Positions 1 to 36,261 of a stretch of 36,261 nt of DNA are shown piece by piece; the stretch's first letter is position 1, and every line of letters starts with the position of its first letter. Source of the stretch: Gudongella sp. GTDB lineage: Bacteria; Bacillota; Clostridia; Tissierellales; Tissierellaceae. The translations under genes were made by a program, and so were the position numbers. The notes below the pieces were generated by a model. The model ran no database searches and had not been told where the DNA came from. It worked only from the letters and a program-made list of their open reading frames with translations. The stretch covers positions 1 to 36,261 of the forward strand of contig JANKMX010000019.1 in NCBI GenBank assembly GCA_024649995.1, written 5' to 3'.

Positions 1-73
1 CAACCTACGATTATCCCAATTCAGAGGATAAAAACACAAACTATTTTACACTACCAAAGTAGATTTTAAAAGA

Positions 74-102
74 GGCTATACCACATTATCTGTGATATAG
101 CC
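74..102 (-). terminator. Terminator after the FMN-repeat gene
   Basis: A stem of GGCTATA (74-80) and TATAGCC (96-102), extended inward by CAC/GTG, is followed on the minus strand by TCTTTT. It lies about 28 bases past the stop codon of the FMN-repeat gene. The plus-strand side also has a T-rich tail, so it may work both ways for a gene entering from the left. The remaining bases 1-73 show no gene. Confidence 0.75.
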
Positions 103-129
103 CCTTTTCTTTTGTATGATTATATTTGA

Positions 130-1716
130 TTATTGAGCTCCCTCAAGTGCAAGGCTCACAGCTTCGATTATTGCATCTGAAGTGTAGGTTGCTCCTGATA
201 CAACATCAACCTCCGTTGAGTTCGCGGCCACTATAGCTGCTGGAACTCCCTCGATTGCCGGGTCTGAAATTCCGTCAGTCTCACTGTGCTCAACTACCTC
301 AACGCTTGTGATGACTCCGCCTTCAACTGTAACTGAAACCTTAAGGCCAGCGTGCATTCCTGCATCGCTTACTCCCTCGTAGGTTCCGTCAGCATATGAT
401 CCCGCCTCTGCAGGTGTTGCTGCTTCTCCCTCTGCAACTGCTCCCTCAAGGGCAAGGCTTACAGCCTCGATTATTGCATCTGAAGTGTAGGTTGCTCCTG
501 ATACCACATCTACGTTTGGTGAACCAGCTTCAACTATTGCAGCTGGTACTCCCTCGATTGCTGGGTCTGAGATTCCGTCTGTCTCGCTGTGCTCAACAAC
601 CTCTACATTTGTTATTACTCCACCCTCAACTGTAACAGCTACCTTAAGGCCAGCATGCATTCCTGCATCGCTTACTCCCTCGTAGGTTCCGTCAACATAT
701 GCTACAGGCTCAGCAGGCTCATCTGATGCCCCGCCTTCAGCCGCAGCTGCAAGGGCCAATCTTGTGGCTTCCATAATTGCATCTGAAGTGTAGGTCGCTC
801 CTGATACCACATCTACAATTGTGCTGTTAGCCTCAACGATTGCTGCTGGGACTCCCTCGATTGCCGGATCTGCGATCCCGTCAGTCTCGCTGTGCTCAAC
901 TACCTCAACGCTTGTGATTTTTCCACCTTCAACTGTAACCGCTACCCTAAGGCCAGCGTGCATTCCTGCATCACTAACTCCTTCATAGGTTCCATCAGGT
1001 ACATTTGCAAGGTCTGGCTCTTCAACTGCAGGCTCCTCCTCAGCGGGCTCCTCTTCTCCTGTTTCTCCTGAAAGAGCCTTCTGAACAGCGTCCATGATGG
1101 CTTCTGATGTCATTGTAGCTCCTGATACAACATCCACGTTAGGTGAACCAGCCTCAACGATTGCCGCCGGTACTCCCTCGATCGCAGGATCTGCGATTCC
1201 ATCTGTCTCGCTGTGCTCAATCACTTCAACGCTTGTGATCTTTCCGCCTTCGACTGTTACAGTTACCTTTAGACCCGGATTCATACCCTTGTCGCTGGTT
1301 CCCTCATAGGTTCCGTCTGCGTATTCAACTGCAGGCGCATTTCCTGAAGCAACTGCTATTGCGTTGTTTACAGCCTCGATTATTGCGTTTGATGTAAGGG
1401 TTGCTCCTGATACAACGTCAACCTCTGTTGAATTCGCTGCAACGATTGCGGCAGGAACTCCCTCGATTGCAGGGTCTGATATCCCGTCCGTCTCACTGTG
1501 CTCAACAACCTCTACATTTGTTATGCTTCCACCCTCAAAGGTTACCGCTACCTTAAGTCCAGGATGCATACCTGCATCACTTGTTCCCTCGTATACTCCA
1601 TCTGGTATCTCAGCAAAAGCTCCTCCGCCTGAGTCCATCATGCTGCTTCCAATAAACAGAACTGCAACTGATACCAGAGCGATAATGATAAAACTAAGTC
1701 CTCTACTCTTTGGCAT
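130..1716 (-). CDS. Secreted protein with five FMN-binding domains
   Basis: A 528-residue extracytoplasmic protein, probably an electron carrier with up to five covalently bound FMN groups. A hydrophobic N-terminal segment ends in AFA before EIPDG and is a likely signal peptide or anchor. Five FMN_bind-type repeats of about 82 residues follow, starting near residues 39, 134, 241, 342 and 443. Each carries the flavinylation motif SGATxTS exactly 64 residues after its DG(T/V)YEG start, and a shared HSETDGI(S/A)DPAIEGVP block. Acid- and alanine-rich linkers separate the repeats. In this family ApbE attaches FMN to the Thr of the motif; no apbE gene is in the window. The ATG at 1716 is preferred over a GTG at 1722 because AAGGAG lies 8 bases upstream of it. 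It appears monocistronic, with its own promoter and terminator. The multi-flavin role is inferred from the motifs. Confidence 0.9.
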   Translation of the reverse strand: MPKSRGLSFIIIALVSVAVLFIGSSMMDSGGGAFAEIPDGVYEGTSDAGMHPGLKVAVTFEGGSITNVEVVEHSETDGISDPAIEGVPAAIVAANSTEVDVVSGATLTSNAIIEAVNNAIAVASGNAPAVEYADGTYEGTSDKGMNPGLKVTVTVEGGKITSVEVIEHSETDGIADPAIEGVPAAIVEAGSPNVDVVSGATMTSEAIMDAVQKALSGETGEEEPAEEEPAVEEPDLANVPDGTYEGVSDAGMHAGLRVAVTVEGGKITSVEVVEHSETDGIADPAIEGVPAAIVEANSTIVDVVSGATYTSDAIMEATRLALAAAAEGGASDEPAEPVAYVDGTYEGVSDAGMHAGLKVAVTVEGGVITNVEVVEHSETDGISDPAIEGVPAAIVEAGSPNVDVVSGATYTSDAIIEAVSLALEGAVAEGEAATPAEAGSYADGTYEGVSDAGMHAGLKVSVTVEGGVITSVEVVEHSETDGISDPAIEGVPAAIVAANSTEVDVVSGATYTSDAIIEAVSLALEGAQ

Positions 1717-1790
1717 TTTCACTACTCCTTTTCATATGTAATTGAATTATGTATATGGCTCGCTGGGCATCAAAACCCATCATCTAGAAT

Positions 1791-1819
1791 ATAATACCAA
1801 AAAAGGCGCCCTACCACAA
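1791..1819 (-). promoter_or_regulatory. Candidate sigma-A promoter for the FMN-repeat gene
   Basis: On the minus strand TTGTGG (1819-1814) is followed after 17 bases by TATTAT (1796-1791), about 75 bases before the start codon. The -10 matches the consensus at five of six positions and the -35 is weaker. Confidence 0.45.
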
Positions 1820-1914
1820 GAGCAGGAAGTCACATTTGAATTGAACATATGTTGTTAACTAGCCATTTTTCTCTCCCTTTCCCTCCATTACTTCTATTAG
1901 TCTATATTTTGACA

Positions 1915-1957
1915 TTGCATATTGTCCATTCCGGAGGGTATATAAAAAATAGGAAGT
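1915..1957 (+). promoter_or_regulatory. Promoter and conserved element before the first usp gene
   Basis: TTGCAT (1915-1920), an 18-base spacer and TATATA (1939-1944) form a plausible promoter. The block 1928-1957 (ATTCC, AGGGTATATA, TAGGAAGT with variable bases between) recurs at 24 of 30 positions upstream of the second usp gene, on the minus strand at 16337-16366. In both places it ends 28-30 bases before the start codon, so it is likely a shared promoter or operator. Confidence 0.5.
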
Positions 1958-1985
1958 CAAATAATTTAAAGAATGGAGGAGGACC

Positions 1986-2444
1986 ATGAAGAGGATACTT
2001 GTACCGGTGGATGGTTCGCCTGCCTCCATGAAGGCTGCCCTGCTGGCCATAGACGTGGCCGAGACATATGGCAGTGAAATCACGTTCTTTGCAGTAGTGA
2101 AAAGACCTGAGTTGATTGGAACTGCCGTAGGCGGTGGAATTGGATATGCAGGTGACATGAGAAAGGTCGTCGAAGGCTTGACGGACAGACAGAGAAGGAT
2201 GCTTGATGAATTCGTTGATGGACTTAACTGTAGGGATATTGTATGCACCAAGGATATCATGGTTGGCGAGCCCTACGAGGAAATCATCAGCCATGCAAAA
2301 TACATTGATGCGGACCTGATAGTGATGGGGAGAAGAGGTTATTCAAAGGTACAGAGGTTTTTCCTGGGATCAGTTTCCCAGAGGGTTGTTTCAGATGCTC
2401 CGTGCCCTGTGCTTGTAGTTAACGAGGATGTTGAATCAGAATGA
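1986..2444 (+). CDS. Universal stress protein, UspA family, ATP-binding type
   Basis: A 152-residue single-domain Usp. It starts MKRILVPVDGSP, the usual first strand and Asp of the fold. The nucleotide motif G-2x-G-9x-GS is intact near the C-terminus (GRRG, then RFFLGSVSQRVV), and the protein ends in APCPVLVV. This is the ATP-binding subclass, usually cytoplasmic dimers made under starvation or energy stress. GGAGGAGG lies just upstream of the ATG. It stands alone between a promoter and a terminator, ahead of ald. Its closest relative in the window is the gene at 15857-16306, which shares the GRRGxSKxxRFFLGSVSQRV stretch and an upstream element. The client process is unknown. Confidence 0.9.
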   Translation: MKRILVPVDGSPASMKAALLAIDVAETYGSEITFFAVVKRPELIGTAVGGGIGYAGDMRKVVEGLTDRQRRMLDEFVDGLNCRDIVCTKDIMVGEPYEEIISHAKYIDADLIVMGRRGYSKVQRFFLGSVSQRVVSDAPCPVLVVNEDVESE

Positions 2445-2450
2445 TATTGA

Positions 2451-2486
2451 GGGGCTTGCCATGCTTTTTAAGGTTAGCCCCTTTTC
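2451..2486 (+). terminator. Terminator after the first usp gene
   Basis: GGGGCT (2451-2456) pairs with AGCCCC (2476-2481) and is followed by TTTTCTTAT. It lies just after the usp stop codon and separates usp from ald. Confidence 0.75.
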
Positions 2487-2582
2487 TTATATGCCCCATT
2501 CCTCTGAGATGTAGATGGAGGATTACATAAGACAATTACATCATAGCTTGGTTAACCATTTGAATATTGGAGGGATAGTTTT

Positions 2583-3698
2583 ATGATTATTGGAGTACCG
2601 AAGGAAATAAAGAACAATGAGAATAGAGTTTCTATGACCCCTGCTGGGGTCCACACTCTAAAAAGCAAGGGCCATAGAGTGTTGATCCAGAAGGATGCAG
2701 GGTCGGGTAGCGGATTCAGTGATGAGGAGTATGTAAAGGTCGGTGGAGAAATCATCCAGACTGCCCAGGAGGTTTTTGAGACCTCTGATATGATTGTAAA
2801 GGTCAAAGAACCACAGCCGGAGGAGGTTGACCTTCTTAAGGAGGGACAGCTGCTCTTCACCTATCTTCACCTTGCAGCTGCTCCCCAGCTTGCCAGGGAT
2901 CTTCTGGATAAGAAAATCACAGGAATAGCCTATGAGACGGTTCAGCTTGATGACGGGTCCCTGCCCCTACTGACCCCCATGAGCGAGGTTGCAGGCAGGA
3001 TGTCGGTGATGGTTGGAGCTGAGTTCCTATCAAAGGCCAAGGGTGGCAGCGGAATACTCCTTGGAGGAGTTCCCGGGGTGAAGCCCGCCAAGGTAACGAT
3101 TCTTGGTGCGGGCACAGTTGGCATGAATGCCACAAAAATAGCCGTGGGTCTTGGGGCTGATGTAACAGTCCTGAACAAGAGTGCCTCCAAGCTGATCCAT
3201 CTGGATGAGCTCTACGGCTCAAGGATCAAAACCGTCATCCTCAACGAATTTTCCCTAGCCGAGGAGATAAGGGATACTGACCTTCTGATAAGCGGTATCC
3301 TGATTCCAGGAGCCAAGGCTCCCAAGCTGGTCAAGGAATATATGGTCAAGAGCATGAAGGAGGGCTCAGTAATTGTAGATGTGGCAATCGACCAGGGCGG
3401 TGTTGTTGAAACCATTGATCATGCAACCACCCACGACGACCCGGTATATGTGAAGCATGGGGTAATCCATTACAGCGTGGCCAACATGCCTGGAGCCTAT
3501 GCAAGGACAGCCACCTATGCCCTTACAAATGCCACTCTGCCATATGTGGTGAAGCTTGCAGACAACGGCCTGGAAAAGGCTCTGGACTTTGACAACAGCC
3601 TCAGAAGGGGCGTAAATCTGATTGATGGCAATTGCACCTATGAAAGCTTGGCAAGGTCACTCGACCTGCCATATTCGAGGCTTGAAACTGTTATATAG
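2583..3698 (+). CDS. ald: Alanine dehydrogenase
   Basis: A 371-residue cytoplasmic enzyme, the normal family length, that interconverts L-alanine and pyruvate plus ammonia with NAD(H). It opens with [20 protein letters not shown]. Residues equivalent to the known catalytic set are present: K75, H96 and D270 (VDVAIDQGG). The Rossmann loop is GAGTVG (175-180), and the closing [20 protein letters not shown] block is typical. An oddity is position 198 at the end of the second strand (GADVTVLN), which is Asn where NAD-specific relatives carry the ribose-binding Asp. This may relax cofactor choice. The ribosome site GGAGGG lies 7 bases before the ATG. It is convergent with the tct operon and shares a two-way terminator. 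It probably links amino-group balance to the glyoxylate-type pathway further right; that link is inference. Confidence 0.95.
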
Positions 3699-3710
3699 TA
3701 TCAAAAAAAA

Positions 3711-3746
3711 CTGGGAAGTCTCACTTTACTTAGTGAGACTTCCCAG
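3711..3746. terminator. Bidirectional terminator between ald and the tct operon
   Basis: A perfect 15-bp stem (3711-3725 with 3732-3746) has a TTTT tail on the plus side and eight A residues (3703-3710) on the other, giving a U-tract on each strand. It ends both the plus-strand ald transcript and the minus-strand transporter operon. Confidence 0.9.
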
Positions 3747-3765
3747 TTTTATTTATTAAGGGGGA

Positions 3766-4704
3766 TCAAAGTTGGTTTACAATATACCGTGGTTTTAATC
3801 CTGATGAGACCAAATTTATCTCTTCTACAGCTGTATTTCCCATTCTAATAAGTGCTTCTTCCGTGGCAGCCCCAATGTGTGGAGTTCCGATAAAATTATC
3901 CAGACTTAGAAGTGGATTATCTGCCTTAGGTGGCTCTACCTCAAAAACATCCATGGCAACATACATTTTTGGATTATTCGAAAGTGCCTTATACAAAGCT
4001 TTTTCGTTTACAATTCTTCCTCTAGCTGTATTCACTAAAATTGATGATTCCTTCATCACACCAAGCTCTTCCTCATCTATAAGGTTTATTGTCGAATCAG
4101 TAAGGGGTACTGATATGGAAACTACATCAACATCCTTAAGCATGTCCAAAAGATTATCGTACTTTTTGAAACCGAATTCATTAGCTTTCTTTTCTGACAT
4201 AAACGGATCAAAACAGCTGACCTCCATACCAAAGCCATCACGCAATATTGTGCCAATCCTCTGGCCTATTCTTCCTGCACCAATTAAACCTACAATTTTC
4301 CCAGTTAACTCAATTCCGGTTAACTCCTTTGGTGCCAAAGTATCTATGCCTTGTCTAGTCAGGCGATCACTCATGGTGATCTTTCTGGCGCAACTAAGCG
4401 CAAGGGTTACAGCAAGTTCTGCTACGGAATTCATATTAGCAGTCGGAGTGTTTGTCACGAAAATGCCCTTCTCCTTTGCATAGTCTAGATCAATATTATC
4501 CGTTCCAATACCATGTTTAGCAATTATTTTAAGATTCGGCATTTCATCTATTAGTTCTTTACTTACAGTCTTAGTTCTGACAATTATTGCTTCCGCATCC
4601 TCATACTCTTTTATTCCATCCTCATTCCAGATTATAACATCCCCTGCTTTATGGGCCTCTTCCAGGGGAATCTGGTGTATAGGATCAAATATGTATATTC
4701 TCAT
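3766..4704 (-). CDS. D-2-hydroxyacid dehydrogenase (first of four)
   Basis: A 312-residue member of the D-isomer 2-hydroxyacid dehydrogenase family, which reversibly reduces 2-oxoacids with NAD(P)H. The full catalytic triad is present: R228 in NTARG, E257 in DVFEVEP and H276 in TPHIGA. The Rossmann motif is GAGRIG (142-147), with Asp166 ending the second strand, which favours NAD over NADP. The substrate-loop sequence KHGIGTDNID resembles phosphoglycerate dehydrogenase and hydroxypyruvate reductase relatives, but no ACT regulatory domain is present. It is the last gene of the tct operon, 15 bases after tctA. AGGAG precedes the ATG. The substrate is unknown and is probably linked to what TctABC imports. 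Confidence 0.85.
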   Translation of the reverse strand: MRIYIFDPIHQIPLEEAHKAGDVIIWNEDGIKEYEDAEAIIVRTKTVSKELIDEMPNLKIIAKHGIGTDNIDLDYAKEKGIFVTNTPTANMNSVAELAVTLALSCARKITMSDRLTRQGIDTLAPKELTGIELTGKIVGLIGAGRIGQRIGTILRDGFGMEVSCFDPFMSEKKANEFGFKKYDNLLDMLKDVDVVSISVPLTDSTINLIDEEELGVMKESSILVNTARGRIVNEKALYKALSNNPKMYVAMDVFEVEPPKADNPLLSLDNFIGTPHIGAATEEALIRMGNTAVEEINLVSSGLKPRYIVNQL

Positions 4705-4719
4705 ATTTCCATCTCCTGT

Positions 4720-6261
4720 CTATTCCATATCCCTGTCTTCATCTGAAACCAAACCGTCAAAATCTGCTTTCATTTTAGATTGCAGCTTTTTCATAACAAT
4801 AGGCGCAAACATCGAAACTATTACCAGACCAAACAAGAGTATAGCAATAGGTCTTGAGAAGAAGTAACCTATCATGCTGCCCTTTGATAATACAAGTGCT
4901 CTTCTGTAGTTTGACTCAATCATTGTTCCAAGTATAACACCAAGGATTGTTGGAGCAGTACCAAAACCAGCTTTTCTCATAAAATATCCTAAAAATCCAA
5001 AGAATACCATCACATATACATCAAAAATGCTATTTTGGATGGCATATGAACCTACAACAGACAATCCCAGTATTACAGGACCCAATATTGTCATTGGGAC
5101 TTTTGACAGCTTTACTGCCTGCTTAGAGATGACATATCCAATGAATCCCATGAAAATATTGGCCAAAAGAAATCCGTACATGACTGAATATGTAATATTG
5201 GCATATTTTGTAAACAGCTCGTATCCAGGTGAAAGTCCCTGTATCATTAGTCCACCTAGAAGGATTGCAGCTACTGCACTTCCTGGTATTCCAAGTGTTA
5301 GCAAGGGAATCAGAGCTCCTCCTGTGACTGCGTTATTTGCAGATTCAGCTGCTGCTATACCTTCAACAGCTCCATGCCCAAATCTTTCTGGATGCTTTGA
5401 AGATCTTTTTGCTTCATTATATCCAACCCAAGATCCTATATCCCCACCTGCTCCAGGCAGTATACCTACAAAAACTCCAATTATTGAAGATTTGATAATT
5501 GTAGGTAATATTACTTTAAATTCCTTTAAGGTCGGTAGAAATCTCCCTTTAAGAACTGTATCTGACTCTTCAGTTAAGGAAGTTTTACCCTTTACTATAT
5601 CCTCTGTCATCATCATAACTTGAGAAAGTGAAAACATACCAATCATGGCGGGCACCATAGAGATACCACTTTCAAGAGCTAGTATTCCAAATGTGAATCT
5701 AGGTATCCCACTCATCTGATCAAGACCGATAATTCCAATAAAAAGTCCTAAAATACCTCCCATAAGGCCTTTTACCATTGAATCCCCCGCCAAGCTTCCA
5801 ATTATTGTAAGTCCAAAAACTGCCATGAAAAAGTATTCCAATGGTCCAAACTTAAGTGATACCTGCGCTAGTGGTGGAGCTAGAAATATCAAAGCGAGTG
5901 CTGAAATTGTACCACCAATAACCGATGAGACTGTCGCTATCCCTATTGCCTTGAACCCTTCCCCCTTCTTAGCCATTGCGTAACCATCAATTGCAGTAGC
6001 TGCAGATGCTGGAGTACCAGGTGTATGTAATAATATAGCTGTAATCGATCCACCGTAAACAGCTCCAGTATAAACAGCCGTCAGCATTACCAGGCCAGCG
6101 ATAGGATTCATACCAAATGTCACCGGAATAAGCAGAGCGACTGCCATTGTTGCACTTAATCCTGGAAGGGCTCCCATTATTATGGATACTACCAATCCTA
6201 TGAATAGGGCAACAAGAACATCCAAACTCAATACCATTCCCAATATTTCAATTGCTTGCAT
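4720..6261 (-). CDS. tctA: Tripartite tricarboxylate transporter, large membrane subunit TctA
   Basis: A 513-residue, strongly hydrophobic protein with about 11-12 predicted membrane segments and the TctA signatures: ALPGLSATMAVALLIP near residue 32, YGGSITAILLHTPGTPAS near 69, and GILPGAGGDIGSWVGYNEAKR near 265. TctA is the channel-forming subunit of secondary, binding-protein-dependent carboxylate transporters driven by the ion gradient. The gene starts 16 bases after tctB and is followed after 15 bases by a hydroxyacid dehydrogenase, so transport and metabolism are made together. Family members import citrate, tartrate and other carboxylates; the substrate here is not evident from sequence. 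Confidence 0.95.
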   Translation of the reverse strand: MQAIEILGMVLSLDVLVALFIGLVVSIIMGALPGLSATMAVALLIPVTFGMNPIAGLVMLTAVYTGAVYGGSITAILLHTPGTPASAATAIDGYAMAKKGEGFKAIGIATVSSVIGGTISALALIFLAPPLAQVSLKFGPLEYFFMAVFGLTIIGSLAGDSMVKGLMGGILGLFIGIIGLDQMSGIPRFTFGILALESGISMVPAMIGMFSLSQVMMMTEDIVKGKTSLTEESDTVLKGRFLPTLKEFKVILPTIIKSSIIGVFVGILPGAGGDIGSWVGYNEAKRSSKHPERFGHGAVEGIAAAESANNAVTGGALIPLLTLGIPGSAVAAILLGGLMIQGLSPGYELFTKYANITYSVMYGFLLANIFMGFIGYVISKQAVKLSKVPMTILGPVILGLSVVGSYAIQNSIFDVYVMVFFGFLGYFMRKAGFGTAPTILGVILGTMIESNYRRALVLSKGSMIGYFFSRPIAILLFGLVIVSMFAPIVMKKLQSKMKADFDGLVSDEDRDME

Positions 6262-6277
6262 TATGAACCTCCTCTCG

Positions 6278-6724
6278 TTAGATTAATGGAACCTTTAGTG
6301 CCAATACAAATCCCAAGTATATGAAAACATTGAAAGCTAAAGTTACTAGCAAGATTGTTTTCCATGATTTCATCTTATACATTTTCATTAACCCTATTAA
6401 AAATATTGTTGAAGCTACAAAAAAGTTTGTATAATTAAAAATAACAACGTACACGACAGTTACAGCCAAAACAATCAGTGGCCATTTTATATCCTGAAGA
6501 GTTATTGTATTTTCAATGTCATAACCATTATCTTTTGCATCTTTAGTTTTCTTGATACCTCTAAAAAGAAGAATCGTGTTGAGGAATGCCAAACCACCCA
6601 TTACCAATCTCGGAAACAAACCTGAATCCCCCTTTATCCTCAAGGACACAATGAAAAGGAATCCAAGCGCCAAATAAACCAAAATGCTGATAAAAACATC
6701 CTGATGTACATTTTTAGTATTCAA
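6278..6724 (-). CDS. tctB: Tripartite tricarboxylate transporter, small membrane subunit TctB
   Basis: A 148-residue membrane protein with four predicted transmembrane segments, the expected size and topology for the poorly conserved TctB subunit. An upstream ATG exists at 6748, but the GGAGGGAGG ribosome site lies inside that extension. The TTG at 6724, six bases after GGAGG, is therefore the likely start, giving LNTKNVHQDVF as the N-terminus with fMet first. Its place between tctC and tctA supports the call more strongly than sequence alone. A 24-bp perfect palindrome separates it from tctC. Confidence 0.88.
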   Translation of the reverse strand: MNTKNVHQDVFISILVYLALGFLFIVSLRIKGDSGLFPRLVMGGLAFLNTILLFRGIKKTKDAKDNGYDIENTITLQDIKWPLIVLAVTVVYVVIFNYTNFFVASTIFLIGLMKMYKMKSWKTILLVTLAFNVFIYLGFVLALKVPLI

Positions 6725-6750
6725 TCTTATCCTCCCTCCATGGTACATAT

Positions 6751-6774
6751 TAGGGAGTACAATTGTACTCCCTA
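6751..6774 (-). promoter_or_regulatory. Intercistronic palindrome between tctC and tctB
   Basis: A perfect 24-bp palindrome centred on CAATTG, with arms reading TAGGGAGTAC, lies in the short gap between the tctC stop and the tctB start. It has no U-tract. In RNA it forms a strong hairpin that could protect the upstream tctC message from 3-prime decay or reduce read-through, a common way to make more binding protein than membrane subunits. Confidence 0.6.
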
Positions 6775-6780
6775 TTAATA

Positions 6781-7809
6781 TTACTCTATTCCGTATATCT
6801 GTTTTGAGTTCTCAATGTTCTGCTTAAGGAAGTTGTAGTACTCCTCGCCTTCCATGTAATCTGTAGCTGCACCTAGCTCCTCTAGTTTTGATACAACCTC
6901 CGGATCCTTGATTGCTTGCTCAAGTGCATCCTTTAGGATTTCTCTAACTTCTGGATCTACACCTTTTGGAAGTGCATATCCTCTTGCTGAATACATTTCA
7001 ATGTCTCCATACCCCTGCTCTTTAGCAGTTAGAACATCTGGCATAAGACCTACCCTCTCTGCTGAGAATACAGCAACGATCTTATAGTCGCCATTTCTGT
7101 ACTGAGGAAGAATATCACCAATGTTTGCAGCAAGTACATCAGTATCTCCTGAAAGGAACATTGTTTCACTTTCTTTTGCTCCACCTGTTTGAACAATCTG
7201 GAAATCTGTACCGTAATTCATGTTAAAGTACTCTGTTACAGTAGCATCATCTGATATTATCCCTATTGCTGAACAAGCAGATAGTGTTGTATTTTCTTGC
7301 GCGTATTTAACAAGTGAATCCAAGTCTGTAAATCTTGTTTCATCCTTTCTTATTGCTAAAACACTAAAGTCTGTTACCTGATTTGCCAAAAGGTCATAAT
7401 CATCAATTGTAAACTCTCTTTCATTTACTGGATCATATGCTCCAAGAGCTATGTTCGGAGAGTTTATAAGTGAGAAAGTATAACCATCTGGATCAGTTGA
7501 TTTTGCCAGTTCTTCCCATGCAACCCATCCACCTGCACCTGGCTTGTTAACAACCACAACTGGCTGTCCTATGTATTCTTCCATAGTCTTTGCCATTAGT
7601 CTTACCATTACATCTGATGATCCACCAGCTGAGAATCCTACATTTACAGTAATAGGCTTACTTGGATAATCTCCTGCTCCGCCTGTGTTTTCAGCTGCTG
7701 GTTCACTACTCTCAGGAGGTGTACTTTCTCCTGAATCCTGAGAACATCCTGCCACAAAGGTCATAGTCATAACTAAAACCAATACCAAAGCCAATAAATT
7801 CTTTTTCAT
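6781..7809 (-). CDS. tctC: Tripartite tricarboxylate transporter, substrate-binding lipoprotein TctC
   Basis: A 342-residue receptor of the Bug/TctC family. The signal peptide ends in the lipobox VAGC, so the mature protein is lipid-anchored outside the membrane, and a Ser/Glu/Pro-rich linker follows. The core opens with YPSKPITVNVGFSAGGSSDVMVR and contains VVVVNKPGAGGWVAWEELAKS, the two loops that hold the ligand carboxylate in this family. The C-terminus is a typical helical lobe. It is the first transporter gene of the operon, 55 bases after a dehydrogenase and ahead of tctB-tctA. The ligand is probably a carboxylate, perhaps a hydroxy- or oxo-diacid given the neighbouring aldolases. Confidence 0.93.
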   Translation of the reverse strand: MKKNLLALVLVLVMTMTFVAGCSQDSGESTPPESSEPAAENTGGAGDYPSKPITVNVGFSAGGSSDVMVRLMAKTMEEYIGQPVVVVNKPGAGGWVAWEELAKSTDPDGYTFSLINSPNIALGAYDPVNEREFTIDDYDLLANQVTDFSVLAIRKDETRFTDLDSLVKYAQENTTLSACSAIGIISDDATVTEYFNMNYGTDFQIVQTGGAKESETMFLSGDTDVLAANIGDILPQYRNGDYKIVAVFSAERVGLMPDVLTAKEQGYGDIEMYSARGYALPKGVDPEVREILKDALEQAIKDPEVVSKLEELGAATDYMEGEEYYNFLKQNIENSKQIYGIE

Positions 7810-7864
7810 TTAAAACCCCTCTTTTCTAAATTTATTATTCAAGTAAGCCATTAGTTTAAGCCTA

Positions 7865-8863
7865 CTACGAACCATGATTATTCTTGATAAGTTCCCTGTT
7901 AAGAGAATGCTGTGTTTCCTCGCCATTAATGAATCTATTGATGTTTTCGCACACGTGGTTTATCTTTGCCCTTAGTGCATCAACCGTACCTGCTGAAACG
8001 TGAGGTGTTAATACAGTATTGGGGAGCTTTATATATTCATTGTCAGCCTGAAGTGGCTCCTCTGGAAATACATCAATCCCAGAACCCATGATTGTACCAC
8101 TTCTCATTGCTTCAAAGAAATCTTTTTCATTTACAAGATCACCTCGTGCGGTATTTATAAAAATGGCCGAACTTTTCATCTTGCTAAAAAATTCCTTGTT
8201 TACAAAGCCCTTGGTTTCATCATTTGATGGAACATGAACACTCACAATATCTGATATCTGTAGCAACTCATCCAAAGAATCCACCTGTCTGACATTTAGT
8301 TGCTCCTGCTCCTCCTTGCTCATATTAACATAACTATCATAGAACACTATCTTTGAATTGAATGCCTGAAGCCTTTTGGCAGCTTCACTGGCTATTCTTC
8401 CAAATCCTACAAATCCAGTTACCTTATTATTTATTTCAAAGCATTCTGTCCTATAGTCCCACATAGGGAATTTCCCTTCATACATCTCATTTGAAATCTT
8501 GATTATCTTCTTGTAGACTGCAAGAATTAGAAGCACTACATGCTCTGCAACACCAATAGAAGTACCCTCTGGAGTTATACAAACCTCGATTCCTCTCTTG
8601 GTAGCAAGATCAACATCTGTTTTATCAAAGCCTACTCCCTGCTGCTGAATCATCTTAAGATTTTCGGCTGCTGCAATTACTTCAGTTGGAATTGCTCCTG
8701 TTGCTGCTATAAAGAAGTCCGCTTCCTTCCCAATTCTGATTCTATCCTCAAGTGATCCGTCACTTAGGGTAATCAGTTCAAAATTAGATGGAAATTCTTC
8801 TCTGATAGCTTTATATATATCTTCTGTGGCAAAATCGAAAGTAGCTATTCTATATTTTCTCAT
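7865..8863 (-). CDS. D-2-hydroxyacid dehydrogenase (second of four)
   Basis: A 332-residue NAD-type D-2-hydroxyacid dehydrogenase. The catalytic triad is R240 (NTARG), E269 (DVFPEEP) and H288 (TPHVSAG). The dinucleotide loop is GFGRIA (153-158), with D176 at the end of the second strand. The active-site approach loop reads QQGVGFDKTDVD. It lies 10 bases after the DapA-like gene and before tctC, inside the catabolic operon. It is clearly diverged from the other three dehydrogenases in the region, so it probably handles a different oxoacid or is the partner in an epimerising oxidation-reduction pair. Neither is provable from sequence. Confidence 0.85.
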   Translation of the reverse strand: MRKYRIATFDFATEDIYKAIREEFPSNFELITLSDGSLEDRIRIGKEADFFIAATGAIPTEVIAAAENLKMIQQQGVGFDKTDVDLATKRGIEVCITPEGTSIGVAEHVVLLILAVYKKIIKISNEMYEGKFPMWDYRTECFEINNKVTGFVGFGRIASEAAKRLQAFNSKIVFYDSYVNMSKEEQEQLNVRQVDSLDELLQISDIVSVHVPSNDETKGFVNKEFFSKMKSSAIFINTARGDLVNEKDFFEAMRSGTIMGSGIDVFPEEPLQADNEYIKLPNTVLTPHVSAGTVDALRAKINHVCENINRFINGEETQHSLNRELIKNNHGS

Positions 8864-8873
8864 GTTGGACCAC

Positions 8874-9767
8874 CTAAACTATCTGAGCTTTTATAAGAAT
8901 TTCATCTAACTCAGCCTTGGAGCTATCCTTAACAGGCATTAATGGAGTTCTAACACTACCACCAACAAAGCCTAGCTTATCACAAACATACTTAAGCCCA
9001 GGTATTCCATAGGTTCCTGTCACAGCTGCGTTGACCGGAAACATTCTTTGGTAAAGATCTCTTGCTTCCTCCCAGTTTCCATTGTCAAATAACTCCTGAA
9101 CCTTAACACACTCATTTGGATTGCAATTGGCTAGAGCAAGAATTGCTCCCTTTACTCCCAGCGCAAGTGCAGGATACCAGGCTGATGCGGTTCCTACAAA
9201 TAGATTGAAGTCTTCAGGTACAATTCTTTTCCATGTTGCCATTTGAGGCATATCACCTGAACTATCCTTCATACCAATAATATTTGGGTGTCTGGACAGC
9301 TTTGCAACTGCATCAGGCTTAATGTTAATGTGTGTGAACTTTGGAACATTATATATTAGTATTGGTATATTACTGTTGTCAGCCAGCTGTGTGAAGTAGT
9401 TGATTAAAGCTTCGCTGGTCATAGCTGCGTTATAGTAGTTTGGAGTTAGAACCAAAGCTGCCTGAGCTCCAAGCTCCGCTGCCTTGTTTGTAAGCTTGAT
9501 GGTTTCCCTTAACGACTCCATTCCACTACCAACAATTAGAAATTTATCTTCCTTCTTATTTTCAGCTGCAAGTCTTACAAGTTCTAGTTTTTCATCCTCA
9601 GATAGATAAGCGGTCTCACTGTTGGACCCAAGGACAAGATACCCTGTCATACCTGTCTCATTCCATTTTTTTATGTTTGAAATAAATCCATCATAATCTA
9701 CATCCCCATTCTCCATGAAAGGAGTTATCATTGGTGGCAACACACCTTTTAACTGTATTTTTCCCAT
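8874..9767 (-). CDS. DapA/N-acetylneuraminate lyase family aldolase, possibly 4-hydroxy-2-oxoglutarate aldolase-like
   Basis: A 297-residue class I aldolase of the DHDPS/NAL superfamily. The Schiff-base lysine is K167 (GMKDSSGD) and the catalytic tyrosine is Y139 (LIYNVP). The substrate-carboxylate loop reads GSNSE (47-51) rather than the GTTGE of true dihydrodipicolinate synthase. The GSN form is known from 4-hydroxy-2-oxoglutarate aldolase-like members. Such enzymes make or cleave a pyruvate unit joined to an aldehyde such as glyoxylate. The start ATG overlaps the stop of the RraA-like gene by one base (TAATG), suggesting translational coupling. A catabolic aldolase is more likely than lysine synthesis, given the transporter and dehydrogenases around it. 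Confidence 0.82.
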   Translation of the reverse strand: MGKIQLKGVLPPMITPFMENGDVDYDGFISNIKKWNETGMTGYLVLGSNSETAYLSEDEKLELVRLAAENKKEDKFLIVGSGMESLRETIKLTNKAAELGAQAALVLTPNYYNAAMTSEALINYFTQLADNSNIPILIYNVPKFTHINIKPDAVAKLSRHPNIIGMKDSSGDMPQMATWKRIVPEDFNLFVGTASAWYPALALGVKGAILALANCNPNECVKVQELFDNGNWEEARDLYQRMFPVNAAVTGTYGIPGLKYVCDKLGFVGGSVRTPLMPVKDSSKAELDEILIKAQIV

Positions 9768-10456
9768 TACTTGACCTCCTTTATAAATTCACAGCCCTTT
9801 TCTTCAAGTGCTTTTTCTACCCAAGTTCTGTCAAGCCCTAATCCCTTTGCAATACTGTCAAGAATTACAACTTCCTTTTCATGAAAGGCTTCAACCTTCT
9901 CCAACAATTCCTCAGCATCCTCGGGTCGAATGAATATCAATCCATCCCTATCACCTACTACTATGTCTCCAGGGAATACAACTTGTCCTCCAACTGCAAC
10001 TGGAACGTTTATCTCACCAGGTCCATTCTTATATGGTCCATTAGGATTGACTCCGCATGCAAACACTGGAAAATCCATTGTTTTGGTTGTTTCATCATCT
10101 CTAATAGCTCCATCAATAACAAATCCAGCCAGGTTCTTCATTCTTGCATAGTTCATCATTATTTCTCCGCACAATGCTCTATCTTTGAAGCCCCCGCCTG
10201 CAACAACAATTACATCCCCCTCTTTGGCCATATCCAATGCCTTATGAAACATGAGATTATCTCCAAATGGTACTTTTACTGTGAATGCAGTTCCTAAAAG
10301 TTTTGCATCATTGCACGGTTTGATTGATGAGTTAACACAGGCAATTCTTCCCATGTTGTCATCAATGTTAGCTACTGGCATATCTCTAAATGCTTCTACT
10401 AAATCTTTTCTCGGTCTTTCAAAGTTCTCAAACACCCTAAATCCCAAGTTTGCCAT
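9767..10456 (-). CDS. RraA-like / 4-hydroxy-4-methyl-2-oxoglutarate aldolase family protein
   Basis: A 229-residue protein of the RraA/HMG-aldolase fold, class II metal-dependent enzymes that cleave 4-hydroxy-2-oxoacids or decarboxylate oxaloacetate. Family signatures are present: GDNLMFHKALDMAKEGDVIVV, GGGFKDRALCGE (about 87-98), DGAIRDD (115-121, the Arg-Asp pair at 119-120) and GDIVVGDRDGLIFI. True RraA, the RNase E inhibitor, is about 160 residues; the longer form and operon setting favour an enzyme. It lies 18 bases after the preceding dehydrogenase and couples to the DapA-like gene by a one-base overlap. Two unrelated aldolase folds side by side suggest sequential steps or two epimers of one substrate. 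Confidence 0.8.
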   Translation of the reverse strand: MANLGFRVFENFERPRKDLVEAFRDMPVANIDDNMGRIACVNSSIKPCNDAKLLGTAFTVKVPFGDNLMFHKALDMAKEGDVIVVAGGGFKDRALCGEIMMNYARMKNLAGFVIDGAIRDDETTKTMDFPVFACGVNPNGPYKNGPGEINVPVAVGGQVVFPGDIVVGDRDGLIFIRPEDAEELLEKVEAFHEKEVVILDSIAKGLGLDRTWVEKALEEKGCEFIKEVK

Positions 10457-10474
10457 ATTCTCATCCCCTATCTA

Positions 10475-11464
10475 TCATCTCAGTACATCTTTGTTGGCTA
10501 CATTCTCAATTACAATATTTCTATTAATCAATGACTCCACCATTAGTCTAGCAGCTGTTTCATGTTGGTTCTTCAAAGATTCCTCCCCATAAAAAGCTGA
10601 GTGAGGGGTTAAAATGACATTTTCCATTTTTAATAATGGACTATCATTAGCTATTGGCTCCTTCTCAAAGACATCTAGACCAGCATACATTATCTCCCCT
10701 GTCTCAAGAGCTATTACAAGATCTTTTTCATCTATCAAGGGTCCTCTTGAAATATTGATAATCATTGCAGTACTTTTCATCTTCTTAAAAGCGTCCATGT
10801 TGAAAACATGATATGTATGATCATTCAAAGGAGCATTTATTGAAATTATGTCTGACTGTTCCAATAGCTCGTCGAAGGATACCTTTTCAACACTATACTC
10901 ATCGCATATACTTTCATCAACATAAGGATCATTTGTAATTACTCTGCTTTTGAATCCTCCTTTGAATATTTCAGCTGTTGGTTTGGCAGAACCACCAAAT
11001 CCATACAAGCCAAGTGTCATGTTGGATAGTCTCCTAGGTGTAATTCCCTTGGCTTTAGGCCATTCTCCGGATCTGATTCGTGAATCATAATAGTTGATAT
11101 TCCTAATAAGACTCAATATAAGTGCACTTGCATGTATGGCCAACTCTTCAGTACAGAAACCCGGCATATTGTACACTATCTTGTTTAGTTCAGTGGCAGC
11201 TTCTAAGTCTACTGAATTTACTCCTATTCCATATCTAATTATGTATTTGCATTTGTTCAATTCTTCTAATACTCTTCGAGTTATTGGTGGATTCCCGCAG
11301 CAATGAATTATATCTGCATCTTTGGCAACAGAAATAATATCTTCTTCAGTCTTACACTTTTCCAATACCAACTCAATATTGAAGTTGCTAGCAACTTCAA
11401 CTTCGACTGAGAAAAGGTTTTCATCTCCCAAGTAATTATAATCAACAATCACTGATTTTAGCAT
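10475..11464 (-). CDS. D-2-hydroxyacid dehydrogenase (third of four)
   Basis: A 329-residue D-2-hydroxyacid dehydrogenase, the first gene of the catabolic operon after the GntR gene. The triad is R240 (NISRG), E269 (DVFEKEP) and H288 (TPHSAFY). The dinucleotide loop is GFGGSA (155-160), an Ala-ended variant, with D179 favouring NAD. The substrate loop RYGIGVNSVDLEAA and the TPHSAFYGEES tail resemble the CtBP-like branch of the family. The ribosome site is AAAGGAGGTGAG just upstream of the ATG. The 96-base leader before it is almost pure A+T and contains the putative GntR operator. The substrate is unknown. Confidence 0.84.
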   Translation of the reverse strand: MLKSVIVDYNYLGDENLFSVEVEVASNFNIELVLEKCKTEEDIISVAKDADIIHCCGNPPITRRVLEELNKCKYIIRYGIGVNSVDLEAATELNKIVYNMPGFCTEELAIHASALILSLIRNINYYDSRIRSGEWPKAKGITPRRLSNMTLGLYGFGGSAKPTAEIFKGGFKSRVITNDPYVDESICDEYSVEKVSFDELLEQSDIISINAPLNDHTYHVFNMDAFKKMKSTAMIINISRGPLIDEKDLVIALETGEIMYAGLDVFEKEPIANDSPLLKMENVILTPHSAFYGEESLKNQHETAARLMVESLINRNIVIENVANKDVLR

Positions 11465-11532
11465 CTATCTCACCTCCTTTAACATAATATGTTTTACTTT
11501 ATACATCGGTTTTATAATATATATATTATATA

Positions 11533-11548
11533 TTATAATTTATAATTT
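11533..11548. promoter_or_regulatory. Putative GntR operator before the catabolic operon
   Basis: TTATAATTTATAATTT occurs here and again at 12276-12291 upstream of the GntR gene. Its core ATTATAA-T-TTATAAT is a palindrome apart from the centre. It sits between the GntR stop and the first dehydrogenase in a very AT-rich gap, so chance repetition is possible. No clear -35/-10 pair could be fixed in this gap. Confidence 0.4.
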
Positions 11549-11560
11549 AAAAAAATATTA

Positions 11561-12202
11561 TTAATCCCCAATTATCCTATTTAAAACTTCCCTTGTGTTC
11601 CTTGCCATGCACCTCTCTGCCTCCTCAGGATCCCTGGCTATTAATGCGTCAAGAATATCTTGGTGTTGAGTAACTGAGTTTTCTTCAGTATATTGATGCC
11701 TAATGTTATAAGTATCCATCTTCCTAGCATAAACAATTATATCCTCTATATCATTTATATAATCAGATATCCTCTTATTCCTTGAGTATGAAGCAATAGT
11801 TCTGTGAAACTCCCCATCAAGCAATCCAGCCTTTGGTAGTTCCCCTGCTCTCAGAGCAGTTTTAAGCTCCTCAAATATCTCAGCAATATGATCCAGTTCT
11901 TTATCGGTCGCTTCCAAGGCACATTTTTTTGCAGCATATGACTCCAATACTGTTCTAGCCTCAACTATATCGACTAATTGCTGCTTTGTAAATTTGGTTG
12001 CAAAGATGCCTTTCCGAGGAATCTGTGTCACAAAACCTTCAACAACCAATTGGTTTATTGCTTCCCTTACAGGAGTTCTGCTCATCGAGATATTCTCAGC
12101 AATTATATCTTCCCTAATTCTCTCTCCAGGCTTTATATCTCCATTTAATAGCATTTTCTTGATAATATCATGTGCTGTGTATTTCAATCCAAAATGCTTC
12201 AT
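11561..12202 (-). CDS. GntR family regulator, FadR/FCD subfamily
   Basis: A 213-residue DNA-binding regulator. The N-terminal winged helix includes IKPGERIREDIIAENISMSRTPVREAINQLVVEGF (about 23-57, the GntR signature). The C-terminal FCD helical domain contains the metal/ligand-binding pattern DGEFHRTI (Asp/His near 128-132) and later His residues (RHQYTEE and TQHQDIL). FCD regulators usually bind a carboxylic-acid metabolite and act as repressors of the adjacent pathway. It lies upstream of the tct operon on the same strand and has its own promoter. The repeated TTATAATTTATAATTT before it and before the operon suggests control of both. The effector is probably the imported acid or an oxoacid derived from it. 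Confidence 0.9.
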   Translation of the reverse strand: MKHFGLKYTAHDIIKKMLLNGDIKPGERIREDIIAENISMSRTPVREAINQLVVEGFVTQIPRKGIFATKFTKQQLVDIVEARTVLESYAAKKCALEATDKELDHIAEIFEELKTALRAGELPKAGLLDGEFHRTIASYSRNKRISDYINDIEDIIVYARKMDTYNIRHQYTEENSVTQHQDILDALIARDPEEAERCMARNTREVLNRIIGD

Positions 12203-12230
12203 AACTCACCTCAATGTTCTTAATAAGTAT

Positions 12231-12259
12231 ATTCTAACACCTTGATTATGGAATTTCAA
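12231..12259 (-). promoter_or_regulatory. Sigma-A promoter for the GntR gene
   Basis: On the minus strand TTGAAA (12259-12254), a 17-base spacer and TAGAAT (12236-12231) give a good sigma-A promoter about 28 bases before the GntR start codon. The candidate operator at 12276-12291 lies 16 bases upstream of the -35. Confidence 0.6.
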
Positions 12260-12275
12260 GAATAATCTTAATAAT

Positions 12276-12291
12276 TTATAATTTATAATTT
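12276..12291. promoter_or_regulatory. Second copy of the putative GntR operator
   Basis: An exact copy of the 16-base TTATAATTTATAATTT found at 11533-11548, placed upstream of the GntR promoter. Paired copies before a regulator and before its neighbouring operon fit autoregulation, but the AT-rich composition lowers the weight of the match. Confidence 0.4.
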
Positions 12292-12371
12292 TATGAATTA
12301 TATTAATGCGATGTCGTGGTAGTCTATGTGATAAATAATTAGCAGTCTACATTCATCTCTAACCTCAATAA

Positions 12372-12400
12372 AATCCCTGCCTAAAAGTTAGGCAGGGATT
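12372..12400 (-). terminator. Terminator after the aminotransferase gene
   Basis: A perfect 13-bp stem, AATCCCTGCCTAA (12372-12384) with TTAGGCAGGGATT (12388-12400), has a 3-base loop. On the minus strand it is followed by TTATTG. It lies about 160 bases past the aminotransferase stop, beyond a nested inverted repeat. Confidence 0.75.
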
Positions 12401-12409
12401 CAATATTTG

Positions 12410-12548
12410 TTGGGTTTTGGAAAATCATCCTTCTGGAGATGTAAAGTATTAAAGGAGATTAACATATTTGTGAGATTAATAAGGGAGTTTACTTTCACAT
12501 GTCAATTTATCTCCAGAAGTTTGTTTCCATAGTGTTGTTCAAACCCAA
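12410..12548. repeat. Nested inverted repeat in the aminotransferase 3-prime region
   Basis: The stretch between the GntR and aminotransferase genes (12203-12561) holds no ORF I trust. Besides the GntR promoter and the terminator it contains nested arms. TTGGGTTT (12410-12417) pairs with AAACCCAA (12541-12548). TTCTGGAGAT (12431-12440) pairs with ATCTCCAGAA (12509-12518). ATGTAAAGTA (12439-12448) pairs with TACTTTCACAT (12490-12500, one bulge). This could be a structured 3-prime UTR or a small palindromic insertion. Confidence 0.5.
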
Positions 12549-12561
12549 GGGTTTGCTGAAA

Positions 12562-13701
12562 TTATTGAAGCTCTCTTGTCAGTGCTGAAACGCCTTTTCC
12601 TAGAACGTCAACACCCATCCTGTAAAGTGTTCTCTCTATTGCAGTTATTGCACCTGTCAGGTCAAGCATGTCTATGTTGCCCATGTGACCGATCCTAAAC
12701 ATCTTTCCTGCATACGCTCCAAGTCCGCCTGCAACCTGAGCACCTTCCTCTGCAAGAAGTGTTCTGAACTTGGAATCCTCAACTCCTTCAGGATAAAGGA
12801 CGCATGAAAGTGTTACAGCTCTGTTTGAAGGATCAGCAAGGATTGAGAAGCCCATTGCCTCTAAAGCTGCTCTCATTGCCTTGGCAACCTTTCTATGTCT
12901 TTCGTATCTTTCCTCAAGTCCTTCTTCCTTGATCAGTCTGATTGACTCCTGAAGAGCCCAGATCATGTTTACTGCTGGTGTAGCGTAGTACTTTGATGTG
13001 TCGTTCATTATTGGAATCCACTTTTCAAAGTCAATATAGTATTCCTGGATATTACCAAGGGATTTTCTTCTATCAAGTGCCTTTTGGTTTGCCCATAGTA
13101 TTGCAAGTCCTGGTGCAACTCCAAATGCCTTCTGTGATCCTGTAAACAGGATATCTATGTTCATCCTGCCAAGGTATTCCTCTTCCCCGGCTGAAGCTGC
13201 AACACCATCTACGATGTAGATTGTCTCTGGGAACTTCTTCATCATTTCACCTATTTCAGCGATTGGTGCAACTGCTGCAGTTGAAGTGTCAACATGGGTT
13301 ACAGTCATTGCCTGGTAGGTCTTTTCACCAAGCTTCTTCTCGATATCTGCTACAGGAACCGTTTTCCCCCACTCGGATGAAATAACGTCAACATTAAGTC
13401 CCTTTTTCTCCGCTATCTCGATGAACCTGTCTCCAAAGAAGCCGTGTGATACTATAAGAAGATTGTCTCCTCTTTTCAGTGTGTTTGAAAGAGCCATCTC
13501 CATTGCCATTGTTCCTGATCCGGCAACTACAAATACCTCTCCATTGACATCCCAAAGCTCTTTAAGGTCAGTAAGTACTTCCTTGAAATCCTTTACAAAT
13601 CCTGGATCTCCAAATGCTACGGTCTCTCTTCCCATCTGGTCCTGAATTGATCTTACAACAGGTGTCGGTCCCGGAATCATTACCAGTCTTCTGTTTTTCA
13701 T
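12562..13701 (-). CDS. Alanine/serine-glyoxylate aminotransferase (class V, PLP)
   Basis: A 379-residue class V PLP enzyme of the alanine-glyoxylate / serine-pyruvate transaminase group. The PLP lysine is K191 in TGSQKAFGVAPGL, the ring-binding Asp is D165 in YIVDGVAAS, and the phosphate loop is AGSGTMAME (60-68). The opening MIPGPTPV is characteristic. The family transfers amino groups from alanine or serine to glyoxylate, giving glycine plus pyruvate or hydroxypyruvate. Purine-catabolic and phosphonate relatives exist, so the amino donor is not certain. It lies after the GyaR-like reductase on the same strand but has its own perfect promoter. Both would consume glyoxylate or hydroxypyruvate, and ald could regenerate alanine. 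Confidence 0.88.
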   Translation of the reverse strand: MKNRRLVMIPGPTPVVRSIQDQMGRETVAFGDPGFVKDFKEVLTDLKELWDVNGEVFVVAGSGTMAMEMALSNTLKRGDNLLIVSHGFFGDRFIEIAEKKGLNVDVISSEWGKTVPVADIEKKLGEKTYQAMTVTHVDTSTAAVAPIAEIGEMMKKFPETIYIVDGVAASAGEEEYLGRMNIDILFTGSQKAFGVAPGLAILWANQKALDRRKSLGNIQEYYIDFEKWIPIMNDTSKYYATPAVNMIWALQESIRLIKEEGLEERYERHRKVAKAMRAALEAMGFSILADPSNRAVTLSCVLYPEGVEDSKFRTLLAEEGAQVAGGLGAYAGKMFRIGHMGNIDMLDLTGAITAIERTLYRMGVDVLGKGVSALTRELQ

Positions 13702-13771
13702 TGATTGTTCCCTCCTAGTTTTTTGTTCTTGATTTTACTTATGTTAAATATTGTTTTATATTGTTAAATAT

Positions 13772-13800
13772 ATTATAATTCATTGAAAAATGATTGTCAA
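13772..13800 (-). promoter_or_regulatory. Consensus sigma-A promoter for the aminotransferase
   Basis: On the minus strand TTGACA (13800-13795), exactly 17 bases, then TATAAT (13777-13772): a perfect consensus about 70 bases before the aminotransferase start. It shows that the aminotransferase can be transcribed apart from the reductase gene upstream. Confidence 0.85.
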
Positions 13801-13817
13801 ACCATACTGAGAAATTT

Positions 13818-14780
13818 TTAACCAGCCCTGACTATGTTTTTCGGCACATTTCCCTCCAGGGCATCAATGATGTTTTCCGCTGCCACCTTTGCCATATCTG
13901 TCCTTGCCTCAATGGTTGCATTTCCAATATGTGGTGTGATCAATACATTGTCAAGCTTTTCCAGCCCCTCAGTCACCCTTGGTTCCTTCTCGAACACGTC
14001 AAGGGCTGCCCCTGCAATGGAATTACTGATCAGAGCACTCATCAGGGCCTTTTCATCCACCAGCGGTCCCCTTGCAGCGTTTATCAGATAGGCTGACTCC
14101 TTCATCATCCCTAGTTGTTCTTTTCCTATATAATGGTGAAGTGAACTGTGGTAGCTAAGGTGGAGGGTAACTATATCCGACTCCCTCAAAAGGTCTTCAA
14201 GGCTTCTGTATCCTGCTGAATACTCCTTTTCCTCAAATTCTGACATTCTTGATCTGTTGTGGTAAAGGATCTCCATCTGGAATCCCTTGGCAATACCTGC
14301 AACACTTTTTCCTATGTTTCCCATGCCTATTATTCCAAGCTTTTTACCCTTGAGCTGTGTTCCAAGGTGAAACATTGGTGCCCATCCATCAAAGCCTCCC
14401 CTTCTCATCAAGCGTTCCCCTTCAGAAATCCTTCTTGTTATTCCAAGTATTAGGGCAAAGGTAAGCTCTGCTGTAGATACAGTGGACACAAGGGGTGTAT
14501 TTGTTACTATTATATTGTTATCCTTGGCCGCAGCCAGGTCAATATTGTCAAAGCCTGCACCATAATTTGCTATGATCTCCAAATTTGGATTTGATTCAAT
14601 TATCTCCCTGTCAATCCTATCTGAAAGAATGCATAGAAGGGCATCCTTGCCCCTTATTCCTTCAATGATCTGGTCCTTGGAAAGCGGCTTTTCCGATCTG
14701 TTCATGGTCACAATGAATCTTTCGGACAAACTTGAATATGCAATCTCCGGTATCATACCTGTGATAAATATCTTTTTCAC
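13818..14780 (-). CDS. Glyoxylate/hydroxypyruvate reductase-like D-2-hydroxyacid dehydrogenase (fourth)
   Basis: A 320-residue D-2-hydroxyacid dehydrogenase closest in pattern to GyaR/hydroxypyruvate reductase. The triad is R237 (NAARG), E266 (DVFEKEP) and H284 (TPHIGNA). The dinucleotide loop is GMGNIG (152-157). The second strand ends in YHNRSR, with Asn and Arg in place of Asp, a pattern that in this family favours NADPH. The other three dehydrogenases have Asp and favour NADH. The GTG at 14780 is the likely start because GGGAGG lies just 5 bases upstream; an upstream TTG at 14798 would put that site inside the gene. It is divergent from a LysR gene that probably controls it. Confidence 0.85.
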   Translation of the reverse strand: MKKIFITGMIPEIAYSSLSERFIVTMNRSEKPLSKDQIIEGIRGKDALLCILSDRIDREIIESNPNLEIIANYGAGFDNIDLAAAKDNNIIVTNTPLVSTVSTAELTFALILGITRRISEGERLMRRGGFDGWAPMFHLGTQLKGKKLGIIGMGNIGKSVAGIAKGFQMEILYHNRSRMSEFEEKEYSAGYRSLEDLLRESDIVTLHLSYHSSLHHYIGKEQLGMMKESAYLINAARGPLVDEKALMSALISNSIAGAALDVFEKEPRVTEGLEKLDNVLITPHIGNATIEARTDMAKVAAENIIDALEGNVPKNIVRAG

Positions 14781-14904
14781 ATTATCCTCCCTTTCCAAAT
14801 TTCTGCAGTTGCTTTTATCCTGTATTTATAATATTATATTGCCAAGCATTAGTAAAATTCATTATTATAATGATATCGATTCCAAAATGGAATGGAGGGT
14901 TTCC
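14781..14904. promoter_or_regulatory. Divergent control region between the reductase and LysR genes
   Basis: This 124-base AT-rich gap serves two divergent genes. On the minus strand TTTACT, 17 bases and TATTAT form a modest promoter for the reductase. On the plus strand TTGCCA lies upstream of AT-rich -10 candidates for lysR. AATGATATCGATT near 14867-14879 is a partial dyad of the T-N11-A class bound by LysR proteins. None of these is decisive. Confidence 0.4.
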
Positions 14905-15801
14905 ATGAATATTAAGCAGCTTGAGACATTTGTAACTGTTGCAAACCAACTTTCCTTTACAAAGGCATCAGAGGAGATGTTTATAACACAATCCTCCGTA
15001 AGCAAAATAATAAAGTCCCTTGAGGAAGAGCTCTCAGTCCAGCTCTTCCACAGGACCCCCCAGATCCAGCTGACCGATGCGGGAAAGGAGCTTTACAGGC
15101 ATTCTCTTGACGTCCTTTCCATGCTGAACAACATACCCATTGAGATTGGCAACCTGTCAAAGCTTAAGAAGGGAATGGTTCGAATAGGGATTCCACCCAT
15201 AATCGGTTCCTCCTTCTTTCCAGCTGTAATTGGGAGCTTCAAGGCCAAATACCCTGACATTGATATCAGGCTCACTGAGGTTGGCTCCAAGGTCATAATA
15301 GATGAGCTGGAAAAGGGAAATCTGGATGTTGGGATAGTATGCTCATATCCCTCTGACAGGGACGGGTACCACATATATCCCCTGGTGAAGAGCCAGCTTA
15401 TGGTTGGGGTCCATGTGGATAATCCCTTGGCAGAAAGGGACATACTCTCCTTTGGTGACCTTAGGGATGAAGGCTTTGTTCTTTTCAAGGAGGATTTTTC
15501 GCTCTATGATTCGATTATTGAAGGCTGTACACAGAGTGGATTCTCTCCAAACATAATCTGCAACAGCTCCCAAAAGGACTTTATCCTTGAAATGGTGGCA
15601 TCAAGGATGGGCATAACCTGCCTCCCACATATCACCTGTGCCCATGTGAATGATCACAGCATAAGGTTTGTACCCTTGGAAAACCCCAAGATATATCTGA
15701 ATCTGCTTATAACCTGGAAAAGGAACAGATACCTTAGCTATGCCAGCAGGGAGTGGATCAGATTCACATCTGATGCACTTGACATTCGACTGGAAATATA
15801 G
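14905..15801 (+). CDS. LysR family transcriptional regulator
   Basis: A 298-residue LysR-type regulator. The N-terminal helix-turn-helix spans MNIKQLETFVTVANQLSFTKASEEMFITQSSVSKIIKSLEEEL, and FHRTPQIQLTDAGKELY follows. The C-terminal part is the periplasmic-binding-protein-like effector domain starting near MVRIGIPPIIGSSFFPAVIGSF. An in-frame extension goes further upstream, but the ATG at 14905 has GGAGGG 5 bases before it and gives the normal family length. It is divergent from the GyaR-like reductase, the standard arrangement for a LysR activator and its target. The effector is probably a small oxoacid of the same pathway; this is inferred from position only. Confidence 0.92.
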   Translation: MNIKQLETFVTVANQLSFTKASEEMFITQSSVSKIIKSLEEELSVQLFHRTPQIQLTDAGKELYRHSLDVLSMLNNIPIEIGNLSKLKKGMVRIGIPPIIGSSFFPAVIGSFKAKYPDIDIRLTEVGSKVIIDELEKGNLDVGIVCSYPSDRDGYHIYPLVKSQLMVGVHVDNPLAERDILSFGDLRDEGFVLFKEDFSLYDSIIEGCTQSGFSPNIICNSSQKDFILEMVASRMGITCLPHITCAHVNDHSIRFVPLENPKIYLNLLITWKRNRYLSYASREWIRFTSDALDIRLEI

Positions 15802-15811
15802 ACAAAAAAAT

Positions 15812-15840
15812 GCCCGAGCTCAAGTTATTTGAGTTCGGGC
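15812..15840. terminator. Bidirectional terminator between lysR and usp
   Basis: GCCCGAGCTCAA (15812-15823) pairs with TTTGAGTTCGGGC (15828-15840). On the minus strand the stem is followed by CATTTTTTTG, a strong U-tract for the convergent usp gene. The plus-side tail is weaker. Confidence 0.85.
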
Positions 15841-15856
15841 TGTTGATTTTAATGGG

Positions 15857-16306
15857 CTAGCTTGCCTTCTCCGGAATTATCAATACTGGACATGGTGCTC
15901 CTGAAAGAACTCTCTGTGAAACCGATCCAAGGAAAAACCTTGTGATTTTTGAAAATCCCCTTCTACCCATGACAATCAGGTCATAGCTGTCCTTTTCTGC
16001 AAGCTCTATGATCTCCTCATAGGGTTCTCCCAAAAGTATTACCTGATTATGCTGAATTCCTTCCAGGTCAAGCTTTTCAATAAAATGATTCATTGTCTTT
16101 TCCTGCTCTTCCTTCAGCTCATCTATATATTCCTTTGAGCCGAAGATTGTTCCTGTACCGCCGCTCCCTGTACCGATGATTTCAGGTTTTTTGGCTATCA
16201 ACAGGAATGTGAGGCTGCTGTTGTACTTTTTAGCGACATCGATTGCCTTTTCTGCTGCATGCTCAGATGTAGGTGAGCCATCAATAGGAACTAAAATCTT
16301 ATCCAT
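15857..16306 (-). CDS. Universal stress protein, UspA family, ATP-binding type
   Basis: A 149-residue single-domain Usp starting MDKILVPIDGSPTSEHAA. The ATP motif G-2x-G-9x-GS is intact (GRRG, then RFFLGSVSQRV), followed by APCPVLIIPEKAS. It is the paralogue of the gene at 1986-2444, with the same C-terminal signature and GTGSGG-type loop before it. The ATG at 16306 is chosen because GGAGG lies 7 bases upstream; an earlier ATG at 16348 precedes that site. The 30-base element at 16337-16366 is shared with the other usp promoter, so the two are probably co-regulated. It is monocistronic, ending at a strong terminator. Confidence 0.9.
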   Translation of the reverse strand: MDKILVPIDGSPTSEHAAEKAIDVAKKYNSSLTFLLIAKKPEIIGTGSGGTGTIFGSKEYIDELKEEQEKTMNHFIEKLDLEGIQHNQVILLGEPYEEIIELAEKDSYDLIVMGRRGFSKITRFFLGSVSQRVLSGAPCPVLIIPEKAS

Positions 16307-16336
16307 AATGCTACCTCCAATCCAATTTACTACATT

Positions 16337-16366
16337 ACTTCCTATCACATATATACCCTAAGGAAT
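16337..16366 (-). promoter_or_regulatory. Conserved element before the second usp gene
   Basis: Read on the minus strand it runs ATTCC, TTAGGG, TATATA, TGTGAT, AGGAAGT. It matches 24 of 30 positions of 1928-1957 and ends 30 bases before the start codon. TATATA probably serves as the -10. The ATTCC and GGAAGT ends are partly inverted, as in a protein-binding site. Confidence 0.5.
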
Positions 16367-16404
16367 TTTTGCTAAAAGTATCCATTGGAATTGAAAAAAA
16401 TATA

Positions 16405-16424
16405 GCCTGTGCAAAGGCACAGGC
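16405..16424 (-). terminator. Terminator after the acetamidase/formamidase gene
   Basis: GCCTGTGC (16405-16412) and GCACAGGC (16417-16424) form a perfect 8-bp stem, followed on the minus strand by TATATTTTTTTC. It lies directly after the stop codon. Confidence 0.85.
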
Positions 16425-16431
16425 ATTGTTG

Positions 16432-17337
16432 CTAGATATTTTCAATGAGCTTGTCTGTTGATATTATTGAGTGGGGTATCTCGGACCTGATGGTCTTTCT
16501 GGGGTCAACAACCTGGGAAATCCTGATATGGACAGCAATGCTTGTCAGCAGGTAGGCTTCCTCAAAGTCCATTTCAAGAGCCCTTGAAAGCAGGCTAACC
16601 GTTTCATCAGTTGCGTTGTAGATAGCCTTGTCCACATCATCTCCTGATGCCACAACCATGGTTGAGTCCTCTGTCCCGATCATGGGCCAGTTAACCTTCC
16701 TATCCTTTATAACATCAACCCTAAGCCTAACCTGGGCTGGTACCTCAAGTCCCGTGAAGCAGATCTCCCCATCCCCCATGACTGCGTGGCAGTCTCCCAG
16801 GGCAAGGAGGGCTCCCTTTTGATTGACTGGAAAATATACTGTATTGCCCTGGGCAATATCAGTTGTATCCATGTTTCCACCATGCTTCCAAGGGGTTTCT
16901 GTTGGACATTCCCCATCCTCATCCGAGGGAGCCACACCAATGACACCTATCATGGGCTTGATTGGAAGCTTCAATCCCTTGTAGTGGGCAAAGCCTTCCT
17001 GGATTGGGATTATTCTAACTATGGGCTTCTTGGTTTTATCTCCAAGGATGCCTTCCCCTGGAACAACTCCGGCAACACCCTTGTCAGCCACCCTTATCTC
17101 AAGAATCTCCACCTTCAGAAGGTCCCCTGGCTCGGCTCCCTCAACAAAGATAGGTCCGGTTGCTGGATTGATGTGGTCAAAGTCAATTTCCATCATCACC
17201 TGGTCCTCACTTTGGATCTGCTGATAGAAGCAGTCATTGGTCTCAACAAGGACCTCTTCCCCTGGCTTAATTGAAAGTACTGGCTCCATTTCTGTCTTGA
17301 AGGTATAGATTACCTTATCTCCTGTCAATTTATGCAT
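16432..17337 (-). CDS. Acetamidase/formamidase family amidohydrolase
   Basis: A 301-residue member of the FmdA/AmdA family, cytoplasmic enzymes that hydrolyse formamide, acetamide or similar short amides to the acid plus ammonia. Family features include INPATGPIFVEGAEPGDLLKVEILEI (about 56-81), the HGGNMDTTDI stretch (about 150) and LALGDCHAVMGDGEICFTGLE (about 177-197). The length fits the short bacterial and archaeal form rather than the roughly 400-residue formamidases. AAGGAGGGG precedes the ATG. It is monocistronic, ending at a terminator. Exact amide specificity cannot be read from sequence. It has no evident link to its neighbours beyond nitrogen release. Confidence 0.88.
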   Translation of the reverse strand: MHKLTGDKVIYTFKTEMEPVLSIKPGEEVLVETNDCFYQQIQSEDQVMMEIDFDHINPATGPIFVEGAEPGDLLKVEILEIRVADKGVAGVVPGEGILGDKTKKPIVRIIPIQEGFAHYKGLKLPIKPMIGVIGVAPSDEDGECPTETPWKHGGNMDTTDIAQGNTVYFPVNQKGALLALGDCHAVMGDGEICFTGLEVPAQVRLRVDVIKDRKVNWPMIGTEDSTMVVASGDDVDKAIYNATDETVSLLSRALEMDFEEAYLLTSIAVHIRISQVVDPRKTIRSEIPHSIISTDKLIENI

Positions 17338-17408
17338 TGTACCCCTCCTTCGGATTTTACCTCTATTGTGAGCATCTAACTATAGTTTACCAGAAAGGCA
17401 TGAAAAAA

Positions 17409-17426
17409 GGGAGGATTTCTCCTCCC
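17409..17426 (-). terminator. Terminator of the ECF sigma operon
   Basis: GGGAGGA (17409-17415) and TCCTCCC (17420-17426) with a 4-base loop, followed on the minus strand by TTTTTTCATG. It lies 14 bases after the stop of the poly-Asp PepSY protein. Confidence 0.88.
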
Positions 17427-17439
17427 TTGGGTCTACCTA

Positions 17440-18882
17440 TTAATCATCATCCCTGTCGTCATCATCATCATCATCTTCATCATCATCATCTTCATCATCA
17501 TCGTCATCGTCATCGTCATCGTCGTCGTCATCATCGTCGTCATCGTCGTCGTCATCGTCGTCATAGTAGTCATCAGACTCCACTTCAAAGTCCAGGACCT
17601 TTCCGGTATAGGCATGGATTTCAATCTCATATTCCTTGCCATCCCTAATTATTTCAATTTCATACTCATCGTCATCTGATTCAAACTCAACGATTCTTCC
17701 TCCGCCCACCAGGTTAAGCGCCATGGTTCTTGCCTGGTCAGCTGAGATTCTTTCATTCTGTGCAGGGACTGACGGCTGCTGGACCTGTGGTGGTCCGTCA
17801 CTTGAATCGTCATCGTCATCATCGTCTTCTCTTTCAAGCTCCTCTACTTCTCCAGTTCGGGCATCTATTTCTATTTCATATACCACGCCGTCTTTTCTTA
17901 CCTTGATCTCATACTCGGGATCATCATCGTCATCATCCAGCTCAAGCTTTATGACTTCACCATTCACAAGACCCACAGCTATTCTTCTGGCTTCCTCATT
18001 GGATATGACACTCCTTGGAGAAGATGAATTGTTTGAGCTTCTGTCATCATCGTAATCGTCATCATCGTAATCGTCATCACGTTCAAATTCCTTGACCCTG
18101 CCAGTATAGGCATCTATCTCTATCTCGTATTTTCCTTCCTCTGCAAGTATCTCAACTTCATACTCAGGCCCGTCATCATCATACAGGTCATCAAGCTCAA
18201 TCTTTACAATCTCGCCATCTATCCTGTCAAGGGCAATTCTTTCTGCCTCTTCCCTTGATATGATTGTAGGTGCATCTGATCCTACTTCGACATCTCCCAC
18301 TGCCACTCTAAAGAGACTTTCTATTGGGATATTGTGATCCTTGCTGTAATGGATAAGCTCCCTTACGGTCATTTCTGCAATGTAATCAGCATCCAGATCA
18401 TCATCAAGCTCCTGAAGTCTGCTGGCCGCCAGCTCAACACCGGTAAGCTTCCTGCCATCTTCACTTCTTGCAATTGCCTGGTTCAATACAGTCGCTTCAA
18501 TCTGCTTGTTCTGCAGCATTGCTTGGATTGCCCTGTTGACCCTTTGCACAAGTCTGCTGTCCATTGTGTCATCATCAACTGTTATCATTACGAAGTTGTC
18601 CTCTCCACCTTTAATGTGTCCGGTAAGGATCATCAGGTCCACAAGGTCGTTGACCGTATCCTCCAGGTTCTTGTTCTTGGGATTGAAATCTCTTAACAGC
18701 TCATCGGCATCCTTATTTAAAGGATTGATCTCAACAACCCTGTCAAGTCTGTTGGTTACTATCTCAATGCTTGGGTTCACATCCATGGTCAGGGTGTTGG
18801 CTGGCTGGGTAGCTACAAATCCAACCATCACCATTGCCAGTATAAAAATTGGAAGTGTGTAATAAATCTTTTTAAGTTTCAT
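17440..18882 (-). CDS. Membrane-anchored PepSY protein with RsgI-type ectodomain and acidic tail
   Basis: A 480-residue protein with almost no cytoplasmic part: a few basic residues, then one hydrophobic segment (7-25). Outside lies an RsgI-like ectodomain beginning MDVNPSIEIVTNRLDRVVEINPLN (33-56), then three PepSY-type units (about 208-267, 293-351 and 379-434), each ending in (Y/E)EIEIDAxTGxVxxxE. Asp-rich linkers separate them. The last 44 residues (437-480) are nearly all Asp with a few Glu and Arg. Because it lacks a sigma-binding N-terminus it is probably not itself an anti-sigma factor, but an extra ectodomain, ligand trap or cation-binding surface protein. It follows the anti-sigma gene by 79 bases in one operon. 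AAGGAGGAATAGGAA precedes the ATG. The function is unassigned. Confidence 0.8.
   Translation of the reverse strand: MKLKKIYYTLPIFILAMVMVGFVATQPANTLTMDVNPSIEIVTNRLDRVVEINPLNKDADELLRDFNPKNKNLEDTVNDLVDLMILTGHIKGGEDNFVMITVDDDTMDSRLVQRVNRAIQAMLQNKQIEATVLNQAIARSEDGRKLTGVELAASRLQELDDDLDADYIAEMTVRELIHYSKDHNIPIESLFRVAVGDVEVGSDAPTIISREEAERIALDRIDGEIVKIELDDLYDDDGPEYEVEILAEEGKYEIEIDAYTGRVKEFERDDDYDDDDYDDDRSSNNSSSPRSVISNEEARRIAVGLVNGEVIKLELDDDDDDPEYEIKVRKDGVVYEIEIDARTGEVEELEREDDDDDDDSSDGPPQVQQPSVPAQNERISADQARTMALNLVGGGRIVEFESDDDEYEIEIIRDGKEYEIEIHAYTGKVLDFEVESDDYYDDDDDDDDDDDDDDDDDDDDDDDEDDDDEDDDDDDDRDDD
17452..17570 (-). repeat. Trinucleotide Asp-codon tract in the PepSY protein gene
   Basis: A nearly uninterrupted run of GAT/GAC codons encodes the acidic C-terminal tail. 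Mixed synonymous codons show that the amino acid run is what is kept, though such tracts can still change length by slippage. Confidence 0.85.
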
Positions 18883-18961
18883 TTCCTATTCCTCCTTTTC
18901 CTCTTCTATACTGGGTTAACTCCCAAGGCACATGTTTTATTGCATGCTTTTTTTTATTTTT

Positions 18962-20127
<1,166 letters not shown>

Positions 20128-20131
<4 letters not shown>

Positions 20132-20718
20132 GCCCTCGCCTCCTTTCCTTCCAGATATTCTCTGAGCTTCTTCAATGCCCTGTGATATTTTGAGAGGGTT
20201 GTGGATAGGTTAAGTCCAAGCCCCTCAGCTATTTCCTTATGCTTCAATCCAGACACTGCGTGGAGCATTACAATCTCCCTCTCCTCCTCTGTGAGGAGTG
20301 ATAGTACCCCTTCCAGGACTATCCGGTCATCCATATCGATAACATATGAGAATCTCCTGTCGTCTTCTACCTCTTCCGGCTCCATGGGGATGCTCCTCTT
20401 ATTCTTCCTGGTATTGGAATAGTGAAGGTTCTTGGCTATTGTAAACATCCAGGCAAGGGGCTTTCCCATTGGCTTGTAAAGATGAGCAGCGGACAGGATC
20501 TTCACGTAGGTATCCTGCATAAGGTCAAGCGCCATCTGATGGTCCCTGGTAAGGGAGACGGAGTATGCATACATTGTCCTCTCAGTAATTGCATACAGCT
20601 CATCAAGGGCAGACATGTCATCCCTGGCAAGCCTCTTGAAGATCTTCTCATCTATATCAATCTCGTTGTTTTGATTTTGTTTTGGTTTGTCGTCATAGAC
20701 AATTGTGAACAGCAGCAT
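20128..20718 (-). CDS. ECF-type RNA polymerase sigma factor
   Basis: A 196-residue sigma-70 family, group 4 (ECF) factor. Region 2 spans about 35-100 (ALDELYAITERTMYAYSVSL, then DLMQDTYVKI and KPLAWMFTIAKN). Region 4 spans about 140-190 (LTEEEREIVMLHAVSGLKHKEIAEGLGL, then STTLSKYHRALKKLREYL). The second ATG at 20718 is preferred to one at 20724 because AAGGAG lies 8 bases upstream of it. The stop overlaps the start of the downstream membrane protein by four bases, pointing to that protein as its anti-sigma partner. It is probably autoregulated; repeated CGTTATTTTT motifs lie upstream. The signal sensed is unknown. Confidence 0.9.
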
Positions 20719-20778
20719 CTCCATAGCTCCTTTGATAGTATAACCTCTGGGGTGGCGGTTTTATTGCATAAGAATATC

Positions 20779-20852
20779 GTTATTTTTCATATCAATATCT
20801 ATACCCAAAATGAAAATAACGCAACGGGACCGGTTCTTTTTGCGTTATTTTT
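20779..20852. promoter_or_regulatory. Three CGTTATTTT-type motifs upstream of the ECF sigma gene
   Basis: CGTTATTTTT occurs at 20779-20788 and 20843-20852, and its near complement GAAAATAACG at 20812-20821. The last two extend to a 12-bp inverted repeat (AAAATAACGCAA with TTGCGTTATTTT, 20813-20824 with 20840-20851). Placement before a sigma operon suggests a regulator-binding or structured leader site. The rest of the 20719-20959 gap holds only the rsgI terminator. Confidence 0.45.
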
Positions 20853-20864
20853 GTTAATAAAAAA

Positions 20865-20892
20865 CAAGGCCCGCCATTAAGACGGGACCTTG
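20865..20892 (-). terminator. Terminator of the sigI-rsgI operon
   Basis: CAAGGCCCGCC (20865-20875) pairs with GACGGGACCTTG (20881-20892), with one mismatch. On the minus strand it is followed by TTTTTTATT. It separates sigI-rsgI from the ECF sigma operon. Confidence 0.88.
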
Positions 20893-20959
20893 CTTTATTT
20901 TGGGTGTGGGGTGGCACACCTTTTTGGGTTTTATCGATATAATTATCGGATTCTACTTA

Positions 20960-21955
20960 TTAGTTGCCAGAGTTTCCTTTGGAGTTGCCTACGCCTTCAG
21001 GTTTTCCTACTCCATCAGGTTTTCCAATATCTTCTGGTCTTCCTGATTCATCCTCAAGCTCTTCATTGCCAGTTCTGACATCATCAGTTGGCTCTACTTC
21101 CTGTTTCTTTAGCTGTCCTGGAGCGAATTGCGATGGATTGTCTTTATCCTCTTTATCTTCTTCCTGGAACTTGACTCCATTCTTTTCTCCTCTGGATGCT
21201 GAGAACTCCTTCATTAATTCCTGCTTTGTCATATTAACATATTTATAAAAATCGTCATTTACATCGCTGCGAGTAACTTTTTCTGGATCATATTCAGTAT
21301 CTTCTACTTCCATTAGATTTGTTATAATATTGTAATGTCCTGGAGTCAAACCTAAAATCTTAGCTCTTTCAACATCCTCAGGACTCAAGCCTTTTACTTC
21401 CATGTTCTCTACCCTGGCTCTTAAACTCTCAATTTCGTCGTCGTCTTTTTCATCTTGAGCTCTTTCGCGAGCTTCTTCAGCTCTTTCTTCTGCTTCTTCT
21501 CTTCTCTCTTCAATCATTTCTTTAATCTCTTCAGCCAGCTTCTCAGCATCTTCCTCGCTGTCTCCCATGGGAGCTATAGCTTCTATATCGTACTTTTCAA
21601 ACAGCTCCTCAAGAAAATCTCTTATATCCTTATTCTCGAATCTTATTTCTTCTCCATTTCTTTCAACACTTGTAACCTCGCCTCTTCTGTTAACACTAAT
21701 CATGAACTCTGCTCCATCTGCTTCTAAAACATTAACTTTATAATCCTCAGCATATACCCATGATCCTGTTCCAACCATTGCGAATATCAAAAGTGCGGCA
21801 ACAATTGGTGCCCATCTTCTGTGTGAAAATATACCTTCCTTCATGTAAATCTCATCTCCTACCGAATAGTTTTTATTGCGGATTTTAGTTACAGATCCAT
21901 CCGCCTTCATAACAACTGCTCTTCCCTTTATTATTTCAAGTATTACTGCCTTCAT
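20960..21955 (-). CDS. rsgI: RsgI-type anti-sigma-I factor
   Basis: A 331-residue single-pass membrane protein. The cytoplasmic N-terminal domain (1-47, MKAVILEIIKGRAVVMKADGS, then GDEIYMKEG) is the RsgI_N fold that holds SigI. The membrane helix is about 48-67. The ectodomain begins YKVNVLEADGAEFMISVNRRGEVTSVERNG. It occupies the place of the usual DINPSIE block but lacks the Asn-Pro pair. An Arg/Glu-rich, probably coiled or disordered stretch (about 130-185) follows, and the C-terminus ends in GKPDGVGKPEGVGN-type low complexity. It starts 2 bases after the sigI stop with its ribosome site inside sigI. No carbohydrate-binding domain is present, unlike cellulolytic clostridial RsgIs. Confidence 0.85.
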   Translation of the reverse strand: MKAVILEIIKGRAVVMKADGSVTKIRNKNYSVGDEIYMKEGIFSHRRWAPIVAALLIFAMVGTGSWVYAEDYKVNVLEADGAEFMISVNRRGEVTSVERNGEEIRFENKDIRDFLEELFEKYDIEAIAPMGDSEEDAEKLAEEIKEMIEERREEAEERAEEARERAQDEKDDDEIESLRARVENMEVKGLSPEDVERAKILGLTPGHYNIITNLMEVEDTEYDPEKVTRSDVNDDFYKYVNMTKQELMKEFSASRGEKNGVKFQEEDKEDKDNPSQFAPGQLKKQEVEPTDDVRTGNEELEDESGRPEDIGKPDGVGKPEGVGNSKGNSGN

Positions 21956-21957
21956 AG

Positions 21958-22614
21958 CTATTCCTCCTTGACATACCGCAGGTACTCTGAAAGATAGGGG
22001 TAATCCCCTGTCAGTATTTCCATTGCAGCTATTATATATTTACGGTGTCTTTCTATGGTTTTTCGGGGTAGGTTGAGATTTTCTTCAATATTTTTTATGG
22101 GTAGGGATCCTGTCCTTCTAATTTCAATTGTCAAATCGCGATCCTTAATAAGGTAAAGGAGTATTTGTTTGCATGCTTTTTTTGTCTTTTCAGCCTTGGG
22201 GGAGTTCTTGGCAATGTCTGAGAAGCTTAGGCCATATTCCCTTAGGGCTTCTCCAAGGGCGTGGATTTCCAGCCTCAGGTCGTCATTGTAGCCTGTGTCC
22301 TGGACATCATTGTACATGTCCTCAGTATGTACATCTGCTGCCTGTCTTCCGTTTGTCCTGAACCAGTCGATCAGCCTGCTTCGAATTATCATTCCAGCAT
22401 AGGACAGGAAGCTTCCCTTTGTTGGATCATACTTTTCTATAGCCTCCGTAAAGCCAAGAAGGGCAATGGACCACTCATCGTCTGCCTTTGTAACAAATCG
22501 TCTGGAGGCCTTGGAGGCTGACTTTAGGATAAACGCCTCATGAACCCTGATAAAATCCTCAAGCTTCCTCTGATCTCCCCGTATTTCCCATATGGTTTTT
22601 TCCCAGTCTGCCAT
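21958..22614 (-). CDS. sigI: RNA polymerase sigma factor SigI
   Basis: A 218-residue sigma factor of the SigI family. Region 2 reads DDEWSIALLGFTEAIEKYDPTKGSFLSYAGMIIRSRLIDWFR (about 46-87). The C-terminal helix-turn-helix of the SigI type reads RTGSLPIKNIEENLNLPRKTIERHRKYIIAAMEIL (about 166-200). It is somewhat shorter than the roughly 250-residue Bacillus form. It forms a two-gene operon with rsgI, the conserved arrangement in which RsgI sequesters SigI at the membrane until an outside signal frees it. Known members respond to heat, envelope stress or polysaccharides. A ribosome site is weak (AAGGAT). I could not identify a SigI-type promoter before it. Confidence 0.9.
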   Translation of the reverse strand: MADWEKTIWEIRGDQRKLEDFIRVHEAFILKSASKASRRFVTKADDEWSIALLGFTEAIEKYDPTKGSFLSYAGMIIRSRLIDWFRTNGRQAADVHTEDMYNDVQDTGYNDDLRLEIHALGEALREYGLSFSDIAKNSPKAEKTKKACKQILLYLIKDRDLTIEIRRTGSLPIKNIEENLNLPRKTIERHRKYIIAAMEILTGDYPYLSEYLRYVKEE

Positions 22615-22719
22615 CTATGATCCCATCCTTATACTTAGTCCTATTCTAATATTACCACTGAAATCATTCTGTAATATTACTTTTGGATTACATCACATTT
22701 CTGCGACAATAAACAGCAA

Positions 22720-22760
22720 GGGAACCGGCCAGATGTATTTAATAGCTGGTAGCGGTTCCC
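22720..22760 (-). terminator. Hairpin after the Ldh2-type dehydrogenase
   Basis: GGGAACCG (22720-22727) pairs with CGGTTCCC (22753-22760), extended by CCAG/CTGG inside. On the minus strand it is followed by TTGCTGTTTATT, a weak U-rich tail. It lies 26 bases past the dehydrogenase stop and probably ends the transporter operon before sigI. Confidence 0.65.
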
Positions 22761-22786
22761 ATATTGGTATTGATCTATTCTGATTT

Positions 22787-23866
22787 TTACAAGACAGATG
22801 AAACGTCCCCGCGTCGCAAGCTGCAGATCTCCTCCAGCTCCTCCAGGGTTCCCTTGTTTATCAATATGCCATTCTCCATCCTGTCCCTCATGGCCTCTGC
22901 TTCCTTCTCGCCGTGGGTGTATATCCTTTGGGCTCCCTGTGCCTTTTCACTGCTTCTGATCTCCTGTAGATATGCTGACAGATGATTCCTTATGTCCTCC
23001 CTGTCTCCAAACATTCCGGGATCTATTGCAACAAAGCCGTGGCTACAGCCATCTACTCCATCCCTCAGACAATAGTTGCTTGTCATTCCCATGGCCATAA
23101 TGGAGGAGAAGATTTCAGCAATCATTCCGTAGCCGTAGCCCTTGTGACCACCATGTACCTCTCCGGAACCGCCGATTGGAAGGATTCCGCCGCCCTTCTT
23201 CTCTGCAATGTTTTCTATTACCTTGGCTGCATTATCAGTTCCTTGACCCTTTTCATCGATTGTCCAGCCTTCTGGTAGTGGCTTATCCAGCTTCTTGTAC
23301 ACCTCAAGCTTGCCGTGGGTAACAACCGTTGTGGATGCGTCAAAGAAAAAATCATGTGGATGGGCAGGCATGGCACAAGCAATTGGGTTGCTGCCGATCA
23401 TGGGCAGCCTTCCAAAGGTTGGAACCATTATGGCACCGCTGTTTGTAAAGGAAAGTCCAAGAATCCCCTTGTCACTTGCCATTTTTGCATAGTATCCAGC
23501 TATTCCGAAATGGTTTGAGTTTTTAACAACAACCATTCCCATACCTGACTTTTCAGCCTTGTCTATTGCCATTGACATGCCCTTGTGGGCAGCAAGCTGA
23601 CCCATGGCTGATCTTGCATCAATTGTTGCGGATAGGGGAGTCTCAAAGAGGACCTCAGGCTCCACACCCACCTTCATCATTCCACTCTTTATTCCATTGT
23701 GATACATTGCCATCCTCTGCACTCCATGGCTCTCTATCCCGTAAAGGTCGGAAAGTAGAATCACATCTGTGATGATTTTACTTTCATCCTTTGTAAAACC
23801 AACCCTTGCAAAGGACTCTTCACACAGCTCTCTCAATAGTTCATGTCCCACTCTGTAGTAGCTCAT
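22787..23866 (-). CDS. Ldh2-family NAD(P)-dependent 2-hydroxyacid dehydrogenase
   Basis: A 359-residue member of the malate/L-lactate/L-sulfolactate/ureidoglycolate dehydrogenase (Ldh2) family, whose fold is unrelated to classical Rossmann lactate dehydrogenases. Conserved family elements are ESHGVQRM (H47, R51), the NSNHFG loop (H119), the SFTNSGAIMVP stretch (about 139-149) and GSNPIACAMP. It lies 49 bases after the transporter ATPase with no terminator between, so it is probably co-transcribed from the Phe-type T-box unit. This suggests, but does not show, that it reduces or oxidises a 2-oxo/2-hydroxy acid derived from an aromatic amino acid, such as phenylpyruvate. AGGAGG lies before the ATG. 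Confidence 0.85.
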   Translation of the reverse strand: MSYYRVGHELLRELCEESFARVGFTKDESKIITDVILLSDLYGIESHGVQRMAMYHNGIKSGMMKVGVEPEVLFETPLSATIDARSAMGQLAAHKGMSMAIDKAEKSGMGMVVVKNSNHFGIAGYYAKMASDKGILGLSFTNSGAIMVPTFGRLPMIGSNPIACAMPAHPHDFFFDASTTVVTHGKLEVYKKLDKPLPEGWTIDEKGQGTDNAAKVIENIAEKKGGGILPIGGSGEVHGGHKGYGYGMIAEIFSSIMAMGMTSNYCLRDGVDGCSHGFVAIDPGMFGDREDIRNHLSAYLQEIRSSEKAQGAQRIYTHGEKEAEAMRDRMENGILINKGTLEELEEICSLRRGDVSSVL

Positions 23867-23915
23867 CCATATCCTCCTATATTAAGTATTTATGATCTGC
23901 TTCCTTTATCATATC

Positions 23916-24707
23916 CTATGAAAGCAGCATCCTGTCATCAATAAGTCTCCTGCTGCTTTTTGCCCTGTAGCTTTCCAGCAGCTTCTCCATGGTCATATTT
24001 TCCCTTTCATCTCCGGCAATATCCAATATGACCCTTCCGTCATCCATCATGATTGTCCTGTTTCCAACCGTCAGGGCCATCTGGATATCATGTGTGATCA
24101 TAAGGGTGGTTATGGACTTCAGGGATACTATCCTTTGGGTGATTTCTATGATCTTCCTGGCGTTCACAGGGTCCAGGGCTGCAGTGTGCTCATCCAGAAG
24201 CAGGAGCTTTGGTGATGCTATTGTGCACATCAATAAGGTCACCGCCTGTCTCTGCCCTCCGGAAAGCTTGCCTACAGGGGTTTTCATCCTGTCCTCAAGT
24301 CCCAGATCCAGTGATGACAGAAGCTCCCTGTAGTATTTCAGGTCCTTCCTGTTTGTGGCAAAGATTCCACCCTTGGATCTTCTCCCGTAGGCCAGTGCCA
24401 GATTTTCCTCGATTGTAAGTGTGGGGGCAGTCCCCTTCAGGGGATCCTGTTTAAGCACTCCAAGATCCCTTGCCCTTGTGTGCTCAGGCAATCCAGTCAG
24501 GTCAACACCATCAAGGCATATGGACCCTTCATCCAACCGATACCTTCCTCCAATGGCATTGAACAGGGTTGATTTTCCTGCTCCGTTTGACCCGACTATT
24601 GTCACAAAGTCCCCTTTATCCAAGCTAAGGTTCAGTCCCTTAAGGGCCTTCTTTTCTCCAATTGTCCCCTTTTCAAATGTAAGTTGCAGATTTTCAAGCT
24701 TCAGCAT
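23916..24707 (-). CDS. ABC transporter ATPase, aromatic amino-acid uptake (TrpZ-like)
   Basis: A 263-residue nucleotide-binding subunit. Walker A is GSNGAGKS (39-46), the signature is LSGGQ (148-152), Walker B is LLLLDE (168-173), and the switch His is in MITHD. The ARDLGVLKQDPLKGTAPTLTIEENLALA stretch holds the Q-loop and is typical of ATPases paired with the ABC_sub_bind (TrpX-like) receptors. It follows the permease by 36 bases in the operon. One ATPase and one permease serve two receptor genes, so both receptors probably dock on the same transporter. Confidence 0.93.
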   Translation of the reverse strand: MLKLENLQLTFEKGTIGEKKALKGLNLSLDKGDFVTIVGSNGAGKSTLFNAIGGRYRLDEGSICLDGVDLTGLPEHTRARDLGVLKQDPLKGTAPTLTIEENLALAYGRRSKGGIFATNRKDLKYYRELLSSLDLGLEDRMKTPVGKLSGGQRQAVTLLMCTIASPKLLLLDEHTAALDPVNARKIIEITQRIVSLKSITTLMITHDIQMALTVGNRTIMMDDGRVILDIAGDERENMTMEKLLESYRAKSSRRLIDDRMLLS

Positions 24708-24743
24708 ATTCTTTGGGCAATCTGCCCTTCCCCCCTTTTAATC

Positions 24744-25643
24744 CTATCCCACGTATTCCTTGATGTGCTTGACCATTGACCTTCTCTTTCTGGTTGATGC
24801 CTTATCCCTTAAGACCTTCTTCACATAGGGTCCGGAAAGGGCAAGCATTACAACCACGGCTGAAATCAGCTTTAGGGAATAGGGTGGGAAAAGGTCCACC
24901 TTAAGGGCAAATGCAATTATTACCCTGTAAATTATTGAGCCACCAACTGCTGTGAACAATCCGTAGGCTACTCCCCTCCTGCCCAGAAGAACCTCACCGA
25001 TTATGACAGAGGCAAGACCGATCACCACAATTCCAGCCCCTGATCCCACATCTGAAAACAGCTGGTACTGGGCAATAAGCCCTCCTGAAAGTGCAACCAA
25101 ACCATTCCCTATCGCCAGGGCCAAGCATTTTGTCCTGTCTGCATCTATTGAAGCCGCCCTAACCATTTCCTCGTTATCTCCAGTTCCCCTGATGGCCAAT
25201 CCAACCCTTGTCCTGAAGAAGGTCCCAATTATTGCAGCTGTTGAAATTGCAAGCACCAGGGCGACCAGGGTCTTGCTTCCCACCATGGTGAATATGGTGT
25301 CATTCCCAAGTATGGACATGTTGGCCTTTCCACCCATTATGGACAGGTTTACTGTATAGAGACCCGTCATTACAATGATTCCTGAAAGTATTGGATTTAT
25401 CATAAGCTTGGTTTGAAGAAGACCGGTGCATGCCCCTGCAAGAGCTCCTGCAAGAATTGCTGCTGCAAGCCCAAGGACCGGGTCTCCCCCAACTGTGAAA
25501 ACAGCTGTTACGGCCATTCCCAGCACAAAGCTTCCCTCAACCGTAAGATCAGGAATGTTGAGAATCCTGAAGGTTGTGTATACCCCAAGGGCCAGTATCC
25601 CATATATCAGTCCAAGCTCCATGGACCCGATTAAAAGTGTCAT
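24744..25643 (-). CDS. ABC transporter permease, aromatic amino-acid uptake (TrpY-like)
   Basis: A 299-residue membrane protein with about 8 hydrophobic segments, of the branched-chain-amino-acid-type permease family (BPD_transp_2). LGVYTTFRILNIPDLTVEGSFVLGMAV near the N-terminus and GLAIRGTGDNEEMVRAASIDADRTKCLALAIGNGLVALSGGL (about 168-209) are diagnostic; the second is the cytoplasmic coupling loop that contacts the ATPase. It starts 20 bases after the first receptor gene. Being downstream of the Phe-specifier T-box, its expression should rise mainly when charged tRNA-Phe is low. Confidence 0.92.
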   Translation of the reverse strand: MTLLIGSMELGLIYGILALGVYTTFRILNIPDLTVEGSFVLGMAVTAVFTVGGDPVLGLAAAILAGALAGACTGLLQTKLMINPILSGIIVMTGLYTVNLSIMGGKANMSILGNDTIFTMVGSKTLVALVLAISTAAIIGTFFRTRVGLAIRGTGDNEEMVRAASIDADRTKCLALAIGNGLVALSGGLIAQYQLFSDVGSGAGIVVIGLASVIIGEVLLGRRGVAYGLFTAVGGSIIYRVIIAFALKVDLFPPYSLKLISAVVVMLALSGPYVKKVLRDKASTRKRRSMVKHIKEYVG

Positions 25644-25663
25644 TTATATCTTCCTTTCTTTGC

Positions 25664-26641
25664 CTAATTTCCTACCTTAACAAATCCATCTTCAAGCTCA
25701 TGTGGTATTGATATGTTTAGCCTCTCTGCTATTTCAACATTTATGACATTGGCGTATTCCGATACGGTTTCAACTGGATTGTCCCCGATGGCTTCTCCAT
25801 TGATTATCCTGCCAATCATCCTACCGGTCTGTTCCCCAAGAAGGTTGTAGTCGATTCCCACCGTTGCCAGTCCCCCATCTGCAACCATTGAGTCGGCTCC
25901 AACATATATTGGCAGACCAGCCTCTGTGGCAATCTGTGAATAGGTGGCCATTGCCGAGGCAACCATATTGTCGTTGGGGGTGAAATATGCATCCACCTCT
26001 CCAGCCAGGGATGCAACTGCCTGTTGGATGTCAGCGGTTGATGTTATGGTCACTTCCTTGTAGGGAATGCCTTGTGCATCACAGTAGGCCTTTGTATTCT
26101 CTATGCTTGCAGCTGAGTTGATTTCACTGCTATTGTAAAGGAATCCGTAGGTCTGGACCTGAGGGGTCAACACCTTTGAAAGCTCAATTATATCCTGAAC
26201 GGGAATTGAGTTTGAAACCCCTGTAACATTCCCCTCGGGGCTGGATGGATCCTTGACCAGACCTGCCTCAACCGGATTGCTTACGGCTGCAAAGACTATT
26301 GGTATGTCAGCTGTCGAGGAAAGCGCCGCCTGGGCTGCCGGAGTTGCGATTGCAACTATTATGTCCACCTCTTCCCCAATCAGGTTCTGGATTATGGACT
26401 GGAGGAGGTTCATATCCCCGTTTGCATTGTCCATTGTAATCTCTACCTGGTCTCCCATTCCAAGCCTCTCCAGCTCCTCCACGATTGAATCCCTGGACCT
26501 GTTAAGGGATGGGTGATCCACAGGCTGCACAATCCCGATCCTGTATTTCCCATCTGTCTCTGCCCCTGAGGACGAAGTACACCCTGTCAATAATCCCAGC
26601 GCCATAATACCTGCCAATAATCCTGCCAACAACTTTTTCAT
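25664..26641 (-). CDS. TrpX-like substrate-binding lipoprotein under a Phe-type T-box
   Basis: A 325-residue receptor of the ABC_sub_bind family (TrpX and the C. difficile tyrosine-binding CD0873 belong here). The signal peptide ends in the lipobox LTGC. The core has IGIVQPVDHPSLNRSRDSI, AIATPAAQAALSS, FAAVSNPVEAGLV, NVTGVSNSIPVQ, YFTPNDNMVASAM and YVGADSMVADGGLATVGIDY, the ligand-cleft blocks of the family. An in-frame extension to 26779 runs into the T-box. The ATG at 26641 with AGGGAGAG upstream is the true start. It is clearly a paralogue of the gene at 26989-27963. The leader specifier predicts phenylalanine as the regulating amino acid; the bound ligand itself is inferred. Confidence 0.9.
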   Translation of the reverse strand: MKKLLAGLLAGIMALGLLTGCTSSSGAETDGKYRIGIVQPVDHPSLNRSRDSIVEELERLGMGDQVEITMDNANGDMNLLQSIIQNLIGEEVDIIVAIATPAAQAALSSTADIPIVFAAVSNPVEAGLVKDPSSPEGNVTGVSNSIPVQDIIELSKVLTPQVQTYGFLYNSSEINSAASIENTKAYCDAQGIPYKEVTITSTADIQQAVASLAGEVDAYFTPNDNMVASAMATYSQIATEAGLPIYVGADSMVADGGLATVGIDYNLLGEQTGRMIGRIINGEAIGDNPVETVSEYANVINVEIAERLNISIPHELEDGFVKVGN

Positions 26642-26696
26642 CTGAACATCTCTCCCTTTTATGTTTTTTGTATTGGCATCAGGCAGGTATATATAC

Positions 26697-26950
26697 AAAA
26701 AAACCTGCCCTAAAATAAGGACAGATTGTAATCTGCTATACCACCTTATGTTTATATTGAATCTAGAATGCCAACACATTCCTTGCCGTTAATGCCGGCT
26801 TACATCTTGGATACTCGCACCTGTTTAAACAGGCCTTTCGCCTCGCCCTCAGTGGGGAATTTACCGAACAGCATCTCCGCAGGATTTCCACCATCACCTG
26901 CTCTCTATTGGCGCTTGATTCGATTTGACTTCCACTTCATCGGTTTGTTG
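26697..26950 (-). promoter_or_regulatory. T-box riboswitch with UUC (Phe) specifier
   Basis: Minus-strand leader of the 25664-26641 receptor gene. AGAGAG and the apical GCAGG...CCTGC hairpin identify stem I. The specifier position reads TTC (26859-26857). The T-box bulge is TGGT (26743-26740). The antiterminator pairs ATAAGG with CCTTAT and CAGATT with AATCTG. The competing terminator pairs CTGTCCT with AGGGCAG, then seven T (26703-26697). U in the bulge pairs with discriminator A73, as in tRNA-Phe. It is aligned almost base for base with the second T-box, except at the specifier. The base after the specifier is C, less usual than A. It occupies the 348-base space between the two receptor genes. 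Confidence 0.9.
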
Positions 26951-26956
26951 TATTAG

Positions 26957-26985
26957 ATTATATGGGCTGAAATTATCAATGTCAA
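26957..26985 (-). promoter_or_regulatory. Consensus promoter of the Phe-type T-box unit
   Basis: TTGACA (26985-26980), 17 bases, TATAAT (26962-26957): a perfect sigma-A promoter starting 4 bases after the stop codon of the upstream receptor gene. The second receptor unit has an identical arrangement. Confidence 0.92.
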
Positions 26986-26988
26986 GAA

Positions 26989-27963
26989 TTATTTGTAAAT
27001 TAAGATAAAATCATCTCTAATCTCCTTTGTAAGGTTGATGTTCAGGGCTTTTGCAGTGTCCATATTTATCATGTTGGAGTATTCAGCTATCTGCTCAACA
27101 GGATTTTCCGCTATGGACTCTCCCTCCATAATTCTCGTAATCAAACTGCCAGTCTGCCTTCCAAGAAGGGTATAGTCTATTCCAACGGTGGCCAGTCCAC
27201 CATCCTTGACCATTGAATCCGCACCAACATAAATTGGGATCCCTGCCTCCGTGGCCAGGTCCACATAGGTTGGCATGGCGGATGCGACTGTGTTGTCGTT
27301 GGGTGTGAAGAATGCATCCACCTCTCCCACAAGGGATGAGACTGCCTGATGAATATCTGCAGTGCCGGTTATTGTAGCCTCCCTGTATGTCAGTCCCCTT
27401 TCATCAAGGTATTCCTTGGCCCTCTGGATTCCAGTGGTTGAGTTGATCTCACTGCTGTTGTAGACAAGGCCGTAGTTCTTTGCATCCGGAGTCAGCCTTT
27501 GTGACATCTGGAGGATGTCCTGAACCGGTATTGAGTTTGAGACCCCTGTGATGTTTTCTTCTGTCTCCGAAAAGCTTTTAACCAGTCCAGCCTCCACGGG
27601 GTTGCTCACTGCTGAGAAAACTATTGGAACATTTTCTGTTGCAGCCCTTGCAGCCTGGGCTGTGGGTGTTGCTATTGGTACAATCATGTCCATTCCTTCC
27701 CCCACCAGGTTTTGCATGATTGACTGGAGAAGGTTCATGTCCCCATTTGCGTTGTGGAAGGAAAGCTCAATGCTTTCCCCCAATTCCGAATCAGCCAGCT
27801 CCCCTTGGATCGAATCCCTGATTTCATTTAGGGATGGGTGATCCACGTGCTGAACGATCGCAATTTTGTAGCTTCCCACTCTTGCAGCCGATTCCCTTGC
27901 GCACCCTCCCAATAGTCCAACAACCAGCGCTCCTGCCATAAGTAATGCCAACATCCTTTTCAT
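26989..27963 (-). CDS. TrpX-like substrate-binding lipoprotein under a Trp-type T-box
   Basis: A 324-residue ABC_sub_bind receptor. The lipobox is LGGC. Blocks match the sister gene: IAIVQHVDHPSLNEIRDSI, PIATPTAQAARAATENVPIVF, SAVSNPVEAGLV, NITGVSNSIPVQ, FFTPNDNTVASAM and YVGADSMVKDGGLATVGIDY. The ATG at 27963 follows AAAGGAGAG; a longer frame to 28047 lies in the leader. Differences from the paralogue are spread through the N-lobe (PVDHP versus HVDHP) and C-terminus. No terminator follows except the T-box of the next unit, so transcripts can run on into it. Regulation by tRNA-Trp is predicted from the leader and matches the known TrpX role in tryptophan uptake. Confidence 0.9.
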   Translation of the reverse strand: MKRMLALLMAGALVVGLLGGCARESAARVGSYKIAIVQHVDHPSLNEIRDSIQGELADSELGESIELSFHNANGDMNLLQSIMQNLVGEGMDMIVPIATPTAQAARAATENVPIVFSAVSNPVEAGLVKSFSETEENITGVSNSIPVQDILQMSQRLTPDAKNYGLVYNSSEINSTTGIQRAKEYLDERGLTYREATITGTADIHQAVSSLVGEVDAFFTPNDNTVASAMPTYVDLATEAGIPIYVGADSMVKDGGLATVGIDYTLLGRQTGSLITRIMEGESIAENPVEQIAEYSNMINMDTAKALNINLTKEIRDDFILIYK

Positions 27964-28024
27964 CCTGCATCTCTCCTTTTGTTTTGTTAGATTTTTTGTA
28001 TTGGCACTCAGGCAGGCACCTGCA

Positions 28025-28306
28025 AAAAACAAAAAATCCGTCCTCAAAAATAAGGACAGATTGAATCTGCTATGCCACCTTAAGTATTATAATGGACCGC
28101 TCCCAAATTTCACGGAGCGATTTTCATCCTGGAATGCCAACACATCCCTTGCCGTTAATGCCGGCCTACAGCTTGGATACTCGAAACTTTCTTTCACCTC
28201 GCCCTCAGTGGTCCATTTGCCGAACAGCATCTCCGCAGGATTTCCACCATCACCTGCTCTCTTTTGGCGCTTGATTCGGTTTGATTTCCACTTCATCGGT
28301 TTATAG
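28025..28306 (-). promoter_or_regulatory. T-box riboswitch with UGG (Trp) specifier
   Basis: Leader of the 26989-27963 receptor gene. Stem I carries AGAGAG and the same apical hairpin as the other T-box. The specifier is TGG (28215-28213), followed by the usual ACC. The bulge is TGGC (28077-28074), whose C pairs with discriminator G73 of bacterial tRNA-Trp. The antiterminator pairs TAAGG with CCTTA and CAGATT with AATCTG. The terminator pairs AATCTGTCCT with AGGACGGATT, then six T (28036-28031). Together with its promoter it accounts for the 424 bases between the MFS and receptor genes. Confidence 0.95.
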
Positions 28307-28312
28307 TTACAG

Positions 28313-28341
28313 ATTATATGGCTTATAAAATTTATTGTCAA
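28313..28341 (-). promoter_or_regulatory. Consensus promoter of the Trp-type T-box unit
   Basis: TTGACA (28341-28336), 17 bases, TATAAT (28318-28313), identical in both hexamers and spacing to the promoter of the Phe-type unit. Transcription would start just before the conserved leader. Confidence 0.92.
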
Positions 28342-28387
28342 GGATTAAAATTAATGTTTTTTGGGAACAATACATTTTACCCTGACT

Positions 28388-29662
28388 CTATTCCGGATCA
28401 TCCGGTGCAGGGGATGCAAATGATGCCAGCGCTCCCAGCAGGGGGAATGCCATCATTATTATTAGAATCTCATTGTATCCTCCAAATATGTCGTATGCCA
28501 AACCGAATGGCAGCGGTCCCAATGCCGATCCGATTACCATGGATGTCATTGTTATGCTCCTTATGCTTCCAAGATTTCTGCTGCCAAAGTAGTTTGGCCA
28601 TAAAACCCCTGTGCTGACGGAATCAAAGGCCAGGAATATCCCATGGAGAACGGCATACAAAATCAAAAGTGCCGGGCTGTCCCCAAGGAATATGGCCAGA
28701 ACAACCACCAGATAGAGTATATAGTTAAAGCCCTTGACAAGGTGGGCCTTGACATTGTCCACAACAAAGCCCGCAACAAAGGTCATGGGGAACTGGCTTA
28801 GGGCCATTATGCTGAGGATTGAGGCTGCAAAGGCAGATGAAAACCCCTTCTCTCCGATTATTGAGACCATGTGGAATGTGATCCCCGTGTTTATCATTGA
28901 GGGAATGGCCATGGTTAGGAGCATAAGCCAGAAGGACCTGGTCTTCATGGCCTCATCAAGCCTCCAGGGGTAGCTACTGACCTCCACCCTCTTAGCCGGC
29001 CTGAATTGGTTCTCTTCCAAATCATCATCCCTATCTCCATCAGGCTTGAGTCCCTTTTCCTCGGGTCGGTTCCTGATTACAATCCAGCCTATGGGAACCA
29101 TTACCAGGAGAAGAAGGGCCGTCCAGGTCCTCCAGGCGAATGCAGCCCCAAAATTAACCAGAAGAAGGTTGTTTATTGGTGGTATTGCAGCCGAGCCCAC
29201 AACCCCTCCAAGGGCCATAAGGCTAAGGGCCTTCCCACGGTTTCTCTGGAACCAGGCGGGTACCAGGGTGTTTGGCAATAGGGTCATGGACCCCTGCCCC
29301 AGAAGCCTGAGCATGAAAAAACCAAGTATAAGCATCAGGGGTGTTCTGACAAAGCTCATCCAAAGGGCGGCCATGGCCAGTGCAAAGGCTATGGCGACAA
29401 GCATCCTCCTCTGACCCTTTCTGTCTATTCCCCTTCCTATCAAGGGAAGTGTGAAGCCGGCAACAAGGGTTGCCATGGAGTAGTAGCTGGACACTTCCGT
29501 CCTGCCCCAGCCAAAGCTTTCAACATAGTGGTCTATGAATATTGAAACCGAGTAGGTCTGTCCCGGTCCTGAAAAGAAGAGGGTAAGTGCAGCCACCGCA
29601 ACTATTGCCCAACCGTAGAAGGGTCTTTTTGTATTATCTATATTCATGTTGGATTTGTTCAT
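28388..29662 (-). CDS. MFS transporter, monocarboxylate/oxalate-formate antiporter-like
   Basis: A 424-residue major facilitator with 12 predicted membrane segments. FYGWAIVAVAALTLFFSGPGQTYSVSIF at the N-terminus and the loop RGIDRKGQRRMLVAIAF between segments 2 and 3 are typical. NRGKALSLMALGGVVGSAAIPPI in segments 4-5 fits the oxalate/formate and monocarboxylate porter group. A charged central loop (DGDRDDDLEENQ) separates the halves. GAGG lies 7 bases before the ATG. It is separated from the upstream acr3 gene by a terminator, and from the downstream T-box promoter by under 50 bases. The substrate is probably a small organic anion, unconfirmed. No clear terminator was seen. Confidence 0.85.
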   Translation of the reverse strand: MNKSNMNIDNTKRPFYGWAIVAVAALTLFFSGPGQTYSVSIFIDHYVESFGWGRTEVSSYYSMATLVAGFTLPLIGRGIDRKGQRRMLVAIAFALAMAALWMSFVRTPLMLILGFFMLRLLGQGSMTLLPNTLVPAWFQRNRGKALSLMALGGVVGSAAIPPINNLLLVNFGAAFAWRTWTALLLLVMVPIGWIVIRNRPEEKGLKPDGDRDDDLEENQFRPAKRVEVSSYPWRLDEAMKTRSFWLMLLTMAIPSMINTGITFHMVSIIGEKGFSSAFAASILSIMALSQFPMTFVAGFVVDNVKAHLVKGFNYILYLVVVLAIFLGDSPALLILYAVLHGIFLAFDSVSTGVLWPNYFGSRNLGSIRSITMTSMVIGSALGPLPFGLAYDIFGGYNEILIIMMAFPLLGALASFASPAPDDPE

Positions 29663-29752
29663 TTTATGCCTCGATTCTTTGATGGTCTATATTTTTGTTC
29701 AAGGCTTAAGTATATCAGAAAGTGACTGCACAATCCACAATACACGAAAAAA

Positions 29753-29770
29753 GCCCTCCCGAAGGAGGAC
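29753..29770 (-). terminator. Terminator after acr3
   Basis: GTCCTCC and GGAGGGC with a TTCG loop on the minus strand (29770-29753), followed by TTTTTTCG. It lies 6 bases past the acr3 stop codon. Confidence 0.9.
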
Positions 29771-29776
29771 CTGTGA

Positions 29777-30826
29777 TCATGCAGTCTTGAACCAGCCTCT
29801 TGTGTTGTTTGCAATCCTTACAAGTATAAGCATTACAGGAACCTCAACAAGGACTCCCACAACCGTTGCAACAGCAGCTCCGGATGTTAGGCCGAACACT
29901 GAGATAGCAACTGCCACAGCCAGCTCAAAGAAGTTTGAAGCCCCGATCATTCCGGCTGGTGCTGCAACATTGTGGGGCAGCTTCCACACCTTTGCCCACA
30001 TATAGGCTATGAAGAAGATCAGGAAGGTCTGGATTATAAGGGGTATGGCTATAAGCAATATGTTTAATGGATTTTCTATTATGATCTGCCCCTGGAATGA
30101 GAATATGATTATCAGGGTAAGCAGCAGACCACCAATTGTTACGTTGCCGAATTTTGGGATATAGACCTTCTCGAAGTACTCAAGGCCCCTGTTCTTTGTT
30201 ATCACTGTCCTTGAAATAACCCCAGCTGCAAGTGGGATCACCACAAAGAGTACAACTGAAAGAAATAGGGTTCCCCAAGGCACAAGGATATCGCTGACCC
30301 CAAGAAGCAGTGCAACTATGGGCACAAAGGCAACCAGGATAATAAGGTCGTTTGTTGCAACCTGAACCAAGGTGTAGGCAGGATTACCCTTGGTAAGGTG
30401 ACTCCACACAAAGACCATGGCCGTACAGGGTGCCGCTCCAAGAAGCACGGCTCCTGCAAGATACTGCTTTGCCATCTCCGGTTCTATCATGTTGCCATAT
30501 ATGACATTGAAGAAAAGGTAGGCAATTGCAAACATGGTAAAGGGCTTGATAAGCCAGTTTGTGGTCCAGGTGATTATAAGTCCCTTGGGATTCTCCCCAA
30601 CCTTTTTTACGCTCTTGAAGTCAACCTTCAGCATCATTGGATATATCATCAGCCAAATAAGTATGGCCACCGGTATTGACACATTGTAGTATTCGAATCG
30701 ACTTAAAAATTCCGGTATTCCAGGCAGGTAAACCCCGATTGCAACCCCGATTGCCATGCAAAGGGCAACCCATACCGTAAGGTATTTCTCAAAAAAGCTT
30801 ATTCCCGTAAGCTCCTGTTTTGACAT
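29777..30826 (-). CDS. acr3: Arsenite efflux transporter ACR3
   Basis: A 349-residue, 10-segment membrane protein of the ACR3 family, which exports arsenite using the proton gradient. The essential cysteine is C134 in LLGAAPCTAMVFVWSHL. Other signatures are PVAILIWLMIYPMMLKVDF, TNWLIKPFTMFA, QVATNDLIILVAF and GASNFFELAVAVAISVFG. It lies 20 bases after an arsR gene in a two-gene operon ending at a strong terminator. No arsenate reductase (arsC) is present in the window, so this unit deals with arsenite already reduced, as expected in an anaerobe, or relies on an arsC elsewhere. Confidence 0.95.
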   Translation of the reverse strand: MSKQELTGISFFEKYLTVWVALCMAIGVAIGVYLPGIPEFLSRFEYYNVSIPVAILIWLMIYPMMLKVDFKSVKKVGENPKGLIITWTTNWLIKPFTMFAIAYLFFNVIYGNMIEPEMAKQYLAGAVLLGAAPCTAMVFVWSHLTKGNPAYTLVQVATNDLIILVAFVPIVALLLGVSDILVPWGTLFLSVVLFVVIPLAAGVISRTVITKNRGLEYFEKVYIPKFGNVTIGGLLLTLIIIFSFQGQIIIENPLNILLIAIPLIIQTFLIFFIAYMWAKVWKLPHNVAAPAGMIGASNFFELAVAVAISVFGLTSGAAVATVVGVLVEVPVMLILVRIANNTRGWFKTA

Positions 30827-30846
30827 GTTATCGCCTCCAAATATTA

Positions 30847-31239
30847 TTATTTTATGCTATCGAATAATGAAAGGACCAGTTCCTTCTCATTGTTTATGGT
30901 CTGGCATGTGTAGGAGCTTTCCATGTAGGCCCTGCACCTTTTCAGGTCCTCAATAAAAATCTCCTCTGTACTGAACTTATTTTCAAGATATTCAAGGAGC
31001 ATCCCGTTATCCTGTTTGAATTCACCCTTTATTCTGTAATGAACCCACTGGGCATCCTTGTATCCGGTTATTATATCATTTGATTTCAGCTTTCCAAGAT
31101 GTCTGGACACATTGGATTGGGTCAGGTCAAGAATCACCTCGAATTCACAGACACAGAGCTCATAGTTGAAAAGAAGGTTAAGTATCCTGAGTCTGTTCTC
31201 ATCACCCAAAGCCTTAAATAGGTCTTCCAAAGTTATCAC
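30847..31239 (-). CDS. arsR: ArsR family arsenic-responsive repressor (first)
   Basis: A 130-residue winged-helix repressor of the ArsR/SmtB family. The trivalent-arsenic site ELCVCE (C29, C31) sits at the start of the DNA-binding helix, as in the classical ArsR, and LTQSNVSRHLGKLKSNDIIT is the recognition region. Further cysteines at the C-terminus (KRCRAYMESSYTC) might add a ligand. It is longer than the minimal family length by a C-terminal extension. It heads the operon with acr3. A 28-bp inverted repeat overlaps its promoter -10. Arsenite binding should release it from DNA. Confidence 0.92.
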   Translation of the reverse strand: MITLEDLFKALGDENRLRILNLLFNYELCVCEFEVILDLTQSNVSRHLGKLKSNDIITGYKDAQWVHYRIKGEFKQDNGMLLEYLENKFSTEEIFIEDLKRCRAYMESSYTCQTINNEKELVLSLFDSIK

Positions 31240-31244
31240 CTCTC

Positions 31245-31299
31245 ATATGAGTATATTTGATTTCACTCATATACTACTTGAAAAAAATAGTCCTGTCAA
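31245..31299 (-). promoter_or_regulatory. Promoter and ArsR operator of the arsR-acr3 operon
   Basis: On the minus strand TTGACA (31299-31294), 17 bases, then TAGTAT (31276-31271). A perfect inverted repeat ATATGAGT-N12-ACTCATAT (31245-31272) overlaps the -10 edge, the expected place for an ArsR operator. Its TATGAGTATAT half also occurs in the second arsR promoter. Confidence 0.8.
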
Positions 31300-31312
31300 T
31301 ACAAAGTTTGGA

Positions 31313-31337
31313 TCTCCAGGGACAAAGTCCCTGGAGA
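31313..31337 (-). terminator. Hairpin after the thioredoxin-like gene
   Basis: TCTCCAGGGAC (31313-31323) pairs perfectly with GTCCCTGGAGA (31327-31337), with a 3-base loop. The U-tract is poor on both strands, so it may be a weak terminator or an mRNA 3-prime stabiliser ahead of the arsR promoter. Confidence 0.6.
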
Positions 31338-31343
31338 CATCCA

Positions 31344-31571
31344 CTAGAGCATCTTCTTGATATCTTCAACTGATGGAACCTTGCCCTTAACCTTTACCTG
31401 CTCGTCGATTACAAGGGCAGGTGTTGCCATGACCCCATAGGACATGATTCCCTGAACATCCTCAACCTTCTCGATGGTGGCATCGATGCCAAGCTCCTTG
31501 ACGGCTTCCCTGACATTTGCTTCCGTCTTTTCGCATTTCTTGCAGCCTGTTCCCAAAACCTTGATTATCAT
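31344..31571 (-). CDS. Small thioredoxin-fold redox-active disulfide protein
   Basis: A 75-residue thioredoxin-fold protein of the redox-active disulfide protein 2 group. The CxxC is in VLGTGCKKCEKTE (C10, C13), and the cis-proline loop is VMATPALVIDEQV. It is the last gene of the arsR-permease operon, 44 bases after the tandem Usp gene, with AAGGAGG upstream. Such small proteins are often encoded beside DUF318/ArsP-type permeases and may pass thiols or metal(loid) to the transporter or keep its cysteines reduced. That role is an inference from recurrent context. Confidence 0.85.
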   Translation of the reverse strand: MIIKVLGTGCKKCEKTEANVREAVKELGIDATIEKVEDVQGIMSYGVMATPALVIDEQVKVKGKVPSVEDIKKML

Positions 31572-31615
31572 TAAATATTCCTCCTTGATTATATATTGAT
31601 GTTATTATGACCTCT

Positions 31616-32458
31616 TTATCTTTCGGCTGGAACCAACATCACCGAAACCGGTGATTTCCTGACCATGTCATGGCTTACACTTCCAATGAACAGCTCCTGC
31701 AGGAATCCCCTTCCCTGGGTCCCCATTACAACAAGGGTTGTACCAGACTCCTGGGCATAAGCAATGATCTCATCAGAGGGTTCCCCAAAGAGTATCTTCA
31801 CTTGGACATTTTCCGCTCCAGCCTTGATCAGGTCAACCTCTCTCTCCTGAAGCTTCTCCATGATCTCTCTTTTTGAATCATCTTTTACATCAGTATCCGC
31901 AATATGAAGCACTGTAACCCTTTCTACTCCTGATCTGACCATCTCAAGGATAAGGTCAAAGGCCTTCATGGAGTTGTCCGAAAAATCCGTTGGGAATAGA
32001 ATATGATCAGCCATCCCACATTTTTCAGCCAGGTGTTCATCCTCATAGAATTCCGAAATCCTCACCACCAGGGTCGGTATTGTGGAATGGTGTATTATCT
32101 TGTACTCCATGCCGCCCAGAAACTTCTCCCTCAGTAGTGATTGGACCGGACCTCCCACTGCAACCAGGGAATATTCCCTGTCCCTTGCAAGTCTGTTCAC
32201 CTCATCATCAGGCTCACCGATATGGACCCTTGTCTCCACGGTGTAGCCCTGGTCTTCAAGTATGAGCTGCTGTTTCCTGGAGTAGTTCTCCAGGGTCTTC
32301 TGATAGAATGAGGACACCTTGGCTCCACCCTCATAGGGGTCAAGGCAGTATAAAAGCAGGCATTCCCTTGCTCCAAGCTTTCTCAGTCCCTTCATGCATT
32401 CGGCTATATCGTGGGTCTCAGTTGATGGCTCTGAGGATACTATTATCCTTTCAAACAT
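31616..32458 (-). CDS. Tandem-domain universal stress protein
   Basis: A 280-residue protein with two Usp domains. The N-terminal domain (about 1-140) has a degraded nucleotide motif (VGGPVQSLLREKFLGGMEYKI). The C-terminal domain (about 146-280) starts HILFPTDFSDNSMKAFDLI and keeps G-2x-G-9x-GS (GTQG, then LFIGSVSHDMV), so only that half is expected to bind ATP. The ATG at 32458 is chosen because GGAGGG lies 6 bases upstream; another ATG at 32464 abuts the site. It is placed inside an arsenic-type operon between the permease and the thioredoxin-like gene, which is unusual for Usp genes and suggests a role in metalloid stress. Confidence 0.88.
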   Translation of the reverse strand: MFERIIVSSEPSTETHDIAECMKGLRKLGARECLLLYCLDPYEGGAKVSSFYQKTLENYSRKQQLILEDQGYTVETRVHIGEPDDEVNRLARDREYSLVAVGGPVQSLLREKFLGGMEYKIIHHSTIPTLVVRISEFYEDEHLAEKCGMADHILFPTDFSDNSMKAFDLILEMVRSGVERVTVLHIADTDVKDDSKREIMEKLQEREVDLIKAGAENVQVKILFGEPSDEIIAYAQESGTTLVVMGTQGRGFLQELFIGSVSHDMVRKSPVSVMLVPAER

Positions 32459-32587
32459 ATTCATCCCTCCTCAATATGGACTGCTTATATGATATATATC
32501 TGGTCTTGTGATTCCTTTCCCTTTCACCAGATTTATACCCTGTTCCCAGAGTCTTTCAAAGCAATTGGAATAAATAGTGTTGTTTCC

Positions 32588-33592
32588 CTAAATAAAGATA
32601 TGTCCAAAGGCGTTGAAGCTGTAGCCGATAATAAGTATCCCAACTGTAACGATACCTGCAAATATGACAAGAAGTTTGGTTTTTACAACCTTCTTGAGCA
32701 GTATCATTGAAGGAAGTGATAGTGCGGTTACAGCCATCATAAAGGAAAGGGCAGTTCCAATTCCAACTCCCTTTGCAACAAGAGCCTCTGCTATTGGAAG
32801 GGTTCCGAATATGTCTGCATACATTGGAACTCCTACAAATGTCGCCAATACGACAGAATACCACTTGTCCTGACCAAGTATGGCCGATATGACGCTTTCC
32901 GGTATCCAGTTGTGAATAAGGGCACCGATTCCAACCCCAATCAAAACGTATAGCCACACTTTATTGACTATATCGAGAACCTGATCCTTGGCAAAGATAA
33001 GCCTGTCCCTTGTTGTCAGGTCATCCACTTCACCATTGGCCATCTGGTTTCCAAATACAAAGGGCTCAACATATTTTTCAAGCTTTGCCATGCTGATGAT
33101 TGACCCGCCAATAACCGCCAGTATCAGCCCTACAACAACATATGCAATGGCTATTCTCCAGTTGAATATGCTGGCAAGAAGTAGAACCGATGCAAGGTCA
33201 ACCAAGGGAGAGGATATGAGGAAGGAGAAGGTGACTCCTATTGGCAGTCCTGCACTTGTGAAGCCTATGAAAAGTGGGATCGATGAACAGGAGCAAAATG
33301 GTGTCACCGTCCCCAGCAAGGCTCCAAGGATATTTGCAGTAATCCCATCGTACCTTCCAAGGATCTTCCTTGTTCTTTCCGGAGGAAAGAAGCTTTGGAT
33401 ATATGAAATTGTAAAAATCAGAAATGATAGCAGTATGAATATCTTAACCACATCATAGATGAAAAAGTGGACGCTTCCACCAATTCTTTCGTTTATGTCC
33501 AATCCGAACACATTTTCCACCAGCAGCTCTACAAGCTTGTAAAGCCAATCCATTTTCAACAGCTGGCTGTTAAGCCAAGAAAAAATTGCCAT
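32588..33592 (-). CDS. ArsP/DUF318-type permease
   Basis: A 334-residue membrane protein with 8 or more hydrophobic segments from the UPF0718/DUF318 permease family, which includes the organoarsenical exporter ArsP. The family cysteine motif TPFCSCSSIPLFIG has C100 and C102. LPIGVTFSFLISSPLVDLASV, and PMYADIFGTLPIAEALVAKGVGIGTALSFMMAVTALSLPSM in the C-half, are typical. It lies 16 bases after an arsR gene, in an operon with a Usp and a thioredoxin-like protein. Methylated or aromatic trivalent arsenicals are the best-known family substrates. Other soft metals cannot be ruled out. Confidence 0.85.
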   Translation of the reverse strand: MAIFSWLNSQLLKMDWLYKLVELLVENVFGLDINERIGGSVHFFIYDVVKIFILLSFLIFTISYIQSFFPPERTRKILGRYDGITANILGALLGTVTPFCSCSSIPLFIGFTSAGLPIGVTFSFLISSPLVDLASVLLLASIFNWRIAIAYVVVGLILAVIGGSIISMAKLEKYVEPFVFGNQMANGEVDDLTTRDRLIFAKDQVLDIVNKVWLYVLIGVGIGALIHNWIPESVISAILGQDKWYSVVLATFVGVPMYADIFGTLPIAEALVAKGVGIGTALSFMMAVTALSLPSMILLKKVVKTKLLVIFAGIVTVGILIIGYSFNAFGHIFI

Positions 33593-33608
33593 CTCTTCAC
33601 TCCTCTTT

Positions 33609-33965
33609 CTATTCTAGTATTGATAGGGGATTACACTGATCCAGGTACTTTTCCTTTTCGGAAAGTCTCCCAATATCCTGCTGCAGCTGTGGATATTCAT
33701 GAATGTTTTTCATAATTCCCTCAATTATTCCATTAAGTATTTCATTGTCCCTCTTCAGTCTGTAGAAGACAAACTTCTCCTTCCGTTCATCCTGGACAAG
33801 GTTCAGATCTCTCAATTTGGAAAGGCTCTTTGATATTTTCGGCTGGGGAAGATCAAGAACTCCCACAAGCTCGCATACGCAAAGCTCCTCCATATACAGC
33901 AGGGTTACAACCCTAAGTCTTGTCCCGTCTGAAAGTACCTTGAACAGGCTAGTTAGCTGGTCCAT
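33609..33965 (-). CDS. arsR: ArsR family arsenic-responsive repressor (second)
   Basis: A 118-residue ArsR/SmtB repressor starting MDQLTSLFKVLSDGTRLRVV. The arsenic site ELCVCE has C29 and C31. The recognition helix region is LPQPKISKSLSKLRDLNLV. An ATG at 33989 lies upstream, but AAAGGAG 8 bases before 33965 fixes the start. It heads an operon with the ArsP-like permease, tandem Usp and thioredoxin-like genes. The C-terminus (QCNPLSILE) has one further Cys. It is diverged from the first ArsR but has the same metal site, so the two may sense related ligands. Confidence 0.9.
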   Translation of the reverse strand: MDQLTSLFKVLSDGTRLRVVTLLYMEELCVCELVGVLDLPQPKISKSLSKLRDLNLVQDERKEKFVFYRLKRDNEILNGIIEGIMKNIHEYPQLQQDIGRLSEKEKYLDQCNPLSILE

Positions 33966-33986
33966 GAACCCATCTCCTTTCTTTTG

Positions 33987-34050
33987 CATATGTTCATATG
34001 CACTTATGAGTATATGTATATATTAAACTCTTGTCACTTCCTTGTCAATC
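33987..34050 (-). promoter_or_regulatory. Promoter and operator of the second arsR operon
   Basis: On the minus strand TTGACA (34047-34042) and, 17 bases on, TAATAT. Downstream, CATATACTCATA-N6-TATGAACATATG (33987-34016) is an imperfect 30-bp dyad suited to an ArsR dimer. TATGAGTATAT (34005-34015, plus strand) is identical to part of the first arsR operator. Confidence 0.7.
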
Positions 34051-34117
34051 CTTTTAATAAAAATTTCCCCAAATAAAAGCGCCAACCATATTCTGATTGA
34101 CGTTAGTACGTTGCATG

Positions 34118-35038
34118 TTAATATTTTGCTTCAATTTCCTTGATCTTTTCGTATATCTCCCTGTTAATGGGGGTTGGAATACCGTGTTTTTCCCCAAGCT
34201 CCAGGACCATTCCCGAGAAAAGCTCAACCTCTGATCTGATCCTGTTGAGACCATCGAACCTCATTGAAGGCATCCCCTCAGGATTTAGGGTATCAATCAG
34301 TGCCACATAGTAGTCTATGTCCGCCTGGGTTATTTTGATGTTCTCCTTTTCAGCAAGCTGGACAACCTCCTTCATTGCATCAATCATCAGGTCTCTGGCA
34401 GGACCAGGCTTTTGTATGGTGTCATAGTTTCCTTCATGGATCATCAACACCTGGTTTACCCCAACATTGAGCATGAATTTACTCCACAGTCTCTGCATCA
34501 CATCCTCTTCAGGAATGTATGGGAATCCGGTTCTTTCAAATAGCTCCAGAACCTCATTGAGCTTGTCACTTTTCTCTTCCGTTTCCTCATCTATCCCTAT
34601 ACGGACAGAGCCCATCCTTGTGTAATCAAGGTTGTGTCCACTCCTTATGGGGTCCATTCCCTCGGCTATTGTGTAGAGGACCTTGTCCCTACCAAATGCC
34701 TCTCCGATGATCTTTTCGCTGGTTATTCCGTTTAGGAGGGATATTATTATGGTATCCTCCGAAACCTTGTTCCTGACAGTCTGGATTGCCTCCTCAAGCC
34801 CTGTTGACTTGACCGCGAATATAAGTAGATCTGCAGGCTTGCCCATTTCGTCTCCCGACACAAGGTTGAAGTCGTACCTCTTTCCATTGATTAGCCTTTC
34901 AACACCTGAGTACCTTCTAAATCTATCCTCATCCATTACAAATTCAACATTGTCCCTTCCAAGCCTGTCCATAAGAAAACTGCCAAATATAAGCCCCAGA
35001 GACCCCATTCCAATGATTGAAACCCTTTCTATAGCCAA
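34118..35038 (-). CDS. Ketopantoate reductase family protein (PanE/ApbA)
   Basis: A 306-residue NADPH-dependent reductase of the PanE/ApbA family. The Rossmann loop is GMGSLG (10-15). Catalytic-type residues are present: N103 (LLNG), K187 (LWSKFMLNVGVNQ), N191, and the late PSMRFDGLNRIRSEVE with S258 and E270. True PanE makes pantoate for coenzyme A. No panB or panC neighbour is present, and many family paralogues act on other 2-oxoacids, so I give no symbol. The start is TTG at 35038 with AAAGGAG 8 bases upstream. No clear terminator follows; 34030-34117 holds only the arsR promoter edge. Confidence 0.82.
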   Translation of the reverse strand: MAIERVSIIGMGSLGLIFGSFLMDRLGRDNVEFVMDEDRFRRYSGVERLINGKRYDFNLVSGDEMGKPADLLIFAVKSTGLEEAIQTVRNKVSEDTIIISLLNGITSEKIIGEAFGRDKVLYTIAEGMDPIRSGHNLDYTRMGSVRIGIDEETEEKSDKLNEVLELFERTGFPYIPEEDVMQRLWSKFMLNVGVNQVLMIHEGNYDTIQKPGPARDLMIDAMKEVVQLAEKENIKITQADIDYYVALIDTLNPEGMPSMRFDGLNRIRSEVELFSGMVLELGEKHGIPTPINREIYEKIKEIEAKY

Positions 35039-35133
35039 ATTCTACACTCCTTTCGAGAATCTACATAAATATTAAATATGATTATACCACTTTATTGCCT
35101 GATGGTATAATGGTTGTTTTAATTATTGAAAAT

Positions 35134-35166
35134 AATAGGCCAACCATAGTCTATGGCTGGCCTATT
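35134..35166 (-). terminator. Terminator after the SGNH hydrolase gene
   Basis: AATAGGCCA (35134-35142) pairs with TGGCCTATT (35158-35166), and inside it CCATAG with CTATGG. On the minus strand it is followed by ATTTTC. It separates the hydrolase from the PanE-like gene. Confidence 0.8.
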
Positions 35167-35205
35167 AAAGTTAAGTGGCAAGAGGGTTTTAATTTTTTAT
35201 GTTTT

Positions 35206-36093
35206 TCATTGGAAGGATCTTGGACTTCTACCCTTCATAAGCTCCTCAAAAATTATTCCGTGTCCCAGTGTAGTTGGATGTGGGTCAATCAATGGGAACC
35301 AAGTCAGCCTAAAGTCTACCGCATCCGACTCCTTGTCAAAGGCCTTGTTTACCTTTGCAAGGGTTACCCTGTTCTGGGTTCTCATCATTGCCTTGTTCAT
35401 TGGTCTTACAAGCTCCTCATAGCGGTCATACAGTTCCTTGTTGTCATCCTCTTCAATTGGGTTGTAAAGGGTCATGGCTATTATATGGGCATCTGGATTG
35501 AGCTCTTCGATTTCATCAAGGATTTCCGGCCAGTCTGACAGAAATTGTTCTGTCCTGGCTTCAAGCATATAGCCCAAGGTTCCAGGGTAGGAGCTTAAGG
35601 CCGATGTTGTAAATGCTGCCAGCCTCATGTTCCATGCCATCTCCCCTTCAGCACCTATTTTCCCCAAAAGAGCCTGAATAAAGGCCCCTGATGATGGATA
35701 TGATGAAGGGTCTACTTGGTACAGCTCAGCAACTGCACCAATTACAGGTGTCAGCAGGTTGTTTCCTCCTATGCTTATGGTGATAACATCTGCATTAGCA
35801 ATAAAATAATCAAGCTCATCAGTATATCTTAGTATGTCAAGCAGCTCCATGCTGTCAAGTCCTTCAGCGCTTAGATTCATGGCACTGACCAGTCCATAGT
35901 TGTCCTCAAGATAACCTGCATAAAGGTCAAAGTAGCTCATTCCTGGTGTCGCACTAAGTCCAACTGCTATTGAATCCCCTATATTCAGATATTTAAGTTC
36001 CATATCTCCTTCTGGAACTTCTCCAAATGCCTGGACAGGTATCGCAATAAGTAATACCAAAACCATAATGATGGGTAATAATTTTCTATTCAT
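35206..36093 (-). CDS. Secreted SGNH/GDSL-family hydrolase
   Basis: A 295-residue serine esterase/lipase-fold protein. A signal peptide (about 1-24) ends in VQAFG before EVPEGD. Block I is LNIGDSIAVG, with nucleophile S41. Block III is SIGGNN (N111). Block V is DPHPTTLGH, with D270 and H272. The fold hydrolyses esters of lipids, acylated sugars or acetylated cell-wall glycans; the substrate here is unknown. GGAGG lies 8 bases before the ATG. A terminator hairpin ends only about 30 bases upstream of the start codon, too close for a promoter in between, so expression is probably controlled by attenuation in the leader. Confidence 0.85.
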   Translation of the reverse strand: MNRKLLPIIMVLVLLIAIPVQAFGEVPEGDMELKYLNIGDSIAVGLSATPGMSYFDLYAGYLEDNYGLVSAMNLSAEGLDSMELLDILRYTDELDYFIANADVITISIGGNNLLTPVIGAVAELYQVDPSSYPSSGAFIQALLGKIGAEGEMAWNMRLAAFTTSALSSYPGTLGYMLEARTEQFLSDWPEILDEIEELNPDAHIIAMTLYNPIEEDDNKELYDRYEELVRPMNKAMMRTQNRVTLAKVNKAFDKESDAVDFRLTWFPLIDPHPTTLGHGIIFEELMKGRSPRSFQ

Positions 36094-36123
36094 ATATTCA
36101 TCGCCTCCAAAGTGCTAAACAGC

Positions 36124-36261
36124 AAAAAAACCGACCTTTCTTGGTCGGTTACGCCCCGGTTCACTTAAGAGTATGGACGTCCAGCTTGCCCTTAAGTTCA
36201 TTACCCCCCTTGTTTCACTTAACTATGTATTTTCGTTAGACTTATACCCAGTTACTTGATT
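36124..36261 (-). promoter_or_regulatory. Leader with terminator upstream of the SGNH hydrolase
   Basis: On the minus strand AACCGACC and GGTCGGTT (36150-36129) form a strong hairpin followed by seven T (36130-36124). Upstream, ACTTAAG and CTTAAGT can pair, and TTAAGTGAA followed by a GGGG(G/C)GTAA-type block occurs twice as an imperfect direct repeat. It is cut by the window edge. It looks like an attenuator or riboswitch, but matches no class I can name. It could also be the terminator of an upstream gene. Confidence 0.5.

Follow-up and report, generated by a model that had tools for sequence, protein, structure and literature searches.

Near-copy T-box leaders apparently tuned to tRNA-Trp and tRNA-Phe before paralogous ABC_sub_bind receptors in Gudongella sp.

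Introduction

T-box specifiers serve to guess the substrates of transporters (PMC2494555), and TrpXYZ, a tryptophan ABC importer of Streptococcus suis, is described under a Trp T-box that acts on transcription (PMC9382623). The locus considered here raises the question of what a specifier tells about substrate when two nearly identical leaders, placed before two paralogous receptors, carry different specifiers. It lies on the minus strand of the window, a 36,261-nucleotide stretch of Gudongella sp. DNA (contig JANKMX010000019.1), in which two promoter/T-box/receptor units are followed by a permease and an ATPase (Table 1). The locus is best explained as a system for aromatic-amino-acid uptake, composed of a single permease-ATPase pair and two cassettes, each a T-box with its receptor, and the sequence supports the proposal of a first-pass annotation that this pair is common to both receptor units. 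A further receptor of the same genome sits under a Tyr T-box.

Table 1. Features of the two T-box/receptor cassettes and the permease-ATPase pair behind them (window positions)
Feature	Position	Strand	Basis
Promoter, Trp unit	28313..28341	-	TTGACA-17-TATAAT, 12/12; consensus match only
T-box leader, predicted tuning to tRNA-Trp	28049..28305	-	RF00230, 58.6 bits, E 1.1e-11, model 1-219
Specifier TGG (Trp)	28213..28215	-	Letters; aligned with TGG of orthologous leaders
Acceptor-reading bulge TGGC, Trp leader	28074..28077	-	Complementary to GCCA of tRNA-Trp
Intrinsic terminator, Trp leader	28035..28062	-	Sequence; overlaps antiterminator
Receptor 1, ABC_sub_bind lipoprotein under Trp T-box	26989..27963	-	PF04392, 244 bits, curated cut-off 25.9
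Promoter, Phe unit	26957..26985	-	TTGACA-17-TATAAT, 12/12; consensus match only
T-box leader, predicted tuning to tRNA-Phe	26714..26949	-	RF00230, 62.3 bits, E 1.2e-12, model 1-219
Specifier TTC (Phe), then C	26857..26859	-	Aligned to TGG of twin leader and orthologs
Acceptor-reading bulge TGGT, Phe leader	26740..26743	-	Complementary to ACCA of tRNA-Phe
Intrinsic terminator, Phe leader	26702..26727	-	Sequence; overlaps antiterminator
Receptor 2, ABC_sub_bind lipoprotein under Phe T-box	25664..26641	-	PF04392, 245.1 bits, curated cut-off 25.9
Common permease, immediately behind receptor 2	24744..25643	-	PF02653, 81.2 bits
Common ATPase	23916..24707	-	PF00005, 99.7 bits

Receptor sampling and specifier labels

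Receptors were sampled from 28 genomes of the family, 199 of the order, 391 of the class and 398 of the phylum; the sample comprises those of the matches listed that were fetched, and a score cut-off of 1e-85 applied in some searches. Specifiers were called by script for 107 of 163 receptor frames, and inspection by eye (four corrected, two removed, seven added) gave 112 labelled rows, or 114 with the two of the window; seven unlabelled rows also entered the tree, which thus holds 121. The 51 frames without a readable T-box label are excluded from the label counts, as are the long frame L103 and the partial duplicate L081_2913, both set aside before counting, while L201_735 is kept as a tentative Phe row. 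Five of the 112 rows were unreadable by script for the base after the specifier and for the last base of the TGGN bulge.

Anatomy of the twin leaders

Both leaders match the RF00230 covariance model over its entire length in cmscan, and the alignment places the specifiers where the first-pass annotation had put them. Their scores lie under the 93 bits that Rfam sets as gathering score for RF00230, a threshold chosen by curators and not a biological feature, so that a default Rfam scan lists neither; four further RF00230 matches in the genome (E < 1e-16) are likewise under it. The bulge reads UGGNAUA in both leaders and UGGNACC in the model. In each leader the specifier triplet stands one base ahead of the CC in the closing helix of the specifier loop, and an alignment of 12 leaders of the clade indicates that the pairing of this helix is kept through changes on both sides; 15 of the 42 predicted pairs, several of them in stem I, show such a change in at least one sequence. 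The terminator stems start inside the 3' strand of the antiterminator in both leaders, and the two folds are therefore predicted to be mutually exclusive.

The letters of the aligned specifiers are exact, and stem I is a near copy as proposed, with 91 of 95 positions identical once the specifier and the next base are excluded. Within those four excluded positions, three differ between the twins (GGA to TCC), a clustering with a hypergeometric P of about 9e-4 if sites are independent. The bulges, confirmed on the minus strand, differ in their last base alone. Across the whole leader the twins are 87-90% identical to each other and at most 74% identical to any other leader compared, and they are sisters with 97/97 support in a tree of the 12 leaders.

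Match to the tRNAs of the genome

The tRNA-Trp(CCA) of the genome ends in G73-CCA and its tRNA-Phe(GAA) in A73-CCA, the discriminators that had been predicted from the window alone, and each UGGN bulge can pair with the acceptor end of the tRNA that the specifier of its leader designates. These matches support the leaders as predicted T-boxes tuned to tRNA-Trp and tRNA-Phe, respectively.

It is very unlikely that the Phe leader is instead a decaying T-box in which the specifier has drifted and TTC is accidental. Such decay would accord with the single occurrence of the pattern, the low RF00230 score, the loss, only in the Phe leader, of one consensus pair (columns 113-143) in the helix after stem I, and the C that follows its specifier, where 102 of the 107 other leaders read have A; C itself stands there in four of the 36 other Phe leaders read and in no Trp (0 of 35) or Tyr (0 of 36) leader. 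Degenerate-looking leaders also occur before orthologous receptors (L134, L135), and their twin records L172 and L175 have no RF00230 match. However, the Phe leader retains its promoter, bulge and terminator and outscores the Trp leader against RF00230, and its TTC fits both tRNA-Phe and the TGGT bulge, with stem I conserved outside the very region in which the changes are concentrated.

That the second leader reads a different tRNA, with its frame moved to AUU (Ile) or UCC (Ser), is highly improbable. Alternative frames are reported for some T-boxes in TBDB (PMC7778990), and tRNA-Ile has A73; nevertheless, AUU would require a wobble pair with tRNA-Ile(GAU), UCC would put the bulge U opposite G73 of tRNA-Ser(GGA), and the other 11 aligned leaders, the twin included, place TGG in the columns of TTC.

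One argument of the first-pass annotation, that two independent tRNA-reading positions had changed together, proved to be weak evidence. Orthologous Trp leaders that all keep TGG have TGGC in some cases and TGGT in others, even inside one genus, and TBDB gives U at the variable base in 46% of Trp T-boxes (PMC7778990). Because TGGN varies while the Trp specifier is fixed, co-change of specifier and bulge was rejected as a signature, although the distribution of TGGN is not random: every Phe leader read (36 of 36) and every Tyr leader read (36 of 36) has T as the last base, and C is restricted to Trp leaders, namely three of the 35 that the script read, L133 as read by eye, and that of the window. 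These leaders do not show in which direction TGGN changed.

Origin of the second cassette

The two receptors are 62% identical and are probably sister duplicates, as judged from their sequences. They pair with 99/97 support in a careful tree of 21 receptors and fall in an open fork in the quick tree of 121, and AU tests do not reject non-sister trees (p 0.105 and 0.113). Receptor 2 is the sole Phe row among the 28 labelled rows, 27 of them Trp, of a 35-row clade, and among 249 genomes of the order the exact Phe-type leader pattern is present in a single one, a draft. Duplication of a promoter/T-box/receptor unit followed by re-tuning of one copy from Trp to Phe, the central proposal for this locus, is supported at the level of sequence.

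Assembly of the two units by separate horizontal transfers, without duplication in this lineage, is unlikely. It would be consistent with the outcome of the AU tests, with the location of the nearest receptor 2 relatives in other families, orders and classes, and with the lack, among the matches listed, of any receptor exceeding 40% identity to receptor 2 in the other genomes of the family. The support for the receptor pair in the careful tree argues against transfer, as do the greater identity of the leaders to each other than to any other leader compared and an Asn309 common to the pair where 32 of 32 other clade members have Gly. Gene conversion of the leaders was suspected from 87% leader against 62% receptor identity; it was rejected as unnecessary, since pairs in family f19 combine leaders 83-95% identical with receptors 55-66% identical.

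Paired cassettes in the order

A survey for paired ABC_sub_bind genes with different specifiers, proposed in the first-pass annotation, recovered a recurring arrangement: at least 12 linked T-box/receptor, T-box/receptor pairs occur in the order, and all 10 that were fully read are Phe then Tyr. The permease lies behind the second receptor in 7 of the 12, those whose fetched stretch extends that far. These pairs share the layout and the differing specifiers of the Gudongella sp. locus, which is Trp then Phe; their receptors belong to another clade, which indicates an independent origin. Specifiers track the receptor phylogeny closely, with five changes over the 114 labelled rows.

Receptor pockets and substrate

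TrpX (NF041285) is the sole NCBIfam model matched by the receptors, and as their scores (299.5 bits for receptor 1, 297.5 for receptor 2) do not reach the equivalog cut-off of 390, neither is filed as TrpX. Solved receptors of the family, all sequence relatives of both, represent the three aromatic ligands: CD0873 (Tyr, 6HNI), VC_1101 (Phe, 3LKV) and SP1069 (Trp, 3LFT), with Ala and Tyr described as the selectivity pair of Phe-binding VC_1101 and Ala and Gln as that of Trp-binding SP1069 (PMC6816091).

Both receptors may bind the same aromatics (Trp, Phe or both), a reading given somewhat less than an even chance, under which the second T-box merely gives one transporter a Phe input and regulation was re-tuned with the pocket unchanged; it competes solely with the substrate step of the uptake model. 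Consistent with this reading, both receptors have Ala249 and Tyr265 at the two published positions (mapped by eye), neither has the Gln of the SP1069 rule, and both have Met at position 252, the best separator of Phe from Tyr receptors elsewhere. All but two of the clade's 27 Trp-labelled receptors share this Ala/Tyr pair. Over the whole set examined for the rule, 25 of the 31 Trp-labelled receptors have it, receptor 1 among them, and none of the 13 Phe-labelled receptors other than receptor 2 does, so the two-residue rule does not discriminate here and was dropped as a substrate test, giving the same result for both receptors. If specifiers name substrates, the rule fits 22 of 22 Tyr, 1 of 14 Phe and 0 of 31 Trp rows, and better selectivity positions can therefore be sought.

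Against an unchanged pocket stands the agreement of specifier and receptor clade elsewhere, which would be expected if substrate matches specifier. Receptor 2 also lacks Pro97, a residue with no known role that receptor 1 shares with 32 of 32 other clade members (25 of 26 in a wider alignment). Furthermore, comparison of Phe with Tyr receptors in two clades gave 25 separating positions, and receptors 1 and 2 disagree at 12 of them. Positions 131 and 164 are Phe-type in receptor 2 and Tyr-type in receptor 1, but the Trp clade often has these residues too, and no clear Phe signature of receptor 2 emerged from the 25. In the uptake model, receptor 2 would take up Phe.

No match to prephenate dehydratase was found in the genome (a draft, 97% complete), nor any trpB above the cut-off of 392 (three weak matches, at most 36.7 bits). 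The genome may therefore need Phe and Trp from outside, in line with the uptake model.

Proposed regulation

The ancestral unit would have consisted of a promoter, a Trp T-box, an ABC_sub_bind receptor, a permease and an ATPase. Duplication would have added a second T-box/receptor cassette, and the permease-proximal copy would have been re-tuned from tRNA-Trp to tRNA-Phe through a change of the specifier region from UGG-A to UUC-C, with a UGGU bulge that fits A73 of tRNA-Phe. Transcription of each leader would start at the promoter ahead of it. When uncharged, the cognate tRNA is expected to pair with the specifier and UGGN, stabilising the antiterminator and permitting read-through by RNA polymerase; when charged, it would leave the terminator free to form. 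Regulation by two tRNAs, Trp for receptor 1 and Phe for receptor 2 and the permease-ATPase pair, is very likely, a confidence that does not extend to the substrate step. Leader anatomy, the tRNA match, the one-sided switch, the probable sister relation of the receptors and the parallel layout in relatives are read in the sequences themselves, whereas antitermination by each tRNA, the working of the common permease and Phe uptake by receptor 2 are inferred. Trp shortage would raise receptor 1, and Phe shortage receptor 2 together with the permease and ATPase. Transcripts from the Trp promoter would presumably continue into the Phe leader and encounter its terminator, which raises the regulatory question of how a permease behind the second T-box serves receptor 1.

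Relation to known systems and implications

The locus resembles TrpXYZ of S. suis, as described in PMC9382623, in its related receptor, permease, ATPase and Trp T-box, but that system has one receptor and one T-box, whereas Gudongella sp. has a second receptor under a Phe T-box, and both its receptors lack the Gln described as fixing Trp and score below the NCBIfam TrpX cut-off. Paralogous NSS transporters of the Bacillus cereus group, under Leu, Trp and Phe T-boxes, provide a published account of re-tuning after duplication (PMC2494555). They likewise combine paralogous transporters with differing specifiers, Trp and Phe included, but belong to another transporter family, and no common permease is mentioned in the portions of that source consulted, whereas the Gudongella sp. 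receptor cassettes are linked before one permease-ATPase pair and have near-copy leaders. Unlike CD0873, VC_1101 and SP1069, which differ in ligand, the two receptors are read alike by the published two-residue rule.

Duplication with re-tuning of T-boxes is accordingly already described, and the novelty of the locus is below that first claimed. The view that a linked, Phe-retuned copy is not well described holds in part: re-tuned duplicates are in print and linked pairs recur, but linked T-box/ABC_sub_bind pairs with differing tuning were not found described in the titles, abstracts and passages searched, which is not a claim of absence from print.

The probable sister receptors, one specifier switch apart, offer a direct test case for guessing substrates from specifiers. 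Binding of Trp by receptor 1 and of Phe by receptor 2 would mean that the pocket changed along with the specifier; otherwise regulation alone was re-tuned, and specifier-based annotation can mislead. The survey contributes 114 specifier-labelled receptors. More broadly, and tentatively, aromatic uptake in the order may be modular, with promoter/T-box/receptor cassettes placed in line on one permease-ATPase pair, the specifier naming the substrate and new substrates arising through cassette duplication and joint re-tuning of specifier and pocket, a process that would have been repeated independently here from Trp to Phe. If so, these cassettes would constitute a natural experiment in which an RNA sensor and a protein receptor switch specificity in step.

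Architecture of the twin T-box locus

The occurrence of twin Trp and Phe T-box leaders before the two ABC_sub_bind lipoproteins is confirmed, and the mechanism proposed for these leaders is likely. The letters and coordinates that the first-pass annotation assigned to specifiers and bulges proved exact on re-checking. Both leaders match the RF00230 covariance model over its full length in cmscan with permissive limits (Trp leader, 58.6 bits, E 1.1e-11; Phe leader, 62.3 bits, E 1.2e-12), and both fall short of the 93-bit gathering score of RF00230, so that a default Rfam scan is empty at these positions. Across the genome to which the window belongs (2.55 Mb, 116 contigs, 97% complete), RF00230 yields 23 matches at E < 1e-11, of which 17 exceed the gathering score. 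The antiterminator bulge reads UGGNAUA in both leaders (28081-28067 and 26747-26733), versus UGGNACC in the model; the orthologous Trp leaders L142 and L169 carry UGGCAUA, and L174 carries UGGUAUA. This departure from the model may depress the scores of the window leaders.

Features of the Trp and Phe T-box units
Feature	Position	Strand	Basis
Promoter, Trp unit	28341-28313	-	TTGACA-17-TATAAT, 12/12 positions
Trp T-box leader	28305-28049	-	RF00230
Terminator, Trp leader	28062-28035	-	terminator scan
Receptor 1	27963-26989	-	Pfam ABC_sub_bind
Promoter, Phe unit	26985-26957	-	TTGACA-17-TATAAT, 12/12 positions
Phe T-box leader	26949-26714	-	RF00230
Terminator, Phe leader	26727-26702	-	terminator scan
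Receptor 2	26641-25664	-	Pfam ABC_sub_bind
Permease	25643-24744	-	Pfam BPD_transp_2
ATPase	24707-23916	-	Pfam ABC_tran

Between receptor 1 and the Phe leader, no terminator-like site appears on the minus strand in the scan. TrpX is the sole NCBIfam model matched by the receptors (299.5 bits for receptor 1, 297.5 for receptor 2), both falling short of its cut-off (390).

Elsewhere in the window, a third perfect TTGACA-17-TATAAT (13800-13772, minus strand) precedes an aminotransferase-like gene (12562-13701). Long poly-Asp runs mark two RsgI_M/PepSY proteins (17440-18882 and 18962-20131, minus strand), which lie next to a sigma-70-like gene (20128-20724); RsgI_N and sigma-70 region 2 make up a second pair (20960-22614). 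Positions 130-1722 (minus strand) encode a protein of 530 residues in which FMN_bind (PF04205) is repeated five times in tandem (five stretches).

Amino acid identity of the leaders

In this genome, tRNA-Phe(GAA) ends in ACCA and tRNA-Trp(CCA) in GCCA. The combinations TTC/TGGT and TGG/TGGC thus match their tRNAs by Watson-Crick pairs throughout, and the earlier expectation of A73 and G73, fitting bulge T and C, holds. Shifted frames in the Phe leader fit worse: AUU needs wobble with tRNA-Ile(GAU), and UCC goes with a bulge U opposite G73 of tRNA-Ser(GGA). The description of stem I as a near copy with a differing specifier is likewise borne out, as 91 of 95 aligned positions are identical outside the specifier and next base, where three of four positions differ (P about 9e-4, assuming independent sites).

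TGG is the specifier in the remaining labelled leaders of the receptor clade (L133, L136, L142, L168, L169, L173, L174 and L102) and in 18 leaders of family f19 within it; f19 further includes receptors from a different clade, with Tyr and Phe leaders. In two other members of the Trp clade, L134 and L135, the leaders look degenerate. These (at about 4600-4920 in L134) show no clear specifier and a bulge that is CGGT or lost, the receptors being orthologous, and RF00230 has no match up to E 0.01 in their twin records, L172 and L175. The pattern AAATTCNCCNCNGAGGG occurs with 0 mismatches once in the 249 genomes searched from the order, at the Phe leader, an exact-pattern search that misses leaders diverged in its fixed letters. 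The C after the specifier (26856) recurs in four (L130, L236, L239 and L252) of the 36 other Phe leaders read and in none of the 35 Trp or 36 Tyr leaders read. Columns 113-143, one of the consensus pairs behind stem I, fail to pair only in the Phe leader.

The further proposal that two tRNA-reading positions changed together is weak, the bulge base varying among Trp leaders while the specifier stays fixed. The fourth bulge base of the clade's Trp leaders is C in L133, L142, L168 and L169 and T in L136, L173, L174, L102 and the f19 leaders; a single genus, g346, includes both (L171, with the same leader as L142, and L173 and L174). TBDB reports U at this base in 46% of Trp T-boxes (PMC7778990). 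Since Trp leaders take either base, the C/T difference proves no co-evolution in the window pair. The converse holds: T occupies this position in 36/36 Phe and 36/36 Tyr leaders read.

Receptor phylogeny and origin of the pair

In a quick tree of 121 receptors, 114 of them labelled (37 Trp, 38 Phe and 39 Tyr, window receptors included), the specifier labels need five changes against an average of 54 in shuffles, a contrast inflated by near-copies. Receptor 2 is the sole Phe row in a 35-row clade (27 Trp, 7 unlabelled), and the remaining 37 Phe rows all fall in the tree's other half, amid Tyr rows; the Phe tuning of its leader is therefore independent.

The first-pass account, in which a unit was duplicated and one copy then retuned, appears mostly right. 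The window receptors, in an open fork in the quick tree, are sisters in a careful tree of 21 receptors (support 99/97), but the AU test permits alternatives, as trees placing one of them with other orthologs are not rejected (p 0.105 and 0.113). The window leaders are sisters in a tree of 12 leaders (97/97), and the receptors have Asn309 in common, a position that is Gly in 32/32 other aligned clade members. In the f19 calibration, leaders are 83-95% identical where the paired receptors are 55-66% identical, and the near-identity of the twin leaders therefore requires no recent conversion.

Among the receptors listed as matches, none from any other genome of the window's family exceeds 40% identity to receptor 2; the nearest relatives belong to other families, orders or classes (e.g. 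Syntrophomonas and Anaerocolumna). The clade thus looks foreign to this family, a distribution that suggests horizontal gain or repeated loss.

Related units in the genome and the order

A third ABC_sub_bind gene of the same genome (C48:20742-21599; L010, L052) is preceded by a T-box whose specifier is TAC (Tyr) and whose bulge is TGGT, and is followed by a permease-like and then an ATPase-like frame (unit C48:20742-22121). Three congeners examined have one ABC_sub_bind match apiece, each behind TAC. After hand curation, specifiers were readable for 112 of 163 further receptor frames, all being Trp, Phe or Tyr, the only codons that the calling script sought. Twelve linked pairs of receptor units were found in the order (L113-L121, L194, L201 and L210). 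Ten are fully readable, each with the Phe unit first and the Tyr unit second; the first leader is cut at the contig end in L118 and doubtful in L201. In all seven linked pairs whose fetched stretch extends that far, a permease stands behind the second receptor. Unlike these Phe/Tyr pairs, each of the tandem receptor pairs read in f19 (5/5) stands under a single Trp T-box shared by its two receptors. Receptors of this kind occur behind all three aromatic specifiers in no fewer than three further genomes (G021, G026 and G027).

Wels 2008 (PMC2494555) describes T-box duplication with re-tuning, and NSS paralogs whose T-boxes are specific for Trp, Phe and Leu; Sun 2013 (PMC3766115), citing Vitreschak 2008, reports numerous T-box duplications and specificity changes, and a Trp T-box is shown upstream of trpXYZ in S. 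suis (PMC9382623). The literature searched yielded no account of linked receptor cassettes that differ in specifier and share one permease.

Substrate of the receptors

PMC6816091 ascribes selectivity to two positions, with Glu+Tyr for Tyr, Ala+Tyr for Phe and Ala+Gln for Trp. At the corresponding residues (249 and 265 of receptor 2, mapped by eye through alignments), both window receptors have Ala+Tyr, so the rule favours neither paired re-tuning nor the simple addition of a sensor. In the first set, Glu+Tyr is found in 22/22 Tyr-labelled receptors and also in 13 of 14 Phe-labelled ones, receptor 2 being the exception, while the 31 Trp-labelled receptors comprise 25 with Ala+Tyr, 4 with Glu+Tyr and none with Ala+Gln. 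Phe- and Tyr-labelled receptors of two clades are separated at 25 positions, 12 of which differ between the window receptors; at the sharpest, position 252 (receptor 2 numbering), these have the same residue. In the order-wide receptor alignment, Gln occupies it in 21/22 and 10/12 Phe-labelled rows of the two clades, in the single f19 Phe-labelled row and in 9/9 rows of a second Trp clade, and His or Pro in 22/26, 9/9 and 4/4 Tyr-labelled rows. Judged from this alignment, position 252 is a candidate selectivity position.

Predicted regulation and physiology

An Ldh_2-family dehydrogenase gene (22787-23866, minus strand) lies about 50 nt behind the ATPase gene, perhaps in the same operon; its top NCBIfam model is L-sulfolactate dehydrogenase, under cut-off, and one guess is that the protein might reduce an aromatic 2-oxo acid.

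A prephenate dehydratase has no match in this genome and is present in all 14 control genomes; trpB yields none over the cut-off of 392 (three weak matches of at most 36.7 bits), a score exceeded in 13 of 14 controls. The gene content of this 97% complete draft suggests that the organism may require external Trp and Phe. Phe shortage would raise receptor 2, permease and ATPase, while Trp shortage alone would raise receptor 1, with transcription then meeting the Phe terminator. In those Phe/Tyr pairs of the order whose read sequence extends to it, the permease likewise lies in the second unit, there behind the Tyr leader. In the window, the permease would be under Phe control, and receptor 1 would depend on basal permease or on a joint shortage of Trp and Phe.
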